Source: Arthrobacter bambusae
GTDB taxonomy: Bacteria; Actinomycetota; Actinomycetes; Actinomycetales; Micrococcaceae
Direction of reading: 5' to 3'
NCBI RefSeq assembly: GCF_030812595.1
Contig: NZ_JAUSSZ010000002.1
Location: 62,001-126,000 of the forward strand
DNA length: 64,000 nucleotides
The notes below the pieces were generated by a model, which was not told where the DNA came from, made no database searches, and saw only the letters and a list, made by a program, of their open reading frames with translations. The position numbers and the translations under genes are program-made. This document shows, in pieces, positions 1-64,000 of the stretch (its first letter is position 1; every line of letters starts with the position of its first letter).

Positions 1-843
1 GGCTCAATTGAGGTGGAAGGCCAGGAAGTGTCACACCTTGGCGCGGAGAACCGCCCCAGCGCCATGGTGTTCCAGAACTACGCCCTATGGCCCCACATGA
101 CGGTGGCCAAGAACGTCGGTTTCCCCCTGAAGCTCCGCAAAATGTCCAAGGCTCAGACCAAGGAGAGGGTGGAAGCCGTCCTGGAGTTGGTCAGCCTCTT
201 GCATCACAAGGATTCCAAGCCCGCCCGCATCTCCGGCGGCGAGCAGCAGCGCGTGGCGTTGGCCAGGGCACTTGTCCAAGAGCCGAAGCTTTTGCTCCTT
301 GACGAGCCGCTGAGCAACCTCGATGCGAAACTGCGTGTCAAAGTGCGTGAAGACATCCGCAAGATCCAGCAGGAACTAGGCATCACCACGGTCATCGTCA
401 CCCATGACCAGGAGGAAGCCATGTCCATGTCGGACCGCATCGCCGTCATGAATGCAGGCCGGATCGAGCAATACAGTACTCCCGAGGCGCTCTATGCCCG
501 CCCGGAAACCGAGTTCGTGGCCACCTTCATTGGCAGCATGAACCGCTTGGCGGGCTCGCTCGTCGACGGGCTCATTACCGAGGGTCCGGACATTCTCGGG
601 ATCAGGCCCGAGGACGTGGTCCTTGCAGACGCGCCCTTCGCAGGTGCGGTCCCGGCGACCGTGGAACGGGTTGTCCCCCGCGGGCATTTCCAGGAGGTGT
701 ACGTCCGCCGGGCCGACGCCCAGCTCCGCAGCTTTGTGAGCAGCGAGCTCATGCATCCCGGCCAGCGCACGTATGCGGGGATCCGCAAGGCCATGACCTT
801 CCGGGACGGACGGTTGCTAGGAGAGGCAGGTGCCGCACGTTGA
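1..843 (+). CDS. ABC importer ATP-binding subunit (5' truncated by window edge)
   Basis: ATPase of a CUT1/UgpC-MalK or PotA-like importer, energising solute uptake at the inner face of the membrane. The reading frame is open from base 1, so the N-terminus and Walker A lie outside the window. Visible are the Q-loop (MVFQNYALWPHMTV), the signature [15 protein letters not shown], Walker B LLLLDEPLSNLDAKLR and the switch histidine in VTHDQEEA. These are followed by a C-terminal regulatory domain ending near LGIRPEDVVL. The stop overlaps the start of the next gene (TTGA), so the two are translationally coupled. That fusion enzyme suggests a glycerophosphodiester or inositol-type substrate; this is inference. 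Confidence 0.93.
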   Translation, partial: GSIEVEGQEVSHLGAENRPSAMVFQNYALWPHMTVAKNVGFPLKLRKMSKAQTKERVEAVLELVSLLHHKDSKPARISGGEQQRVALARALVQEPKLLLLDEPLSNLDAKLRVKVREDIRKIQQELGITTVIVTHDQEEAMSMSDRIAVMNAGRIEQYSTPEALYARPETEFVATFIGSMNRLAGSLVDGLITEGPDILGIRPEDVVLADAPFAGAVPATVERVVPRGHFQEVYVRRADAQLRSFVSSELMHPGQRTYAGIRKAMTFRDGRLLGEAGAAR

Positions 844-2393
844 GCAACACGATTGATACCAAAACGAAAACGACCCGGGCCACGGCCCATCGGGGCGATT
901 CGAGCAAACACCTGGAGAACACGCTCCCCGCCATCGCCTCGGCCATCGACGCGGGCGCGGACCTCGTGGAAGTGGACGTCCGCGTAACGAAGGACGGGCA
1001 GGTGATCCTGCTCCACGATGCCTCGCTGCTCAGGATCTGGAGCCTCGACGCCGCAGCGGCGGACCTCGACTATGACCGCATCAGGCAACTGGGCGCCGGG
1101 GAGGAACGAATTCCGCTGCTTTCCGAAGCCCTCGAACTTTTCCGCCGCGCCGAGTCAACCTTGCTGATCGACATGGACGAGCCGGGCCCCGCGGAGGCGG
1201 CTGCCGCCGTCGTACGCGAAAGCGGTATCGATGTGGCCTGGTGTGGCGACCTCGACGGAATGCGCACCATCCGGGCCCTCGACCCCGCGGCCCGTATCTG
1301 GCTGCCATGGAGCCAGAGAATCGCCCCGCCGGAAGAGCTACTTGCCGAACTGAATCCCGAGTTCGTCAATTCCGAGCACGTGGTTCTCAGCAAGCACATG
1401 GTGGAACAGATCCACGCCGCGGGAGCCAAAGTTTCGTGCTGGACGGTGGACGACCTGGAATCCATGCGCTGGGCATTGGGACTTGGCGTTGATTCGATCA
1501 CGAGCAACCAACTGGACCTGTTGCAAAGCGCCATCGCCGAAGACCCGCAGGTATGGGCTTCGGCCCAGGCTCCAGGGGGACTGGCCGGAGATGAGGTTCT
1601 GGAATCCCGGAGAGTCGCCGTTGAACTGGCCGAATGGGCAGTCAACTACATGCGCGACGCCGATCGAGGCCAAATATCCACTAAGGCGCACCCTGGTGAC
1701 CTGGTCACGGAAGTCGATGTCGCCGTCGAGCGCCACGTTCGCGAAGTGATCGCTGCCCGCCTTCCCGGGCACACGGTGGTGGGCGAGGAAATGGGCGGAG
1801 TTGCCGTTCCTGGCGCACCCTGTTGGTACCTTGATCCAGTCGACGGGACCACCAACTACGTGAACCAGATTCCCTGGACGGCGTTCTCGCTTGCCTTGGC
1901 CGTCGACCGCAAGCCGGCCGTGGCCGTCGTCGCCGATCCTTGGCGCGGCGAGATTTTCGAGGGGTGGGCCGGTCATGGTGCCTGGCTGAACGGCACGCCA
2001 CTATCGCTGGCTCCTGCGGGAGTTCCGACGGCGGCTCTGGCCGGAACGGTCGTGGCGACCGAGCTCGCGGGTCACTTGCCGTGGCCCGGCATGCTGGAGC
2101 TCCTCGCCGAGCTCGGCGGACGGCACAGCATCATGCGGATCATGGGTTCGGCCACCATGACGGTGGTAGGGGTAGCTGCCGGCCGCGGTGCGGGGGCAAT
2201 CATCGGGAGTTTCAGCCCGATCGACCACCTTGCGGCCACCCTCATTGTCCAAGAGGCCGGGGGTGTCGTCCTCAACTCCGAAGGTGAGACAGACACGTTC
2301 CCGGAAGAAGGCGGCGTGCTGGCGGCTCGTCCGGAATACTCCACGGAACTTTACGAGCTGTGGAGGCAGGCGCATGCGGACGCCGGCAACTGA
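840..2393 (+). CDS. Fusion: glycerophosphodiester phosphodiesterase + inositol monophosphatase
   Basis: 517-residue two-domain enzyme with a TTG start overlapping the ABC gene stop. Residues about 12-230 are a GDPD TIM barrel: HRG at 17-19, EN at 26-27, VEVDV at 43-47, HD at 59-60. Residues about 250-510 are an inositol monophosphatase: GEE at 315-317, DPVDGTTN at 332-339, and PIDHLAATLIVQEAGG near 460-475, with Asp462 in the metal position. The family reactions are phosphodiester cleavage to an alcohol plus phosphomonoester, then phosphomonoester hydrolysis. One chain could therefore convert glycerophosphoinositol to glycerol, inositol and phosphate; that substrate is inferred. Neither domain shows a signal peptide, so action is cytoplasmic after import. 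Metal-ligand residues look intact in both halves. Confidence 0.92.
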   Translation: MSNTIDTKTKTTRATAHRGDSSKHLENTLPAIASAIDAGADLVEVDVRVTKDGQVILLHDASLLRIWSLDAAAADLDYDRIRQLGAGEERIPLLSEALELFRRAESTLLIDMDEPGPAEAAAAVVRESGIDVAWCGDLDGMRTIRALDPAARIWLPWSQRIAPPEELLAELNPEFVNSEHVVLSKHMVEQIHAAGAKVSCWTVDDLESMRWALGLGVDSITSNQLDLLQSAIAEDPQVWASAQAPGGLAGDEVLESRRVAVELAEWAVNYMRDADRGQISTKAHPGDLVTEVDVAVERHVREVIAARLPGHTVVGEEMGGVAVPGAPCWYLDPVDGTTNYVNQIPWTAFSLALAVDRKPAVAVVADPWRGEIFEGWAGHGAWLNGTPLSLAPAGVPTAALAGTVVATELAGHLPWPGMLELLAELGGRHSIMRIMGSATMTVVGVAAGRGAGAIIGSFSPIDHLAATLIVQEAGGVVLNSEGETDTFPEEGGVLAARPEYSTELYELWRQAHADAGN

Positions 2394-3225
2394 GCTCCGA
2401 TTCGACGCTGTCTCCGCCCTTGACCGGCGGAGCCGCTTCGAACTGCTTGGGGAGATCCGCCTCGACTTTCCGACGCACCACCCACAGGGCATGGCCTTCG
2501 CCAAAGGGTTGACGTTCTTGTCGTCCGTCGAAATCCTCGAAGCGCCGCGCCCCGCGGCGGATCCGGCGCTGCGCACTCCCGGACGGGGAAACGGACACGT
2601 CTTCGTCCTTGGCGCCGGCGGCGAATTGATGCGCGACATCCCGATCGGCGAGGGGGCTGTCTACCACCCGGGCGGTATCGATTTCGACGGCGACCACGTG
2701 TGGGTATCCGTCGCTGAGTACCGGGCCGCGGGTAGAAGCATCATCTATACGATCGATCCGGACACTTTCGAGGTGGCTGAGCGGTTCCGCGTGGACGACC
2801 ACATCGGCTGGATTCTCCGCGATCCCGGTCTGGACCTGGTGTTCGGCGGAAGCTGGGGTTCCCGGCGGCTCTACACCTGGGATTCGGAAGGCCGCTTGGT
2901 GGATCAGTGGGAGAACCCCAGCCACTTCGTCGACTACCAGGATGCCCAGCTCCTAGGTCCGGGGCTCTTGCTATGCAGCGGAATATCCCTCTTGCCGCAG
3001 GCCGACGGGACGGCCCTTGAACTCGGGGGACTGGCCCTGGTGGAACCGCTACGGCAAAGAATCACGTGGGAGCTGCCGATCAGCGTGTTCAGCGGTGCCG
3101 GCCACGTCATCACACGCAATCCCGTCGCGGTCACCGCAGATGAATCCGGGCTGCTGATTCACGCGGCCCCGGATGATGGTGACGACGAGGGCGGCACGCG
3201 GATCCTTAGCTACAAGAGCATTTAA
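2374..3225 (+). CDS. DUF6454-like predicted beta-propeller protein
   Basis: 283-residue protein starting at an ATG inside the end of the fusion enzyme gene (20-base overlap), so probably co-translated. An in-frame extension upstream of this ATG lies entirely within the fusion gene and is not credible. The sequence has repeating strand-rich blocks (HPGGIDFDGDHVWVSVAEY, IYTIDPDTFEVAERF, HIGWILRDPGLDLVFGGSW, LYTWDSEGRLVDQWEN), the look of a beta-propeller similar to SMP-30/lactonase folds. I recognise it as the DUF6454 type; the biochemical role is unknown. No signal peptide is visible. Operon position suggests a role with the imported phosphodiester, perhaps as a sensor or a lactonase-like enzyme. 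Confidence 0.75.
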   Translation: MRTPATELRFDAVSALDRRSRFELLGEIRLDFPTHHPQGMAFAKGLTFLSSVEILEAPRPAADPALRTPGRGNGHVFVLGAGGELMRDIPIGEGAVYHPGGIDFDGDHVWVSVAEYRAAGRSIIYTIDPDTFEVAERFRVDDHIGWILRDPGLDLVFGGSWGSRRLYTWDSEGRLVDQWENPSHFVDYQDAQLLGPGLLLCSGISLLPQADGTALELGGLALVEPLRQRITWELPISVFSGAGHVITRNPVAVTADESGLLIHAAPDDGDDEGGTRILSYKSI

Positions 3226-3281
3226 CACAGCCGTGACAGACCGGAAACGGGTCTTGAACCGCGCCTCGATAGCGTGGCCCG

Positions 3282-3458
3282 ATGATCGTATCCATCATGT
3301 CCAAGGTGAGCGCCTGGATCGAAGCTGCATACTTCTACGACGCCGCCGAGCTGGGCGCCTCCGGAGCCACTGAAACCACCCGTTATGGATGGCTCCCGGC
3401 GCTCAGCGGCGTCGCCGTCGGCGACTTCCAGGCGCGGAAAATCCGCGCTGGGGAGTAG
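3282..3458 (+). CDS. Small hypothetical protein (58 aa)
   Basis: Short open frame MIVSIMSKVSAWIEAAYFY... ending in ARKIRAGE. Third codon positions are almost all G or C, as in neighbouring genes, which favours real coding. It stops two bases before a strong stem-loop terminator, as expected for the last gene of a transcript. An internal ATG at 3297 (MSKVSAWIEA) is an alternative start. No good Shine-Dalgarno sequence is visible and I recognise no family. It contains no cysteines and no clear membrane segment. Confidence 0.42.
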   Translation: MIVSIMSKVSAWIEAAYFYDAAELGASGATETTRYGWLPALSGVAVGDFQARKIRAGE

Positions 3459-3460
3459 CC

Positions 3461-3483
3461 AAACCCCGTGATTCCGGGGTTTT
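3461..3483 (+). terminator. Rho-independent terminator
   Basis: Perfect stem AAACCCCG / CGGGGTTT around a six-base loop (TGATTC), closing in TTTT. It follows the 58-aa ORF by two bases and probably ends the ABC/GDPD operon. Confidence 0.7.
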
Positions 3484-3600
3484 GGCGCGGCCAAATGTAT
3501 TGTTGAACACACTATTCGTTGATTGCGTGTACTATGCCCTAAACTCCTTCACTGAGATGCCTGAGAGGGCAGTGTGCAGCAACGAAAGTGAACCCCGCCA

Positions 3601-3903
3601 ATGGCTACTGATTACGACGCCCCACGCAAGACCGAAGAAGAGTCTCCCGCCGAGTCGCTCGAGGCCCTTCAGGCGTCTCGCGGCTCCGGTGCCCAGACTG
3701 CTGTCATCGACATCGACGAGAACGACACGGCCGAGGGTATTGACCTTCCCGGCGCAGACCTGTCAAACGAAGAGCTCACCGTCATTGTTGTCCCCGAGCA
3801 GTCCGATGAATTTACGTGTTCATCGTGCTTCCTGGTCCGTCACCGCTCGCAGATCGCCCTGGAAAAGAACGGCCTCAAGTACTGCCGCGATTGCGAAGGC
3901 TAA
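3601..3903 (+). CDS. DUF4193 family zinc-ribbon-like protein
   Basis: 100-residue actinobacterial conserved protein. The N-terminal half is acidic (IDIDENDTAEGIDLPGADL). The C-terminal half carries two paired cysteines, CSSC and CRDC (FTCSSCFLVRHRSQIA ... YCRDCEG), consistent with a zinc ribbon. DUF4193 members are typically short and highly conserved among actinobacteria, but the function is not established; a role in transcription or general housekeeping is often guessed. It sits alone between two terminators, so it is monocistronic. The 5' leader holds a small hairpin (CACTG 3550-3554 pairing with CAGTG 3570-3574). Confidence 0.88.
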   Translation: MATDYDAPRKTEEESPAESLEALQASRGSGAQTAVIDIDENDTAEGIDLPGADLSNEELTVIVVPEQSDEFTCSSCFLVRHRSQIALEKNGLKYCRDCEG

Positions 3904-3923
3904 TTTCCCGCACGCACACATTG

Positions 3924-3958
3924 CCCCGCCAGGCTTGAAGAGAGCCGGGCGGGGTTTT
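3924..3958 (+). terminator. Rho-independent terminator after DUF4193 gene
   Basis: Stem CCCCGCC (3924-3930) / GGCGGGG (3948-3954) with a 17-base loop, followed directly by TTTT. Confidence 0.75.
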
Positions 3959-4009
3959 GCGTGCCCGGGGGTGCGTGGAAGCCCTCCGGGTGGAGGCGGC
4001 ACCCGCCGT

Positions 4010-4026
4010 CGTTATCTGAAATAACG
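4010..4026. promoter_or_regulatory. Small dyad in a 315-base gene-free stretch
   Basis: CGTTAT / ATAACG arms flank CTGAA within 3904-4218, upstream of the secreted-protein gene. It could be an operator or chance. Apart from this dyad and the upstream terminator I see nothing else in the stretch. Confidence 0.25.
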
Positions 4027-4218
4027 AACCGAGGCGCGAAACGGTCCACAAACCCCGAAAAGCCGCGGAAACGAGGGGGTGGAATGACATTTCCGTGACC
4101 CTGGGTGGGCTCGATTAACGGTTGTGCGCCGAAGCGGAGACGGGACCACTGAAAGCCTTCAAACGCTCCTACGCTTGAGCTATTGATTCCCTCGAGCGCT
4201 CAAAGGGAGTGGGCACAA

Positions 4219-4764
4219 GTGAGGAAATTCCAAGTGTGGTTGTTTGCCCTTCTAGCCGCCGCCGGGCTCGGTCTTGTGACTCCCGGGGTGGCGTCGGCGG
4301 CGCCCTATTGCGGCACTGTCTGGGGTTCGCTGGCGAGGTCGAGCCCGGGATTGACCCAAGCGCAGGTTGTCAACATCAGGACAGGAGAGCAGGCCTGTTT
4401 CGACCGGCTGGTGGTCGATGTGAACGGGACGATGGCGGGTTACTCTGTCCGGTACGTTCCGCAGGTGCTCCAGGATGGCTCAGGAATGCCCGTTGATTTG
4501 AGGGGAAACGCCTACTTGCAGATCACCATCAACGCCCCGGCGTACGACTCATCGGGCAATTCCACCTATAAGCCGGCCGACAAGAACGAACTCACGAACG
4601 TCTCGGGCTACAAAACCTTCCGGCAAGTGGCCTTCGCGGGCAGCTTCGAGGGCTACACGAGCCTTGGCCTTGGAGTTCGCGCCCGGCTGCCGTTCAGGAT
4701 TTTCACGCTGGCGGGGCCGGGATCGGGATCGCGCCTGGTGGTCGACGTCGCGCACATGTGGTGA
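4219..4764 (+). CDS. Secreted AMIN-like domain protein
   Basis: 181-residue exported protein. The GTG start was chosen because an AAGGGAGT Shine-Dalgarno sits about ten bases upstream and because it gives a classical signal peptide: RKFQ, hydrophobic WLFALLAAAGLGL, cleavage after ASAAP. The mature part (YCGTVWGSLARSSPGLTQA..., RLVVDVNG, GYSVRYVPQV, LGVRARLPFRIF, SRLVVDVAHMW) matches the AMIN-like secreted proteins or lipoproteins of actinobacteria, a small beta-sandwich thought to bind the cell wall. There is no lipobox, so it is released or wall-associated. It is monocistronic, between a terminator and a convergent permease gene. Confidence 0.72.
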   Translation: MRKFQVWLFALLAAAGLGLVTPGVASAAPYCGTVWGSLARSSPGLTQAQVVNIRTGEQACFDRLVVDVNGTMAGYSVRYVPQVLQDGSGMPVDLRGNAYLQITINAPAYDSSGNSTYKPADKNELTNVSGYKTFRQVAFAGSFEGYTSLGLGVRARLPFRIFTLAGPGSGSRLVVDVAHMW

Positions 4765-4774
4765 TGCGCCGACA

Positions 4775-4816
4775 GCAGAAGCCCTGCCCCGGGTAAATCC
4801 GGAACAGGGCTCCTGC
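4775..4816. terminator. Bidirectional stem-loop between convergent genes
   Basis: AGCCCTG (4780-4786) / CAGGGCT (4805-4811), extended outward by GCAG/CTGC and inward by CCGG/CCGG. It lies between the AMIN-like gene and the convergent permease. There is no long T run on either strand. Confidence 0.6.
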
Positions 4817-4827
4817 AGTACTTGGGG

Positions 4828-6393
4828 TTACTCGGGAACAACCAGGGCCGGGGTGTCCTTGCGGAGGGTTTCGCCGCGGAAGAACCCGGGCCGGGTGCGG
4901 GCCATGATCACCATGACCACGGCTCCGAGGACCAGGATTCCCACGCCGATGATGAAAACCAGCCCGACGCCGAAGATCTCGGAACCGCTGCCGAAGGACG
5001 GTGACCAGCTGTCCACTGCCGTCTGGATGAAGACGAGTGTCAGAACCACGCCGCCGATCACCGGGAAGAGCAGGCGCATGAAGAAGTTGCGGACGCTGCT
5101 GAACACGCTGTGCCGGAAGTACCAGGCGCAGGCAAAAGCGGTCATTCCGTAGTAGAAGCAGATCATCAAGCCCAGGGCCAGGATGGTGTCGTTGAGGACG
5201 TTCTCGCTGACCACCTTCATGATGGCGTAGAACCCGCCGGAGATGGCCCCGGCCATAATGGTTGCGAATCCGGGGGAACCGAAGCGCTTGCTCACGGTGG
5301 AGAACTTCTGCGGGAGGGCACCGTAGTGGCCCATGGCGAGCAGGCTTCGGGCGGGGGAGGCCATGGTGGACTGCAGGGACGACGCTGTGCCTGCGAGTAC
5401 GGCCAACGACATGAGGATCGCCAACGGTCCCATGACCGGGGAAGCCAGCGCTGCGAAGATGTTGGACTGGTTGTCCGGGTTGTTGAGCCCGATGCCGTCT
5501 CCTCCAACGCCTGCCACCATCATCGTTGCGACAATCACTGCGACGTAGAGCCCCAGGACGGCAATCGCGGTGGTGGTTCCGGCCTTACCGGCAGTGCCTT
5601 TGCCGCCTTTGGTCTCCTCGTTGACCGTCAAGCAGACGTCCCAGCCCCAGTAGACGAAGACGGCGAGGGACATGCCGGCAGCAAATTGCTCGAAGCTGCT
5701 GATCTTGGTGGGGTCGAACCAGTCCCAGCTGAAGGCGATCGCCGTCGGGGTGTCACCGGAGGACGCATGGGTGAGGGCCATGACGATGAAGACGCCCAGG
5801 ACCACCACCTGGAAACCGACCATGGCGTACTGCACCAGTTTGGTGGCGTGCAGGCCCCGGTAGCTGACCCAGACAGCAAGCGCGACGAAGGCAAGGCATG
5901 TGGCGATGTTCAAGGCCTTGTTGGAAGTGAGGTCGGCAAGATCGGGATTGCCGAAAACCTGGGCGAGGAAGAGGTAGAAGAAGTCCACGGCCACGCCTGC
6001 CAAGTTGGACAGGACGATGATGTTCGCGGCGAGCAGCCCCCATCCGCCCATCCAGCCGATGAACGGCCCGAAGGCCTTGGTGGCCCACGTGAAGGTGGTC
6101 CCGCTGTCGGGAGAGTCTGCGTTGAGCTCCCGGTAAGCGAAGGCCACGAGGATCATCGGGATGAAGGCGACGATGAAGATCGCCGGCAACTGCAGGCCCA
6201 CCGCGTTGACCGCCGGGCCCAGCGAGCTGGTCAGGCTGTAGGCAGGTGCCACGGAGGAAATGCCCAGGACGACGACGGCGAGGAGCCCCAGCTGCCCCGT
6301 CTTGAGTCCTTTGCCGCTGATGCCGTGTTCGGTGCCGGCGGGATCATGGGCCTCTGCGGTTTTCCTGGCGCTTGGGCGGGTTAATTGAGTCAT
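4828..6393 (-). CDS. APC-family amino acid permease
   Basis: 521-residue integral membrane transporter with about 12 hydrophobic segments. TM1 is the helix-breaking ISSVAPAYSLTSSLGPAV typical of APC transporters, followed by the conserved AYRELNADSPDSGTTFTWA loop and GPFIGWMGGW. Likely an amino acid or amine/substrate:proton symporter. Residues 1-35 form a hydrophilic cytoplasmic N-terminus. It is transcribed alone. A perfect 10-bp-arm dyad (6550-6574) about 160 bases upstream of the start is a candidate operator. The exact substrate cannot be read from sequence. Confidence 0.9.
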   Translation of the reverse strand: MTQLTRPSARKTAEAHDPAGTEHGISGKGLKTGQLGLLAVVVLGISSVAPAYSLTSSLGPAVNAVGLQLPAIFIVAFIPMILVAFAYRELNADSPDSGTTFTWATKAFGPFIGWMGGWGLLAANIIVLSNLAGVAVDFFYLFLAQVFGNPDLADLTSNKALNIATCLAFVALAVWVSYRGLHATKLVQYAMVGFQVVVLGVFIVMALTHASSGDTPTAIAFSWDWFDPTKISSFEQFAAGMSLAVFVYWGWDVCLTVNEETKGGKGTAGKAGTTTAIAVLGLYVAVIVATMMVAGVGGDGIGLNNPDNQSNIFAALASPVMGPLAILMSLAVLAGTASSLQSTMASPARSLLAMGHYGALPQKFSTVSKRFGSPGFATIMAGAISGGFYAIMKVVSENVLNDTILALGLMICFYYGMTAFACAWYFRHSVFSSVRNFFMRLLFPVIGGVVLTLVFIQTAVDSWSPSFGSGSEIFGVGLVFIIGVGILVLGAVVMVIMARTRPGFFRGETLRKDTPALVVPE

Positions 6394-6549
6394 GTGCCTG
6401 GCTCTTTCTAGATGGGCCGAAGGTTGTTTCTACGTGATGCAGTGAAAGCCGTCTGTGGGGTCATGGAAGCTGATGGCGGGCGGGGGAGGGTGGGGCGCCC
6501 GGGCGGGTGGTGCAGATCATGATGGCTGTTCTCCGGTGAGACGGCAGTC

Positions 6550-6574
6550 ACTAAATGAATGACGTTCATTTAGT
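6550..6574. promoter_or_regulatory. Perfect inverted repeat, TetR-type operator candidate
   Basis: ACTAAATGAA (6550-6559), spacer TGACG, TTCATTTAGT (6565-6574). The arms are perfect 10-bp complements in a gene-free region upstream of the APC permease. Size, A/T-rich arms and odd spacer resemble TetR-family operators. No adjacent TetR gene is in the window. Confidence 0.6.
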
Positions 6575-6666
6575 ATGGACGCGCAGACGGCCCGGCGCAA
6601 GTGGTTTGGCCAAACAATTTCGATTCGGAGTGGATCATCTGGGCAAGCGTCCGCCGAAAAAGACCC

Positions 6667-6896
6667 ATAAGTGACCGGGCATCGGGGGAAACGGCCGATA
6701 AGTGGCCGGGCGTCGGGGGGAAACGGCCGATAAGTGACCGGGCATCGGGGGACCGGCGGGTCAAGAAGGACGCCCGGTCACATACGATGCCAAAAGCGGC
6801 GACGCCCGGTCAGATATGACGCCAAAAGCGGCGACGCCCGGTCAGATCATCTGACCGGGCGTCGCGCGGGAGGGGTCCAAAGGTGAGCGGGCGTCG
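6667..6896. repeat. Array of eight 13-bp elements at about 32-bp period
   Basis: Core TGACCGGGC(A/G)TCG occurs on the plus strand at 6672, 6703, 6735, 6852 and 6884, and inverted at 6768, 6800 and 6832. A few copies differ by one base. Successive starts are 31, 32, 33, 32, 32, 20 and 32 bp apart. Between cores are further shared words: CGGCCGATAAG in the direct copies and GCCAAAAGCGG in the inverted copies. It fills the 526-base gene-free interval between the permease promoter region and the end of fliW. It is not CRISPR: the repeat is too short and the intervals are themselves repeated. Confidence 0.8.
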
Positions 6897-6919
6897 GGCG
6901 GGAAGGGAGCGGGCGCTGC

Positions 6920-7306
6920 CTACGCGCTCAGCTCCGCCCGGAGGGGGTATTCCTTGCTGTCCAGGAGAAGCTGTGTGCAACGCCCGGTGTCCGGGTTCAA
7001 GACGATAGGGGCCGCGAGGTTGACCGTGGTCTTTTCAAGGGTCGGATTGACCACCACCAGCGTGGTTGCCGGTTGGGTGCCCTGCAGGCCCAGATCCTCG
7101 AGTGTCGAGTCGGGGATGGCCGGGGCGTAATCCGGAACATAGACGGAGGCGTCGGCCAGGAACATCCGGATGCGGGGGCTTGCCGACTCCATCGCGTAGA
7201 GTCCGGGGGCGCCGTCGATTCCCCGCAAGGCGAATCCCTCCGCGGCTTCCAGGCCGGGCATCGGCGCGGTGAAGCTCAGCTCACGGGATGCTTGCGCCGG
7301 GCTCAT
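6920..7306 (-). CDS. fliW: Flagellar assembly factor FliW
   Basis: 128 residues, slightly shorter than the usual 140-150. Matches FliW through FTAPMPGLEAAEGFALR near the N-terminus, LYAMESASPRIRMFLADASVYVPDY, and the C-terminal VVVNPTLEKTTVNLAAPIVLN. FliW binds free flagellin and antagonises CsrA, so that flagellin translation follows filament export. It is last in the minus-strand operon flgN-flgK-flgL-fliW and overlaps the flgL stop by four bases (ATGA). The partner csrA lies at 59.9 kb and its likely target, the fliC leader, at 10.4 kb. Confidence 0.92.
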   Translation of the reverse strand: MSPAQASRELSFTAPMPGLEAAEGFALRGIDGAPGLYAMESASPRIRMFLADASVYVPDYAPAIPDSTLEDLGLQGTQPATTLVVVNPTLEKTTVNLAAPIVLNPDTGRCTQLLLDSKEYPLRAELSA

Positions 7307-8190
7307 TTGAGGAAGTCCATCAGGGTTGGTTGGAGCGTTTTGGCGGTGACCGCCAGGGCAACCTGGTAATTGGTTTCCTGCAGTTTCAAGTCCATGACAA
7401 CCTTTCCCATGTCAGCATCTTCAATATTCGAACGCTGTACCTCAAGCGAGGCCTTCAGTCCGTCCACCGAGTTCCGGGCGCTCATCAGCTTGCTCTGCCG
7501 TGCTCCCACATCAGCTCGGCCGTCAATGACCGACTTGATCTTGTCACCGATTGCCGTCAAACGGCTGCTGACATCCGCCCCGGAGCGGATATCCGCGACG
7601 ACGTTGCTCACCAAAGCGAAGACCGAGTTGGCGCCGTCACCGAAGATCGCGCCGCCGTCGGCGTCTACCCGCACGGTCTGCGTCGCGTCAATCCGCCGTT
7701 GAACGCTCCCTCCCGGCGTTCCGTTGAATACGGGGGGAGTGGCGTTGCTGAATGCGCCGGCCGAATCGGAGCTTCCCGCGAAAACGTTGCGGCCGAGGTA
7801 CTGCGTGTTCGCGCTGTTGAGGAGGTCTTTGTTGAGTCCTTCGATTTCGACGGCGATCGCCTCCTTGGCGGTGCTGTTGAGTGAGCCGTTGGAGGCTTGC
7901 ACGGTGAGGTCGCGGATCTGGTTGAGGACGTTGGTCGCCTGCCCCAGGGCCGCGTCCGCCGTGGTCAGCCAGCCATTGCCGTCGTTGATGTTGTTCGAAT
8001 ACTGTCCGGCGGCGCTGATCTGTCCCCGCACGGCCAAGGCATTCGCCAACCCCGTTGGATCGTCTGAGGGCCGGTTGATGTTCGTGAGGTTGCTGGCCTT
8101 GTCCTGAAGGGCGGCGAGCTTGGCCTGGCTCGCCTGAAGATTCAGCTGCGCGGCGGCGGCCATCGTCTGGGTGGTGACTCTGTTCAGCAT
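7303..8190 (-). CDS. flgL: Flagellar hook-associated protein 3 (FlgL)
   Basis: 295-residue hook-filament junction protein. The N-terminal coiled-coil domain (MLNRVTTQTMAAAAQLNLQ, INRPSDDPTGLANALAVR) and C-terminal coiled coil (LQETNYQVALAVTAKTLQPTLMDFLK) are typical of flagellin-like HAP3. The central domain is short. It is exported through the flagellar apparatus without a signal peptide. It starts three bases after the flgK stop and overlaps fliW, in a tight chaperone-HAP operon. Confidence 0.95.
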   Translation of the reverse strand: MLNRVTTQTMAAAAQLNLQASQAKLAALQDKASNLTNINRPSDDPTGLANALAVRGQISAAGQYSNNINDGNGWLTTADAALGQATNVLNQIRDLTVQASNGSLNSTAKEAIAVEIEGLNKDLLNSANTQYLGRNVFAGSSDSAGAFSNATPPVFNGTPGGSVQRRIDATQTVRVDADGGAIFGDGANSVFALVSNVVADIRSGADVSSRLTAIGDKIKSVIDGRADVGARQSKLMSARNSVDGLKASLEVQRSNIEDADMGKVVMDLKLQETNYQVALAVTAKTLQPTLMDFLK

Positions 8191-8193
8191 GGC

Positions 8194-9633
8194 TTACCTT
8201 CCCACCAATCCGGTGTGGTTGATCAGGACATCGAGGGTCTCGTCCACCGCGGTCATTGCGCGGGCGGCCGCCTGGTAGGCGTGTTGGCTGGTGAGGAGGT
8301 TGATGTTCTCTTCGTCGAGGCTCACGGACGCTCCTGAGGAACGCTGCCCGACGGCGGCAGTGCTCGCCGCGTTGGCGAGCTGCTCGTGTTGCTGCGCCGC
8401 GCGCGACGCCGTCCCGATCCCGGTGACGATCCCGGACCATGCTGAGTCCGGGGAACCGGGACCGACGCCGATTTGGGCGAGGGAGTCGGCAATGCTGCCG
8501 TCGAGGGCACCGGAACCTGGAGTTCCGGTGCCGATTCCTGCGGCATTCGTCGGGACGACGCTGAGCGACAATGCAGCCGGAGTGCCAGGGGTGGTCGCAA
8601 AGAAATCGAGGTTCGTGGCACCCGTGGTGGACTGCCCGGTCCTGTGCACTGCGTTCACGTCGTTCATGAGTTTGGTGGCGAATGCGTTGTAGGACGCGGC
8701 GGCCTCGGCAATTGCCCCGCCGGTCCCTCCGGCTGCGGCCGGGGCGAGAAGCGAGACCGCGCCGGCGAGCTTACCGCCGTCGAGGGGCACTGCCACGCCG
8801 GGGCGGTCCGCCCACTCCACCTGGGCTGGTCCGCCGGCCGGCACTGTGGAGCCCGGCGCGCTCATGGTTGTTTGGCCCGCCAGCGCGAGGTCGCGGTGCG
8901 AAGTGCCTGAGACGATTGCATTGCCGCCAACGAATACATCCACTGTGCCGTCGGCGTTGTCCCGGACGGTGCCTCCCGCCAAGGAAGAGATGGTTTCGGT
9001 CACTTTGTTGCGGGCGTCGATGAGCTCGTTGGCAGAGGCACCGGAGGCGGTCATGGAGCGGATGGTCGCATTGAAGTTGGCGACTTGGGCCGCGGCAGCG
9101 TTCAGGGTGGCGACGGTGCTTTGGGCTTCTCCGCGGACGCGTGTCCATTGCGAATCCAAGGCCTTGTAGCCTGCCGAAACGGTATTGGCGAGTGTTCTGC
9201 CTGCCTGGAGAAGCAGGCCGGCCGGCGCAGCTTCTCCAGGGCTGTTGGAAACACCCTGCCAAGCGGACCAAAAACTCTGCAGCGCCGTCGATATCCCTGC
9301 GGGGCCAGGTTCTTGGAGGGTCCCCTCGATGCTTTGGAGCTCGCTGGACCGGTATCCGGCGTAGCCGGCCTGGGCAGCACTGGCGCGGACCCCGGCATCG
9401 AGGAAGCTGTTGCCCAAGCGTGCGATTCCGTCGACGGACACGCCTTGGCCTGCCTGGACGCCCGCGGCGAGCAGCCCTGTGCGGGCCGGGGCGCTGAGCG
9501 CCGATTGTTCGATGCGTTGCCGTGTGTAGCCGTCGGTGCCGGCGTTGACGATGTTTTGCCCGGCCACGTTGATGGCCTGCTGCGCTGCGGTGAGGCCTAG
9601 GTAGGCCGTGTTGAGTCCGCCGAATGTGCTCAC
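8194..9633 (-). CDS. flgK: Flagellar hook-associated protein 1 (FlgK)
   Basis: 479 residues. The N-terminus MSTFGGLNTAYLGLTAAQQAINVAGQNIVNAGTDGY is the rod/hook-family motif, and the C-terminus (VSLDEENINLLTSQHAYQAAARAMTAVDETLDVLI) is the FlgK signature. It forms the first junction layer on the hook. It lies between its likely chaperone flgN and flgL. Length is within the family range of about 450-600, with a modest central domain. Confidence 0.96.
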   Translation of the reverse strand: MSTFGGLNTAYLGLTAAQQAINVAGQNIVNAGTDGYTRQRIEQSALSAPARTGLLAAGVQAGQGVSVDGIARLGNSFLDAGVRASAAQAGYAGYRSSELQSIEGTLQEPGPAGISTALQSFWSAWQGVSNSPGEAAPAGLLLQAGRTLANTVSAGYKALDSQWTRVRGEAQSTVATLNAAAAQVANFNATIRSMTASGASANELIDARNKVTETISSLAGGTVRDNADGTVDVFVGGNAIVSGTSHRDLALAGQTTMSAPGSTVPAGGPAQVEWADRPGVAVPLDGGKLAGAVSLLAPAAAGGTGGAIAEAAASYNAFATKLMNDVNAVHRTGQSTTGATNLDFFATTPGTPAALSLSVVPTNAAGIGTGTPGSGALDGSIADSLAQIGVGPGSPDSAWSGIVTGIGTASRAAQQHEQLANAASTAAVGQRSSGASVSLDEENINLLTSQHAYQAAARAMTAVDETLDVLINHTGLVGR

Positions 9634-9682
9634 TGCTTTGTCCTTTGGTGGTCCGGCCTCTGCTTGCCCGGCGGTGTTCCGG

Positions 9683-10183
9683 TCAGATTTTCTGGTCGAA
9701 AAAGCGGGACCGGGCCGATTCCGCCGTGCTGCCTTGGGAGCTTGTCCGGCCGTGGGAGTCGTAGGTCCCGGCGGCGGGCTTCAGGTCCGCCATGGTTTCC
9801 TGCGTGGAGCGGACAGCCGCGCGCAAGAACTGATCGTTTGAATCACGCAGTTGCTTGATGGTGGCAGTTTGCTGCTGCATGGCATTCAGGTGCGAGGACA
9901 GAACGTCAGCCCAGGCCTCTTCCGGGGCGGATGAAGCCAGTTCGCCCAGTGAACACTCGGCAGGCAGGCCCCATTGCTCCGCCACCGCGGCCACTTCCAC
10001 TGCCCTCGCAAGGCCTGCCTTGGACAGATGTTCCAGTACCTGCTCCACTTCGCGTGTGCCGTGCGGCAACCAGCGGGATTTGCCCGCCGTGAGGAGCAGT
10101 TGTTCTTCCTCCAGCTTGAACGTCAGCAAATCCAGCAGCTCACGTTCTCGCCACAGCAGGGCCGACAGTTCATGGATGGCCAT
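9683..10183 (-). CDS. flgN: FlgN-family flagellar export chaperone (copy 1)
   Basis: 166 residues, largely helical. ELSALLWRERELLDLLTFKLEEEQLLL followed by a polar helical region (AVAEQWGLP, LRDSNDQFLRAAVRSTQETM) matches FlgN, the cytoplasmic chaperone of FlgK and FlgL. It is first in the flgN-flgK-flgL-fliW operon. A sigma-28-type promoter lies about 85 bases upstream of the ATG, and a GGAG Shine-Dalgarno precedes the start. A paralogue with the same opening motif lies at 60.2 kb. Confidence 0.88.
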   Translation of the reverse strand: MAIHELSALLWRERELLDLLTFKLEEEQLLLTAGKSRWLPHGTREVEQVLEHLSKAGLARAVEVAAVAEQWGLPAECSLGELASSAPEEAWADVLSSHLNAMQQQTATIKQLRDSNDQFLRAAVRSTQETMADLKPAAGTYDSHGRTSSQGSTAESARSRFFDQKI

Positions 10184-10268
10184 GTCGGGTCAACTCCAGT
10201 TCCGGGGGTTTCGAAGGTGCGATGACGCGGATCGGCACTCCCCCTGTCCGTCACCGCGTCGAGGACAA

Positions 10269-10295
10269 CTATCGGCCACCTTCGCCTATGCGTTA
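10269..10295 (-). promoter_or_regulatory. Sigma-28 (FliA/WhiG)-type promoter for flgN operon
   Basis: Reading the minus strand: -35 TAACGCAT (10295-10288), 11-base spacer, -10 GCCGATAG (10276-10269). It has the spacing of the classical TAAAGTTT-N11-GCCGATAA consensus and shares TAAC and CCGAT with four other sites in this window. The predicted transcript begins near 10262, giving a leader of about 80 bases. Confidence 0.78.
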
Positions 10296-10387
10296 GTAAG
10301 TCCCGATGCACGTCCAGCGAACTTTGTCTAGTCAAAGCGTCCCTGGCCGTGCTGTGACTACGTCCGGAATTATCCTGTCCGTTTTCC

Positions 10388-10414
10388 TAACCACCGGCTT
10401 CCCCGTTCCGATAA
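10388..10414 (+). promoter_or_regulatory. Sigma-28-type promoter for flagellin
   Basis: -35 TAACCACC (10388-10395), 11-base spacer, -10 TCCGATAA (10407-10414). It is divergent from the flgN promoter. A transcript starting near 10420 would have a leader of about 58 bases that opens with the CsrA-like hairpin. Confidence 0.78.
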
Positions 10415-10424
10415 TCAAAAGTGA

Positions 10425-10471
10425 CAGGCCACGGATGGCCTGGAAGCAGTACCGGACCCAATCACGGAGGA
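10425..10471 (+). promoter_or_regulatory. Flagellin mRNA leader with two CsrA-type binding sites
   Basis: A perfect six-base-pair stem CAGGCC (10425-10430) / GGCCTG (10437-10442) presents the hexaloop ACGGAT, matching the ANGGAN loop recognised by CsrA. A second site, ACGGAG (10464-10469), forms the Shine-Dalgarno GGAGGA seven bases before the ATG. Two further GGA triplets (10442 and 10454) lie between. Together with csrA and fliW in the same window this indicates translational control of flagellin. Confidence 0.72.
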
Positions 10472-10478
10472 ATACACC

Positions 10479-11366
10479 ATGGGCATGGCAATCAACACAA
10501 ACCTGATGGCGAACAACGCCTACCGCAACCTCAGCAACACCCAGAACGACGTGGCCAGCTCGATGCAGAAGCTTTCCAGCGGTCTGCGCATCAACAGTGC
10601 AGCTGATGACGCTGCCGGCCTGACCATCTCCGAAGGCCTCAAGTCCCAGGTTTCCGGTTCTGCCGTTGCAGCCCGCAACGCCCAGGACGGCATCTCGGTC
10701 ATCCAGACCACGGAAGGCGCACTCGGCGAAGTCACCTCGATCCTGCAGCGCATGCGCGACCTTGCCGTGCAGGGCTCGTCTGACACGAACAACGCCAATG
10801 CGCGTGCAGCCATCAAGACCGAAGGCGACTCCCTCGGCAAGGAGCTGGACCGCCTCACCCAGGGTACGAACTTCAACGGCATCGACCTGCTCAAGGGCAA
10901 CACCGGCACCGGCGTTTCCGCCACCGGCACCCTGAGCATCCAGGTCGGCACCGGCAGCACCGCCAGCGACAAGATCGACATCAAGGTCGGCGACGTGGCC
11001 ACGGCGGTCGGCAACCTGTCCGGCGCAGCCGGGGCCACCGACTTCAACGTCACCGACACGGTGGCCGGCGACGGTACGGCTAGCGCAAACGCTCAGGCGA
11101 CGATCGCCAAGATCGACACGGCGATCAAGAACGTCACCACCCAGCAGGCAGGTCTGGGTGCCACCCAGAACCGCCTGCAGCACGCGATCAACACCCTGAA
11201 CGTCTCCGGTGAGAACCTGCAGGCCGCACAGTCCCACATCACCGACGTCGACATGGCTCAGGAAATGGTCAAGTTCACCAAGGCCAACATCCTGCAGCAG
11301 GCCGGTACGGCCATGCTGGCCCAGGCCAACCAGTCCGGCCAGGGTGTCCTCAAGCTCCTCGGCTAA
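10479..11366 (+). CDS. fliC: Flagellin
   Basis: 295-residue filament subunit. The conserved N-terminal coiled coil runs MAINTNLMANNAYRNLSNTQ through SSGLRINSAADDAAGLTISE. The C-terminal coiled coil runs NRLQHAINTLNVSGENLQAAQSHITDVDMAQEMVKFTKANIL to NQSGQGVLKLLG. The central region (about residues 140-210) is short, so the filament has a small outer domain. The start has a strong GGAGGA Shine-Dalgarno, and a second ATG two codons later is possible. It is followed by a large stem-loop before fliD, consistent with an abundant message. Confidence 0.97.
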   Translation: MGMAINTNLMANNAYRNLSNTQNDVASSMQKLSSGLRINSAADDAAGLTISEGLKSQVSGSAVAARNAQDGISVIQTTEGALGEVTSILQRMRDLAVQGSSDTNNANARAAIKTEGDSLGKELDRLTQGTNFNGIDLLKGNTGTGVSATGTLSIQVGTGSTASDKIDIKVGDVATAVGNLSGAAGATDFNVTDTVAGDGTASANAQATIAKIDTAIKNVTTQQAGLGATQNRLQHAINTLNVSGENLQAAQSHITDVDMAQEMVKFTKANILQQAGTAMLAQANQSGQGVLKLLG

Positions 11367-11397
11367 ATCCGGAACCGCCTAGCGGATCCATCGCCGG

Positions 11398-11432
11398 TGG
11401 CGGTCAGCTCGGGTCTACCCGTCTGACCGCCA
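11398..11432 (+). terminator. Strong stem-loop between fliC and fliD
   Basis: TGGCGGTCAG / CTGACCGCCA (10 bp) encloses an inner stem CGGGT/ACCCG. The T tract after it is weak (TTGGCCTTT), so it may act as a partial terminator or a 3' stabiliser that sets flagellin levels above fliD. Confidence 0.6.
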
Positions 11433-11473
11433 TTGGCCTTTAGCGCAGCAGCATAACTTGGAAGGAACCCTCA

Positions 11474-12868
11474 GTGGGAGCATCGATTGACGGTCTCGCC
11501 AGCGGCCTGAACACCACCTCGATGATCGACGCGCAGATGGCCGTGGAAGCGCTGCCCCAGCAGCAACTGCAGTCCAAGGTCGCTACCGACCAGTCGATGA
11601 TCAACGCGCTTAACAGCCTCAACACCCGCCTGACGGTGTTGAACTCCCTTGCCACTTCCACCTCGGCGCCGGGTGCGACCAATCTGTTCACGGCCACCAC
11701 CAATAGCCAGGGCGTCACTGCCACGGCCTCCACATCGGCTTCCGCAGGCTCTATCGACATCACCGTGACCCAGCTGTCGTCCACCAAGATCGGTGTTACT
11801 CAAGCTTTCACCGCCTGGCCCACCGACGCATCCGGCAACCCGGCCCATTTGACGCTGGTTGACAAGACCGGCAAGGCCACTGAGATCACCCCCGCTTCCA
11901 CGAGCCTTGACGATGTAGTCAAGGCCGTGAATGCTGCCGGCGGGGGAGCGACAGCAGTGAAGGTGCCGGCCGGCAACGGCACTTATCGCCTGCAACTGAC
12001 CTCCAGTACGAGTGGAGCAGCCGGCGACTTCCAGGCCTATCAGGGCACTGCCGCCGACGTCGCTGCAGGGACCGCAACAGACCTGTTCGCCGCGCCTACG
12101 GCCGCCATCGTCAAACCGGCCGCGGATGCGCAGGCCGTCCTGTATGCCGGAACCGCTGCGCAGCAGACCATCACCTCGTCCACCAATACCTTCAGCGATG
12201 TCCTGCCGGGCATCGCGGTGACTGCCACGGCCGTGAGTTCGTCACCGGTCACGGTCACTGTCGCCAGCGACACCGCCGGGATTTCAAAGAAAGCCGGCGA
12301 CCTGGTTTCATCGGTGAACGATCTCCTGGGCTACATCGCGACCAGCAGCGCGGTGAACACGACCACGAGCTCCGCGGGTGTCGCCAGCGCCCAGGGCGGG
12401 ATCTTCACCGGAAACAGCTCCGTCCGGGCTGTCAGCGACGCCCTCACCGAAGCGGTGGTGGCCCCGGTGAACGGCAAATCGCCCTCGGACTACGGCATCG
12501 CCATCCAAAGGGATGGCACCTTCACTTTCGACAGCGGAAAGTTCGCCTCGGCGATGGCGGCAGACCCCGCGGGAACCCAGTCGGCCCTGTCGCAGATCGC
12601 CACGAGGGTTGCCACGGCTACGACGAACGCCTCGGACCCGGTGAACGGCTCCATACCGCAGCTGATCAAGGGTCAGCAATCCGAAGTGTCGACCCTGAAC
12701 TCCCAGATCGCCGAATGGGACACCCGGCTCGCGGACCGTCGCGCCGCCCTCAAGACTGTGTACACCAACATGGAGGTCCTGCTTGGGAACCTGAAGTCAC
12801 AGTCTTCCTGGCTCTCCGGCCAGATTTCTTCTCTCTCGTCCTCTTCCTCCTCCTCGTCAGGAAAGTAA
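11474..12868 (+). CDS. fliD: Flagellar filament cap protein FliD
   Basis: 464 residues, GTG start. The N-terminus GASIDGLASGLNTTSMIDAQMAVEALPQQQL is the FliD_N domain, and the C-terminal FliD_C region includes LVSSVNDLLGYIATSS, SDYGIAIQRDGTFTFDSGKF and a terminal coiled coil (VSTLNSQIAEWDTRLADRRAALKTVYTNMEVLLGNLKSQ). It ends in a serine-rich tail. FliD caps the growing filament and folds exported flagellin. No sigma-28 site is seen directly upstream, so it is probably read through from fliC. fliS follows after three bases. Confidence 0.95.
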   Translation: MGASIDGLASGLNTTSMIDAQMAVEALPQQQLQSKVATDQSMINALNSLNTRLTVLNSLATSTSAPGATNLFTATTNSQGVTATASTSASAGSIDITVTQLSSTKIGVTQAFTAWPTDASGNPAHLTLVDKTGKATEITPASTSLDDVVKAVNAAGGGATAVKVPAGNGTYRLQLTSSTSGAAGDFQAYQGTAADVAAGTATDLFAAPTAAIVKPAADAQAVLYAGTAAQQTITSSTNTFSDVLPGIAVTATAVSSSPVTVTVASDTAGISKKAGDLVSSVNDLLGYIATSSAVNTTTSSAGVASAQGGIFTGNSSVRAVSDALTEAVVAPVNGKSPSDYGIAIQRDGTFTFDSGKFASAMAADPAGTQSALSQIATRVATATTNASDPVNGSIPQLIKGQQSEVSTLNSQIAEWDTRLADRRAALKTVYTNMEVLLGNLKSQSSWLSGQISSLSSSSSSSSGK

Positions 12869-12871
12869 ACC

Positions 12872-13303
12872 GTGACCGCCACCGCCCTGCGCGCAAGCCA
12901 GCTCAACCAGTACAACACCAACGCGATCCTCTCGGCCCCGCCGGCGCGGCTCCTGACCATGCTGTACGACCGGCTCCTCCTGGATCTGGGCCGCGCCCAG
13001 TTTGCCCAGGAAAACGCCAACTGGGGCGTCGCCCGCGAAAACTTGCTTCACGCCCAGGCGATCGTCACGGAATTGTCTTCCACCCTGAAGACCGATGCGT
13101 GGGATGGCGCGCCCGGACTGCTGAGCATCTATCAGTACGCGATGGAAGCCATGATCGGAGCCAACATCTACCGCGACGTCAACAGGACCAAGGAATGCAT
13201 CGCGCTCCTGGAGCCACTCCGGCAGGGCTGGCATGACGCCGCTGCGCAGTTGCCTGCCCAGGGCGGGACCGCGGGCAAGAACGGCACGCTCGGTGTCGGC
13301 TGA
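12872..13303 (+). CDS. fliS: Flagellin export chaperone FliS
   Basis: 143 residues, GTG start, three bases after fliD. NQYNTNAILSAPPARLLTMLYDRLLLDL is the conserved FliS helix that wraps the flagellin C-terminus, followed by ENLLHAQAIVTELSSTLKTD and YRDVNRTKECIALLEPLRQGWHDA. It acts in the cytoplasm to keep flagellin unpolymerised. The glycine-rich C-terminal tail is probably disordered. Its last 11 bases overlap the next ORF. Confidence 0.95.
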   Translation: MTATALRASQLNQYNTNAILSAPPARLLTMLYDRLLLDLGRAQFAQENANWGVARENLLHAQAIVTELSSTLKTDAWDGAPGLLSIYQYAMEAMIGANIYRDVNRTKECIALLEPLRQGWHDAAAQLPAQGGTAGKNGTLGVG

Positions 13304-13583
13304 CCGGGTCCAGGAATGGTCCGATATTCTGGACCGCCTGGAAGGTGACATCGCGGTTGCTGTTTCCGGGGATGTGCCGGCGCCATGGAGTCCCACTGCC
13401 GAGTCCGGCCCGCTTCCGCTTGAGCTGGCGGACAGGGCGCGGCGGGTCCTTGACGCGCAGCTGGAATCCATGGCCATCCTCGACAAAATCCGGAGCGATG
13501 CCCTTGCCCACCTCGATGCCCTCAGCACCGTTCCTGGGAACCGGAATTCACCCCGTCCGTTGATCCTCGACGTCCGGGGCTGA
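13293..13583 (+). CDS. FliT-like small helical protein
   Basis: 96-residue protein after fliS, the position FliT occupies elsewhere. The GTG at 13293 (VSADRVQEWSDILDRLEGD) overlaps the fliS end and is preferred over an ATG at 13233 that lies deep inside fliS. The sequence is helical (ILDRLEGDIAVAV, LELADRARRVLDAQLESMAILDKIRSDALAHLDAL) with no recognisable motif. FliT function (FliD chaperone) is inferred from size and neighbourhood only. A tandem 19-20-bp duplication begins at its stop codon. Confidence 0.55.
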   Translation: MSADRVQEWSDILDRLEGDIAVAVSGDVPAPWSPTAESGPLPLELADRARRVLDAQLESMAILDKIRSDALAHLDALSTVPGNRNSPRPLILDVRG

Positions 13584-13616
13584 AGGGCAGTATCCGAGGC
13601 TGAAGGGCAGTACCGA
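13578..13616. repeat. Tandem duplication at the end of the FliT-like gene
   Basis: GGCTGAAGGGCAGTATCCGA (13578-13597) is followed immediately by a 19-base copy lacking one T (13598-13616). The first unit contains the stop codon of the FliT-like gene. Confidence 0.85.
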
Positions 13617-13635
13617 AAACAATCCCATAATCGAC

Positions 13636-13662
13636 TAACGGATCCCTGACGCATGCCGATGG
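13636..13662 (+). promoter_or_regulatory. Sigma-28-type promoter for flgB-flgE operon
   Basis: -35 TAACGGAT (13636-13643), 11-base spacer, -10 GCCGATGG (13655-13662), 76 bases upstream of the flgB GTG. It would drive the long rod/C-ring/hook operon. Confidence 0.7.
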
Positions 13663-13738
13663 TGGAAGTTGAGCATGGATTGCTCGATGCACGGCCACGG
13701 ATCGGCCTCTTCATTTCTATTCGCGAAGGCAGGCCGTC

Positions 13739-14080
13739 GTGTTCGATTCAGTGACTTCTGTTGCGCTTGGCAGCGCCCTGGACGGGCTCACATTGCGCCA
13801 GAACACCATCGCCAACAACATCGCGAACATCAATACCCCGAACTACCATGCCAAAAGGGTCCAGTTCGAAGACGCCCTCGCCGCCTCTGTGGCCTCCGGC
13901 GACGGGTTTGCTGCGGCAACAGTTTCCACATCCCAGGAACCTACCCAGCTCAACGGCAACAACGTGAACCTGGACACCGAAACCCTCTCCAACGTGGACA
14001 CCGTCCTGCGCTACCAGTTCGCGGCACGGGCAGTCGGAGACGAATTCACCGCGATCCGCACGGCGCTGAGGAGCAGCTGA
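13739..14080 (+). CDS. flgB: Flagellar proximal rod protein FlgB
   Basis: 113 residues, GTG start. LTLRQNTIANNIANINTPNYHAKRVQFEDAL is the rod-family N-terminal motif, with a typical FlgB C-terminus (VNLDTETLSNVDTVLRYQFAARAVGDEFTAIRTALRSS). It heads the main operon and overlaps flgC by one base (TGATG). Confidence 0.95.
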   Translation: MFDSVTSVALGSALDGLTLRQNTIANNIANINTPNYHAKRVQFEDALAASVASGDGFAAATVSTSQEPTQLNGNNVNLDTETLSNVDTVLRYQFAARAVGDEFTAIRTALRSS

Positions 14081-14472
14081 TGACATTCGATGCGATCGGG
14101 ATTGCCGGCTCGGCCCTGACTGTCCACCGCAAATGGCTCGATGCCGTCTCGGACAACATCGCCAACATCAACGATGTGTCCCCGACTAGCGGCAAGGCTT
14201 TCCAGGCCCGCTACGTCGAAGCCGCCGAGGGAAGCGACGGACAGGGGGTGTACGTCAAGAGCACTCCCCAGGGCAGCGCGACCGGCAGGATCGTGTACCA
14301 ACCAGACCACCCGCTTGCCGACGCCCAGGGCTATGTGCGCTACCCGGACATCGACCTCTCCGAACAGATGGGTGCACTGATTGTGGCGCAACGCGGCTAC
14401 CAGGCCAACGCCCAAGTGGTAGACCGTGCCCGGGAGACTTACCAGGCAGCGCTCGAGATAGGAAAATCCTGA
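14080..14472 (+). CDS. flgC: Flagellar proximal rod protein FlgC
   Basis: 130 residues. The ATG overlapping the flgB stop was chosen; an upstream in-frame extension lies inside flgB. The N-terminal motif is KWLDAVSDNIANINDVSPTSGKAFQARYVE, and the C-terminal motif DLSEQMGALIVAQRGYQANAQVVDRARETYQAALEIGKS is the FlgC/hook-family ending. It forms the rod above the MS ring. Confidence 0.95.
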   Translation: MTFDAIGIAGSALTVHRKWLDAVSDNIANINDVSPTSGKAFQARYVEAAEGSDGQGVYVKSTPQGSATGRIVYQPDHPLADAQGYVRYPDIDLSEQMGALIVAQRGYQANAQVVDRARETYQAALEIGKS

Positions 14473-14813
14473 TGGCTTTTGACCCGATCGGCGCAATTCA
14501 GGGTGGCGGGGGGCAATCCGCGCAGGGCGTCTCCGGCACCGGCTACATAGGCGGTACAGCCAACATCAACGGAACCGCAAGCGCGGGGGACAGCAACGGT
14601 TTTGCGACGGCGCTCACCGGTGCCGTGGACAACCTCCAGTCGCTCCAATCGGCGTCGAACCAGCTGGCAGTGTCTGCGGTGAGCGGCAACCTTGACGACA
14701 TCCACAAGGCGACGATCGCTGCCACGCGCGCCCAGATCACCATGGAGCTTGTCTCCACGGTACGGAACAAGGGCGTTGACGCGTTCAACGAGATCATGAG
14801 GATGCAGGCCTGA
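14472..14813 (+). CDS. fliE: Flagellar hook-basal body protein FliE
   Basis: 113 residues. The glycine/threonine-rich N-terminus is unremarkable. The C-terminus (ATALTGAVDNLQSLQSASNQLA, GNLDDIHKATIAATRAQITMELVSTVRNKGVDAFNEIMRMQ) is the FliE signature. FliE joins the MS ring and export gate to the rod. It overlaps flgC and fliF by one base each. Confidence 0.94.
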   Translation: MAFDPIGAIQGGGGQSAQGVSGTGYIGGTANINGTASAGDSNGFATALTGAVDNLQSLQSASNQLAVSAVSGNLDDIHKATIAATRAQITMELVSTVRNKGVDAFNEIMRMQA

Positions 14814-16432
14814 TGCCCCCACAGATTGCCGCTTTCTTCCGCAAGTTCGGGGAAGGAATCAGAGGGTTCACCGCAGGGCAGCGCACGATCGCCATCATCG
14901 GTATCGCCGTCTTGGTCCTGGGCGGGATAGCGCTGTCAGCATGGCTTGGCAAACCATCGTATTCCCCGCTTTTCTCCGGTTTGAAGGACACCGACGCCAA
15001 CAGCATCGTGGAGCAGCTGCGCAAGGACAACGTCCCGTACGAGCTCAGCAACGGCGGTGCCACCATCTTGGTTCCGGACGACAAGGTCAACGATGAACGC
15101 TTGAAAGCTGCCGCAGCAGGCCTCCCGGCAGCGGCTGCCACGGGCTATTCGCTGCTGGACAAGCTCGGTGTGACTTCCTCCGAATTCCAGCAGACCGTGA
15201 CGTACAAGCGCGCGCTTGAGGGCGAACTCGCCACCACCATCCAGGCCATGGACGGCGTCAAGACCGCCGCCGTGCAGCTCGCCCTTCCGGCGAAAACGGT
15301 ATTCACGGCTACGACTCCGGACGCAACGGCATCCGTGTTCGTGGAAACGCAGCCTGGCATCACACTGTCCGCGGACAAGGTCCAGGCGATTGTGCACTTG
15401 ACCTCGGCGGCGATCGAGAACCTGAAGCCAACGAACGTGACCGTGGTTGATTCCCAAGGCAACGTCCTGTCCACGGTAGGAGGGGGAGCCGCGGGGTCCT
15501 CGTCCAAGCAGGCCGCCGACTACCAACAGCGCACGTCCGATTCGGTGAAGGCCGTGCTGGACAGGGTAGTGGGCCCGGGCAACGCCACGGTCGCCGTCGC
15601 TGCCGACGTGACGGGGGAGTCCGCGCAGCAGCGCAGCGAGACGTTCTCCACCGCCAAGGACGCGGCCCCACTGAGCGAGACCACCAAAACAGAGAAGTAC
15701 ACGGGAACGGGCGGAGGCGCTTCGGGTGTCTTGGGTCCGGACAACATTGCGGTGCCGGGCGGGACGAATGGCAACGGAAGCTTCGACTCCAGCGACACCA
15801 CCAAGAACAACGCCGTCAACAAGGTCACCGAAGACCGGACCATCCCGCAAGGCGCCCTCAAGCGCCAGACCATCTCCGTCGCCATCAACCAGGCTGCGGC
15901 GGCTGGACTCAACCTCAACTCCGTCAAGTCTCTCGTCACCTCCGCGGCCGGCGTCGATCCCACGCGCGGCGACGTGGTGACTGTTGAGGTGCTCCCTTTC
16001 AGCACCTCGGCCGCGGACGCCGCGGCACAGGCGCTCGGCGCGGCCAAGGCCCAGGCCGATGCCAAGCAACAGTCGGACTTGATGAACGCGCTGATCATCG
16101 GCGGCAGCATCCTGCTTGCAGTGGTGGCGCTGATTGTGCTTGTGCTGATCCTCCTGCGCCGCCGGCAGAGCCGCGAACCGGTTGACCTTGGCGAACGGCT
16201 CGACTTCGAAATGCTGCCCCAAGCCGTCTCTACGCCGGCGCTCGAAGGACCGCCCGCGACGACGGCGATCGAACTGCCGCCGGTGCATCCCGTTCCCGCG
16301 TTGCCGATGCCCGGAGCCGAAGCGCTCGACGGCGAGCGGCGGCGGGCCCAGATTGAAGCCATGGTCGCCGAGAACCCGGCACGGACCGCCGATTACCTGC
16401 GTGGCCTCATGGATGACAGGCAGCCGGTATGA
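14813..16432 (+). CDS. fliF: Flagellar MS-ring protein FliF
   Basis: 539 residues. It has a first membrane helix (TIAIIGIAVLVLGGIALSAWL), the YscJ/FliF ring-building domains (YSPLFSGLKDTDANSIVEQL, GATILVPDDKVNDERLKAAA, MDGVKTAAVQLALP), a low-complexity periplasmic loop, a second membrane helix near residue 425 (LIIGGSILLAVVALIVLVLILL) and a cytoplasmic FliG-binding tail ending in ARTADYLRGLMDD. It forms the base ring in the membrane. It overlaps fliG by four bases. Confidence 0.97.
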   Translation: MPPQIAAFFRKFGEGIRGFTAGQRTIAIIGIAVLVLGGIALSAWLGKPSYSPLFSGLKDTDANSIVEQLRKDNVPYELSNGGATILVPDDKVNDERLKAAAAGLPAAAATGYSLLDKLGVTSSEFQQTVTYKRALEGELATTIQAMDGVKTAAVQLALPAKTVFTATTPDATASVFVETQPGITLSADKVQAIVHLTSAAIENLKPTNVTVVDSQGNVLSTVGGGAAGSSSKQAADYQQRTSDSVKAVLDRVVGPGNATVAVAADVTGESAQQRSETFSTAKDAAPLSETTKTEKYTGTGGGASGVLGPDNIAVPGGTNGNGSFDSSDTTKNNAVNKVTEDRTIPQGALKRQTISVAINQAAAAGLNLNSVKSLVTSAAGVDPTRGDVVTVEVLPFSTSAADAAAQALGAAKAQADAKQQSDLMNALIIGGSILLAVVALIVLVLILLRRRQSREPVDLGERLDFEMLPQAVSTPALEGPPATTAIELPPVHPVPALPMPGAEALDGERRRAQIEAMVAENPARTADYLRGLMDDRQPV

Positions 16433-17457
16433 GGACCGGGGAGTTGGACGTAAGCAGCTTGTCCGGTGCCCAGAAGGTGGCCGTGGTGCTCATGCAGATG
16501 AGCCCGGCCAGCGCAGCCTCCGTCATGACCCAGTTCTCCGAATCCGAGGCCGAGGACATCGCCGCCGAGATCGTCCGTCTGCGGCGCGTTTCTCCAACCG
16601 TGGCAGACCACGTCATGACCGAGTTCCACGACCTGGCGGTCAGCGGACGCCGCACCGCCCGCGGCGGCCAGGAATTCGCCGTCGGGCTCCTGGAAGCTTC
16701 CTTCGGTGCGGACAAAGCGGCCGGTTTCATGGACAGGCTCGCCTCGACCATGGCCGGGAAGTCCTTCGAATTCCTGGAAATGATGGATTCCGGCCAACTT
16801 CTGGCCCTCATCGACGGCGAGATGCCGCAGACCATTGCCTTGATCTTGGCGCATTTGCGCCCGGGCAAGGCTTCCGCGGTCATGGCCGGCCTGGGCGAAG
16901 TGCAGCGGAGTGAGGTGGCCCGTTGCATCGCGACGATGGGGATGGCTTCGCCAGAGGCCGTGGGCATCGTGGCGGAGTCCCTCAAGGTTCGTGCCGGAGC
17001 GGTCATGTCCCAAAGGAAATCGAGCGAGATTGTCGGCGGCATCCAGCCCCTCGTTGACATCATCAACCGCTCCGACATCAACACCGAACGCTCGGTGCTC
17101 GAAGGCCTGGAAACCCTCGATCCTGAGTTGGCCACGGAAGTGCGCGCCAGGATGTTGACCTTCGTGGACATCGTGAAATTGGAACGGCGCGACATCCAGC
17201 AGATCCTGCGCGGGGTCAATGCAGAAGTGCTCGCCCTGGCCATGAAGGGTGCGCCGGCTGCGGTACTGGAGGCCGTGCGCACCAACGTGTCCGGGCGCAA
17301 CCTCGAAATCCTGGAAGCCGAGATGGCTTCCGCCGGGCCGGTGCGGGCTTCCCAGATTGAAGAGGCCCGGGCAGAGATTGTCCGTTCCGTCCGGGAATTG
17401 GAAGCCGAAGGCGCCATCGTCGTCCGGCGCGGCGAAGAAGACGACTATGTCTACTGA
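16429..17457 (+). CDS. fliG: Flagellar motor switch protein FliG
   Basis: 342 residues, normal length. The N-terminal domain carries LSGAQKVAVVLMQMSPASAASVM. The middle-domain motif appears as EMPQTIAL in place of the usual EHPQTIAL. The C-terminal torque helix region (MLTFVDIVKLERRDIQQILRGVNAEVLALAMKGA) keeps the charged residues that face the MotA loop. FliG converts stator force to rotor torque. It overlaps fliH by 11 bases. Confidence 0.96.
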   Translation: MRTGELDVSSLSGAQKVAVVLMQMSPASAASVMTQFSESEAEDIAAEIVRLRRVSPTVADHVMTEFHDLAVSGRRTARGGQEFAVGLLEASFGADKAAGFMDRLASTMAGKSFEFLEMMDSGQLLALIDGEMPQTIALILAHLRPGKASAVMAGLGEVQRSEVARCIATMGMASPEAVGIVAESLKVRAGAVMSQRKSSEIVGGIQPLVDIINRSDINTERSVLEGLETLDPELATEVRARMLTFVDIVKLERRDIQQILRGVNAEVLALAMKGAPAAVLEAVRTNVSGRNLEILEAEMASAGPVRASQIEEARAEIVRSVRELEAEGAIVVRRGEEDDYVY

Positions 17458-18061
17458 GGCCGGGTTCCGGAAGGTGGTTTTCCCCGACATCCAGCCGGCC
17501 GCGAGGTCGAGCAAGGAAGACCGTGGGTACACCCAGGGGCACGCCGCGGGTTACGCGGCCGGCATCCGGGCGGCAGCCGCGGAACAGTTGCGCCTCCGGG
17601 AACAGCTCCAAGCCGAACACCACGCAATGCTCGACGCCGGGCGCTTGGCCGTGGCGGAAGCTGTCGGCGTGCTTGAAGCGGCCGCAGCGGCGTCCAGGCG
17701 AAGCCGTGGCGTTGTGTTGGAGGATGCGCAGGACGTGTTGGCAGCCAGCGCAATAGAGCTTGCCGAAGCCATTCTCGGGTACGAACTCGACAACGGCGCG
17801 AACACCGCGCGCGCCGCTTTGGCACGTGCGCTCGGCGCAGCGTCCGGAGCGGAAACCATAACGGCCGTCCGTCTCCACCCCGCGGACCTTGCCGCCCTGG
17901 CCGCCGTCGACGCCGGGAACCCCTCCGGCGTCGAGCTCAAGGCAGATCCGGCACTCAACCCCGGGGACGCCATCGCTGAATATCCGCAAGGCTGGCTGGA
18001 CGCCCGGCTCAGCACCGCTTTGGAACGGGCCAAAGCAGCCCTGCTGGGGAACGACGCATGA
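17447..18061 (+). CDS. fliH: Flagellar assembly protein FliH
   Basis: 204 residues, started at the ATG inside the fliG end. The N-terminal half has the spaced glycines typical of FliH (GYTQGHAAGYAAGIRAAA), followed by a long helix and the C-terminal FliI-binding domain (EDAQDVLAASAIELAEAILGYELDN, AVRLHPADLAALAAV, IAEYPQGWLDARLSTALERAKAALLG). It regulates the export ATPase. It lies between fliG and fliI as in most flagellar operons. Confidence 0.9.
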   Translation: MSTEAGFRKVVFPDIQPAARSSKEDRGYTQGHAAGYAAGIRAAAAEQLRLREQLQAEHHAMLDAGRLAVAEAVGVLEAAAAASRRSRGVVLEDAQDVLAASAIELAEAILGYELDNGANTARAALARALGAASGAETITAVRLHPADLAALAAVDAGNPSGVELKADPALNPGDAIAEYPQGWLDARLSTALERAKAALLGNDA

Positions 18062-19401
18062 GCGTCACCGACTTCCGGCCGCACGCGGGCCGTTTCCGCG
18101 CAGCCCTCGCCGCAGCGGCGCCCCAGCGCGTAGGCACTGTGACATCCGTGCTCGGCCTTGGCCTCGAGATCTCCGGTTTGGACTGCGCGGTGGGAGACCT
18201 GGTAACCGTGGGGGAGGCACCCGGGCTCGACGCCGAAGTGGTGGCCTCGGTCAGTGGCGCCGTGCGCTGCATGCCGCTGGGACGGTTGACCGGAGTGGCC
18301 GCGGGAGACCAGGCACGCTCCAAGGGCACTCCGATCCTGGTCCCCACCGGCCACTGCCTCTTCGGGCGCGTGCTCGACGGGCTCGGGCGTCCGATCGATG
18401 GCAAAGGCCCCTTGGCCCCCAGCCCCATGGTCCCTGTCGACAACGAAGCACCCTCCGCAATGCACCGCGCCCGGGTGGACACCCCGCTCCAGACCGGCGT
18501 CCGCGTCCTGGACACCCTGGCCACTCTAGGCCGAGGCCAGCGCACGGGGCTGTTCGCAGGCTCGGGCGTTGGAAAGTCCTCGCTGCTGTCCATGATCGCC
18601 CGGGGCACGGACGCCGAAGTCTCCGTGATTGCCTTGGTAGGCGAACGCGGACGTGAAGTGCGCGAATTCCTGGAAGACGACCTCGGCCCCGAAGGCCTGG
18701 CCCGTTCCGTGGTGGTTGTTGCCACGTCCGATGAGCCGGCCCTGATGCGCCTGCGTGCCGCGGTCACGGCTACCCGGATTGCCGAATCGTTCCGCGAGGC
18801 CGGCCAGGACGTGGTGCTCATGATGGATTCGCTCACCCGCGTAGCCATGGCCCAGCGCGAAATCGGCCTGTCCGCCGGTGAGCCACCGGCGACCCGCGGC
18901 TACCCGCCGTCGACGTTTTCCGTGCTGGCCCGGCTCCTGGAACGCGCCGGAACCGCCGAGACCGGTTCCGTGACCGGCATCTACACCGTGCTGGTGGATG
19001 GCGACGACCACAACGAGCCGATCGCCGACGCCGCCCGCTCGATCCTCGACGGACACGTGGTCCTGGACCGGAAGCTCGCCGTCACGGGGCATTTTCCCTC
19101 GGTTGACGTGCTTGGATCGGTGTCCCGAGTGGCCTCCAAGGTCAATTCCGCCGACCGTACGGCGCTCGCGGCATCCCTGCGCAAGGTCCTCGCCGCGCGG
19201 CGCAGCGCGCAGGACCTGATCGACGTCGGCGCCTACCACCGCGGCAGCAATCCCTTGGTTGACGCGGCACTGGACCACGAAGCCGCCATCAACGGGTTCC
19301 TGCAGCAAAGCATGGACGAATCCACCCCGTACAGCGAGTCCTGGCCGGACCTCTTCCGGCTTTCAGCAAGCCTTTCAGCAAGCTTCGAAGGAGCCGCGTG
19401 A
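18058..19401 (+). CDS. fliI: Flagellum-specific export ATPase FliI
   Basis: 447 residues, F1-beta-like. Walker A GSGVGKS near 168-174, Walker B VVLMMDSLTR near 252-261 and the GERGREVREF motif near 195-204 are intact. It drives export with FliH and FliJ at the cytoplasmic face of the gate. ATGA overlap with fliH, GTGA overlap with fliJ. Its C-terminus carries a 12-bp in-frame tandem duplication (LSASLSASFEGAA). Confidence 0.97.
   Translation: MSVTDFRPHAGRFRAALAAAAPQRVGTVTSVLGLGLEISGLDCAVGDLVTVGEAPGLDAEVVASVSGAVRCMPLGRLTGVAAGDQARSKGTPILVPTGHCLFGRVLDGLGRPIDGKGPLAPSPMVPVDNEAPSAMHRARVDTPLQTGVRVLDTLATLGRGQRTGLFAGSGVGKSSLLSMIARGTDAEVSVIALVGERGREVREFLEDDLGPEGLARSVVVVATSDEPALMRLRAAVTATRIAESFREAGQDVVLMMDSLTRVAMAQREIGLSAGEPPATRGYPPSTFSVLARLLERAGTAETGSVTGIYTVLVDGDDHNEPIADAARSILDGHVVLDRKLAVTGHFPSVDVLGSVSRVASKVNSADRTALAASLRKVLAARRSAQDLIDVGAYHRGSNPLVDAALDHEAAINGFLQQSMDESTPYSESWPDLFRLSASLSASFEGAA
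19360..19383. repeat. 12-bp in-frame tandem duplication in the fliI end
   Basis: CTTTCAGCAAGC is repeated twice head to tail, duplicating the residues LSAS near the FliI C-terminus. Confidence 0.85.
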
Positions 19402-19823
19402 ACCGTCAATTCTCCCTGGCCGGGCTGTTGCGCCTGCGCCAGACGCAGCAGGACGCCGCCGCCAGCGGACTGGCCCGTGCCAACTCGCGGACAGCATCCC
19501 TGCGATCCCGCCGGGCTGAGGCACGGGAGGAACTTGCAGAGTCCGCGGGCGAAGCTGGAAGTTCCGCGTCGCTCCTGGCCATCGCGGCCTCCCGCGCGTC
19601 CGCGCAATGCATGTTGGCCGAGCTTGATGCCCTGGCCGCTACCGCGGAGGCCGAAGCCGCCGAGGCCCGGGCCGAATACACCGAGGCCAAGCGCCGTGCC
19701 GTGGGACTCGAGAAGCTTGAAATCCGCCACGGGGCCGCCTTCGAGGCTTCCGCGCTGCGCGCTGAACAAAGCATGCTGGACGAGATCGCATCCTCTGCTT
19801 GGCACCGGAAGGCTACCTCATGA
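19398..19823 (+). CDS. fliJ: Flagellar export protein FliJ
   Basis: 141 residues, GTG start overlapping fliI. FSLAGLLRLRQTQQDAAASGLARA opens a continuous alanine/arginine/glutamate-rich coiled coil, the FliJ hallmark. It ends LEIRHGAAFEASALRAEQSMLDEIASSAWHRK. FliJ sits in the FliI ring as a stalk. Sequence conservation is low, so position and coiled-coil shape carry the call. Confidence 0.88.
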   Translation: MNRQFSLAGLLRLRQTQQDAAASGLARANSRTASLRSRRAEAREELAESAGEAGSSASLLAIAASRASAQCMLAELDALAATAEAEAAEARAEYTEAKRRAVGLEKLEIRHGAAFEASALRAEQSMLDEIASSAWHRKATS

Positions 19824-20521
19824 GCATGACCGAGGCCATCGGGCGCATCCAAAGCATCCAATCGATGCTGCAGCAATTGAACCAAGGGGTCCTCCCGCAG
19901 GCCACGGCCGCGACCACCGCGACAGCGGCCTCCTCCGCGAGCACCGCCTCTTCCACGGACGCGGCGTCCTTCGCGCAAGCGTTGAGCACCGCCGTCGGGG
20001 ACTCGACGACGCCGGACGCAAGCCAGCTCGCTTCTTCTTCGGGGCTCGACGGCAATGCTGTATTTTCCGGTATTGCGGGCCTCGCCGGCGCCGCGGGCCT
20101 CTCCGGCATCGCGGGTCTCCCCGTTACTGCGGCGCCCGGGGCGGGCGGTGTCACTGGCGATGCCGTAGTGGCTGACGCCAAGAAATACGTGGGCGTGCCC
20201 TACGTCTGGGGCGGCACGAACCCGGCAGTGGGCATGGATTGCTCGGGTTTCGTGCAGCGCGTCTTCAAGGATCTCGGCGTCAATCTACCCCGCGTCGTCA
20301 GTGACCAGATGCGGCAAGGCACCCCTGTTGCGACCTTGGCCCAGGCCAAGCCTGGAGACCTGCTGGTCAGTTTCGGCGGTGAACACATCTCCATCTACCT
20401 CGGCAACGGCAAAGCGATCGACGCGCCTGTGCCCGGCCAGACCATCCAGATCCGTGATGCGTGGGAACAGCAGTCCAACCTGACCGCCATCCGCCGCATT
20501 GTCCCAGCGGGAGGCTCGTGA
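19820..20521 (+). CDS. NlpC/P60 cell-wall hydrolase within the flagellar operon
   Basis: 233 residues; ATG overlaps the fliJ stop. The N-terminus (MTEAIGRIQSIQSMLQQLNQ) is helical with no signal peptide, followed by an Ala/Thr/Ser linker and a GIAGLAGAAGLSGIAGL repeat. Residues about 114-228 are NlpC/P60: GVPYVWGG, Cys141 in MDCSGFVQ, His189 in GEHISIYLGNG. The family cleaves peptidoglycan stem peptides. It stands between fliJ and fliK, where a rod-associated hydrolase (FlgJ-like role) would be useful. Absence of a Sec signal suggests export through the flagellar gate; this is inference. Confidence 0.9.
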   Translation: MSMTEAIGRIQSIQSMLQQLNQGVLPQATAATTATAASSASTASSTDAASFAQALSTAVGDSTTPDASQLASSSGLDGNAVFSGIAGLAGAAGLSGIAGLPVTAAPGAGGVTGDAVVADAKKYVGVPYVWGGTNPAVGMDCSGFVQRVFKDLGVNLPRVVSDQMRQGTPVATLAQAKPGDLLVSFGGEHISIYLGNGKAIDAPVPGQTIQIRDAWEQQSNLTAIRRIVPAGGS

Positions 20522-21984
20522 TGCAGTTGCCTGCCGCTGTTGCGGGGTCTCCGCGTCCGGCTCTTCCTGGCTCTTCGCCCGTGCCGAAGTCTGGCGCCGC
20601 CGCCGGGTTTGAAGCCGTGATGAGCGGCGTGCTGGCGTCCGACGCGAAGACCCCGGACGGGACCACACAGCAAGCGCCCGACGGCGGCGCGCAGGGAAAG
20701 CCTGCGTCCGCGGCCGCGGGGACGGTTGCCGCAGCCGCTAAACCGGAATCGCCGAAGACGGTCAAGGACAAGGCTGAGGAGCCTGCCCCGACTGGCTCGC
20801 CCGACGCATCGGGTGCGGTGGACGCAGCCAGTGCAGCGGGCTTGGCGGCCGCTATTGCGGGCGTTCCCGCGATGGCGGAAGCCACCGCGAGGCCCGTTGC
20901 TCCGCAGTCGGGCGCGCCGCGCATTGCTGTGCCGATCAAAGGTGGCGCGATCAAAGGTGGCGCGGTTGAGGGTGGTGAAGTTGCGGGCAGCATTCAGCCG
21001 GCGCCGGCCGGAACTCCTGCCCAGGCTCCCGTGGTTCCTCCTCTTCCGGTCCCTGCCCCTACTGCGCCGGGGATGCCACCGCTCGGCAGCCCGGGCCAAA
21101 GCTCAACCCAGCCTGCTCCGATCTCCGCGAGTGCCTCAACAACCGGCCGGCAGCCCGCTGGGTCCCGGCCCACCAGCCCGCTAGCCGCCGGGACCCCGTC
21201 GCCCAACACCCCGCCGCCTATCAGCCCGTCGCCTGCCAGCCCGCTAGCCACCGGGACCCCGCTGCCTACCAGCCCGCCGCCCGCTAGCCTCGAACCCGGG
21301 ATCAAGACGACCGTCGCCCAGTCCCGGGAGTCCGGCACCGCCGTCGTGCTCCCCGCAGGGAAAGCCGCGACGCAACAGGACCCGCTGCGGACCCTCGGGC
21401 AGGACACTCCGGCAGCCCCGGCACTTGGGATTCCCGCGGTAATCCAGGCCGGAATTCCGGTGCCGCAGCCAGCGTCGACACCCCAGCAAGCCCCTGCGGC
21501 CGCCCCGGCGGGAATGGCAACGCCCACACCCCAAGCGGACCCTGCAAAACTGCTGCGCCAAGTGTCTGGACCACTGTTCTCCCTTGCAGCGGCCGCGCCC
21601 GGCGCGCACGTGATGACCTTGAAGCTGTCGCCGGAAGACCTAGGTCCGCTGACTGTCCGGGCCCATATTGACGGTGCAGGGGTGCGGATCGAATTGTTCG
21701 CGCCTGGAGAAGCGAGCCGTGAGGCGGTGCGCAGCGTCCTGCCGGAACTGCGGCGCGAGCTCGGCGAATCAGGCTTCGGCGCCAGCCTGGACCTATCCGA
21801 CCACAACCCTCCGGCCGATACCGCCGCGGGCGGCTCGGACCCCAGGGGTTCGGATCCACAGAACCGGCGCCCGGCCGAAAACCCGGCCTTCCCACGGGGC
21901 AGCGACGGCGAATCGGGTCGCTTGCCGCGGACCGTCGTCGTACTTCCCCGAAGCAGTATCAGCAGCCTGGACATTCTTGTCTGA
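20521..21984 (+). CDS. fliK: Flagellar hook-length control protein FliK
   Basis: 487 residues, ATG overlapping the previous stop. The first 350 residues are low complexity and Pro/Ala/Gly/Ser-rich, with internal repeats (IKGGAIKGGAVEGGEV; AAGTPSPNTPPPISPSPASPLATGTPLPTSPPP). The C-terminal domain (HVMTLKLSPEDLGPLTVRAHIDGAGVRIELFAPGEASREAVRSVLPELRRELGESGFG) is the Flg_hook domain that switches FlhB specificity. The disordered ruler region is expected for FliK and its repeats suggest recent length change. Confidence 0.93.
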   Translation: MQLPAAVAGSPRPALPGSSPVPKSGAAAGFEAVMSGVLASDAKTPDGTTQQAPDGGAQGKPASAAAGTVAAAAKPESPKTVKDKAEEPAPTGSPDASGAVDAASAAGLAAAIAGVPAMAEATARPVAPQSGAPRIAVPIKGGAIKGGAVEGGEVAGSIQPAPAGTPAQAPVVPPLPVPAPTAPGMPPLGSPGQSSTQPAPISASASTTGRQPAGSRPTSPLAAGTPSPNTPPPISPSPASPLATGTPLPTSPPPASLEPGIKTTVAQSRESGTAVVLPAGKAATQQDPLRTLGQDTPAAPALGIPAVIQAGIPVPQPASTPQQAPAAAPAGMATPTPQADPAKLLRQVSGPLFSLAAAAPGAHVMTLKLSPEDLGPLTVRAHIDGAGVRIELFAPGEASREAVRSVLPELRRELGESGFGASLDLSDHNPPADTAAGGSDPRGSDPQNRRPAENPAFPRGSDGESGRLPRTVVVLPRSSISSLDILV

Positions 21985-22000
21985 TGAAAGAGAGCCAATA

Positions 22001-22438
22001 GTGACCATCCAAGCCATCGCGGCAAGCAGTGGAATCCAGCCTGGAAGCGGAACTGCCGCGCCCGCACCCGCGAAGTCCATGGACTCGAGCATGTTCATGA
22101 ACCTGCTCGTGACCCAACTGAAGAACCAGGATCCAAGCGCTCCCATGGACACCAACCAAATGATGAGCCAGACCGTCCAACTGTCCATGATGGAGAAAAT
22201 GACGGAGCTCACCGCCGACGCCAAGGAGAGCTTTTCGCTCCAGATGCGCAGCGCCGCCGCACAGATCATCGGCCATAACGTCAGCTACACCCTCGCGGAC
22301 GGGACGAAGGGTTCCGGCGTCGCTAGTTCGGTTTCCTTCGCTGCCGGTACCCCCACCGTGGCGGTCGGGGGAGCGAATGTTCCGCTCGATTCGATCAGCG
22401 GCATGACGGCCGCGCCCACTGCTTCGCCAACCTCCTGA
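22001..22438 (+). CDS. flgD: Flagellar hook capping protein FlgD
   Basis: 145 residues. The GTG was chosen because an AAAGAGAG sequence precedes it and the upstream extension lies inside fliK. The FlgD N-domain is clear: MFMNLLVTQLKNQDPSAPMDTNQMMSQTVQLSMMEKM. It then has a short beta-rich part (GHNVSYTLADGTKGSGVASSVSF). It is shorter than enteric FlgD (about 230), lacking most of the C-terminal immunoglobulin-like region, as in several Gram-positives. It caps the growing hook. Confidence 0.93.
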   Translation: MTIQAIAASSGIQPGSGTAAPAPAKSMDSSMFMNLLVTQLKNQDPSAPMDTNQMMSQTVQLSMMEKMTELTADAKESFSLQMRSAAAQIIGHNVSYTLADGTKGSGVASSVSFAAGTPTVAVGGANVPLDSISGMTAAPTASPTS

Positions 22439-22482
22439 CGCTCCGCAAACCTCCTCTGAACCACCCGAAGAAAGGCAACACC

Positions 22483-23655
22483 ATGCTTCGTTCGCTGTAC
22501 TCCGGAATCTCCGGCCTCCGTGCCCACCAGGCCATGCTGGACGTCACGGGAAACAACATCGCCAACGTGAACACGGCCGGCTTCAAGGCTTCCTCAACCC
22601 AGTTCCAGGACACACTGTCCCAGATGACCCAGGGCGCCGGCGCCCCGCAGGCTGAAACCGGCGGCACCAACCCGGCCCAGATCGGCCTGGGCGTGCGCGT
22701 TGCGGGGGTCAGCACCAACTTCAGCCAGGGTTCATCGCAGAGCACCGGGCGAGCCACTGACATGATGATTTCCGGCGACGGGTTCTTCATCACCAGCAAG
22801 GCAGGGCAGCAGCTCTACACCCGTGCCGGTGCCTTCGACATGGACGCGGCAGGCCGCCTCGTGAGTCCCGATGGCGGGATCCTGCAAGGCTGGTCCGCCG
22901 CCAACGGTGTGGTGAACCAGGGAGGTCCCGTTGGCCCGATCACGCTCTCGCCCAACACAACGTCGGCAGCAGTCGCCACCACCAAAGCCTCGCTGGACGG
23001 CAACCTGCCGTCCGACGCTGCCGTGGGAACCAGCGTGGAGCGCCAAGTCAAGGTGTACGACGCCGACGGCGCATCCCGCAGCCTGACGCTGACGTTCAGC
23101 CGCTCTGCGGGCGGTTGGGACGTGGCAGGGGCAGACGCCAACGGCGCCGCAGGCAACACGACGCTCACGTTCGCCAACGGTGCGCTGACCTCCGGCGGCA
23201 CCATGACAGTCGGCGGCATCTCGGTGGACATGTCCACTGTTACCGGCTTCGCGGCGATGAGCACGCTCACGGTCGGCAGCCAGAACGGATCCGAGGCTGG
23301 CAAGCTGGAATCCTTTACTTTGGGCGGAGACGGCTCACTCGTTGGCTCGTTCAGCAACGGCGCCAAGCAGGTTTTGGCGAGGGTGGCCCTTGCCCGCTTC
23401 ACCAACCCCGGGGGCCTCGAGAAAGCCGGTAGCTCGACGTACGTGGCCACCGCCAACTCCGGCGCGGCCCAGCTGGGAGCGCCGGGCGACGCCGGACTCG
23501 GTACCTTGACCGCGGGGTCCCTCGAGATGTCCAACGTGGACCTCTCGCAGGAATTCACCAACCTGATCGTCGCCCAGCGTGGCTTCCAGGCCAATGCCCG
23601 CATCATCACCACCTCGGATGAGGTTCTGCAGGAACTCACCAACCTGAAGCATTAG
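22483..23655 (+). CDS. flgE: Flagellar hook protein FlgE (only FlgE/F/G-family gene here)
   Basis: 390 residues, with an AAGAAAGG Shine-Dalgarno. The N-terminus MLRSLYSGISGLRAHQAMLDVTGNNIANVNTAGFK and the C-terminus (MSNVDLSQEFTNLIVAQRGFQANARIITTSDEVLQELTNLKH) are the hook-family ends. The internal motif TDMMISGDGFFI is typical of FlgE. It makes the hook and is the last gene of the operon, followed by a stem-loop. No FlgF or FlgG homologue is present in the window. Confidence 0.95.
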   Translation: MLRSLYSGISGLRAHQAMLDVTGNNIANVNTAGFKASSTQFQDTLSQMTQGAGAPQAETGGTNPAQIGLGVRVAGVSTNFSQGSSQSTGRATDMMISGDGFFITSKAGQQLYTRAGAFDMDAAGRLVSPDGGILQGWSAANGVVNQGGPVGPITLSPNTTSAAVATTKASLDGNLPSDAAVGTSVERQVKVYDADGASRSLTLTFSRSAGGWDVAGADANGAAGNTTLTFANGALTSGGTMTVGGISVDMSTVTGFAAMSTLTVGSQNGSEAGKLESFTLGGDGSLVGSFSNGAKQVLARVALARFTNPGGLEKAGSSTYVATANSGAAQLGAPGDAGLGTLTAGSLEMSNVDLSQEFTNLIVAQRGFQANARIITTSDEVLQELTNLKH

Positions 23656-23699
23656 CGGCCGGGACTGCGGCAGGGGCGCCCCGTCACGTCACGCACAAA

Positions 23700-23729
23700 G
23701 GTGGCCGGCATCTCTGGACGCCGGCCACC
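23700..23729. terminator. Bidirectional stem-loop between flgE and protease gene
   Basis: Perfect 10-bp stem GGTGGCCGGC / GCCGGCCACC with a 10-base loop between two convergent genes. No T run follows on the plus strand. Confidence 0.6.
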
Positions 23730-23749
23730 CTCAAGCAACTACTGCACTT

Positions 23750-24973
23750 TTAGAGGCCGGCGACCCCGTTCGGAGTGCCGACGCCTGTGGGTCCGTCCCA
23801 TCCCGTGCCGGAAAGGCACCATTGGCTCGTGGAGCACGTGCCCGTTGAACCCGAGGCGACATCATTGAACTGCCCGGAGTTTGTGTACGGGAGGGAGTTG
23901 GCCAGCGCCGTGGAGCTTCCGGAATTCCCGGAAAGCGCATACATGGCCGCGATCAGGGGTGAGGACAGGCTGGTTCCGCCATACTGCGCCCATGAGGAGA
24001 CGGTGCTGCTGCTGGGCGCATACACCGCCAATCCGGTCTGCGGATCTGCGACGGCGGAAACGTCAGCCGAGGCGCGCTTGCTGCATCCCGTGCCGAAGGT
24101 GGCAGCGGCAGGCAACGCGGCGTTGACGCTGGAGCATCCGGATCCCGAGCCGGACCAGGCAGACTCGCCCCAGCCGCGCGCGCTGGTGTTCTTGACCAAC
24201 GATGTGCCTCCAACCGCGGTGACGTAACTCGAGGACGAGGGGTAGGACGCGCCGGTATACCCGTTGTCGCCGGTTGACGCTGTCACGGCAATGCCCGGGT
24301 GGTTGTAATACGCACCGTAGCTGGAGTCTGCGGAATCCCCGCCGCCGTAGCTGTTGGAGATCGCCTTGACGCCCGGCTGCTTGGCGGCCGTTGCCACGGC
24401 TGTGCCAAGATTGGTGAGGCTGGCTGTTGTCGCCTGTACCACCAAGATCTTGCAGTCCGGGCACGCTGCCGAGACGGCATCGACGTCGAGCGCTGTTTCG
24501 TCGGCCCATCCGGAATTGAACGCCGGGAGTTTGTTGCCGCCGTTTTGGTCCTTGATGGTGAGGCAGCCGTTGCTGACCGTGCATGCCGGAAGGCCGAACT
24601 GTGCGCGGTAAACGCCGAGATCGCGTTCAAGGTTCGGATAGCCGTAGGCATCCACGATGGCGACGGTTCGGCCGCCGGACTGGAGGCCCGTGATGTTGTA
24701 GGCGCTCTGTATGTCCGCAGGGGTCTTACCGGTGGCGGACGGAGTGCTCGAAGCGGGCTTGACCTGTCCTCCATGAGTAGCTGTGGCGGGGACCGAATCG
24801 TCGACGTACTTAAGTGCAAAACACGAGGCATTGCCGCTCGGAACATCGGCGCAAGCCCTCTCCGCATGCCAATTGGCATGCGGAGATGGTTGGGCGACTG
24901 CGGCCGGCGCTGTGGCTGAGGCCGCACTCACCAATAGCAACAACGCTGCGGAAACGCTAAGGATCTTCTTCAC
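23750..24973 (-). CDS. Secreted sedolisin-like (S53) serine protease
   Basis: 407 residues. The GTG at 24973 was chosen: a GGAGG lies just upstream and it gives a clean signal peptide (KKILSVSAALLLLVSAASA, cleaved near AVAQ). Catalytic residues expected for S53 are visible: Glu159 and Asp163 (DETALDVDA), Asp236 (STGDNG) and Ser335 (GGTSLSSP), plus ISNSYGGG. No long pro-domain precedes the catalytic part. It likely degrades extracellular protein. It is transcribed alone; an 11-bp perfect dyad sits about 27 bases upstream of the start. Confidence 0.85.
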   Translation of the reverse strand: MKKILSVSAALLLLVSAASATAPAAVAQPSPHANWHAERACADVPSGNASCFALKYVDDSVPATATHGGQVKPASSTPSATGKTPADIQSAYNITGLQSGGRTVAIVDAYGYPNLERDLGVYRAQFGLPACTVSNGCLTIKDQNGGNKLPAFNSGWADETALDVDAVSAACPDCKILVVQATTASLTNLGTAVATAAKQPGVKAISNSYGGGDSADSSYGAYYNHPGIAVTASTGDNGYTGASYPSSSSYVTAVGGTSLVKNTSARGWGESAWSGSGSGCSSVNAALPAAATFGTGCSKRASADVSAVADPQTGLAVYAPSSSTVSSWAQYGGTSLSSPLIAAMYALSGNSGSSTALANSLPYTNSGQFNDVASGSTGTCSTSQWCLSGTGWDGPTGVGTPNGVAGL

Positions 24974-24999
24974 GAAACCTCCACGAGGGTCAATAAGAT

Positions 25000-25025
25000 C
25001 CGAGTTGACAGAATTGTCAACTCGG
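25000..25025. promoter_or_regulatory. Perfect dyad in the protease promoter
   Basis: CCGAGTTGACA (25000-25010), spacer GAAT, TGTCAACTCGG (25015-25025). TTGACA within it reads as a -35 element on the minus strand, 17 bases before CTTATT. A repressor on this dyad would occlude the promoter, or the element could fold as a leader hairpin. Confidence 0.55.
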
Positions 25026-25248
25026 CGTGACAAGCTTCGCATCAAACTTCACAATTGTCACCCACGTCACATTCGCCCCCGTGGTAACGGCCTGGGCGGC
25101 GCGGGCAATCGACTTGGGATGGCGCAACCGCGTTCTTCCGCCACGATGAAAGCAGCCAAGCGGAGCCGAGTCTGCGCTCCACTATCTTCCAGCAAACTCG
25201 CAGCTTCTGTCCGGTTCCCGCCCTTTATTCCGGCTCTATCCTGAGGGG

Positions 25249-26835
25249 ATGGAGCAGAGTACGGAGTCCGGGAGCGGCGATCGAGCCGCCGCGCGGGAAA
25301 ATCGCGAGCCGCGGTTCAGGGTCAGCCGGCGCGGGTTCCTTAGCGGGGCGGGGATGGCTGGAGCGGGATTGCTAGCCGGACTCGGCATTGCCAGGTCAGG
25401 CGTGATGCCTGGCGGAACCGCCCCGGTCAGTGCGGCCACCCCGACGCCGGTAGCGTCACCCTCTGCGTCGGCGGCCGGCACGGCTTCCGCGCCTGCGATC
25501 CGCAGCTTCGTCTCGACGGCTTTGACCGCTGCACGCGTCGCCAGCTGGGCTACCGGCCCCACCGGCGCGGGCCTGCTCTTCGTGGGGCCGATGGGCCATG
25601 GCTCGAACGGGCTGATCATGGACAACCACGGGGAACCGATATGGATGGAACCGACCGGTTCCGGTGTGACCGACCTTCGGGTACAAGCCTTCGAAGGCCA
25701 AGCGGTACTGACCTATTGGACTGGAATCGGAACCGGCGGACACGGTGCAGGCAAGGGCGTCGTCAAAGACATCCACTACCGCACCGTGGCCGAGGTCAAT
25801 ACGGGCAACGGGCTGCAAGCAGACCTGCACGAGTTCACCATTACGCCCGCCGGGACGGCGTTAATGATCTCCTACCCAACAGTCCGGCACGACCTGACGT
25901 CGGTGGGCGGAGCTGCAGAGGGCTACATGTTTGATTGCCATGTCCAGGAAATCGACATCCGTTCCGGCAAGGTCCTCTTCGATTGGACGGCCTCGGATCA
26001 TATCGACCTCACGGAGTCCTATCTGCGCCCGTCCGATAACCCCAAGGCCGACGGCTCCGATGCCACGAAAGCGTACGATCCTTTCCACCTCAATTCCGTG
26101 GACGAGAGCGGGGACGCCCTCCTCGTTTCGTCACGCCACACTCACACCGCATATTTGATTGGCCGTTCCGACGGCACGATCCGCTGGCGTTTGGGCGGGA
26201 AACGCAGCGATTTCTCGATGACTCCGGAAGCTGTCTTCGCTTGGCAGCATGACGTTCGACGCCGGCCCAACGGTCTCATCAGTATGTTCGACAACCATTA
26301 CAACCAAGGCACCACCGGTACATCCCGGGGGCTGCTCCTCGCCGTCGACGAAAAGGCCCGCACCGCCGTCGTCAAGCAGGAGTTCAGCAGGGGCGGCCAC
26401 CGCGGCGACGCCGAAGGGAACCTGCAGTTCCTTGATAACGGTCATGTCCTTGTGGGCTGGGGCGCGGATCCGGCCGCCACTGAATTCACTCCTGAGGGGC
26501 AAGCGGTGTTCGAAGCTACCGGACTGGGAGATGCCTCCTACCGCACCTACCGCTCGCCGTGGACAGGCCGGCCGGACACCGTCCCCGACCTGGCGGCGGT
26601 TCCGGGCAATGGATCCACGATGCAGCTCCATGCGAGCTGGAATGGCGCAACCGAGGTCGCCAGGTGGAGGTTCCTCACAGGAACCGGCCCCGGCTCCCTG
26701 TCCGAAGCAGTGACGGTCCCGCGCCGCGGTTTTGAAACGTCGACGGCGGTGGCCGCCGCGCCGAGGGCGGCCGTGGAGGCTTTGGACAAGTCCGGCAACG
26801 TTTTGGCGACGTCCACGGTCATCGCCACCGCCTGA
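25249..26835 (+). CDS. Tat-exported arylsulfotransferase (ASST)-like protein
   Basis: 528 residues. Twin-arginine signal SRRGFLSGAGMAGAGLLAGLGIA near residues 26-50, with a short TGAGGGG ribosome site. The mature part has the ASST-type repeated beta-propeller blocks: DNHGEPIWMEP, LHEFTITPAGTALMISY, YMFDCHVQEIDIRSGKVLFDW, DPFHLNSVDESGDALLVSSRHTHTAYLI, WQHDVRRRPNGLISMFDNH, ALVGWG-type strands. The family transfers sulfate between phenols through a histidine; actinobacterial members are mostly uncharacterised. It is a single gene, convergent with the following permease. A role outside the membrane is clear, the substrate is not. Confidence 0.82.
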   Translation: MEQSTESGSGDRAAARENREPRFRVSRRGFLSGAGMAGAGLLAGLGIARSGVMPGGTAPVSAATPTPVASPSASAAGTASAPAIRSFVSTALTAARVASWATGPTGAGLLFVGPMGHGSNGLIMDNHGEPIWMEPTGSGVTDLRVQAFEGQAVLTYWTGIGTGGHGAGKGVVKDIHYRTVAEVNTGNGLQADLHEFTITPAGTALMISYPTVRHDLTSVGGAAEGYMFDCHVQEIDIRSGKVLFDWTASDHIDLTESYLRPSDNPKADGSDATKAYDPFHLNSVDESGDALLVSSRHTHTAYLIGRSDGTIRWRLGGKRSDFSMTPEAVFAWQHDVRRRPNGLISMFDNHYNQGTTGTSRGLLLAVDEKARTAVVKQEFSRGGHRGDAEGNLQFLDNGHVLVGWGADPAATEFTPEGQAVFEATGLGDASYRTYRSPWTGRPDTVPDLAAVPGNGSTMQLHASWNGATEVARWRFLTGTGPGSLSEAVTVPRRGFETSTAVAAAPRAAVEALDKSGNVLATSTVIATA

Positions 26836-26861
26836 CTCCGGGCCGATCCGTCCCCACGGCG

Positions 26862-28313
26862 CTACGGCAAGATGTGTTCGCGGGCGGCCGCCTCCAGCGC
26901 GTCGGCTTCGGCTTTGGCCAGGCGGGCCTCGGCTTCCACGTCAATGCGCCGGGTCAAAAGCCAATACAGGCCAGCAGAGACCGGAAGCCCGATAAACAGC
27001 GAGATATCAGCGCCGTCAAGGGCATGGGCTATGGGCCCGACAAAGAGCTTGCCAGCGGAGAAGAACGGAATCATCAGCACAAAGCCCACGAGGTAGGAGA
27101 TGATGCCGGGCCAGCCCCAGCGTCCGTAGATCCCGTCCGGCTTGAAGATCTCGGCAATGGCGTAGTGGCCCTTGCGGACGATGAAGTAGTCGGTCAGGTT
27201 CACCGCCGTCCACGGAATGAAGAAGTACAGCACCAGCAGCAGGAAGTCGTTGAAGTTGGCCAGGAAGTCGGCCGAGGCAAGGTTCGCCAGGACTACGGAA
27301 ATGAGTGCGGTGATGGCGATCGTGATGATCCGGAGCCTCAATGTCGGCCGGATCTGCCGCACGCTGTCAATAGACGAAATCAGGGTCAGCGAACCGCCGT
27401 ACATGTTCAAGGCAGTCACGGACAACAAACCCAGGGCGGCGACGAGCAAGGCGATGTCACCGAATCCGCTGAAGAGCTGGTCCGCGGTGGACTTGATCGA
27501 GCCGATGGTTTCGAAGTTCTCTCCTGCCGCAGCCCCGATATACGCGCCCAGGAACATCACCCAGATACCGCCGAGGGCGCTGCCCCAGAACGTCCACCTG
27601 AAAGTTCCCCGCCCGCTGGACGGCGGAAGGTAGCGGGAGTAGTCAGAGACGTAGATGGCCCAGGAGATCTGGTAGCCGGCCGCGACCCCCAGCTGGCCCA
27701 GGAACGGAACCAGATGGAAGTCGGCCAGGTTGTATTCGCCGGCGGGAATGGCCAGCTTCACTGCCGCAATGGTGAGGAGCGCCAGCATGATGATGGTCAG
27801 GTAGGTGAGGTAGCGCTCAAAGGCATGGATGAGGTCATAACCGAACAAGGCGATCACGACGGCAATAATGGTGACCACCCAGAACCAGAGGCTTTCGGAC
27901 CCGACGTTGACCGATTTCTGGATGGCCTGGCCTGCCAGGATGGTGTTGAAGATGTTGAATCCCGCGTACTGGAGGTAGGCGAAGAGCCACACCAGCAAGG
28001 CGCCGATATAGCCGAATTGCGGCCGGGACTGGATCATTTGTGGCAGGCCGAGCTGGGGTCCCTGCGAGGAGTGCGCGGCCATGAACAGCGTGCCGACGAG
28101 CACGCCGATGGCGATCGCGAGCAGGGACCAGATCAGGTTTCCGCCGGTGGTGATGCTGATGAGTCCCACAGCCAGGGTGGCGATCTGGGCATTGCTGACG
28201 AACCACAAAGGCCCGATGTGTGAGACCTTCCCGTGCCGCTCGTTCAATGGAACGTAGTCGATCGACCGGACCTCCAGTCCGCGGCCCGAGCCTTTGTCCG
28301 TCGTAGTGCTCAT
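26862..28313 (-). CDS. NCS1 purine/cytosine-type permease (copy 1)
   Basis: 483 residues. The ATG at 28313 (MSTTTDKGSGRGLEVRSIDYVPLNERHGK) has GGGAGAAACGCC upstream; a 71-codon in-frame extension has no ribosome site and odd composition. About 12 membrane segments. It has the NCS1 signature IDYVPLNERHG, QLGLPQMIQSRPQFGYIGALL, and YSRYLPPS. It imports a nucleobase-, allantoin- or hydantoin-like compound with cation. Two nitrilase-fold hydrolase genes follow upstream on the same strand, suggesting import and hydrolysis of the same nitrogen compound. Confidence 0.9.
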   Translation of the reverse strand: MSTTTDKGSGRGLEVRSIDYVPLNERHGKVSHIGPLWFVSNAQIATLAVGLISITTGGNLIWSLLAIAIGVLVGTLFMAAHSSQGPQLGLPQMIQSRPQFGYIGALLVWLFAYLQYAGFNIFNTILAGQAIQKSVNVGSESLWFWVVTIIAVVIALFGYDLIHAFERYLTYLTIIMLALLTIAAVKLAIPAGEYNLADFHLVPFLGQLGVAAGYQISWAIYVSDYSRYLPPSSGRGTFRWTFWGSALGGIWVMFLGAYIGAAAGENFETIGSIKSTADQLFSGFGDIALLVAALGLLSVTALNMYGGSLTLISSIDSVRQIRPTLRLRIITIAITALISVVLANLASADFLANFNDFLLLVLYFFIPWTAVNLTDYFIVRKGHYAIAEIFKPDGIYGRWGWPGIISYLVGFVLMIPFFSAGKLFVGPIAHALDGADISLFIGLPVSAGLYWLLTRRIDVEAEARLAKAEADALEAAAREHILP

Positions 28314-28395
28314 GGCGTTTCTCCCTCGGAGCATCGGTGCATCTTGACATTGGTTTAGCACAGAGTCGGACGGCCCAGAAGAGGTTCCGGGATTC

Positions 28396-29196
28396 CTAGG
28401 GGAGCCGGTGGTGCCGCCACGTGGGGAACTGGTCCCGGGCTGCCTGGACGGCATCCGGTGAAATGTCCAGCGTCCCGGTGCCCGGCCCCGTGCCAAGGCC
28501 ATGCACGACTGTTCCCAACGGGTCAATGAGCATGCTGTAGCCGATGGACACCGGCGGAGTCTGGGAGACCGCCGCCACGTACACCCCGTTCTCGATTGCC
28601 CGGGCCTTGGCCAAGGTGGCCCATTGCTCGGTCTTGGCAGTGCCGGGAACCCAGGAGGAGCAGACGAGGAGCACCTCGGCCCCGGAATCGGCCAGGACGC
28701 GCGCCAACTCGGGGAAGCGCAGGTCGTAGCAGGTCATCAACCCGAAGGTCATCCCGCCGCTGGAAAAGGTGACGGGCACGGGCTCAGGCGCGGCTTCGAT
28801 GTAATCCGATTCGCGGAATCCTTGGCAGTCGAACAGGTGGATCTTCCGGTAGCTCGCGAGGCGGGAACCATCCGCGCCGATGGCCACCAAGGTGTTGAAG
28901 GCCCGCTCGCGCTCGCCGGATCCGCCCCGTTCTCCGGACCTTTCCAGGAGGCCGGCGACGACGGCGATCCCGTCTCGTGCCGCCGTCGCCTGGAGCCTGG
29001 TGGCCACCGGGCCGTCAAGGGGCTCGGCCATGTCCGCGAAGCTCCGGTCCACCCGGCTTTTCTCATACGTCGAGTACTCCGGGAACACAATGAGGTCGGA
29101 GCCCTCGCGGGCGGCCTTGGCAGAGTATTCCGCGATGAGGTCGAGGTTACGGTCGACGTCTGAGCCGGAATCGATCTGGGCTAGGGTGATGCGCAC
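28396..29196 (-). CDS. Carbon-nitrogen hydrolase (nitrilase superfamily), copy 1
   Basis: 266 residues, GTG start with GAGGAC upstream. Catalytic triad visible: Glu in VFPEYSTYEK, Lys in YRKIHLFD, Cys in MTCYDLRFPE. LFDCQGFRESD after the lysine resembles omega-amidase and related aliphatic amidase branches. It is a cytoplasmic amidase or carbamoylase type enzyme. It lies 27 bases downstream of the second hydrolase and ahead of the NCS1 permease, so the three are probably one minus-strand operon. Confidence 0.9.
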   Translation of the reverse strand: MRITLAQIDSGSDVDRNLDLIAEYSAKAAREGSDLIVFPEYSTYEKSRVDRSFADMAEPLDGPVATRLQATAARDGIAVVAGLLERSGERGGSGERERAFNTLVAIGADGSRLASYRKIHLFDCQGFRESDYIEAAPEPVPVTFSSGGMTFGLMTCYDLRFPELARVLADSGAEVLLVCSSWVPGTAKTEQWATLAKARAIENGVYVAAVSQTPPVSIGYSMLIDPLGTVVHGLGTGPGTGTLDISPDAVQAARDQFPTWRHHRLP

Positions 29197-29223
29197 GAAG
29201 TCCTCATTTCGAATCCAGCTTCC

Positions 29224-30102
29224 TTAGGAGTTGGAGGACCGCGGGGTCCAAGTGCCGGGGTCGATGCGGCCTTGATAGACGGGCAGGTCGATGGCCGGTT
29301 CGCCGGGACGGAATTGGGACCAGGGACGATTGAGGTTTTCGGTCCCGTGCGTGCGGACATGCTCGACGGCGGAGAGGTCCAGTTCCGTGGCGAGAAGGGT
29401 GGGGGCGTCGTCGTCGGCCGCCGCTATGGTGTTCCCCTCGGGGTCGACGATCAGGCTGAGGCCTGTGCCGGTGGGGCCCGCGCAGTTGACGCTGACCATG
29501 AAGACCTGGTTCACGATCGCGTTTGCCTTGGCCAGGACGAGTTCTTGCTTGCGGTCCGGCGTCGTAGTCTTAACGACATTGAGGATGACTTCGGCGCCCA
29601 TCCACGCCAGCTGGCGGGTCACCTCGGGGAACCAGGCGTCGTAGCAAATGTTCAGGCCCACCCTGCCGATCCCGTCCAGGTCAACGGTCGTGAATCGATC
29701 GCCAGGATCGTAGGGCTCAAAGGGGCGCCAAGGGAAGACCTTCCGGTAGTAGCCGGCAAGGTCGCCCTCCGGGGAAAGAACCAACTGCGTGTTGAACAAT
29801 TGCCCCTCGGGGCCGCGTTCGCAGACGCTGCCCGGAACCAGCCAGATGCCCATATCCGCCGCGAGCTCTCGCAACTCCTTGACCCGCGGACCGTCCAGCG
29901 GTTCGGCAGAGTCCTGCAACACTTCAGTTCGCTGCTGATCCGGGTACGTGTCCCCAAAGAGGTGCAGCTCGGGGAAGACCACCAACTTGCTTTGCGGTTG
30001 GATCGCGACGGCGGCCGCGACCTCGGCTGCGAAGGCCTGGATCGGCTCGCCGATCAGTCGGGGTGCCGCTTGGGCAGCGATGAGGGGAAGGATGCGTTGC
30101 AC
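29224..30102 (-). CDS. Carbon-nitrogen hydrolase (nitrilase superfamily), copy 2
   Basis: 292 residues from a GTG six bases after GGAG; a GTG four codons earlier is also possible. Catalytic triad: Glu in VFPELHLFGD, Lys in YYRKVFPWRP, Cys in NICYDAWFPE. Insertions and the PWSQFRPGEPAIDLP tail differ from copy 1, so the two hydrolases likely act on different bonds or successive steps. The gene is divergent from the GntR regulator at 30196, with a palindrome in the shared promoter. Confidence 0.9.
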   Translation of the reverse strand: MQRILPLIAAQAAPRLIGEPIQAFAAEVAAAVAIQPQSKLVVFPELHLFGDTYPDQQRTEVLQDSAEPLDGPRVKELRELAADMGIWLVPGSVCERGPEGQLFNTQLVLSPEGDLAGYYRKVFPWRPFEPYDPGDRFTTVDLDGIGRVGLNICYDAWFPEVTRQLAWMGAEVILNVVKTTTPDRKQELVLAKANAIVNQVFMVSVNCAGPTGTGLSLIVDPEGNTIAAADDDAPTLLATELDLSAVEHVRTHGTENLNRPWSQFRPGEPAIDLPVYQGRIDPGTWTPRSSNS

Positions 30103-30141
30103 TTGTTTCTCCACGTTGTTGTTGTGACTCGACTCATATTA

Positions 30142-30154
30142 GATCATAATGATC
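30142..30154. promoter_or_regulatory. Palindrome in the hydrolase/GntR divergent promoter
   Basis: GATCATAATGATC is a perfect 13-bp dyad centred on A, with TT and AA pairing two bases further out. It lies in an A/T-rich divergent promoter and overlaps a -10-like CATAAT. It is a candidate GntR operator. Confidence 0.5.
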
Positions 30155-30195
30155 AAATAAAAGAAAGGTCGATTTTGCCCCGTAAAGTAGCGGAT

Positions 30196-30948
30196 ATGAC
30201 CCGTCAGCTCGAGGAGACCACCGGCGACTCACCCATCGATGCCGCGCCCTTGCTCGGAATCGACCGCAGGAGCGCAATCGACGCCGTGCGGCTGCGGATC
30301 GGCATGGCCATCTCCTTGGGACTGCTTCAGCCGGGGGAGAGGTTGCCGGACCAGCAAGACGTCGCGTTGGGCCTCTCGGTCAGCCCGATCACAGCTCGCA
30401 GGGCCCTGGCAAGCCTGGCTGATCAGGGTGTTGTTGTCCGGCGTCGGGGACGCGGCGGCGGAACCTTTGTCGCTGATGAGCCGCCCCGCAACGTGCTCGA
30501 GCAGCTCGCTGCGTCGCCCGCCGAATCCCTTGCGGTGAACCGGCTGGTGGACCGTCGGCTGCTGTTCGAATGCGCGGTCACCCACTTCGCTGCTGTCAAT
30601 GCCACGGAGGCGCAGCTTGATGAGCTGGAGCGGCTTACCCGTGAAATGGCCGGATCAAGCAATTGGTCCGAGTATCACCAAGCCGACGAGAGGTTCCATC
30701 GGATTGTAGCGGCGTCCTCCGGCTTGGGAGCTGCGGTCGAGGCCTACAACGAGGCATTGGCGGAACTCTATGCCTACTTCATCCCGTACCCGATCGAGTT
30801 TCTCCGCAAATCCAATCGGGACCACATCGCGCTGGTGAACGCCCTGCGGGCCGGCGACGATCGGACCGCGGTGGAAATTTCGCGGCGGCACGTGGATGTG
30901 TTGCATAAGACCATGTTCATGGGCCTATCGTCCGGGATATCGGACTAA
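30196..30948 (+). CDS. GntR family (FadR/FCD type) regulator
   Basis: 250 residues from the ATG at 30196; longer upstream frames run antisense through the hydrolase gene and are rejected. N-terminal winged helix: AVRLRIGMAISLGLLQPGERLPDQQDVALGLSVSPITARRALASLADQGVVVRRRGRGGGTFV. The C-terminal helical FCD-type domain is LFECAVTHFAAVNATEAQLDELERL, FHRIVAASSG, HIALVNALRAGD. It probably controls the divergent hydrolase-permease operon and possibly the next permease, in response to the transported compound or its product. Confidence 0.88.
   Translation: MTRQLEETTGDSPIDAAPLLGIDRRSAIDAVRLRIGMAISLGLLQPGERLPDQQDVALGLSVSPITARRALASLADQGVVVRRRGRGGGTFVADEPPRNVLEQLAASPAESLAVNRLVDRRLLFECAVTHFAAVNATEAQLDELERLTREMAGSSNWSEYHQADERFHRIVAASSGLGAAVEAYNEALAELYAYFIPYPIEFLRKSNRDHIALVNALRAGDDRTAVEISRRHVDVLHKTMFMGLSSGISD
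30930..30945. promoter_or_regulatory. Candidate IclR operator ahead of the second NCS1 permease
   Basis: GTCCGGGATATCGGAC lies in the last codons of the GntR gene. Its reverse complement GTCCGATATCCCGGAC matches 15 of 16 bases of a site in front of the IclR gene (33410-33425). Confidence 0.5.
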
Positions 30949-31044
30949 ACATAGGCCCCTTTCCGTGAGCACTGTCACTTTGCATGCTCTGATTGATTCT
31001 CAGTTGGGGACATCGGACTTCGGTTGTCAAAGTGAGGATCAGGC

Positions 31045-32526
31045 ATGCAGGCCACAGGAAAAGCGGGAACGGGTGGACCGCGCGCAGAGCGTCGTTCCAT
31101 CGACTTTGTCCCGGAAAATGAACGCCATGGTTCGCCTGGCCAGCAGTTCACGCTCTGGTTCGGGGCGAACATGCAGATTACGGCCATTGTCGACGGTGCC
31201 TTGGCGGTGCTGTTCGGCGCGGACGCGCTGTGGGCGATCCTCGGCCTCTTGGTCGGAAACCTTCTGGGTGGCGCTGTCATGGCGCTCCACGCGGCCCAAG
31301 GGCCGAAGCTCGGCTTGCCGCAGATGATTTCCAGCCGGGCGCAGTTCGGAATCTTCGGTGCCGTGATTCCCTTGGTGCTGGTTGTCGTGATGTACCTCGG
31401 CTTCGCGGCAACCGGTACTGTCCTCTCCGGACAGGCGGTCGGCCTCATCCTCCATACGGGCACACCGGCCGTGGGCATGATCGTCTTCGGGGTGCTGACC
31501 GTCATCGTGGCGACCCTGGGTTACAAGTACATCCACATGCTGGGCCGCATCGCGACCGTGGTGGGTATCCTCGGCTTCACTTACCTGGGGATCAGGTTGT
31601 TGACGAGCCAGGACGTCGGGGCGCTCTTGGGAGCCGGCGGTTTCGAGTTCCCCACCTTCCTGCTCGCTATTTCGCTCGGTGCCGGATGGCAGCTGACGTA
31701 CGGTCCGTACGTGGCCGACTACTCCCGGTACCTGCCTTCGAACACCCCGACAAGCAAGACCTTCATGTCGGCGTACTTCGGCACGGTGATTGGTTCGCAG
31801 TGGTCCATGACCCTGGGCGCGCTCTTCGCTGCCCTCGCATTGCCGAAGGGCTCCCGGTTCCTTGACGGCCAAGTCGCTTTCCTCGGGAACCTGAGTGGCG
31901 GCGGACTGATCGCCGTTGTCATCTACCTGGTGATCGTGACCGGAAAACTGACCGTCAACACGCTGAACGCATATGGCGGCTACATGACCATGCTTACCTC
32001 GGTCACAGCGTTCACCCGCAAGTCTGCGGTAGCGTCCTGGACCCGGTTCGCCTACGTGATCGGCTTTATCGGACTCTCAGTACTCATCGCAGTCCTCGCG
32101 TCTCCCGACTTCATCGCCAACTTCAAGAACTTTGTCCTTCTCCTGCTGATGGTATTCATTCCGTGGAGCTCCATTAACCTGGTGGACTACTACCTGGTTT
32201 CCAAGGAAAAGGTAGACATCCCGGCCTTGTATGACCTGGACGGGCGCTACGGTCGCTGGAACAAGACTGCGCTGCTCAGCTACGCGATCGGGATCATCGT
32301 CCAGGTCCCGTTCCTTGCCCAGACCCTGTACACCGGACCGATGACGGACCTTCTTGGCGGTGCGGATATCTCCTGGCTCGTAGGCCTCGTGGTCACGGCA
32401 ATCGTGTTCTACCCTCTGGCGAAGAGGAACTCCAACGCTCCGGCTGAGATGGTCTACCCGACGGAACCTGACTCAGAGGCGGCCGCACCGCTAGCCGGTT
32501 CAGTACGGAACAACGCAGCAGTCTAG
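31045..32526 (+). CDS. NCS1 purine/cytosine-type permease (copy 2)
   Basis: 493 residues, GAGGATC Shine-Dalgarno. NCS1 features: RRSIDFVPENERHGSPGQQFTLWFGANMQI, GPKLGLPQMISSRAQFG, ADYSRYLP and about 12 membrane helices. It differs strongly from copy 1 in TM regions, so substrate preference may differ. It is transcribed on its own, between the GntR gene and the convergent IclR gene. Arms TCACTTTG (30975-30982) and CAAAGTGA (31028-31035) could pair next to its ribosome site. Confidence 0.9.
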   Translation: MQATGKAGTGGPRAERRSIDFVPENERHGSPGQQFTLWFGANMQITAIVDGALAVLFGADALWAILGLLVGNLLGGAVMALHAAQGPKLGLPQMISSRAQFGIFGAVIPLVLVVVMYLGFAATGTVLSGQAVGLILHTGTPAVGMIVFGVLTVIVATLGYKYIHMLGRIATVVGILGFTYLGIRLLTSQDVGALLGAGGFEFPTFLLAISLGAGWQLTYGPYVADYSRYLPSNTPTSKTFMSAYFGTVIGSQWSMTLGALFAALALPKGSRFLDGQVAFLGNLSGGGLIAVVIYLVIVTGKLTVNTLNAYGGYMTMLTSVTAFTRKSAVASWTRFAYVIGFIGLSVLIAVLASPDFIANFKNFVLLLLMVFIPWSSINLVDYYLVSKEKVDIPALYDLDGRYGRWNKTALLSYAIGIIVQVPFLAQTLYTGPMTDLLGGADISWLVGLVVTAIVFYPLAKRNSNAPAEMVYPTEPDSEAAAPLAGSVRNNAAV

Positions 32527-32543
32527 CCTCTGCGACACCCGGA

Positions 32544-33386
32544 TCAGGCTTGGGTGCCCAGCCTGCGGGAAATTTCCCGGGCGCACCTGGTCACTTCCGG
32601 AATCCACTCGCGGGCGACGTCCTCAATGCGGACCGCCCGTTCCTCGGCGGTCTCGCCGTCCTTGGCTCGGTGCCGGGTGCCCCCGCCAGGGAACGCCCGG
32701 TTCGACACCGTCAGGGTCACGCTGGCCACCGGGTATCGCTGCCTGTCCAGGACCGCGACGGCCACAGAGGAAAATCCCTCCGTGACCTCGTCTTGCTCCC
32801 AGGCGTATCCCAGCGACCGTGCCCGTGCCAAGAGATCCTGCAACGCAGGCAAGGATTGCGGGCCTTTGCTGTGGCGCTCCGCGAAGGCCTCCGGCCCCGG
32901 GAAAAGCGCAGCCACCTGGGCCGGGTCCATCTGGGCCATCATCGCCCTGCCGCTGGCCGTCAAGTGGGCCGGAAGCCGGACCCCGGTGTCGGTGACAAGG
33001 GGGCTCTGCCGCGGCGCCCGCTCCTCGATCACATAAACGACGTCGCGCCCGTGCATGACGGCAAGGTGGGCAGTCCGGCGCGTCCGTGCAACGAGCCGGG
33101 ACAAGGGGAACCTGGCAATCCGCTGGATCGGAGCTTGCCGCGAATACCCTGTGCCCAACTCATGGGCGGTCACTCCCAGGGCATACTTGCGCTCCTCGGG
33201 AAGATGGACCAAAAAGCCGTCATCGATCAGGGACGTAATGAGCTGATATGTGGTGGACCGAGGCAAGCCGACGTCCCGCGCAATGATGGACGCGCTGACC
33301 GGGCCCGCTTGGCTGGCGACGTATCTGAGGACCGCCAATACCTGGGCCGCGGCCGGGGCCTTGGGCCGCACGGATTGACTGTACAT
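32544..33386 (-). CDS. IclR family transcriptional regulator
   Basis: 280 residues. N-terminal winged helix: AAQVLAVLRYVASQAGPVSASIIARDVGLPRSTTYQLITSLIDDGFL. C-terminal effector domain: AHLAVMHGRDVVYVIEER, LPAHLTASGRAMMA, and FSSVAVAVLDRQRYPVASVTLTVSN. A 16-bp dyad upstream is also found before the NCS1 permease copy 2, pointing to control of that permease and of itself. The start is set by AGGAG close to the ATG; the short spacing is unusual. Confidence 0.88.
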   Translation of the reverse strand: MYSQSVRPKAPAAAQVLAVLRYVASQAGPVSASIIARDVGLPRSTTYQLITSLIDDGFLVHLPEERKYALGVTAHELGTGYSRQAPIQRIARFPLSRLVARTRRTAHLAVMHGRDVVYVIEERAPRQSPLVTDTGVRLPAHLTASGRAMMAQMDPAQVAALFPGPEAFAERHSKGPQSLPALQDLLARARSLGYAWEQDEVTEGFSSVAVAVLDRQRYPVASVTLTVSNRAFPGGGTRHRAKDGETAEERAVRIEDVAREWIPEVTRCAREISRRLGTQA

Positions 33387-33409
33387 TCTCCTAGAATACG
33401 CCCCGGATT

Positions 33410-33425
33410 GTCCGGTATCCCGGAC
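33410..33425. promoter_or_regulatory. Candidate IclR autoregulatory operator
   Basis: GTCCGGTATCCCGGAC: arms GTCCGG/CCGGAC around TATC, 24 bases upstream of the IclR start. Near-identical (inverted) to 30930-30945. Confidence 0.5.
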
Positions 33426-33453
33426 GTTGTGAGACCGTCGAATGCCCTCCGCC

Positions 33454-34350
33454 CTAAGGCAGCCCCTCTAACCTGGCCCGGGCTGTATCGGCGGTCCGGC
33501 GTTCCTTTCCAGCTAGCCGGACTGCCAGTTTGCGGTTCCGTTCGGCCCTGGCAATTGCCCACTCCGTCTCGGCAAGTTCTTGCTGCAACCCGGCCAGCTT
33601 GTCCTTGGCAGCTTTGACCTCGACGGCGAGTCGCTCGCTCCGGCGCACTGCCTCCGACTTCTCACGCTCGGCCTGGGCAAGTTCCAGGTCAGCCTTGTCC
33701 GCATTGCGCTCTGCTTCCGCGAGTGCGGCTTGGGCCTTCTCTCGTTGGCGCTCCGAGTCGGCGCGTTCGCGCTTCGCCTCTGCCCGCCCGCGCCGCTGCC
33801 CGCCGTCGTCGGGCTCTTCTTTGCCGACCTCCACAACGGGAAGTGCGCCCGCGATCGCCACCGCGCCCGACAGATCGACTGGCTCCAATCCGTTCGTGGC
33901 GAGGGAACGGACCAACTGCCCGCTGCGCAGCGCCGTGGCAGCGGCGGGATCGGTCATGGCGGCCCTCAGCGTGGCCTCGATCTCCATCGCGGCGGCGCCA
34001 CTGACCTTGACGCCCAAGCCTTCCGCCACTGCCCGGGCCTGCTCGACGGCGGCGCCCAGGACGCGCGGGCGCTGTTGGCCGAGCGTGCGCAGGCGGTCGT
34101 GATCCTGCTGCTCCTGAGCCCTCCCGAGTGACGCCCCAAGCTCCACGACGCCCGCGAATTCCTTGGTTCCATGGCGGACAAGCATGTTGACCGCCCATGC
34201 CGCCGTCGAAGGCTTGGGCAACCGGGCGATCTGTTTCGCCAGTTCGGGGTCCCCTGCGGATTTGGCTTCCTTGGCTCGCGCAGTGCGGGCTGCCGTGAAG
34301 GCCGAGGGAACCAGTGTGTAGAGTTCGACGGCGATCGCGGCCAGTTCCAT
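33454..34350 (-). CDS. Hypothetical coiled-coil protein
   Basis: 298 residues from the ATG at 34350, 20 bases after the alpha/beta-hydrolase stop. An 84-codon upstream extension runs through the hydrolase gene in another frame and is rejected. The N-terminal half is globular helical (ELYTLVPSAFTAARTARAKEAKSAGDPELAKQIARLPKPSTAAWAVNMLVRH). Residues about 175-290 are a highly charged coiled coil (RGRAEAKRERADSERQREKAQAALAEAERNADKAD...). I recognise no named family. It is probably co-transcribed with the hydrolase. Confidence 0.72.
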   Translation of the reverse strand: MELAAIAVELYTLVPSAFTAARTARAKEAKSAGDPELAKQIARLPKPSTAAWAVNMLVRHGTKEFAGVVELGASLGRAQEQQDHDRLRTLGQQRPRVLGAAVEQARAVAEGLGVKVSGAAAMEIEATLRAAMTDPAAATALRSGQLVRSLATNGLEPVDLSGAVAIAGALPVVEVGKEEPDDGGQRRGRAEAKRERADSERQREKAQAALAEAERNADKADLELAQAEREKSEAVRRSERLAVEVKAAKDKLAGLQQELAETEWAIARAERNRKLAVRLAGKERRTADTARARLEGLP

Positions 34351-34369
34351 CGTGGAAGCGGGTGCCGTC

Positions 34370-35155
34370 TTACTCGGCCAGGAACTCAGCGAGCGCGTCG
34401 GCCATGACCCCGGGTTCCCAGCCGTGGTTGGCGCCCGGAATGGTGGCTTTGCGGGCACTCGGGATGTTGGCCACGATGGAGTCTGCCGCTTTAGGCATGA
34501 TCGGAATGGTTTGTTCGCCGACGATCGCGAGGGTGGGCTGGGTGATGCCGGACCATAGTTCTGCCCGTGGCGCGGACTGGGTCCAGGCGAGCGATTCGGC
34601 ATCGGCGGAAAGGCTGGGGCCCAACTCGAGCATGATGGGCCAGGCCGGGCTGTTCTTGGCGCCGGCCAACCACTCCGGCGGCATGTCCTTCATGTAGTAC
34701 TCAATGGTGGCGGCCTTGTCGCCGGATGCGATCCGCTCCTGGAGCCCGGCGAAGAATTCGGCGCCGCCGCTGCCGAGCTCATCGCTCAGGGGAGTCTCCC
34801 AGAGCGCGAGCTTCGTGACGGGGAGGCCTGCTGCCGCGGCGGCCAGGGAAATCGAGCCACCGGAAGAGCTCCCGAACAGCGCAGCTTGGCCGCCCGCGAT
34901 ATCGATGAGCGCGGCGAGGTCGTCGATGTTGTCCTGCAGGGTGAGTGACGTAGCTTCCGCGCTTTCTCCACGGCCGCGCCGGTCGTAGTTGACCACCGTG
35001 AACCCTTTGGTCGACAAGAGCTTGGCCATTTCCACCGTGTTGGCGTCGAAGCCCCTGAATTGCATCGCACCGCCGACCAGGATCACGGCAGGTCCCTCGC
35101 CGTATTGGTCATACCCGATGCGGGTACCGTCTTTCGAGATCGCAAATTCGGACAT
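34370..35155 (-). CDS. Alpha/beta hydrolase
   Basis: 261 residues. Fold markers: GEGPAVILVGGAMQFRG oxyanion region, VVNYDRRGRGES, nucleophile Ser in FGSSSGGSISL, TLAIVGEQTIP strand and the catalytic His in GANHGWEP. No signal peptide, so cytoplasmic. Substrate is unknown; related small hydrolases are esterases or haloperoxidase-like enzymes. It is divergent from the PAP2 operon. Confidence 0.86.
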   Translation of the reverse strand: MSEFAISKDGTRIGYDQYGEGPAVILVGGAMQFRGFDANTVEMAKLLSTKGFTVVNYDRRGRGESAEATSLTLQDNIDDLAALIDIAGGQAALFGSSSGGSISLAAAAAGLPVTKLALWETPLSDELGSGGAEFFAGLQERIASGDKAATIEYYMKDMPPEWLAGAKNSPAWPIMLELGPSLSADAESLAWTQSAPRAELWSGITQPTLAIVGEQTIPIMPKAADSIVANIPSARKATIPGANHGWEPGVMADALAEFLAE

Positions 35156-35244
35156 CCCAGATCCTTCGATGTGGCGGACAGTAGGTTCCTAAACTCTGGT
35201 GCCCAACCACTTATGGGGTCAAGGGGAAACGCGCTGGCCAGGAG

Positions 35245-35262
35245 TTCTTAAGAGCTTCTTAA
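35245..35262 (+). promoter_or_regulatory. Direct repeat typical of an OmpR-family response regulator
   Basis: TTCTTAA at 35245 and again at 35256, exactly 11 bp apart, 64 bases before the PAP2 gene. Head-to-tail 7-bp boxes at one helical turn are the usual binding mode of OmpR/PhoB regulators, and such a regulator is encoded two genes downstream of PAP2. Confidence 0.55.
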
Positions 35263-35325
35263 ACGCCGCGCGCGAAAGTGGAAGCAGGCCGCACAACGGC
35301 CGTCGCCCCCGAACCGGAGAGTCCC

Positions 35326-36108
35326 ATGCCATCAGATGCCCAGCAGAACGCTTCCACGGAAGGCCGCACTTTCGCCGCCGTCCGTAACGATGTGCCGTTG
35401 CTTCCGCAGCCCAGGTTCTGGCTTCTGTGGGGGATTGCCCTCGCCGCCGTAGTCCTTGCCATCAGCTTCAGCGTGCAATCGGTAGCGGGCCTGACCACCA
35501 ACGAGTTCGGTGTCGACCAGGAACTCAGCCGTCATCATGTGGGCGCGCTGACCACCGTGGCCATGGCTCTGAACTTCCTCTTCGCTCCCGTAGCGGGAGT
35601 CTGCCTTGTGCTTCTGATCGGCTTGTATCTTTTCCTGGTTCGCAAGTCCGTTATCCGGGCAGTCATGTTTGTGCTCTTCGCATGCTCAGGCTGGGTTGCC
35701 AGCGAGGCATTCAAACTCATCGTTGCCCGGCACCGGCCCAACCCTGCGCTTCTTTTCGACCCCTTGGCCCCCGAAACGGGTTCCAATAGCTTCCCCAGCG
35801 GCCACACTGCCTTCGCCGTTGCGCTCGCCTTCGCCTTGTACTTCCTGGTCCGGGGCACCCGGTGGGGCGTCATCACCGCTTGGGCCGGCGCGGTCCTGGC
35901 CGTGGTGGTGGCCTGGTCCCGCCTCTACATCGGAGTCCATTACCCCAGCGACGTCGTGGCTTCATTCCTGGCCACCAGCGCCGCAGTGATCGTCTTGGCC
36001 GGGCTCTGGAACCGTTACGCACCGCGAGTCATCGGGCGGCTACCGTTCGGCGTTGCCCCGGAAGCCTCCGCCTCTGAAGCTGCCGCTAGCCAAGCACACG
36101 GATCCTGA
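35326..36108 (+). CDS. PAP2-family membrane phosphatase
   Basis: 260 residues; the ATG with GGAGAG upstream was chosen over a leader extension. Six membrane segments. The three lipid-phosphatase motifs are intact: KLIVARHRP, FPSGHTAF and SRLYIGVHYPSD. The family dephosphorylates lipid phosphates such as undecaprenyl pyrophosphate at the outer face of the membrane. It is first in the PAP2-DedA-response regulator-kinase operon, ten bases before the DedA start. Confidence 0.92.
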   Translation: MPSDAQQNASTEGRTFAAVRNDVPLLPQPRFWLLWGIALAAVVLAISFSVQSVAGLTTNEFGVDQELSRHHVGALTTVAMALNFLFAPVAGVCLVLLIGLYLFLVRKSVIRAVMFVLFACSGWVASEAFKLIVARHRPNPALLFDPLAPETGSNSFPSGHTAFAVALAFALYFLVRGTRWGVITAWAGAVLAVVVAWSRLYIGVHYPSDVVASFLATSAAVIVLAGLWNRYAPRVIGRLPFGVAPEASASEAAASQAHGS

Positions 36109-36118
36109 GGAGGACCCC

Positions 36119-36769
36119 ATGCACGTACTTTCCGCCATACCCGCTTTCCTTGATCCCACCACCCTGCTTCAGGGCACGGGACCCGCGGCGCTGGGCGTAG
36201 TGGCGCTGATCGTCTTCATCGAATCCGGTCTTCTCTTCCCGTTCCTGCCCGGTGACTCTTTGCTGTTCACGACCGGCCTGCTGCACCAGCAACTTCAGCT
36301 CGAACTGCCGGTGCTGATCGGCGTCGTCTCAGCCGCTGCCATCGCCGGAGACCAGATCGGCTACATGCTCGGGCGCAAGTTCGGACGCCGCTGGTTCAAG
36401 GATGATGCCCGGGTCCTGAAGACGGCACACCTGGAGAAAGCCGAAGAGTTCTTCAAGCGCCGCGGAGGTCCCGCGATCGTCTTGGCCCGTTTCGTCCCCA
36501 TTGTGCGGACATTTGCACCGTTGAGCGCAGGCATCGCCCGCTACAACTACAAGTCCTTCACGCTGTGGAACATCGCCGGTGCCGTCATTTGGGCAACGTC
36601 CGTGACACTCCTGGGCTCCTGGCTGGGACACTACGAGTTCGTGGCCAAGAACATCGACGCCATCGCAGTCATCATGGTTTTGATCTCCGTCCTGCCGTGG
36701 GGAGTCGAGTTCCTCAAAAAGCGGCGCAAGGTCAAGGTGGGCGCCGCGAACGGGCATGCCGAGGAGTAA
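36119..36769 (+). CDS. DedA family membrane protein
   Basis: 216 residues; ATG behind a strong GAGGAGG. The SNARE-associated/DedA motifs are clear: FIESGLLFPFLPGDSLLFTTGLL, GDQIGYMLGRKFGRRWF, and RFVPIVRTFAPLSAGI. DedA proteins are lipid-carrier translocases; some recycle undecaprenyl phosphate. Coupling to a PAP2 phosphatase fits a lipid-carrier recycling pair. A C-terminal basic tail (KKRRKVKV) follows the last helix. Confidence 0.93.
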   Translation: MHVLSAIPAFLDPTTLLQGTGPAALGVVALIVFIESGLLFPFLPGDSLLFTTGLLHQQLQLELPVLIGVVSAAAIAGDQIGYMLGRKFGRRWFKDDARVLKTAHLEKAEEFFKRRGGPAIVLARFVPIVRTFAPLSAGIARYNYKSFTLWNIAGAVIWATSVTLLGSWLGHYEFVAKNIDAIAVIMVLISVLPWGVEFLKKRRKVKVGAANGHAEE

Positions 36770-36796
36770 CCGGCGTTTCACGGAAGAATAGACAGC

Positions 36797-37471
36797 ATGA
36801 CAACAGCTGAGCGGCCGTCCCTCCTCCTGGTCGAAGACGACGCCGCACTGGGACCGCTCATCAGCGAGCTCCTGGAGCCGGACTTCGCCGTTCACTTGGC
36901 TGTCAATGGGAGCGACGGCCTCCACCTCGCCCTGACACGGAGTTGGGACGCGATGGTCATTGACCGGGGGCTGCCGGTCATGGACGGCATCGCCTTGATC
37001 AAGGCCGTTCGGGCCAAAGGGATTGCCACGCCGATCCTCATCCTGACCGCACTCGGTGCCACCGATGAGAAGATCCGGGGCCTCGACGCCGGGGCGAACG
37101 ACTACATGAGCAAGCCGTTCGACGCCATGGAGCTCGCCGCCCGCTTGCGGGCCCTTACGAGGACGTACGCCCTGCCGCCTCAGACCCTGGGAATCGGAGA
37201 TTGGGAGCTCGACGCCGGTGCCCGCTCCATGCGCTCCATGTACGGCTTGGTGGTCACCCTGACGGCGAAGGAAGCCGGGCTCCTGGAAATTTTGGCTGGC
37301 GAACCCGAACGTGTCTTCACCCGTGAAGACCTCATCAACGCGCTGTTCCACCCCACGGACCAGCCAGGCGTGATCGACACCTACGTCCACCACTTGCGCC
37401 GCAAGATTTCCAAAACGGTGATCCGGACGGTCCACGGCCTCGGATACCAGATCGGCGAGCCCCATGACTGA
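36797..37471 (+). CDS. OmpR-family response regulator
   Basis: 224 residues. Receiver domain with acidic pocket (VEDD), phospho-acceptor Asp56 (VIDRGLPVMDG), Thr84 and Lys106 (MSKPFD). The winged-helix output domain ends HHLRRKISKTVIRTVHGLGYQIG. It overlaps the kinase gene by eight bases. The 11-bp direct repeat upstream of the operon is its likely binding site. Confidence 0.95.
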   Translation: MTTAERPSLLLVEDDAALGPLISELLEPDFAVHLAVNGSDGLHLALTRSWDAMVIDRGLPVMDGIALIKAVRAKGIATPILILTALGATDEKIRGLDAGANDYMSKPFDAMELAARLRALTRTYALPPQTLGIGDWELDAGARSMRSMYGLVVTLTAKEAGLLEILAGEPERVFTREDLINALFHPTDQPGVIDTYVHHLRRKISKTVIRTVHGLGYQIGEPHD

Positions 37472-37514
37472 GAAAACGCCCATGACTGAGAAATCGCCCA
37501 TGACTGAGAAGCCG
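37461..37514. repeat. Three 18-bp tandem units at the kinase start
   Basis: CCCATGACTGAGAAAACG and two further units differing by one to three bases. Each unit contains an in-frame ATG, so the kinase N-terminus reads MTEKTPMTEKSPMTEKP and has three possible starts. Confidence 0.92.
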
Positions 37515-38501
37515 GACCAGGCCACTCTCCGCAGAGCGTCCCTCAAGATCGCATTGCGGATCAGTGCGGCGTGCGCGGTTTTGGTTCTTTGCCTGCTGGC
37601 GGCCGCCGCGATCTACCTCTTCAACCAGGCACAGCATCCAACGCTGCCTGGACCAGGCGAGACCAACTCCGCCTACGCGTACCTGGACACCAAGGACCTC
37701 CTGAAGGCCATGATCGTTGCCGGCATTGCGGGAATCCTTCTTGCGGGAGCCATCGGCTGGCTCAGCGCTCGGAGTGCAATCAGGCCACTGGGAGAAGCAT
37801 TGGCGTTGCAGCGGCGGTTCGTGCAGGACGCCAGCCACGAATTGCGCACACCTTTGGCCATCCTGGATGCACGTGTCCAGCTGGCACAACGCGATACCCC
37901 CGCAGACTCGAAAACCGGCGAGGCACTCGCCCGGATCCGCAATGACACTGCCACGCTCACGGGCATCGTCAACGAATTGCTTGTGGCAGCCACCGGTTCG
38001 CCCCCGGATGCCGCAGCAGTGCCAAGCGATCTCGCCAAGGTGGCTGGCGCCGTCGTCGAGAGCTTGCAACAGCTCGCGGCCGAGAAAAACGTCCGCATCA
38101 CCCTGACGGAAAAGGACCGCCCCTTCGCGCTCATCGACGGCAACGGCTTCCGCCGCGCCCTCCTCGCCCTGGCCGACAACGCGCTGGCACACACCCCCGC
38201 CGGCGGCCAAGTGCAGATCACGACCGCGGTGCTCGGCAGCCGCGCGGTAGTCACCGTCTCGGATTCCGGGGCCGGAATCAGGGGAGTGGACCAGACCCGG
38301 ATTTTCGACCGCTTCGTGCGGACCCACAGTCCGGAAGGCGCGCCGGGCCAACGCAGCTTCGGGATCGGCTTGGCGCTGGTCCGTGAAATCATCACCGGAG
38401 CCCGGGGCACTGTGGAGGTCGAGCGCAGCGGGCCGCGGGGAACGGTCATGAAGATCACGCTGCCACTTGCCCCGAAGGATGCGGGGCCGGGCTCGGCGTA
38501 G
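37464..38501 (+). CDS. Sensor histidine kinase
   Basis: 345 residues. Two membrane helices (about 35-58 and 86-108) flank a short external loop of about 27 residues. H-box with the phospho-acceptor His in FVQDASHELRTPLAILDAR, N-box FRRALLALADNALAHTP, G1 VSDSGAGI, G2 GIGLALVREI. The small sensor loop suggests it reads membrane or envelope state rather than a large ligand. Cognate regulator is the overlapping upstream gene. The N-terminus carries the triple MTEK repeat. Confidence 0.94.
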   Translation: MTEKTPMTEKSPMTEKPDQATLRRASLKIALRISAACAVLVLCLLAAAAIYLFNQAQHPTLPGPGETNSAYAYLDTKDLLKAMIVAGIAGILLAGAIGWLSARSAIRPLGEALALQRRFVQDASHELRTPLAILDARVQLAQRDTPADSKTGEALARIRNDTATLTGIVNELLVAATGSPPDAAAVPSDLAKVAGAVVESLQQLAAEKNVRITLTEKDRPFALIDGNGFRRALLALADNALAHTPAGGQVQITTAVLGSRAVVTVSDSGAGIRGVDQTRIFDRFVRTHSPEGAPGQRSFGIGLALVREIITGARGTVEVERSGPRGTVMKITLPLAPKDAGPGSA

Positions 38502-38506
38502 CTTTC

Positions 38507-40078
38507 TTAGACGGCCTGGAGTTCCGTGAGATGGGCGTATTTCAACGCCTTGGCTTGGTGCCTGAGCTTTCGTCGTCGACGCCCGGAATACGGTGCCACG
38601 GTATCGGGCGGGTGTGTGGCCGGTGGCTCGGCGACTGGCGGATTACTGCCGGGTAGGGGTGGGGCTGTGGAGCGGTAGGTGTGTCCGGTGGGGGTGCGGA
38701 TTTCGAGGACATGCCGTGTCCCGTGCCGCGTTGTTGACCCGGTTTGCGCTGTCCAGCCGGGGAGTTCTTTGGTGTGGTTGCAGGCTTCGCACAGGCCTGC
38801 CCCGTTGTCCAGGCTGGTGGTGCCGCCTTGGTGCCAAGGGATGATGTGGTCGTAGTGCCTGATGGGCGCGTCGCAGTACGGGGTGCGGCAGGTATCGTCG
38901 CGGGCCTGGATGAAGCGCCGCATCCCGGGTGGGAAGAACCGCGCCCTTGAGTCCGCGGCGAGGAGTTCCCCGGTTCCGGGGGCGGTGAAGAGGCGCCGGA
39001 GCCAGATCGTGAAGGCCTGGTCTTCACCGGGCTCTGTCCGTCCGGGCCGGCCGGGTTCTGTCTGGCGGGGCTCGGGCTGGCCGGGGTCGGCGGGCCTGTT
39101 TCCGGCCAGGAGGTTCCTGGCCCAGCCTGCGGGGACGGTGCCGTACCCGGTAAGCCGGGCCGGTTCGCTGTCTGCCTGGATGAGGGTGCGGTCGGTCATG
39201 ACGAGTTGGACCTCGACCCCGGTGATTCCTGCCGGGGTGCCGGTGATGCGTTCGACCAGGGCATCGGCCATGACCTGGCCCCGGGACCGGGAGTCCCCGG
39301 TGGTGGCGCGGAGGGTGTCGGCGTGCCGGGACAGGGCTGCGTGCACCGCCACCCCCTGGGCGACGGGAAGCAGGGCGGTCAGGTAGGTCATGGTGTCCGG
39401 TGCCGGGCGCAGGCTCACGCACCGCTCCGTCGCCGCACGGGCTGCCCGCTCCGCGACCGAGCGCGGGTCCCGCCGATAGGCCGCGGTCCTGGCCGCGGCG
39501 GTGATGGTTTTGTCCCCGGCGCCGTCGAAGGTTCCGGTGTCGGGGGCGAGTTCTTCATCCACCGCGCACCGGTCTTCGGCGGACAGGCAGGCTGTTTCCT
39601 TCACCAGCAGCGTCGCGCGCCACTCGTTGAACCGCCCCGCATCCAAGGCCGCGAGGGTGCGGGGCATCTCCGTCACCAGCGCCTTCGCGAGTCCGAGTAG
39701 CCTCGATCCGCGGGACGGGGATTCCCGCCGTGCCAAGGCGATCTGCGCCGCCACCCCGCGGCCGCGCTCTTCCGCCGGGACACCCAGATCAGCCTGGGCC
39801 CGGCGCTGGAGCGCATCGAATGCCACCGCGATCCTCGCCTGCGCAGCCGCGGCCGCGGACTTCAAATCCTCCAAGCCCCTCAACTGGTCGATCAGCTCGG
39901 CACCCGATTCAGCACCCGCGAGCTGACCCGTGCCGCCGTCTTCACCGCCGTCGATGGTTGGCCGGATCGCTTTCACGGCGGCAATGAGCTCTTGCACACG
40001 GACGGTCCGGATTCCTAGGCCAGGGCCGCTTGATGGCGCGCCTGTCCCGATCCGCTCGGTTGCCTGAATGCCGTCCAT
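38507..40078 (-). CDS. DUF222 / HNH endonuclease-domain protein (13E12 type)
   Basis: 523 residues. A long N-terminal DUF222 region ([35 protein letters not shown] ... [28 protein letters not shown]) precedes a proline-rich linker and a C-terminal HNH motif ([39 protein letters not shown]). These genes are multi-copy in many actinobacteria and are often repeat-associated; function is unproven. It is convergent with the kinase (five-base gap). A hairpin with a T run lies upstream on the same strand. Confidence 0.9.
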
Positions 40079-40133
40079 AAGGAAACTCTCTCAGGAGGCA
40101 CTGACAAAATAAGCCCGAAGAACCCACACCCGC

Positions 40134-40166
40134 GAAAAAAACCGTAGGACTTTTATAGGGTCCTAC
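40134..40166 (-). terminator. Hairpin plus T tract upstream of the HNH gene
   Basis: On the minus strand GTAGGAC / GTCCTAC (7 bp, nine-base loop) is followed by GG and seven T. It would stop minus-strand transcripts entering from the decayed region, or act as an attenuator in the HNH leader. The loop also carries a TATAAA sequence. Confidence 0.55.
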
Positions 40167-40322
40167 AGGCAGCACGCGAGACGCGACATAGCAGGCAGTA
40201 CATTGATCTGACCGATCCGTGGGCACTCCGCTGTTGGGTGGGCGAATTACAGGCGACAACAACCAGATTGTGGGAAAAATAGGGCTCGTTCAGTACCTCC
40301 GCCCCGACATCAACGATGTTCC

Positions 40323-40535
40323 GTGGTGGACCCCGAAGCCCGCTTCCCGACAAAGCAGCGGGCCACAGTTCTCAGTTTCGACTCACTGATGGGAGCGAGC
40401 GGCGGAGTGGTGGTGCAGCCGCTGCTCGGCCGGGCTGCCGATGTGTACCGCCTCGTTGGCGATCAGCGGTGTCATCGAGGTGGTCGCAGTGCCGTTCCTT
40501 TTGACGAGTCAGAGGCAGCGCTCATCGGCTGATCA
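40323..40535 (+). pseudogene. Remnant of an MFS transporter C-terminus
   Basis: The frame at 40323 reads FPTKQRATVLSFDSLMGASG and VVVQPLLGRAADVY, which resembles the end of MFS drug transporters. Near 40445 the homology shifts to the frame beginning at 40441: SLAISGVIEVVAVPFLLTSQRQRSS, the last helix and tail. The 5' part of the gene is missing. The fragment is therefore truncated and frameshifted and cannot make a transporter. Confidence 0.7.
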
Positions 40536-40540
40536 GGTAA

Positions 40541-40993
40541 TTAGCACAGCCGGGCCACGACGCAGGATCCCATCGGACAGCGGTTGGCAGCGCACGCCGC
40601 CCGGGCTGCCGCCCCGCGACTCCAACTCAGGGCCGGGCCCGGCATGGCTCTCCTAGGCGAGCTGCAGCCTGCACCGTTGCTCAGAACAGCGGCGTCACCG
40701 AACAAAACGGCATCGCTTGTGCGGGACAGTAACCCCCAAGGAATTCCAACCCAAGCCTTGCGGCGTTGGAAATCAGCGAACGCTCCGATGCCCGTTCCAA
40801 CGAGGGCGATACCAGCAAGTATTGCCCACCATAGCGGCATACTTCCGGCAGCCGGTATGAATAGCAGGACGGCTACTAGCGTGAATAGAATCAGGGAAAT
40901 AGAAATGCTGCGAGTATTTTTAGGAGTCAAAACACGCTTCCTTGATCGAGGCGATGCCAAGACTCTCTCCAGCAGGACCACAGTCGGCGGCAA
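40541..40993 (-). CDS. Doubtful hypothetical membrane protein
   Basis: 150-codon open frame with two good hydrophobic helices in its middle (ISISLILFTLVAVLLFIPAAG and MPLWWAILAGIALVGTGIGAF) followed by DFQRRKAWVG. The last 55 codons are Ala/Arg/Cys-rich and look non-coding, suggesting a small membrane protein whose stop has been lost. No ribosome site and no recognised family. It lies in a decayed region next to an MFS fragment. Confidence 0.3.
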   Translation of the reverse strand: MPPTVVLLERVLASPRSRKRVLTPKNTRSISISLILFTLVAVLLFIPAAGSMPLWWAILAGIALVGTGIGAFADFQRRKAWVGIPWGLLSRTSDAVLFGDAAVLSNGAGCSSPRRAMPGPALSWSRGAAARAACAANRCPMGSCVVARLC

Positions 40994-41212
40994 CGACAGC
41001 TTGCCACTTCCTGTCCCACCCGGAAGCGGCGTTCCAGGCGCGGAAGAGAATTTCGAAGGTCCTTGGCACGGTCACCTTTCAGCGAGAGGCAGGCGCTTCA
41101 TAACCAAACTAGGCACACCAGACAAACTAGGGCAACGGTTATCAGTAAATAAGCCAAAAAATTTATTCAAATGTTTCCCAGTGGAATAATCGATTAGGTT
41201 CCCGTTATATGT

Positions 41213-41290
41213 CTCAATACTCAATCCGCGATCGGTCGCCACTCAATTTATGGCTTTAGGGCACTCAATTTCAAGAATCCGTCACTCAAC
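41213..41290. repeat. ACTCAAT boxes at 21-22-bp spacing in an A/T-rich gene-free segment
   Basis: ACTCAAT at 41219, ACTCAATTT at 41241 and 41263, and ACTCAA at 41284 (spacings 22, 22, 21), with an extra CTCAAT at 41214. All face the same way, two helical turns apart. The surrounding 40994-41373 has no credible gene and is clearly more A/T-rich than the window. Candidate meanings: multiple terminal repeats of a lost insertion sequence (IS21-like ends are built this way) or an operator array. Confidence 0.6.
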
Positions 41291-41373
41291 AAGAATAAAT
41301 CTCTTGACATTAATGTGTCTCTCATGATCGAGGATGTGGTCCAGCGCGCAGAGTCGACTGGGTTTCACGGGCG

Positions 41374-42282
41374 TCAGCTCCAGAACCCGGTGAGCTGCCC
41401 CGCAAGGGATTTGCCTTGCTCGTAGCCGGCCCGGGCGGCGGACGGACGGAGTGACAGATCCATGGCATTGGCGCCGAACATGTGCTCGGAGTGGGCGTCC
41501 GGGAAGATCGTTTCGACCCTGCTGCCGCCTGCGCGGAGTTCGTCGACCTGCGTTGCCAGATGCGTGCCCCACTCCAGCGGTTGCAATGACTTGCCACCGA
41601 AGGGCGAGAGCACCAGGACCCGCCCGTACCCGGCTGCCAGATCGGCATTGTCGGCGTTGGACCGGTAGCCGCCGTCGATGTATCTCCCATCTCTGATCCT
41701 GTACGGCAGGCCACTGGAGCAGCTGGCGGCCACGGCGTCCGCCAGGCCGACTCCCGAGCCGCGGTCGAACACGACTGGTTCACCGCTGCGGGCATCGACC
41801 GCCGTGATGAGCACGGCTCGTTCCGGCCAGTCCTGCCTGGGCAGCCGCGCGGAAACGGTATCCCGCCATTGTGTCGACCAGGAGCCATCCGACGCCGCAT
41901 CCATTTCAAGCGCGGCCGCGCCCATTCGGCGGCGCATATCAGCCACGTCCTGAGCTTCGGCGATGATCTTATTGATCCGCTCCAAGTGGTTGACCACTGG
42001 CCTGAGCGGTGCGCGGCCTGGTCCGGCCGGAGCGGACCGTTGCTGTGGGACGGCGTCAAGGATGGCGGCAAGCAGCTCAGCCGGGGGTGCACCTGTGATC
42101 TGGGCCGCGGCCGTGGATCCGGCCGACGTGCCGATGGTCAGATCGGCTTCGGTGACGTCCAGCCGTGCATCGAAGAGGCCGGCGACGACGCCGATCAGCC
42201 AAGCATTGCCGGTTGATCCGCCGCCACCTAGGACCAGCGCTCGCTCGCGGGAGTGCAGGGGTGAAGGAGATGTTGTATTCAT
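41374..42282 (-). CDS. Patatin-like phospholipase
   Basis: 302 residues. Oxyanion loop LVLGGGGSTGNAWLIG, nucleophile Ser in IGTSAGSTAAAQ, and the dyad Asp in YIDGGYRSNADNADLA are all present. The family hydrolyses acyl esters of lipids; no signal peptide is visible. It has an AAAGG ribosome site. A 19-codon ORF with a strong Shine-Dalgarno lies in its upstream region. Confidence 0.92.
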   Translation of the reverse strand: MNTTSPSPLHSRERALVLGGGGSTGNAWLIGVVAGLFDARLDVTEADLTIGTSAGSTAAAQITGAPPAELLAAILDAVPQQRSAPAGPGRAPLRPVVNHLERINKIIAEAQDVADMRRRMGAAALEMDAASDGSWSTQWRDTVSARLPRQDWPERAVLITAVDARSGEPVVFDRGSGVGLADAVAASCSSGLPYRIRDGRYIDGGYRSNADNADLAAGYGRVLVLSPFGGKSLQPLEWGTHLATQVDELRAGGSRVETIFPDAHSEHMFGANAMDLSLRPSAARAGYEQGKSLAGQLTGFWS

Positions 42283-42328
42283 GGGAGTCGCCTTTCGCGA
42301 ATTGCCTGGCGGGCGCTCCCGGTGCCGA

Positions 42329-42388
42329 CTACTTCAGTCGCGCGATCGTGGACTGCGGGGGAGCACCCATTGCGGATACTGCGTTCAT
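42329..42388 (-). CDS. Possible 19-aa leader peptide upstream of patatin gene
   Basis: MNAVSAMGAPPQSTIARLK, preceded by GGAGGTG at an ideal distance, a better ribosome site than the patatin gene itself has. It stops 46 bases before the patatin start. No family and no obvious run of one amino acid. It could be a small protein, an upstream regulatory ORF, or a fragment. Confidence 0.35.
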   Translation of the reverse strand: MNAVSAMGAPPQSTIARLK

Positions 42389-42429
42389 GGGACTCACCTC
42401 CTGCCGAAAGATCACGATCGCCACGATGC

Positions 42430-42455
42430 TAGCACGCCCGCGATGCGGCGTGCTA
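42430..42455 (-). terminator. Stem-loop after the iron ABC operon
   Basis: Perfect 9-bp stem TAGCACGCC / GGCGTGCTA with an eight-base loop, 20 bases beyond the fbpC stop in the direction of transcription. No T run. Confidence 0.5.
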
Positions 42456-42474
42456 TGGGCATCATGGCGCCGGC

Positions 42475-43629
42475 CTAATCCTCCATCGGGAACGCTACGC
42501 CTTCGCCCACCACGCGGAGGCACAGTTCAGTACCGGGCCTGGTGATAGATGCGTTCCAGTGGCGGATGGTTATGACCTCGCCGCCCCCTGGGTAGGTCCG
42601 GGCGGCACCTTCGGCTGCAACGCGCGGAGCGAGCTTGATTCGCACCGTGGTCTCCGGGCCGAAGTAGTCGGTGTCGACAACGACGCCGCGGATGGGGCCA
42701 TCCGGAGCTATCCGGATCTGTTCCGGGCGGAGCATCAACTGCACGAGGCCCTGTGCCGGGGGACGGCGCACAGGGATGCCGCCCAGTGAACAAGTGGCCA
42801 GGGAGCCTTCCATCCAGGCGTCCAGGATGACCGCATCACCGAGGAATTCGGCCGTTGCCCGGTCCGCAGGACGCGTGTACACCACGAACGGATTGCCGAT
42901 CTGCGCAAGTTTGCCGCCGCGCATGATCGCCACTTGATCGGCGAAGGACAGGGCCTCGGCCTGATCGTGCGTCACAAGGATAGTGGTGACCCCGGCTTCG
43001 TTCAGCACTTTCGCTACGGCTCGCCGGGTGGCGACGCGGAGGCCGGCGTCGAGCGCGGAGAACGGCTCGTCGAGCAGCATGAGTTGCGGCTCACGGGCCA
43101 GGGCGCGGGCGAGAGCCACCCGTTGCTGCTGGCCTCCGGAGAGCTGGTGGGGGCGCCTCTTCGCCATGTCGGGATCGAGGGAAACCATCTCGAGCAATTG
43201 CTGGACGCGCGTCTTCACGGCGCGGCGGCCGCCGTCGAGCGCTGCTTTGTCCAGCCCGAACGCGACGTTCTGCCCCACGGTAAGGTGCGGGAAAAGCGCT
43301 CCGTCCTGGGCAACATAGCCGACGTGCCGCTTGTGGGCAGGCACCCAGATTCCGTCCCCGGCCACCTTGTTTCCGTTGAGGCTGATGGAGCCGGTGTCCG
43401 GGTGCTCAAAGCCGGCGATCAGGCGCAACAGGGTGGTCTTGCCGGATCCGGAAGGCCCGACGATGGCGGTGGTACCGCCCTTGGCCACGGAGAGGTTCAC
43501 GCCCTTCAGCACGGCCTGCGAGCCGAAGTTCTTGGTGGCCTCGGCGATGTCCAGATGCGTGTTGGTGCTGGGAGCCACCGAAGCCGCTACGCGCGGTGAC
43601 GGAAGCCTTGAGGGGGATTGTTCGGTCAC
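42475..43629 (-). CDS. fbpC: Ferric iron ABC importer ATPase
   Basis: 384 residues, GTG start overlapping the permease stop (GTGA). Walker [11 protein letters not shown]-loop [14 protein letters not shown], signature [15 protein letters not shown], Walker [13 protein letters not shown], switch VTHDQAEA. The C-terminal TOBE-like domain includes [13 protein letters not shown]. It is last in the fbpA-fbpB-fbpC operon and powers Fe3+ uptake. Confidence 0.93.
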
Positions 43630-45236
43630 TGTCCGGCTACTTTCTTGGACTGTTGGAAAAGCAGGTACGTCATGGGGGCGGACAACAAGATCATGAGCAG
43701 GGCGTAGGGTGCCGCGCCCGCGTAGTCGATCTCGCTGCTCTTGCTCCAGAATTCGGTGGCCAGGGTGTGCGTGCCGTTGGGCGATAGCAGCAGCGTTGCC
43801 GTCAGCTCGTTGACGATGGCGAGGAACACCAGCGCCGCCCCGCCGGCGGCGGCCGGTGCGGTGAGTCGCAGCGTTACTTTCAGGAAGGACACCAACGGGG
43901 CCTTGCCGAGCGATTGCGCGGCTTCGTCGAGTTCCTTGGGGGCCTGGGCCAGTCCGGAGCGAATGTTGACCAGTGCCCGCGGGAGGAACAACAACACATA
44001 CGCAGCAATCAGGACCCCGGAGGTCTGGTAGAGCCCAGGCACCAACCGGATGCTGACAGTCACGAAGGCGAGGCCCACCACGATGCCCGGCAGGGAACTG
44101 GTGACGTAATTGGAGAGTTCCAGCATCTTGCTGAACCAGCTGGGGTGCCGCACGGCCAGATAGGCCATGGGGAAGCCGACGACGATTGTCGCCGCGGCGC
44201 CAACGGTGCCGTAAGCGAGGGTCTGGAGCAGCGCCGGAAGGAATTCATCGGCTGACCAGACGCGGGCGCCTCCCGCCACAACCCAGCGCAGGACAAAGAA
44301 GATCGGCAATCCGAAGGCCAGGACGGTGAGGGCAAGCAAGGCTAGCTGGGACGGAATCTGGTAGTGCCGCAGGGGCAGCCTGCCCGGCTTGGCCTGGGCG
44401 CCCGAACCCACGCGGGCATAGCGCGCGCTGCCGCGGCTCCTGACTTCCGCGAGAAGCAGGATGAGGCAGAAGAACACCAGGACGCTCGCCAGCATGTTCC
44501 CGGCCGTGCCGTTGAAGGTGGATTGGAACTGGGTCATGATCGCGGTGGTGAACGTGTCGAAGCGGATCATCGCGAACGCGCCGTATTCGGCCAACAGGTG
44601 CAGCGACACCAGGAGTGCGCCACCCGTCATTGCGATCCGTAGTTGCGGCAGGACCACCCGGAAGAAGATCGCCCACGGACCCAGGCCAAGGGACGCCGCG
44701 GACTGCTCAATCGCGGGGTCAAGGCGCCCCAGGGTTGCTGCGGCAGGAATGTAGACGAGGGGGAAATAGGAAAGCGTGGCGATGAGCACGCCGGACCAGA
44801 TGCCCTCGAGGGAGGGAACCGCGGTTACCCACGCATAGCTGTTGACGAACGCCGGGATGGCCAGCGGGGCTGCCAAGGCCACGGCCCACCAACGATGCCC
44901 CCGCAGCCTGGTCCGCTCCACGAGCCATGCGCCGCCAACTCCCAACACCAGGCATATCGGCACCGTGAAGACCACGAGCATGACGGTGTTGAGGAGCAGC
45001 TCGCCAACGCGCGGCCTGAAGATGAGCGCGCGGGCGGTGTCCCACCCGGTCGCGGCCGTCATGTAAGCGACGTAACCCAGCGGGATGAGCGAAAACAGCG
45101 CGATCAGCACTGCCAGGACGGATAGTGCGGAAACGCCGAATGGCGGGCGGGGGCGCTTGCCCCTGCCCGCCGTCGTCGTGCCCGCTGAAGCTTCCGGGGT
45201 GTCCGAAGAGATGCGAGCCGATAGATCAGAGGTCAC
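43626..45236 (-). CDS. fbpB: Ferric iron ABC importer permease (fused two-domain)
   Basis: 536 residues, GTG start four bases after the fbpA stop. Two homologous halves each carry a permease domain of about six helices with an EAA-type loop ([53 protein letters not shown]). Two permease domains in one chain are the rule for FbpB/SfuB iron importers. Confidence 0.94.
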
Positions 45237-45240
45237 AGAA

Positions 45241-46299
45241 TTACAGCAGTCCTGCCTTGGTCATCAGGTCGGTGACCTTTGCGGAGTTCAATTTGGCCGG
45301 ATCCACGGTGGGAGCTTGCAGATCCTTGATGGGAACGAGTTTAGCGTTCGAGTCCACGTTGGAAGCGATGGCGTATTCGTAGGAGGTGCCGTTCTTGAGG
45401 ACTTCCTGGCCCTTCTTGCCGGTGATGAACTTGATGAATGCCTGGGCAGCCGCGGAGTTCTTGGAGGATTTCAGGACGCCTCCACCGGAGACGGACAGGA
45501 AAGCGCCCGGGTCCTGGTTCTTGAAGAAATACGGGGTGACCTTGTTGGAGTTCTCGCCGGTCTTGGCCTGGTCGCCGTAGTAGTAATAGTGGTAGATCAA
45601 CGCTGCGTCGACTTCGCCGGCGTTGACTGCCTTCATGGCGGTGCTGTTGCCCTTGTATGCCTTGAAGTTCTCCTTCATGCCCTTGAGCCACTCAGTGGTG
45701 GCGGCCTCGCCCTTCTGTTCGAGGAGCGCCGCAACGATCGCTTGGAAGTCGGCGCCCGACGGCGAAGCAGCCCACCGGCCCTTCCACTCGGGCTTGGCCA
45801 GGTCCAGCATGGACTTGGGCAGCTTGTCGTCGCTGATCTTGGTCTTGTCGTAGACCAGCACGGTGGAGCGGGCGGCGATACCGGTCCACTTGTTGGTGGA
45901 CGGGCGGTACGCGGCCGGGACCTGGTCCACAGTGGCCTTGTCGATGTCGGCGAAAAGGCCGGCGTTCTCAACCTGGGCCATGGCGGGGGAGTTCTCCGTG
46001 AGGAAGACGTCGGCCGGGGACGCCGCGCCTTCCTGGATGATCTGGTTCGAAAGTTCGGTATCGGAACCTTGGCGAACGGTGACCTTGACGCCGGTCTCCT
46101 TGGTGAACGCGTCTACCCATTCCTTGGTCAGGGTGTCGTGCTGGGCATTGTAGACAGTGATTTCGCCAGCCACTTTGTTGTCTCCGGAGGCTGAACCGGC
46201 GGCCGCAGGCGAGGCGGTCCCATTACCGCAAGCGGTGAGGGCGAGGGCGGTGGTGGCGGCGAGGGCAATGCCTGCCAGCGCTTTGGCGCGAGTCTTCAT
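45241..46299 (-). CDS. fbpA: Ferric iron ABC importer binding lipoprotein
   Basis: 352 residues from the ATG at 46299; a longer frame would run across the iron box. Lipoprotein signal [24 protein letters not shown] with Cys acylation site. FbpA/FutA features: [24 protein letters not shown], and the iron-ligand tyrosines in [12 protein letters not shown]. It captures Fe3+ outside the membrane and hands it to FbpBC. An IdeR/DtxR box lies 69 bases upstream. Confidence 0.94.
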
Positions 46300-46367
46300 G
46301 AGGGCTACTTTCTGCGAGCAAGTCCTAGGAGCCCGGGGAAGGAAATGCGGGCTCACAGCTTGAAACT

Positions 46368-46386
46368 TTAGGTTAGCCATACCTAA
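46368..46386. promoter_or_regulatory. IdeR/DtxR iron box
   Basis: TTAGGTTAGCCATACCTAA matches 17 of 19 bases of the DtxR/IdeR consensus (TTAGGTTAGCCTAACCTAA). It lies between divergent fbpA and the FetB-like gene, so iron-loaded IdeR should repress at least the importer. Confidence 0.85.
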
Positions 46387-46514
46387 ATTGCCATCCAGAA
46401 TGTGCCATCGTGACCGGAATCACATGTATTACGCAAGGTTTCTGTGCCCTAATAGGCGAAGAGGGCGTGTCGCCGCTTGAGTCGGTGCCTTGCGGCAGTG
46501 GATAAGCTGGCTCC

Positions 46515-47264
46515 ATGCCCGGTCTCGCCGAAGTCCTGCCGACGTTCCTCGGGGTCGGCGTCCTGATGGCGGCCACCCTCGCGCTGCTCCTGGTGTTCCG
46601 GACGCCCCACCCTTTTGCGCCTGCGCTGGCCATCCTCCGCGGAGCCGTGCAGCTCGCCGCGATCAGCTTTGTCCTGGGTGGCGTGATCACCAGCCCGCTT
46701 TGGGTGGCGGCAGCGCTTCTGGTGATGTTTGCGGTAGCCGCGATAAGTGCCACCCGCCGGATTGGCTGGAGCCTGCCCCACTTGGGCTTGGTCAGCGGCT
46801 CCATGGCAGCGGGAATCGGCGTAACACTTGCCGTGATTTTTGCGACAGGTGCCATCGCGTTCACTCCCCGTTACGCGCTCGCGATTGGCGGGATCGTCAT
46901 CGGCAACGGCATGACCATCGCAGTCCTGGCCGGACGGCGCTTTAAGGAGTCGGTCTACGAGCATTGGGAGGAGGTCGAAGGTTGGCTCGCGCTCGGCGCG
47001 TCGCCGAGGCAAGCAACGCTCGATCTCGCTCGACGCACCGTGTATTCGGCCCTTATCCCGTCAACCGATCAAACCAAGACGACGGGACTTGTCACCCTCC
47101 CCGGGGCGTTCGTCGGGGCCATCTTCGGTGGGGTTTCTCCTTTTGAGGCCGGCCGCTTCCAGATCGTGGTGCTCGCGGCGATCATGGCCGCAGGTGCAAT
47201 GACCGCCGTCATGATCATCGGAATCCTCGCGCCAATGCGCGTGCGTCCAGCAACGCTGCGCTGA
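46515..47264 (+). CDS. FetB/UPF0014-family ABC permease
   Basis: 249 residues with about seven membrane helices. Signature stretches: ILRGAVQLAAISFVLG, GGIVIGNGMTIAVLAGRRF, VEGWLALGASPRQATLDLARRTVYSALIPSTDQTKTTGLVTLPGAFVGAIFGGVSP. In E. coli the family works with ATPase FetA in iron export; no FetA partner is adjacent. Being divergent from the IdeR-boxed iron importer supports a metal role. Confidence 0.85.
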   Translation: MPGLAEVLPTFLGVGVLMAATLALLLVFRTPHPFAPALAILRGAVQLAAISFVLGGVITSPLWVAAALLVMFAVAAISATRRIGWSLPHLGLVSGSMAAGIGVTLAVIFATGAIAFTPRYALAIGGIVIGNGMTIAVLAGRRFKESVYEHWEEVEGWLALGASPRQATLDLARRTVYSALIPSTDQTKTTGLVTLPGAFVGAIFGGVSPFEAGRFQIVVLAAIMAAGAMTAVMIIGILAPMRVRPATLR

Positions 47265-47293
47265 CACCGCGGGACGCGGAATGGACGGCAAGC

Positions 47294-47320
47294 TAACGCG
47301 GGCGCGCCTCCGGCCGACAG
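47294..47320 (+). promoter_or_regulatory. Sigma-28-type promoter for flbD-motA-motB
   Basis: -35 TAACGCGG (47294-47301), 11-base spacer, -10 GCCGACAG (47313-47320), 54 bases before flbD. It is weaker at the -10 (C for T) than the other sites. Confidence 0.62.
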
Positions 47321-47374
47321 TAGGAACTGCACCGCCTCCTACCAGCGCCTCCCTAGCTAAAGCAGAAACAGCCC

Positions 47375-47629
47375 ATGATCGTAGTCACCCGCCTGAACGG
47401 CACCCGCTTTGCCGTGAATCCGGACATCATTGAACGGATCCACGAAAGCCCGGACACCCACCTGGTGACCCTCGACGGCGCTACGTACGTTGTGCGGGAA
47501 AACCTCGCTGAGGTCGTGGAACTGATTGCGAACTACCGGGCCTATATTCTTCGGCGGGCACAGGATCTCCCCACAGTGACGGGCTATCCCCTGAGCCTCG
47601 TGCGCACACCGGACGCGGACGGAAGGTAA
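47375..47629 (+). CDS. flbD: FlbD family flagellar protein
   Basis: 84 residues. MIVVTRLNGTRFAVNPDIIERIHESPDTHLVTLDGATYVVRENLAEVVELIANYR is the FlbD/SwrD domain. Such small proteins precede motA in many Gram-positive flagellar clusters and raise stator power in Bacillus (SwrD). It begins the second flagellar block, three bases ahead of motA. Confidence 0.93.
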   Translation: MIVVTRLNGTRFAVNPDIIERIHESPDTHLVTLDGATYVVRENLAEVVELIANYRAYILRRAQDLPTVTGYPLSLVRTPDADGR

Positions 47630-47632
47630 ACC

Positions 47633-48460
47633 ATGGATCCCTCGACAATAATCGGCCTGTTCCTGGCGTTCGGCTCGGTTGTGGCCATGGTGACCCTCGA
47701 AGACGCCAACCTCATGGCCCTCCTGCTTCCCGCGCCCATGGTCCTGGTCTTCGGCGCCACCTTGGCCGTGGGCCTGGCCGGGAACACATTCCGCGATACC
47801 CTCCGGGCGTTCAAAGACCTCCCCAAGGCGTTCAAGGGAAAGACCGACAAGCCGCAGGAAAGCATCGACCAACTGATCGGCTTTGCCGAGAAGGCGCGGA
47901 GCGAGGGCCTCCTCTCCCTCGAAGAGGCAGCCACGGAGGAGAAGGATCCCTTCCTGGCCCGCGCCCTGCAGAACATCGCCGACGGCACGGACGCCGAGGA
48001 GCTGCGCATCCTCATGGAAGACGAGATCGACTCCAAGATGCGCAGCGACCACGTCTCTGCCAAATTCTTCGCCAGCCTGGGCGGCTACGCGCCGACCATC
48101 GGCATTATCGGCACAGTGGTATCCCTGACCCACGTCCTTGAGAACCTCTCTTCCCCCGATCACCTGGGGCCGATGATCGCCTCCGCTTTCGTGGCGACCC
48201 TCTGGGGTTTGTTGTCCGCGAACTTCATCTGGCTGCCGTTCAGCTCGAGGCTCAAGCGGCTGTCCGAGCTCGAGATCGAACGCATGACCCTCCTGATGGA
48301 AGGCATATTGGCGGTCCAGAACGGGACCCAGCCCCTCCTGCTCGCCGAGCGGCTTCGCGCCATGGTTCCCCCGGACAGGCTCGGCAAGGCGAAAACGGCA
48401 ACAAAGAACGACGACGACGATGCCCGCCCCGGCAAATTCGCTTCGTCCAAGGCCGCATGA
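47633..48460 (+). CDS. motA: Flagellar stator protein MotA
   Basis: 275 residues, four membrane helices. The torque loop FAEKARSEGLLSLEEAA carries the Arg/Glu pair that faces FliG. Channel helices are GYAPTIGIIGTVVSLTHVLENL and MIASAFVATLWGLLSANFIWLP. It overlaps motB by four bases. With MotB it forms the ion-driven stator. Confidence 0.96.
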   Translation: MDPSTIIGLFLAFGSVVAMVTLEDANLMALLLPAPMVLVFGATLAVGLAGNTFRDTLRAFKDLPKAFKGKTDKPQESIDQLIGFAEKARSEGLLSLEEAATEEKDPFLARALQNIADGTDAEELRILMEDEIDSKMRSDHVSAKFFASLGGYAPTIGIIGTVVSLTHVLENLSSPDHLGPMIASAFVATLWGLLSANFIWLPFSSRLKRLSELEIERMTLLMEGILAVQNGTQPLLLAERLRAMVPPDRLGKAKTATKNDDDDARPGKFASSKAA

Positions 48461-49254
48461 GGTCCAGGCGCCGCCGCAGTTCACCTCCGGCGGAAGAACA
48501 CGTCGACGAACGCTGGATGGCTTCCTACATGGATATGGTCACGGTGCTCATGTGTATGTTCATCGTGCTCTTTGCAATGTCCACGGTGGACCAGGCCAAA
48601 TTCGACAAACTCCGCAATTCGCTGGCCACGGGTTTCGGCGCGGTGGTCAGCCAGAAGGTGGACACCGCCACCGGGACGGTCGTTCCTCCGGAATACACAA
48701 ACGCCGACGCCCAGGGATTCTCCAACCTGGACCTCGCACTCAAGGAAGCGGACCGGCTCACCGCTTTGCGGGACGAGATGAAATCGAAGCTCGACGCCGC
48801 GGGGCTGGGGGCCAATGTGCAGTTCCAGATCAACGAACGCGGACTCACCGTGAAACTCGTAGGATCCCAGACCTTCTTCGAACCCGACCGGCCTGAGCTC
48901 ACGTCCCGCGCGAGCCAGGTCCTTGGCATGATCGGTCCGACCATGGCCAAGGCGGCCCTTGAAATCATGGTGGAAGGCCACGCCGCCAACGGGATCACCT
49001 CGTACCCCTCCACGTGGGAGCTGTCTTCGGCGCGCTCCGTCAACGTCCTCAGGTACCTCGTCGACCATGAAGGCATTTCGGCAGGGCACATCGGCGCCGT
49101 CGCGTTCGGATCCGCCCGGCAGGTCAACGACGATTCCACCGAGGCCCTGATGGAGCTCAACCGCAGGGTCGACGTCGTCGTCCTCTCGGATAAGCCCGAA
49201 GTCGTCCGCGCCCTGATCCCAGAGGCACTCAAAGCGAGGGCCGGCGGCCACTAG
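48457..49254 (+). CDS. motB: Flagellar stator protein MotB
   Basis: 265 residues. A basic N-terminus, then the plug/membrane helix WMASYMDMVTVLMCMFIVLFAMS with the ion-binding Asp26. The C-terminal OmpA-like peptidoglycan-binding domain is LEIMVEGHAANG, WELSSARSVNVLRYLVDHEGI, HIGAVAFGSARQ, NRRVDVVVL. It anchors the stator to the cell wall. No fliL follows; the next gene is a non-flagellar AraC-type regulator. Confidence 0.96.
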   Translation: MRSRRRRSSPPAEEHVDERWMASYMDMVTVLMCMFIVLFAMSTVDQAKFDKLRNSLATGFGAVVSQKVDTATGTVVPPEYTNADAQGFSNLDLALKEADRLTALRDEMKSKLDAAGLGANVQFQINERGLTVKLVGSQTFFEPDRPELTSRASQVLGMIGPTMAKAALEIMVEGHAANGITSYPSTWELSSARSVNVLRYLVDHEGISAGHIGAVAFGSARQVNDDSTEALMELNRRVDVVVLSDKPEVVRALIPEALKARAGGH

Positions 49255-49335
49255 GGCGGCGAGCTTGCTCCGGGCGGTGGCGGGGCGGCGTCGGAATCCG
49301 TGGAAATGGCCGGCGTGCCGAGGTACCCTCGTGGC

Positions 49336-49776
49336 ATGACCCCGGAAGACATCGCCAGGCTCACGTACCTGCGCCGGGCCCGCGACCTAATCGACCGCGA
49401 GTACGCCAAGCCCCTCGACGTACCCACCATGGCCAGCCATGCCTTCATGTCGCCGGCGCACTTCTCGCGCCAGTTCCGCGCGGCCTACGGGGAGACACCT
49501 TACAACTACCTCATGACCCGCCGCATCGAGCGCGCGATGGCGCTCCTGCGCGCAGGAATGACTGTGACCGACGCGTGCATGGAGGTCGGTTGTACGTCAC
49601 TTGGCTCCTTCAGTTCGCGTTTCACCGAACTCGTGGGCGTGCCTCCGAGCACATACCGCGCACGCGAGCACTTGGCCGTGGTTGCCATGCCGGCGTGCGT
49701 GGCGAAGATACGCACCCGGCCCACCCGGAGCGAAGCGAACAAGCGTCGGGAGGCGCTCGCTGTCGCCGCGGACTGA
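49336..49776 (+). CDS. AraC-family HTH regulator (DNA-binding domain only)
   Basis: 146 residues. Tandem helix-turn-helix: LDVPTMASHAFMSPAHFSRQFRAAYGETPYNYLMTRRIERAMALLRAG and VTDACMEVGCTSLGSFSSRFTELVGVPPSTYR. There is no N-terminal sensing domain. Small regulators of this type often neighbour a VOC/glyoxalase gene; here a VOC gene lies 1.4 kb downstream, separated by a molybdate pair. A start at 49300 would add 12 residues. Confidence 0.88.
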   Translation: MTPEDIARLTYLRRARDLIDREYAKPLDVPTMASHAFMSPAHFSRQFRAAYGETPYNYLMTRRIERAMALLRAGMTVTDACMEVGCTSLGSFSSRFTELVGVPPSTYRAREHLAVVAMPACVAKIRTRPTRSEANKRREALAVAAD

Positions 49777-49857
49777 CTAAACCCTGAATTGCAGGTCATA
49801 TTTGCTTTGCGGAAGACACGTGCCGTTGTGGCCGCATGTGAGGGTTATTCTGAAGCC

Positions 49858-50268
49858 ATGCCCAATATTCGCGTATCTGAAGCAGCCCGGTTCCTGGGCG
49901 TCAGTGACGACACCGTCCGGCGCTGGACCGAGAACGGCACCCTGACGCCGGTCAAGGATGATTCCGGCCGTCTGGCGGTGGATGGGCTGGAGCTTGCCCA
50001 CGTCGCGCGGGACCAGGCCCAGTTGCCTGAGGATCCCACCCGGGTGGGCCGCTCGGCACGCAACCGCTTCGTCGGACTGGTTACCGGCATCACCGCCGAC
50101 AAGGTCATGGCCCAGGTGGAACTGCAGTGCGGTCCCTTCCGCGTCGTATCGCTCATGAGCACCGAGGCCGTCCGGGAACTCGGGCTCGAACTCGGCTCGG
50201 TCGCCACAGCCGTGGTCAAGGCAACCACGGTCATCATCGAAACACCCCAGGGAAAGAGCACCATATGA
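49858..50268 (+). CDS. MerR-type HTH + molybdate-binding (Mop/TOBE) protein
   Basis: 136 residues. N-terminal excisionase-like HTH (RVSEAARFLGVSDDTVRRWTENGTLTPVKDDSGRLAVDG) joined to one Mop domain (RNRFVGLVTGITADKVMAQVELQCGPFRVVSLMSTEAVRELGLELGSVATAVVKATTVIIE). Molbindin-type storage or sensing of molybdate is expected; the HTH suggests a molybdate-responsive regulator. It overlaps modA (ATGA). Confidence 0.92.
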   Translation: MPNIRVSEAARFLGVSDDTVRRWTENGTLTPVKDDSGRLAVDGLELAHVARDQAQLPEDPTRVGRSARNRFVGLVTGITADKVMAQVELQCGPFRVVSLMSTEAVRELGLELGSVATAVVKATTVIIETPQGKSTI

Positions 50269-51077
50269 GGATCACCCGCACGCGTGTCGCCGCGCTGCTC
50301 GTTGCCGGCGCCCTCGCGGCCGGCACCACCGGCTGCGGTACGGGCAGCCCCGCGGGCACCGCGAGCAGCGGATCGGCCAGCGCCAGCGAAACGCCAAGGC
50401 TCACCGGTACAGTGACGGTTTACGCGGCTGCCTCGCTGAAGGCGACGTTCACCAAGCTGGCCGGCGAATTCGAGGCCACGAACCCGGGCACCAAAGTCGC
50501 CCTGAGCTTCGCAGGGTCTTCAGACCTTGTCACGCAGATCACCCAGGGCGCGCCGGCGGACGTCTTCGCCTCGGCAGATACGAAGAACATGGCCAAGCTC
50601 TCTGACGCCAACCTGCTCGACGGACCGGCCAAGAACTTCGCCACCAACGTCCTGAGCATTGCCGTCCCGCCGTCCAATCCGGCGTCCATCCGTTCCTTCG
50701 CGGACCTGGCCAAGCCGGGGGTCAAGGTGGTTGTGTGCGCCAGCCAAGTACCCTGCGGCTCCGCAGCCCAGACCATCGAAAAGGCCACCGGCACGGTCCT
50801 CAAACCGGTTAGTGAGGAGTCTTCCGTGACTGATGTCCTGGGCAAGGTCGCCTCCGGGGAAGCGGACGCCGGACTCGTCTACGTCACCGACGTCAAGGGC
50901 GCCGGGGATAAGGTCAAGGGAATCGCTTTCGCCGAGTCGGACAAGGCTGTCAACACCTACCCGATCGGCACCGTCGGCACCAGCAAGAACAAGGATCTGG
51001 CCGCCGCCTTCATCGCTTTGGTGACGGGAAGCGAAGGCAGGAAAGTTCTCGGCGACGCCGGTTTCGGAACGCCATAA
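50265..51077 (+). CDS. modA: Molybdate-binding lipoprotein ModA
   Basis: 270 residues. Lipoprotein signal VAALLVAGALAAGTTGCG. ModA features: TVYAAASLKATFTKLAGEFEATNPG, SFAGSSDLVTQITQGAPADVFASAD, and EADAGLVYVTDV. It captures molybdate for an ABC importer. modB and modC are absent downstream; instead a 20-bp tandem duplication begins within its last codons and a VOC gene follows. The importer components may lie elsewhere or have been lost. Confidence 0.93.
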   Translation: MRITRTRVAALLVAGALAAGTTGCGTGSPAGTASSGSASASETPRLTGTVTVYAAASLKATFTKLAGEFEATNPGTKVALSFAGSSDLVTQITQGAPADVFASADTKNMAKLSDANLLDGPAKNFATNVLSIAVPPSNPASIRSFADLAKPGVKVVVCASQVPCGSAAQTIEKATGTVLKPVSEESSVTDVLGKVASGEADAGLVYVTDVKGAGDKVKGIAFAESDKAVNTYPIGTVGTSKNKDLAAAFIALVTGSEGRKVLGDAGFGTP

Positions 51078-51101
51078 ACCATTTCGGAACGCCATAAACC
51101 T
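51062..51101. repeat. 20-bp tandem duplication at the modA end
   Basis: TTTCGGAACGCCATAAACCA followed by a second copy with one changed base. The first copy contains the modA stop codon. Confidence 0.9.
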
Positions 51102-51163
51102 TCAGAACGAAGAGAGCAGGATTCGAGAAGCGCTTGCGGGCACCGCGGACTAGCGTCATTGCC

Positions 51164-51574
51164 ATGACTATTTCACTGCAGTACTCACAAATCACTGTCA
51201 ACGATCCTGACGAAGCACTTACCTTCTACCGGGATGCCCTCGGCCTCGAGGTTCTCAATGACGTCGCGCAAGGCGGATTCCGTTGGGTGACGCTCGGCAG
51301 CTCCGAGCAGCCGGGCGTTGAAATCGTGCTTTCCGAACCCCATGCTGGCCGGTCCAAGGCCGACGGCGACGCCCTCCAGGAACTGGTCACCAAGGGGGTC
51401 CTGGGCCCGATCGTCTTCCGCACTGACGACGTCGACACGCTCTTCGAGAAGGTCAGGGCCTCGGGCGCAGAGGTCATGCAGGAGCCGATCGACCAGCCAT
51501 GGGGTCCCCGCGACTGCGCCTTCCGCGATCCTTCGGGAAACATGGTGAGGATCAACCAGGCGCCGGCCGCGTAG
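51164..51574 (+). CDS. VOC/glyoxalase superfamily protein
   Basis: 136 residues from MTISLQYSQITVNDPDEALTFYRDALGLEVLND, one paired beta-alpha-beta module, with GPIVFRTDDVDTLFEKVRASGAEVMQEP and DCAFRDPSGNMVRIN. Metal-ligand positions are only partly conserved. Such proteins are dioxygenase-like, resistance or isomerase enzymes; function is not readable. Probably the original partner of the AraC gene upstream. Confidence 0.88.
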   Translation: MTISLQYSQITVNDPDEALTFYRDALGLEVLNDVAQGGFRWVTLGSSEQPGVEIVLSEPHAGRSKADGDALQELVTKGVLGPIVFRTDDVDTLFEKVRASGAEVMQEPIDQPWGPRDCAFRDPSGNMVRINQAPAA

Positions 51575-51638
51575 CTTGCGCCCGGGCCGGTGGGTGTGGC
51601 CCCGGGCCACACGCACCGGCCGCCCGGAAACTCGTCCC

Positions 51639-51665
51639 TTACGCCCGCACTTTCGTTGCCGATAG
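51639..51665 (+). promoter_or_regulatory. Sigma-28-type promoter for fliM-csrA operon
   Basis: -35 TTACGCCC (51639-51646), 11-base spacer, -10 GCCGATAG (51658-51665). The -10 ends eight bases before the fliM GTG, so transcription would begin at or next to the start codon. Confidence 0.72.
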
Positions 51666-51673
51666 TGGCAACC

Positions 51674-52570
51674 GTGAGTGAACAGGAAGATCAATCGGCG
51701 GGACGGCAGCGGACCGTGGACGTCTACGACTTCCGCAGGCCTACGACCCTGCCGCGCCAGCACAGCCGCGTCCTGGAAGTGGCTTTCGAGACGTTCGCCC
51801 GCCAATGGGGAACGCAGCTCACAGCCAAGGTCCGCGTGAAATCCACCGCGACCCTTGAGCAGCTCATCATGCAGAGCTACGACGAATATGCCGCGTCACT
51901 CCCTTCGGTCACCTCGATGGTGCTGTGCCGCATTGAGGGCACCGAATCGCGGCTGGTCATGCAGTTTCCTGCCACGGCCGCATTGTCCTGGGTCACCCGC
52001 ATGCTGGGCGGGGCCAGCGAGTCGGCCGTCCCGGATCGGAAGTTCACCCAGATCGAGCAGGCCCTCATCAGCCGCATGGTGGAAGACGGACTGGAGGACC
52101 TGAGCTATTCGCTTGGCGCCCTGCTGACCACCCCTGTGCGCATGGACGTCATCCAGTACAACTCCCAGTTCGCCCAGGCTGCGGCTCCGGCGGAACTCAT
52201 GATCGTGGCCTCATTCACCGTGAAGGTGGGCGAAAGCCTTGCGACGGCCAGTCTCGCGATTCCCGCGGACATCCTCCTTTCCGGGCTCGGCGACGTGAAT
52301 CCCACTGTTCACAGCGGCGACGCCGAGGCGCTGGTCCGCGCCCAGGTCACCCAGGTGCCGGTAGACATAGCCATCCAGTTGAGCCCCACTCCGGTCACGC
52401 CGGCGCAGATCCTGGGCCTCGCCGTCGGGGACGTCATTCCGCTGCCACACCTGGAGAACAGGCCCTTCGACGTCGCCATCAACGGCACGCGCCTGGCCAC
52501 CGCAGCACCGGCCCGCAACGGCTCCCGTGCAGCCGCCGTCATCGTCACAATCGAGGAGAACCAGCGATGA
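51674..52570 (+). CDS. fliM: Flagellar motor switch protein FliM
   Basis: 298 residues from the GTG reading SEQEDQSAGRQRTVDVYDFRRPTTL; upstream codons overlap the promoter and do not look coding. YDFRRP, the middle domain with RMLGGASESAVPDRKFTQIEQALI, and the C-terminal SpoA domain (VTQVPVDIAIQLSPTPVTPAQILGLAVGDVIPL) identify FliM. The usual N-terminal CheY-binding motif (EIDALL type) is absent. It forms the C-ring with FliG and FliN and overlaps fliN by four bases. Confidence 0.93.
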   Translation: MSEQEDQSAGRQRTVDVYDFRRPTTLPRQHSRVLEVAFETFARQWGTQLTAKVRVKSTATLEQLIMQSYDEYAASLPSVTSMVLCRIEGTESRLVMQFPATAALSWVTRMLGGASESAVPDRKFTQIEQALISRMVEDGLEDLSYSLGALLTTPVRMDVIQYNSQFAQAAAPAELMIVASFTVKVGESLATASLAIPADILLSGLGDVNPTVHSGDAEALVRAQVTQVPVDIAIQLSPTPVTPAQILGLAVGDVIPLPHLENRPFDVAINGTRLATAAPARNGSRAAAVIVTIEENQR

Positions 52571-53343
52571 GCATCACCCTGACCCTGCACGAGTCCGCGG
52601 CGGAACGTCTCGCAATGCAACTGCCGACTCCTGCCACGCTGCAGGTCTCCGGGATTGTCCCGCCCCAGGCCGCCGCGTCGTACGCGCCGCTCGCGGTCAC
52701 GGCCACTTTCGTGGGTGCCGTGACCGCGGACTTCGCACTCATCCTCACGGACCGTTCATTCCTGGCCGCCGCCGGTGGCGGGTTGACCGGCGCCGCATCC
52801 CAAGGCGGCCTGCCCGCCGGAGTGGGGTCCGGCAGCGTCGTGTCGGGCGTCGACATCTTGCGTCCGGCGATGGAACACGCAGCTGAGGCGTTCGATGCCG
52901 GCGTGCTGGGGGAGTTGCGCGAGGAAGACGGCTCCGGGCTGCTGTCCGATCCGGAAACCGCGGTTTTTGAACTGCGCCAGCCGCACGCGATGGACGGCGG
53001 GCAGGCGTTCGGCTGGTTCGCCGTCCGGGTCCGCGAACACGGGACCGTGCAGGACACCACTGCCCCGCGGCGGCCCCAGCCCGAGGCGGCTTCGTCCCGC
53101 CTTGGACTGATCAGCAACGTCGAAATGGCCCTCACCGTGGAAATCGGCCGCACCCGCATGTCCGTGCGCGACGCCCTCGCCCTGGAACCGGGCAAAGTGA
53201 TCGAACTGGACCGTTCGGCCGGTGCGCCCGCGGATGTCCTCCTCAACGGCCGCCTGATCGCGCACGGCGAAGTCGTCGTCGTGGACCAGGACTACGCGGT
53301 GCGCATCACCCGCATCCTGGACGTCGCCGAGGGAATTTACTAG
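52567..53343 (+). CDS. fliN: Extended FliN/FliY-like motor switch protein
   Basis: 258 residues, about twice a standard FliN. The C-terminal SpoA domain is clear (LISNVEMALTVEIGRTRMSVRDALALEPGKVIELDRSAGAPADVLLNGRLIAHGEVVVVDQDYAVRITRI). The first 165 residues form a separate domain (LQVSGIVPP, DFALILTDRSFLA, VDILRPAMEHAAEAFD) placed like the CheC-type region of FliY. No clear CheC phosphatase motif is seen. It completes the C-ring. Four-base overlaps or tight gaps on both sides. Confidence 0.92.
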   Translation: MSITLTLHESAAERLAMQLPTPATLQVSGIVPPQAAASYAPLAVTATFVGAVTADFALILTDRSFLAAAGGGLTGAASQGGLPAGVGSGSVVSGVDILRPAMEHAAEAFDAGVLGELREEDGSGLLSDPETAVFELRQPHAMDGGQAFGWFAVRVREHGTVQDTTAPRRPQPEAASSRLGLISNVEMALTVEIGRTRMSVRDALALEPGKVIELDRSAGAPADVLLNGRLIAHGEVVVVDQDYAVRITRILDVAEGIY

Positions 53344-53847
53344 ATGGATTCGCTCATCCTCGGGCTGCGCGTGCTGGTGGCCCTGGGTGCGGTGCTGGGA
53401 CTCATTTGGGTACTGCAGCGCCGTCTTCTCAAAGGCAAAGCCAAAGGCCGACGCCGGGCCAACACGACCCTGACGGTGGTCAGCCGGCAGGCTGTCGGCC
53501 AAAAGGCCTCTGTGGTGGTGGTCGACGCCGGTGACAAGCGCTTCCTGCTGGGCGTCACCGAGCACGCCATCAACGTCCTGCACAGCGGGGACGTGCCGAT
53601 GGAACTTCCGGAAAGCACGACGGCGGAGGCACCTGAGAGCTTCGCGGACATCTTCCGCGACGCCGGTGGCACGCCGCTTCCCGACAACATGCCCCCAGCC
53701 GCCGCACTCCAAGGCAGCGGACTCACCCGCCGCAGCGAGATCCACCGACGCAGCGGGCTGGACAAAGCCCAGCCCATGCACGGTTCCATCCTTGCCGGTT
53801 CCACTTGGCGGCAGGCTGCCGAGGCCATCAGGGGACGCCGGAATTGA
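53344..53847 (+). CDS. fliO: Flagellar biosynthesis protein FliO
   Basis: 167 residues with a single N-terminal membrane helix (LRVLVALGAVLGLIWVLQRRLL) followed by the FliO domain (TLTVVSRQAVGQKASVVVVDAGDKRFLLGVTEHAINVLHSG). The last 70 residues are polar and probably disordered. FliO helps assemble the FliP ring and lies directly upstream of fliP. Confidence 0.92.
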   Translation: MDSLILGLRVLVALGAVLGLIWVLQRRLLKGKAKGRRRANTTLTVVSRQAVGQKASVVVVDAGDKRFLLGVTEHAINVLHSGDVPMELPESTTAEAPESFADIFRDAGGTPLPDNMPPAAALQGSGLTRRSEIHRRSGLDKAQPMHGSILAGSTWRQAAEAIRGRRN

Positions 53848-53900
53848 TCCTGACTCTTGGGCCTGCCGATGCCCTCCGCACCGGCAGGAGATCGCTCGCC

Positions 53901-54719
53901 GTGCGCAGGACGCTTCCAGCGGTGCTCTGCGTCGTGTTGCTGACGGCCCTGTTCCTGTGGCTGGGCGCATCCGCAGGGCATGCGGCACCGGTCAGCCCGA
54001 CGCCACCTACCGCGCCCGCGGTCCCCACCGCGCCGGCCCAACCCTCCAGCGGCAACGTCAGCATCAACATCAACGGGCTGGACGGAAAGCCGTCCACCGC
54101 GGTGGTGACTTTGATCGGGATCACGCTGCTCTCCGTCGCTCCTGCCCTGCTGCTCATGATGACCTCGTTCACCAAGATCTTCGTGGTGCTGGCCATGACC
54201 CGCAACGCCTTGTCCCTACCGTCCATCCCGCCCAACCAAGTGCTGGCCGGGCTGGCGCTCTTCCTGTCCCTGTTCGTGATGTGGCCCGTGATTTCGGAGA
54301 TCAACAACGTCGGCATCCAGCCCTACCTGAACGGGACGCTGGACTTCAATGGAGCCGTTTCCGCCGGATCCGCGCCACTCCAGCACTTCATGGTGGCGCA
54401 CACCCGCCAAGAAGACATTGCCCTCATGACCAGGGCTGCCAAGCTCGATAACCCGGCAAACCCGCAATCGGTCCCGTTACAGACCCTCATCCCGGCGTTC
54501 ATGATCTCCGAACTCCGGGCGGCGTTCATCATCGGTTTCGTCATTTTCATCCCGTTCCTGGTGATCGACCTCGTTGTCTCGGCCGCGCTCATGTCCATGG
54601 GCATGATGATGCTTCCGCCCGTGATGATCTCCCTGCCCTTCAAGATCCTGCTGTTCATCCTGGTGGACGGCTGGGGACTGGTGATCACCGCCTTGATCCA
54701 GAGTTATTCGAGCGGCTGA
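53901..54719 (+). CDS. fliP: Flagellar export gate protein FliP
   Basis: 272 residues. The GTG at 53901 follows AGGAG and gives a classical signal peptide (RRTLPAVLCVVLLTALFLWLG, cleavage near GHAAP), as in other FliP. A TTG at 53844, overlapping the fliO stop, would add 19 residues. Then come a proline-rich segment and the FliP core: LMMTSFTKIFVVLAMTRNAL, PNQVLAGLALFLSLFVMWPV, LIPAFMISELRAAFIIGFVIFIPFLVIDLVVSA. It forms the export channel with FliQ and FliR. Confidence 0.95.
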   Translation: MRRTLPAVLCVVLLTALFLWLGASAGHAAPVSPTPPTAPAVPTAPAQPSSGNVSININGLDGKPSTAVVTLIGITLLSVAPALLLMMTSFTKIFVVLAMTRNALSLPSIPPNQVLAGLALFLSLFVMWPVISEINNVGIQPYLNGTLDFNGAVSAGSAPLQHFMVAHTRQEDIALMTRAAKLDNPANPQSVPLQTLIPAFMISELRAAFIIGFVIFIPFLVIDLVVSAALMSMGMMMLPPVMISLPFKILLFILVDGWGLVITALIQSYSSG

Positions 54720-54994
54720 TGGATACGAACGCAGTCCTGGACATTTGCCTCCAGGCCCTGATTCTTGCGGCCAAGCTTGCCGCGCCTGCCTTGATCACCG
54801 CGCTGGTGGTGGGCCTCGCTATTTCCCTGCTGCAGTCCATCACCCAGCTGCAGGAAGCCACCCTCTCCTTCGTGCCCAAGGCAGTTGCCGTGGCTGTGGC
54901 CCTGGTGGTGTGCGGGCATTGGATGATCACCGAGGCGGTCTCCTTCACCAGCGAGCTCTTTGCCCGGATACCCGGCCTGATCGGCGGAGCGTGA
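54719..54994 (+). CDS. fliQ: Flagellar export gate protein FliQ
   Basis: 91 residues, two membrane helices, normal length. ILAAKLAAPALITALVVGLAISLLQSITQLQEATLSFVPK is the FliQ signature. It overlaps fliP by one base (TGATG) and is separated from fliR by one base. Confidence 0.96.
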   Translation: MDTNAVLDICLQALILAAKLAAPALITALVVGLAISLLQSITQLQEATLSFVPKAVAVAVALVVCGHWMITEAVSFTSELFARIPGLIGGA

Positions 54995-54995
54995 A

Positions 54996-55754
54996 GTGGA
55001 GCTTCCCTTCAACCAGTCCTGGCTTGAAGTCCTGTTGTTGGCTTCCGTCCGGATGACGGCCTTCTTGGTGGTGGCCCCGCCGTTCGCGCACCAAGCAATC
55101 CCGCTGCGCGTCAAAGCGATGCTTGGGATCGGTTTGGGGCTGGCAGTCTCCCAACGGCTCTCCGTGGGCTACACCTCCAAGGACACCGCAGGGTTCATCA
55201 CGGCCGTGGTCCTTGAGCTCGTGACAGGCGTGGTCCTCGGCTTCCTCGTTCTCCTCGTCTTCGCGGCCGTCCAATCCGCCGGCAGCCTGATAGACCTCTT
55301 CAGCGGATTCCAGATGGCCCAGGGCTTCGATCCCCAGATGATGATCAACGGCGCCCAATTCACCCGTCTGATGCAGATGGCCGCCATGGCGCTGCTTTTC
55401 GCGTCGGACGGCTACCAGCTGGTGATCGGCGGCCTGACCGGGAGTTTCACCGCCTTGCCACTGGCCGGAGGGCTGGACATGGCACAGCCCGTGCACGCCA
55501 TGATTTCGGCTGTCACGGGGATGTTCCTATCCGCGGTGCAAATCGCCGGGCCTTTGCTGGTGGTGCTGGTACTCGCCGACATCGGGCTGGGGCTCCTCAC
55601 CCGCGTGGCGCCGGCCCTGAACGCCTTCGCCATGGGCTTTCCCCTTAAGGTCTTCATCACCCTCGCGCTCGCGGGGTTCCTGTTCCTCGCACTGCCCCGT
55701 CTCGTTGCCATGTTCGCCGAGCAGGCGGCGAACACCCTGATGGGGGTGGGCTGA
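54996..55754 (+). CDS. fliR: Flagellar export gate protein FliR
   Basis: 252 residues, GTG start, six membrane helices. VEVLLLASVRMTAFLVVAPPF-type N-terminus, EMVTGVVLGFL-like LELVTGVVLGFLVLLVF, DLFSGFQMAQGFDPQ and the FPLKVFITLALAGFLFL region are typical. It is abutted by flhB with no gap. Confidence 0.95.
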   Translation: MELPFNQSWLEVLLLASVRMTAFLVVAPPFAHQAIPLRVKAMLGIGLGLAVSQRLSVGYTSKDTAGFITAVVLELVTGVVLGFLVLLVFAAVQSAGSLIDLFSGFQMAQGFDPQMMINGAQFTRLMQMAAMALLFASDGYQLVIGGLTGSFTALPLAGGLDMAQPVHAMISAVTGMFLSAVQIAGPLLVVLVLADIGLGLLTRVAPALNAFAMGFPLKVFITLALAGFLFLALPRLVAMFAEQAANTLMGVG

Positions 55755-56858
55755 GTGTCGGATTCACAGGAGAAAACCGAGCAAGCCACCGACAAACGGA
55801 TGCGGGAAGTCAGGTCCAAAGGGCAGCTTTCCCGCTCGCAGGACCTCACCGCCTGGCTCGCTGTCGGATCCGCGGCGGCCATGATCCCGTCCACCATCGA
55901 GCGTGCCTCGAACGCGGCAGCGGACCAGCTGTTCACCGTCCGCGGCGTGATCGCGGACCCCGAACCCGCCAAGGCCGTGGCAGCACTTGAAGCCGGGTTC
56001 GGTTCTTTGGCCCAGGTACTGGGACCTCTGTTCGTGGTGGTCATGGTGGTGGTGCTGGCCGGATCCGCGGTGCAAGGCGGTATCCACTTCAAGAAGTTCC
56101 GCGCCGAGTTCGAACACTTCAACCTTGTCAGCGGACTCAAACGCGTCTTCGGCGGCCAAGCACTGTGGGGTGGGCTGAAGGCTCTACTGAAGACCGCCGT
56201 CGTCGGGCTGGTCCTCTACGCGGTAGTGCAGGGCCTCATCCCGGTGCTCCTCACTGCCGGGGGACTGCCCGTGTCAGGCATCCTCGCGGCAGCGGCAGGG
56301 GGCATCGGCTCGTTGATCCAGTTCGCCGTGCTCGCGGGCCTGGTCCTGGCTTCCGCGGACATCTTCGTGGTCATGCGCCGCAACCGCAAGAAGACGCGCA
56401 TGTCCAAAAAGGAAATCAAGGACGAAAGCAAGAACAGCGACGGCGATCCCCTCATCAAGTCCCAGCGCCGCTCGCGCCAATTGAGCATGAGCCGGAACCG
56501 CATGATCGGCGCGATCGCGGACGCCGACGTCGTGATCGTCAACCCGACGCATGTCGCCGTTGCACTGAAGTACGACGCCGGCAAAGCGGCACCGCGCGTG
56601 GTGGCCAAGGGAGCCGGGGTGATCGCTGCCCGTATCAGGGAGGAGGCGGAGGCGAGATCCGTCCCGATGGTCCAGGACATCCCGCTGGCCAGGGCACTGC
56701 ACTCGGCCTGCGATCTGGGCCAGGAGATCCCCGTGGAGCTGTACCGGGCCGTGGCCGGAGTCCTGGCGTTCGTGATGTCGCTCAAGGCCAGGGGAGCGGC
56801 ACGCGGAATGCGCCGCCTGCCTGGCCTGGCCGGAACCGTCGCCGGAGCGCCCGCATGA
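55755..56858 (+). CDS. flhB: Flagellar export switch protein FlhB
   Basis: 367 residues, GTG start. N-terminus SQEKTEQATDKRMREVRSKGQLSRSQDL, four membrane helices, and the cytoplasmic domain with MSKKEIKDESKNSDGDP and the autocleavage site Asn263-Pro-Thr-His266 (VIVNPTHVAVALKYD) intact. FlhB switches export from rod/hook to filament substrates with FliK. It is followed by 79 bases before flhA. Confidence 0.97.
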   Translation: MSDSQEKTEQATDKRMREVRSKGQLSRSQDLTAWLAVGSAAAMIPSTIERASNAAADQLFTVRGVIADPEPAKAVAALEAGFGSLAQVLGPLFVVVMVVVLAGSAVQGGIHFKKFRAEFEHFNLVSGLKRVFGGQALWGGLKALLKTAVVGLVLYAVVQGLIPVLLTAGGLPVSGILAAAAGGIGSLIQFAVLAGLVLASADIFVVMRRNRKKTRMSKKEIKDESKNSDGDPLIKSQRRSRQLSMSRNRMIGAIADADVVIVNPTHVAVALKYDAGKAAPRVVAKGAGVIAARIREEAEARSVPMVQDIPLARALHSACDLGQEIPVELYRAVAGVLAFVMSLKARGAARGMRRLPGLAGTVAGAPA

Positions 56859-56937
56859 GCCGGCTCCCTGGCCTCCGCACGAACGGCACCCCTCAAACTG
56901 CACCCCCCAACCACGCCACCCCGGACAGGACATCGCT

Positions 56938-58986
56938 ATGAACAACAGATCCGCCAGGCTCACCGTGCCGGTGGGAATCGTGGGCATCGTGCTGCTGCTG
57001 GTGGTTCCCGTTCCGGCGCCGCTGCTGGACTTCCTGATCGTCTGCAACATCCTGCTCGCCCTGTTGGTCCTGCTCACCAGCATGTTCGTCAAGAAGCCCC
57101 TGGATTTCTCCGTCTTCCCGTCCTTGCTCCTCGTGGCTACGCTGTTCCGCCTGGGGCTCAACGTCGCATCCACCCGACTGGTGCTGGGGCAAGGATTCGC
57201 CGGCCAAGTGATCGACGCGTTCGGCAAGGTCACTGTGGGCGGCTCCATGATCATCGGGGCCGTGGTGTTCCTGATCCTGGTGGTCATCCAGTTCGTCGTG
57301 GTCACCAAAGGCGCCGAACGCGTGGCCGAGGTGGGGGCACGGTTCACCCTGGATGCCATGCCCGGCAAGCAAATGGCCATCGACGCAGACCTCAACGCCG
57401 GCCTCATCACGGACGCCCAGGCCCGCAAGCGCCGCGCGGAAGTGTCCGCCGAGGCGGACTTTTACGGCGCCATGGACGGTGCCTCGAAGTTCGTCAAGGG
57501 CGATGCGATCGCGGGCATCATCATTATCATCATCAACTTCGTTGGCGGCATTGCCATCGGCGTGCTGCAGCGCGGCATGAATGTTGGCGATGCCCTGAAC
57601 TCCTTTGGCCTGCTGACGATGGGCGATGGGCTCGTCACCCAGATCCCGGCCCTCCTCATGGCCGTGTCCACGGGTATGATCGTCACCCGGTCCAACGCCG
57701 AGGAAGACATGGGCCGCACGGCCTCGTCGCAGCTCATGCAGTCGCCCAATGCCTTGCTGATTGCGGGAGTAGCCGCGGCGGCCATGGCCCTCATCCCCGG
57801 CATGCCCATCCTGCCGTTCCTGCTGGTAGGCGCCCTTTTGCTGATCGCTTCCAGGCGACTCGCGGCGCAGCAGAAGAAGCAGCTCGAGATTGAGGACGCC
57901 GAGGAAGCTGCCACCCAACGGTCCGAAGAAGACCCCAACGAGCGGCTCATGCAGGACATGCGCGTCCACCCCGTCGAGATCCTGTTGGCGCCGGACCTGG
58001 TGGACATGGTCTCCGGCGCCTCGGACGACCTGCTGGCCCGTGTCCGTTCCCTGCGCCACAAGATCGCCATGGAGCTGGGGATCGTGATTCCGCCCGTCCG
58101 CACCCGCGACAACGTCGAGCTGCCCCCGGCCACCTATGCCATCCGGATTGCCGGTGTGGAAGCGGGACGCGGCACGGCGCCGTCGGGCAGGCTGCTTGCC
58201 CTCGGTGATTACCTCGACGCGCTGCCCGGTACGTCCACGGTGGAACCGGTCTTCGGGCTTGCCGGAAAATGGATTCCAGCCGAGATGCGCCACAGTGCGG
58301 AAATGACCGGGGCAACCGTGATCGACCGGGTTTCGGTGCTGGTGACCCACTTGTCGTCGATTGTCACCGCCAACGCCGCAAGGCTCCTCACCCGCGAGGA
58401 CGTCAGGGTTCTGACGGAAGGCTTGCGCAAGCAGAGCCCTGCCGCCGTCGAGGAACTCATCCCCGGGCTGATGTCCCTTGCCGAGGTGCAGCGCGTGCTA
58501 CAGGGCCTCCTTGAAGAACAGGTCCCCATCAACGATCTTCCGCGCATTTACGAAGCACTCGCCCTGAGGGCCAAGGTTTCCACCGAGCCCGAGGGCCTGA
58601 TCGAAACCGCCCGGCAGTCCCTGGGACCAGCGCTCGCAGCCAAGTTCCTGGACGGCACGGTGCTCAACGTGGTCATGATCGATCCGCTCCTGGAACAGTC
58701 CATGCTCGAGGACATGCGACCGGCCGAAGGGGGTACCCAGATCGTCATGAACCAAGCTCGCTTGGACGCCGTCCTGGCCTCCGTACAGACGTCGGTGGAG
58801 GCCGCAGCCAATGCAGGACGGCAAGCCGTCCTGGTCTGCGCTCCGGCGCTCCGGCCGGCGGTCCGGCGTCTCGTGGCAGCTGCCGACGGCGGTGTTCCCG
58901 TGTTGTCCTACCGCGAAGTGACGTCCGCAAACATCCAGATCGAAACCGTGGGGGTGGTCCGCCATGCCGAAGCAATACAGTCCTAG
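56938..58986 (+). CDS. flhA: Flagellar export gate protein FlhA
   Basis: 682 residues. Eight membrane helices in the first 310 residues, the FHIPEP-like loop (ERVAEVGARFTLDAMPGKQMAIDADLNAGLI, EADFYGAMDGASKFVKGDAIAG), then a cytoplasmic domain with DRVSVLVTHLSSIVTANAARLLTREDV and EELIPGLMSLAEVQRVLQGLL. It forms the nonameric docking ring for chaperone-substrate complexes. It overlaps the next gene by 23 bases. Confidence 0.97.
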   Translation: MNNRSARLTVPVGIVGIVLLLVVPVPAPLLDFLIVCNILLALLVLLTSMFVKKPLDFSVFPSLLLVATLFRLGLNVASTRLVLGQGFAGQVIDAFGKVTVGGSMIIGAVVFLILVVIQFVVVTKGAERVAEVGARFTLDAMPGKQMAIDADLNAGLITDAQARKRRAEVSAEADFYGAMDGASKFVKGDAIAGIIIIIINFVGGIAIGVLQRGMNVGDALNSFGLLTMGDGLVTQIPALLMAVSTGMIVTRSNAEEDMGRTASSQLMQSPNALLIAGVAAAAMALIPGMPILPFLLVGALLLIASRRLAAQQKKQLEIEDAEEAATQRSEEDPNERLMQDMRVHPVEILLAPDLVDMVSGASDDLLARVRSLRHKIAMELGIVIPPVRTRDNVELPPATYAIRIAGVEAGRGTAPSGRLLALGDYLDALPGTSTVEPVFGLAGKWIPAEMRHSAEMTGATVIDRVSVLVTHLSSIVTANAARLLTREDVRVLTEGLRKQSPAAVEELIPGLMSLAEVQRVLQGLLEEQVPINDLPRIYEALALRAKVSTEPEGLIETARQSLGPALAAKFLDGTVLNVVMIDPLLEQSMLEDMRPAEGGTQIVMNQARLDAVLASVQTSVEAAANAGRQAVLVCAPALRPAVRRLVAAADGGVPVLSYREVTSANIQIETVGVVRHAEAIQS

Positions 58987-59890
58987 ATACCAGCTCAAAG
59001 GCGCATCCCTGGAGGCCATCCGGGTGAAGGCCGAGCAGCAGTACGGTCCCGGGGCGCGCATCGTCTCGGCCGAGAAAGTCACCAATCCGGGGATCGCCGG
59101 GCTCTTCGCGGCAAACCGCTACGAGGCCACCATCGAGGTCCCGGCAGGTGGCACAAGCCTCATCCCAGGCGGCCCTGCGCACGCTTTGCAGGGACCCGCC
59201 ATCGCCGCGCTCCTGGAGCAAGCCGACGCGGCCGAGATGGACCTGCACCGGCCCTCCGAAGGTGTGTCCGCCGCAGTTGTTTCAACTGCCTCCCCGGATT
59301 TCGCCGGGATGTTGGAGCAGCTAGGAAAGGAGTTCGAAGCGCCGGGCTCCGCCGTCGGGCACGCTGTTCCAGTGCCGGTACCTGTTCCGCTAGCCGGCAG
59401 CGGCAACCTCATCATCGTGGTTGGCCTGGGCGACGCCGCTTTGGGACCGGCACTGGACATGTCCATCGCTGAGGGCGGTTCCGACGTGCGGACAGCCGGA
59501 GCGTTGACCGCTTTCGGGCACCTTCACGTGGCGGGGCGCCAGGGCGCGACTGCGGCGCGAGCCCAAGCCGTGCTCACCGGCCAAACCGTGCTGGTGGCCT
59601 ATGGGCTCGGCAGGCCGGGCGAAGCCGCGACGCATGCGGCGGCCATCGCGGCCCTGGCCCCGGACCAGTTGTGGCTCGCTGCTGACGCCGGACGGAAGGC
59701 CGAAGACACTGCGGCATGGGTACGGGCGCTGACTACCGCGCTGGCCGCCGAGCGTGTCCTCGTTGATGCCCTTGCTGTTTTCGGCGCGTCGGAGACCGGA
59801 AGTCCCGAGACGGTCAACGGACTCGGCCTCCCCATCGGGTGGGTGGACGGCAAGCCAGCCCGCGTTGCAGTGCTCGGAAAGGTAGATTGA
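58964..59890 (+). CDS. FlhF-like protein lacking the GTPase P-loop
   Basis: 308 residues. The N-terminus matches the FlhF leader domain (YQLKGASLEAIRVKAEQQYGPGARIVSAEKV). After a linker, the SRP-GTPase-like region begins at 148 (NLIIVVGLGDAALGPALD), where a GxxGxGKTT P-loop should be; Gly-Lys-Thr is missing. Later strands survive: LWLAADAGRKAED, and VFGASETGSPETVNGLGLPIGWVDGKPA, which aligns with the TKLDETGS...LPI..VTDGQ end of FlhF. It sits in the flhF position between flhA and csrA. GTP binding is probably lost; a placement scaffold role is inferred. Confidence 0.78.
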   Translation: MPKQYSPRYQLKGASLEAIRVKAEQQYGPGARIVSAEKVTNPGIAGLFAANRYEATIEVPAGGTSLIPGGPAHALQGPAIAALLEQADAAEMDLHRPSEGVSAAVVSTASPDFAGMLEQLGKEFEAPGSAVGHAVPVPVPVPLAGSGNLIIVVGLGDAALGPALDMSIAEGGSDVRTAGALTAFGHLHVAGRQGATAARAQAVLTGQTVLVAYGLGRPGEAATHAAAIAALAPDQLWLAADAGRKAEDTAAWVRALTTALAAERVLVDALAVFGASETGSPETVNGLGLPIGWVDGKPARVAVLGKVD

Positions 59891-59894
59891 GGGG

Positions 59895-60143
59895 ATGCTG
59901 GTACTGACACGCAAGCCGGGCGAACAGATCATGATTGGTGAGGACATAGTCATCACCGTCATGGAAGGCCGCGGCGACGGCGTGCGGATCGGGATCGAGG
60001 CGCCCCGCGGCGTGTCCATCCAGCGTCGCGAAGTCGTTGAGGCGATCGCCGCGGCCAACCTCGCTGCTGCCCAGGCCGGCCCCGATGCCGAGGAGCTCGT
60101 TGCCGGGCTGCGCCCGCCTGTCCGGCAGCCACGCAAGGAGTAG
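59895..60143 (+). CDS. csrA: Carbon storage regulator CsrA
   Basis: 82 residues, about 20 longer than E. coli CsrA through a C-terminal tail (PDAEELVAGLRPPVRQPRKE). Core MLVLTRKPGEQIMIGEDIVITVMEGRGDGVRIGIEAPRGVSIQRREVVEAI keeps the L-TRK N-terminus and the RNA-contacting Arg in VSIQRREV. As a dimer it binds GGA motifs in mRNA leaders. Likely target is the fliC leader; antagonist FliW is at 6.9 kb. Four bases after the flhF-like gene. Confidence 0.96.
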   Translation: MLVLTRKPGEQIMIGEDIVITVMEGRGDGVRIGIEAPRGVSIQRREVVEAIAAANLAAAQAGPDAEELVAGLRPPVRQPRKE

Positions 60144-60152
60144 GCCCGGCTT

Positions 60153-60755
60153 CTAAGCCAGGCCCAGGAACTCCGCGAGGAGAGGCAGGGAGCAATCCCT
60201 CGTCACGGCCAGGGCCCGCTCAATATTGGCGTTTTCCGTCAGGAACGCAACGTCATCCACCGCGCCGGCACGCGCGAGCGTTCCCGGTGACGCCGTGGCG
60301 ATATTGTCGCTCGGCTGCACTGGGCCGGGCTCCGGGTTCCCGGCGTCTTGAGGCGCCAGCTGGAGAGCGTTGACGTTGGCGGCCGCTGCCGTTTCGACCT
60401 GCTTGAACAACAGGACGAGTTCACGGTGGTGTTCCTGGAGCAATTCCGGCCAGACTCCGGGAGGGGCCACTGAGGCGATCTTCGGCAAGGTGGCGTTCGC
60501 GGACAGGCACCATTCGATGGCCAAGGCCGAGGACTCGATGTTCCGGGCGAGCGTGTCGAACCGCAGGTTCTCCAGTGCCTTTTCCACGTCGGCGGCGGTG
60601 AATTTGAGCCAATGCCAATTGCCTGCCCGAACGTGCAGCAGCTGTGTTTCGAGCCGGTACAACAGCAGTTCCAGCTGTCTCCGCTCGCGCCACAGCGTCG
60701 CCGATAGCTCGTCCGCCCCCACGGTTCCCCATTCCCCGCGTGGCCTGCGGAACAT
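60153..60755 (-). CDS. Second FlgN-family chaperone-like protein
   Basis: 200 residues from the first ATG; a GTG at 60722 with GGGGAA upstream (VGADELSATLWRERRQLELLLYRLETQLL) may be the true start, giving 189. It shares the opening ELSAxLWRER-LLxLLxxxLE pattern and overall helical plan with the flgN at 9.7 kb but has diverged elsewhere. It is convergent with csrA and divergent from fliA. Possible roles are a chaperone for another exported substrate or a partner of a regulator. Confidence 0.8.
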   Translation of the reverse strand: MFRRPRGEWGTVGADELSATLWRERRQLELLLYRLETQLLHVRAGNWHWLKFTAADVEKALENLRFDTLARNIESSALAIEWCLSANATLPKIASVAPPGVWPELLQEHHRELVLLFKQVETAAAANVNALQLAPQDAGNPEPGPVQPSDNIATASPGTLARAGAVDDVAFLTENANIERALAVTRDCSLPLLAEFLGLA

Positions 60756-60945
60756 GGTTCCGAGGCCTGTTTTGGATCTTTTTCATGAGCGTACACGCAT
60801 TGTTATTTTTCAGGTGGTATGTTCACTGAATACATGTCTGTTCCGTGTAATCTTCGGCACGTTGCATCGTCTCAGCAGCTCGCCCATGAAGCCCTAGGAA
60901 TCAGGCTTTTGTAACTCAATAAACGGGTCTCATGGGGGGACTAAC
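60756..60945. promoter_or_regulatory. A/T-rich divergent promoter region between flgN copy 2 and fliA
   Basis: 190 bases, much richer in A/T than the flanks (TTATTTTTCAGGTGGTATGTTCACTGAATACATG...). It must serve the minus-strand flgN copy and the plus-strand sigma gene. No sigma-28-type site is seen, which suggests fliA is transcribed by a housekeeping or other sigma. Confidence 0.45.
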
Positions 60946-61764
60946 TTGAATCGCGAAGAACGCAACGAGCTTGTGCTGCAGCACCTGCCGCTCGTTGGCT
61001 ATTTGGTATCGGAGCTCTGCGCGAGAGCTTCTCATTTGTCACGCGACGATTTCGCATCGGTAGGGTCCTTGGCGTTGATAACGTCCGCAGACTCCTTCGA
61101 TCCGGCCCTCGGAGTCCCCTTTGGCGCATTTGCGCGTCGGCGGATCGTCGGAGCCTTTGCGGACGAGATGCGGGCCAGCGACTGGGCCACACGATCTGCC
61201 CGCAAACGCATCAAAGAAACCATGTCGGTCCAGGAAACGCTCTCCGGTGTCCTTGGCCGTACTCCTTCGGTCGCCGAAACCGCGTCAGCCTTGGGCGTCG
61301 AACGCAGTGTGGTGGAAGCCGCCCTGGCCGATGCGGCACGGACGCTCTCACCGCTGGACGACGTCGTCGTGGACACCGTCGCCGCCGATACGATCTCTCC
61401 GGAGCACTCAGTCCTGGCTGATGAGCGGCTCAAGTACCTCCGCGCCGCGGTCGAGGCCCTGCCCGAGAAGATGCGTTACGTCGTCGAGGAGGTCTATTTC
61501 GCGGGGCGGACCGTCAAGGAGCTCGCCGAGGAACTCGGTTCCACGCACGCGGCGGTCTCCCAGCAGCGTGCCGAGGGCATCCGCCTCATGCGGGACGGAC
61601 TGTCCGCCCATTACGCGGACGATCCCGAGCAATCCTTCGAGCCCCAGTCGCGCATTACTGCCCGACGCCGGCACGACTACCTTTCGACGCTTGCCACAGC
61701 GACTTTGGGCGGAATCACCCGTACTTTCAGCTCCCCGGATGCTGCCTTGAACCGCGCTGTCTAG
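60946..61764 (+). CDS. fliA: Sigma-28 family sigma factor (FliA/WhiG type)
   Basis: 272 residues, TTG start six bases after GGGGGGA. Region 2: HLPLVGYLVSELCARASHLSRDDFASVGSLALITSADSFDPALGVPFGAFARRRIVGAFADEMRASDW. Region 3: TMSVQETLSGVLGRTPSVAETASALGV. Region 4: ALPEKMRYVVEEVYFAGRTVKELAEELGSTHAAVSQQRAEGIRLMRDGL. It lacks region 1.1, as expected. A C-terminal tail of about 55 residues follows region 4. The five sigma-28-type sites in this window are its likely targets. No flgM anti-sigma gene is seen. Confidence 0.93.
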   Translation: MNREERNELVLQHLPLVGYLVSELCARASHLSRDDFASVGSLALITSADSFDPALGVPFGAFARRRIVGAFADEMRASDWATRSARKRIKETMSVQETLSGVLGRTPSVAETASALGVERSVVEAALADAARTLSPLDDVVVDTVAADTISPEHSVLADERLKYLRAAVEALPEKMRYVVEEVYFAGRTVKELAEELGSTHAAVSQQRAEGIRLMRDGLSAHYADDPEQSFEPQSRITARRRHDYLSTLATATLGGITRTFSSPDAALNRAV

Positions 61765-61782
61765 GCTCCACGCCTAGAAGCG
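61755..61782. terminator. Weak stem-loop between fliA and MFS gene
   Basis: CTAGGC (61761-61766) / GCCTAG (61772-61777), extended by GCGC/GCGC outside, overlapping the fliA stop codon. Between two convergent genes; no clear T run. Confidence 0.4.
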
Positions 61783-61800
61783 CGGTGGTGCAGCTTTTGC

Positions 61801-63342
61801 CTACTTTGCGGTCGGCACGCGGCGGAGCACGACGGCGGCAAGGACTGCCGCTCCGGCCATCAGTACCAGCCCGATCGCTGCCGTGACGTGGACGCCCGAT
61901 TCAAAGGCGGCACGTGCTGCGGCGGTCAGGGCGTCCCCCAATGGCTGGGGCAGTGTGGCCGCGGCCTCCATGGCTCCGGCGAGCGTCTCCCGCGAGCGTT
62001 CGGCCGCGTGGCCGGCCAGTTCGCCCGGAAGCAACAAGTGGTGTTGGTAGGACGATGTCAGGATGGAGCCAAGCACGGCTGTGCCCAGCAACGATCCCAG
62101 TTCGTAACCCGTTTCGGAGACAGCCGAGGCCGCGCCCGCCTTGTCCGCAGGAACCGCCCCGAGGATCAGGTCGTTGGAGATGGTCTCCGCTGAGCCAACC
62201 CCGATGGCGAGTAGTAGGAGCGCCGTCAAAAGGTATCCCGGACCCTGGCTGTGGTTGCCCAGGGCGGCCACGAGGTATCCCGCCGCGCTCAAGGCCAGCC
62301 CCGATGCCACCACCAGGCCAGGGCGGATCCGCTTGACCAGTGGAACCACCACGAGGCCCGCCACGATGGTGGCCAGCAGTGCCGGAACCATCGTGATCCC
62401 CGCCTGCATGGGGGATTGGCCTTCGACGAGTTGCACATGCTGCGCGAAGAAGTAGATGAAGCCCGTCATGGAGAACAGGGACAGGACGTTGGCGGTGATA
62501 GCCGTGCTGAAGACCTTGTTCCCGAAAAGTTTCACGTCCAACATGGGTGACGCCAGTGAGCGCTGCCGGCGGACGAAGACGATTCCCATGGCGAGGCCGA
62601 ACGCCACGCAGGCCGCGGGTCCAGGACCCAAGCCGTGCACGGCCGTCTCCTTGATCCCGTAGACGACGGGCGCCATGGTCAAGATGGACAGCGCAACGCT
62701 GGGTACGTCCGGCCTGCCCGGGTTGCGGTCCTTGGACTCGGGGATGAGGAACGGACCGAAAGCAAGGAGGGGGAGCAGGAGCGGCACTACGACCAGGAAC
62801 ACGGCTCCCCACCAGAAGTGCTCCACGAGCCAGCCGCCGAAGATCGGCCCGAGCGCGGCACCGCCGGAGAATCCCGCGGCCCATACGGCCACGGCGAGCC
62901 GGCGGCGGTTCGGATCCGGGAAGATGTTGCGGATCAGGGACAGGGTGGACGGCATGATCATGGCTCCGAAGATGCCCATGCCGGCACGCCCTCCAATGAT
63001 CCACTCAGGGGACGGCGCAAAAGCGGTCACCGCGGAAACCGCGGCGAAGCCCGTGCTGCCGATCAACAGCAAGCGGCGGCGGCCGATCCTGTCTCCCAGG
63101 TTTCCCATGGACACCAGCAGGGCCGCGAGAACCAGCGCATAGGCATCAACGATCCACAGCAGCTGCACGCCCCCGACATCCAGCGACCTGGCGATTTCCG
63201 GCAACGCGAACGTCAGCGCCGTATTGTCCACAGCGACCAGCAGCACGGGGAACATCAGGAGTGCCAAGGCGGCCCAATCACGCCACGGGGCGGATTGGAT
63301 CGACGGGGTGCGGGGGTGCTGGGTTGTGGACGGGCTGAACAT
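61801..63342 (-). CDS. MFS drug exporter, DHA2 (14-helix) type
   Basis: 513 residues from the ATG at 63342 (MFSPSTTQHPRTP); the 75-codon upstream extension crosses the operator and the TetR gene start. Fourteen hydrophobic segments. Motif A variant GNLGDRIGRRRLLLIG, motif B region GGRAGMGIFGAMIMPSTLSLI, motif C region AVWAAGFSGGAALGPIFGGWLVE, plus the N-terminal VAVDNTALTFALPEIARSL typical of QacA/SmvA-like proton antiporters. Divergent TetR gene and shared palindrome indicate drug-inducible control. Confidence 0.93.
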   Translation of the reverse strand: MFSPSTTQHPRTPSIQSAPWRDWAALALLMFPVLLVAVDNTALTFALPEIARSLDVGGVQLLWIVDAYALVLAALLVSMGNLGDRIGRRRLLLIGSTGFAAVSAVTAFAPSPEWIIGGRAGMGIFGAMIMPSTLSLIRNIFPDPNRRRLAVAVWAAGFSGGAALGPIFGGWLVEHFWWGAVFLVVVPLLLPLLAFGPFLIPESKDRNPGRPDVPSVALSILTMAPVVYGIKETAVHGLGPGPAACVAFGLAMGIVFVRRQRSLASPMLDVKLFGNKVFSTAITANVLSLFSMTGFIYFFAQHVQLVEGQSPMQAGITMVPALLATIVAGLVVVPLVKRIRPGLVVASGLALSAAGYLVAALGNHSQGPGYLLTALLLLAIGVGSAETISNDLILGAVPADKAGAASAVSETGYELGSLLGTAVLGSILTSSYQHHLLLPGELAGHAAERSRETLAGAMEAAATLPQPLGDALTAAARAAFESGVHVTAAIGLVLMAGAAVLAAVVLRRVPTAK

Positions 63343-63348
63343 GTCGAT

Positions 63349-63374
63349 AACTGTACCGTCTGGACGGTATAGTT
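63349..63374. promoter_or_regulatory. TetR operator between MFS pump and regulator
   Basis: TACCGTC (63354-63360) TG GACGGTA (63363-63369) is perfect. AACT/AGTT extend it outward with one mismatched pair, to 26 bp. It lies 6 bases upstream of the MFS start and 36 bases before the TetR start. Confidence 0.75.
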
Positions 63375-63410
63375 TCAACTCGAGAATCGGACTGCGCATC
63401 GAACTAAGGA

Positions 63411-63971
63411 ATGATGGACACCATGCCGCGAAAACCTGTTGCCCGGGACGCTGTCCTGGATGCCTTTGAAGCCCTGCTGATCGAGGTGGGGGAGCGGGCT
63501 GCCACTTTGGACGCTGTCGCAAAGCGTGCGGGGGTCTCCAAGGGGGGATTGCTCTACCATTTTCCAAACAAGGAAGCCATGATCAGCTCGTTGCTCGAAC
63601 GCATGGACCGCCTCGCCGCGCTGGACATCGAGGCAATGAAGGCGGCCCCTGAAGGCGCGGCCGCGTTCTTCATCAAGACCTCACTGTGGGCGGACAGCCC
63701 CTTGGACAGGGTGTTCGTGGCGGCCACGCGGCTGGCGGAAGTAGCCCACGAGGAAACCCGCAGGCGTTTTGCGGGGATCCAGGAACAATGGCTTGACGTG
63801 CTCGCCAAGGAAGTGGGACCCGAGATGGCCAAGGCGGTCCGGTACATGGGCGATGGGCTTTACTTCAACGCAATGCTTGAAGGCGGCGTCGGGGAGACGG
63901 AAGTCAAGGCCAGTGCGAGGAGCGCCGACGTCGATGCGCTGCTGGCCGCCGTCGAACGCCTCCGTAGCTGA
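63411..63971 (+). CDS. TetR family repressor
   Basis: 186 residues. N-terminal HTH: AVLDAFEALLIEVGERAATLDAVAKRAGVSKGGLLYHFPNKEAMISSLLERM. The C-terminal ligand domain is helical (FIKTSLWADSPLDRVFVAATRLAEVAHEETRRRFAGI). ATGs at 63411, 63414 and 63423 compete as starts; AAGGA directly precedes the first, which favours a later one. It is divergent from the MFS pump and probably represses both through the dyad at 63349-63374. Confidence 0.93.
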   Translation: MMDTMPRKPVARDAVLDAFEALLIEVGERAATLDAVAKRAGVSKGGLLYHFPNKEAMISSLLERMDRLAALDIEAMKAAPEGAAAFFIKTSLWADSPLDRVFVAATRLAEVAHEETRRRFAGIQEQWLDVLAKEVGPEMAKAVRYMGDGLYFNAMLEGGVGETEVKASARSADVDALLAAVERLRS

Positions 63972-64000
63972 GTGCCAGGAAAGCCGAGCGGCTCGCGGAC

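Follow-up and report, generated by a model that had tools for sequence, protein, structure and literature searches.

The window, by which we mean the whole stretch of 64,000 nucleotides of Arthrobacter DNA that was analysed, carries a block of flagellar genes in which a flagellin gene is accompanied by fliW and csrA (Table 1). When the genome was searched with the flagellin, the sole other match was the flgL gene. Among named records, the flagellin is 98% identical to one assigned to Arthrobacter bambusae.

Table 1. Features of the window that bear on the flagellin leader and its predicted regulators
Feature	Position	Strand	Details
fliW, predicted CsrA antagonist and flagellin sensor	6920-7306	-	PF02623, 77.9 bits
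Sigma-28-type promoter of the flagellin gene	10388-10414	+	TAAC-N15-TCCGATAA
Predicted CsrA site 1, RNA hairpin	10425-10442	+	stem CAGGCC/GGCCTG, hexaloop ACGGAT, core CANGGANG
Predicted CsrA site 2, overlapping the Shine-Dalgarno sequence (ACGGAGG)	10464-10469	+	ACGGAG; ATG at 10479
Flagellin gene, predicted regulated gene	10479-11366	+	295 aa; PF00669 and PF00700
csrA, predicted translational repressor	59895-60143	+	82 aa; PF02599, 85 bits
Sigma factor gene	60946-61764	+	best model FliA/WhiG, 118 bits, under the 189.6-bit cut-off

The fliW start codon overlaps the stop codon of flgL (ATGA), so that fliW stands last in the row flgN-flgK-flgL-fliW, and the best match of its product among solved structures is FliW (5dmb_A). 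The csrA product finds its best solved match in 5dmb_D, with an alignment that extends to residue 63, and it scores slightly under the cut-offs of the NCBIfam csrA models (72.1 of 73 and 68.3 of 70.1 bits). Residues L4, R44 and N55 are kept in all 21 CsrA proteins that were compared, namely that of the window and 20 sampled from the order's 75 genomes with CsrA; the change N55D presumably disrupts the contact with FliW. L4 and R44 are residues through which CsrA contacts RNA (PMC7652899), and both a csrA N55D allele and CsrA heterodimers with one FliW site are on record in the literature.

An initial annotation of this DNA had put fliW at the start of the flagellar block and csrA at its far end, and both placements hold, although the block also contains many non-flagellar genes. 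Among the frames that were scanned between about 25000 and 51100, the block is split by an arylsulfotransferase, a GntR regulator, a cytosine-purine permease, a DUF222-HNH protein and an ABC transporter with a solute-binding protein; MotB (48457-49254) is separated from FliO (53344-53847) by an AraC-type frame (49300-49776) and another solute-binding protein (50127-51077). The distance from flagellin to csrA is 49 kb in the window and 26 kb in another genome of the same genus (G566). The csrA gene lies behind flhA and a 308-aa frame (58964-59890, plus strand) with no NCBIfam match and a marginal Pfam match to ChpA-C (22.5 bits), and the FliA/WhiG-like sigma gene lies just beyond it. Between csrA and that sigma gene, a 200-aa frame on the minus strand (60153-60755) shares 44% identity with FlgN (9683-10183) across 94 residues and seems to encode a second FlgN-like protein.

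The promoter of the flagellin gene is likely read by the FliA/WhiG-like sigma factor. Transcription would start near 10420-10424, which would place the hairpin at the 5' end of the mRNA. A hairpin with a perfect 6-bp stem displaying ACGGAT had been described here, and the sequence confirms it: CAGGCC (10425-10430) and GGCCTG (10437-10442) form six perfect Watson-Crick pairs around the loop (10431-10436). When the 18-mer is folded by itself it reaches -10.8 kcal/mol (z -3.56, with 2 of 200 shuffles as good), and the A and U of the loop close as a seventh pair. The full leader is of ordinary stability (z -0.66, with 50 of 200 shuffles as good), and a single folded sequence is therefore unconvincing by itself. 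Rfam covariance models gave no match at gathering scores over the window, and their only two matches over the leader fell far under those scores (E 0.14 and 2.6). A model built for the hairpin (R1), run over the window, gave the flagellin leader 30.4 bits and the next site 15.3. Two further GGA had been noticed between the hairpin and the Shine-Dalgarno sequence, and both are present (10442-10444 and 10454-10456), but neither fits ANGGA, their sequences being CTGGA and CCGGA, and neither is conserved; they were rejected as further CsrA sites. Some leaders, L005 among them, have no GGA at all between their two sites.

The hairpin gains its weight from comparison. For a first set of leaders, the flagellin protein was used to find 328 relatives in named genome records, and the best 80, representing the near end of the family, were kept; together with the window they provide 81 leaders, or 68 non-redundant ones after 13 that were at least 90% identical to another had been dropped. 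A strict hairpin, defined as A-N-GGA-N enclosed by 4 or more consecutive base pairs, is present in 77 of these 81 leaders (the window and the best 80 of the 328) and in 64 of the 68 non-redundant ones, where 300 rounds of dinucleotide shuffling gave a mean of 0.68 and a maximum of 4. That the hairpin is a chance resemblance in one genome, as the z of -0.66 for the full leader might have led one to think, is refuted by these counts. In the second set, 69 genomes of the same order, eight of them with several flagellin copies, supply 89 leaders. Under nearly the same rule 74 of the 89 carry the hairpin; the other 15 fail the requirement for an uninterrupted stem. Over both sets there are 19 exceptions, 18 of which have one mismatch in eight pairs and one of which (L197) has three pairs only. 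The core CANGGANG is found at -30 to -80 in all 170 leaders (the window, the best 80 of the 328 named loci and the 89 of the order), a tally in which the named and order sets may have species in common. With five more genomes and the window, leaders were read for 75 of the order's 76 flagellin genomes, the remaining one (G444) having a C-terminal flagellin fragment only. The comparison thus gives strong support to the view that the hairpin of one genome is a conserved RNA element.

In a sample of the whole phylum, 27 of 48 leaders show the strict hairpin, where 0.65 would be expected. The order itself contributes five of the 48, every one with the hairpin, which leaves 22 of 43 outside it. Several of the phylum leaders that lack it have the Shine-Dalgarno site only, at times in a local hairpin of its own. 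The count of 48 omits a duplicate (L112) and the leaders of 7 of the 56 flagellin-bearing phylum genomes. Six of these seven were read individually: the hairpin is present in four (G020, G046, G058 and G169) and absent from G009, and in G186 the only ANGGA hairpin is 77 nt upstream, with no promoter-proximal hairpin. The flagellin start of the seventh (G333) could not be located. Some leaders are more elaborate than that of the window. In six from Microbacterium (L022, L029, L031, L032, L033 and L035) an extra inverted repeat with AGGA in its loop is sited between the conserved hairpin and the Shine-Dalgarno sequence, as folded for L022, and the leader L085 has tandem hairpins, each with the loop ACGGAC, which together with an ACGGAG Shine-Dalgarno sequence make three ANGGA sites.

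The pattern of change among the 68 aligned hairpins bears on whether the element acts as RNA or as DNA. The invariant columns are G6, C9, A10, G12, G13, A14, G16 and G17; this leaves the loop and the pairs that close it frozen, with a stem mostly free to vary. Covariation was judged by five measures. Over nine pairs, 86.2% of cells are paired in the 54 distinct rows, 109 cells are changed on both sides, a count that none of 500 shuffles reached (43 +/- 5), and the pairing falls to 24-47% when the partner strand is slid. Two of the five measures are indistinct from shuffles, namely the number of pairs with two-sided change (6 compared to 5.8, with 418 of 500 shuffles as high) and the number of further pair types (26 compared to 23.1, with 34 of 500 as high). 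On a flagellin tree (FastTree, 124 tips), parsimony places 65 two-sided replacements of one pair by another, spread over seven pairs; controls with slid pairing give 0-9, and 42 pair-breaking changes are inferred on the same tree.

An inverted repeat just behind a promoter could work in transcription as a DNA element, either an operator or a piece of the sigma-28 promoter, and the hairpin indeed keeps a nearly fixed distance from the -10 element: in 80 of 81 leaders (the window and the best 80 of the 328 named) its loop C is 16-18 nt downstream. A dimeric DNA-binding protein would keep its half-sites, however, and here the arms change together and the single-stranded loop is fixed. Because the arms covary around a fixed loop, the element is better described as an RNA stem showing a protein-recognised loop than as a DNA operator. 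A sigma-28-type pattern, composed after inspection of the leaders, is found in 81 of 81 of them (again the window and the best 80 of the 328 named loci), with a shuffle rate of 0.5%. Under a stricter promoter pattern, the hairpin accompanies 43 of 44 flagellin promoters and none of the 83 sigma-28-like sites found elsewhere in these loci, which argues that it is not part of the sigma-28 promoter. A DNA-level role is thus most improbable. Two of the strict sites without a hairpin lie in the window, at 10295-10269 (minus strand) and at 51639 (plus strand), and the former would drive flgN-flgK-flgL-fliW.

The Shine-Dalgarno sequence had itself been proposed as the second site, and the ACGGAG is borne out, with the A at -2 of GGAGG emerging as a trait of flagellin genes. 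Among frames picked out mechanically for a GGAGG suitably far from the start, 76 of 76 flagellin genes have this A; of the other such frames in these loci that are 150 codons or longer, 16 of 116 do. An A-N-GGA is present at the Shine-Dalgarno sequence in 166 of the 170 leaders and missing from 4. In the window this site has just two local pairs (UC/GA). A CCCA/UGGG stem around the Shine-Dalgarno sequence, to which RNA folds had pointed, was rejected, having been found in 126 of 150 distinct leaders, after exclusion of those lacking A-N-GGA at this position, against 117 expected by chance. Outside the order (L088, L106, L109 and others) the Shine-Dalgarno sequence often lies in a hexaloop hairpin of its own, for example GATTC AAGGAG GAATC, which is nearer to the Campylobacter layout.

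Hairpins at the 5' terminus often protect mRNAs, and the hairpin might then be a plain stabiliser, or a ribosome standby site whose loop GGA could look like a Shine-Dalgarno sequence, in either case with no specific protein and with an ordinary strong Shine-Dalgarno sequence downstream. A stabiliser would have no need of an invariant ANGGA loop, however, nor an ordinary Shine-Dalgarno sequence of the A at -2 that sets flagellin genes apart from their neighbours. The near-perfect co-occurrence with csrA in the order also speaks against this explanation, which we consider very unlikely. Among the 248 genomes of the order, 76 have a flagellin and 75 a CsrA match; 74 have both, two have flagellin only and one has CsrA only. 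In the two flagellin-only genomes (G418 and G499) csrA is unmatched and the leader is kept, and since each assembly is in more than 500 contigs, an assembly gap is likely. The CsrA-only genome (G583, L245) has csrA with flagellin undetected and shares its genus label with a flagellated genome; either the flagellin was missed or it was lost recently.

Across 396 genomes of the phylum, 56 have a flagellin match, 80 a CsrA match and 55 both, and a CsrA match is present in 25 of the 340 genomes without a flagellin match; outside the order, therefore, CsrA is not strictly tied to detected flagellin. The single flagellin-bearing genome of the 56 without a CsrA match (G186) has a weak flagellin match (34%) and no ANGGA at its Shine-Dalgarno sequence, the comparison of CsrA loss having little power. 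FliW is present in 54 of the 56. Of the two with no FliW match, one (G301) also lacks the two-site layout, and the other (G211) has the Shine-Dalgarno site and lacks the upstream hairpin.

Taken together, these results make it highly likely that the flagellin leader is a two-site CsrA target, part of a CsrA-FliW-flagellin switch such as operates in B. subtilis and C. jejuni. The two-site layout put forward in the initial annotation is borne out by the covariation, by the invariant CANGGANG loop and the CsrA-type Shine-Dalgarno sequence, and further by the specificity for flagellin, the co-occurrence with csrA and the conservation of the RNA-binding and FliW-contact residues of CsrA. By analogy with Bacillus and Campylobacter, the switch would work as follows. 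The sigma-28-type promoter would give rise to a leader of an estimated 55-60 nt, whose 5' end would fold into the hairpin with its ANGGAN hexaloop. One CsrA dimer would then place one surface on the loop and the other on the ANGGA of the Shine-Dalgarno sequence 33 nt downstream, and the ribosome would be blocked. As long as flagellin is exported, FliW would be free to engage CsrA at its C-terminal extension and relieve the repression; flagellin that accumulates inside the cell would sequester FliW, and CsrA would repress again. The spacing between the two GGA is 33 nt in the window and 21-48 nt across the 166 leaders (of 170) that have the Shine-Dalgarno site, all of which falls inside the range of 10-63 nt that one CsrA dimer bridges (PMC7652899).

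CsrA might also bind the leader with a different main effect, either on the stability of the mRNA or through an abundant leader that titrates CsrA as a sponge. There are precedents for both: CsrA also limits the level of the hag transcript in B. subtilis (PMC6529632), and the flaA leader of C. jejuni titrates CsrA (PMC4894983). A sponge needs other targets, however, and such targets were sought among hairpin-bearing sequences. No hairpin accompanies any of the 83 other sigma-28-like sites mentioned above, and in a genome search with R1, in which 150 of 4575 first-look candidates were scored and at least 16 matches were obtained up to E 10, the three other high-scoring matches (L208, L209 and L210, at 30.2, 26.7 and 24.3 bits) lie inside long reading frames. 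These frames may encode a MoeA, a PTS component and a regulator, and the three matches were treated as chance rather than as CsrA targets; the E-values of the R1 model are judged too generous. We regard a main effect on stability or by titration as unlikely, though it is by far the most serious competitor of the translational switch; effects on mRNA stability may in any case coexist with a translational block.

If the leader is a CsrA target, its CsrA need not be a global regulator. In the order csrA and flagella occur almost strictly together: csrA is matched in 74 of the 76 genomes with flagellin, and flagellin in 74 of the 75 with csrA. An origin of CsrA as a flagellin-specific regulator thereby becomes testable; this strict pairing is the most interesting opening that the analysis provides. 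It is possible, with a chance somewhat short of even, that CsrA in this order serves flagellin alone, being acquired and lost together with the flagellum as one unit and having the leader as its only dedicated target. The CsrA matches in flagellin-less genomes of the phylum count against this idea, as does the fact that targets were sought with the hairpin model only. Were it true, the two-site leader could be an ancestral module of the phylum and flagellin control the original job of CsrA; it has been suggested that CsrA-FliW may have controlled flagella before acquiring other roles (PMC4894983).

Several elements of the leader have close counterparts in known systems. The ANGGAN hexaloop is a high-affinity shape for CsrA/RsmE (PMC7652899), and the consensus given for CsrA, CANGGANG (PMC4894983), is identical to the frozen core of the flagellin hairpins. 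That control by CsrA extends to actinobacterial flagellin is not a new idea: it was proposed in 2008 for Kineococcus radiotolerans from a 9/12 match to the hag BS2 (Shine-Dalgarno) site, in an actinobacterium whose csrA, as in the window, lies in a motility island, and csrA was found close to flagellar genes in three other actinobacteria (PMC2587704). The proposal in that paper rests on the Shine-Dalgarno site, and its passages on csrA contain no hairpin, FliW, covariation or leader survey (PMC2587704). Actinobacteria have been listed among the phyla that may use FliW (PMC4682653), and in the main text of a survey of actinobacterial flagella CsrA and FliW are each named a single time, among the genes listed in the methods (PMC10746217). 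Among the matches listed from open-access PubMed Central, no earlier description of the leader hairpin was found. The leader adds a predicted RNA target of CsrA, backed by covariation, in Actinobacteria, for which those matches include only the short proposal of 2008.

The initial annotation had compared the layout with that of the Bacillus hag leader; flaA of Campylobacter jejuni is equally close. The hag leader of B. subtilis resembles that of the window in having two CsrA sites, one of them on the Shine-Dalgarno sequence, and in the presence of FliW. The regulator genes are arranged otherwise: the overlap of fliW with csrA that goes with coupled translation in B. subtilis is absent from the window, where fliW overlaps flgL and csrA lies 52.6 kb away. 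The B. subtilis device for setting the ratio of FliW to CsrA is therefore missing, and another one must take its place. The positions of the two genes suggest that CsrA may be produced at an early stage along with the export gate, and FliW at a late one, together with the hook-filament junction proteins. The flaA leader of C. jejuni shares with the window a 5' stem-loop with an ANGGA hexaloop, a following ANGGA on the ribosome site, compensatory changes, the CANGGANG consensus and FliW as antagonist (PMC4894983). It differs in that its Shine-Dalgarno site lies in a stem-loop of its own with a GGA spacing of 21 nt, whereas the site in the window appears nearly unpaired and the spacing is 33 nt, and titration of CsrA has been demonstrated in Campylobacter and is not indicated in the Arthrobacter window. 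Very probably, then, the CsrA feedback known from Bacillus and Campylobacter also runs the flagella of actinobacteria.
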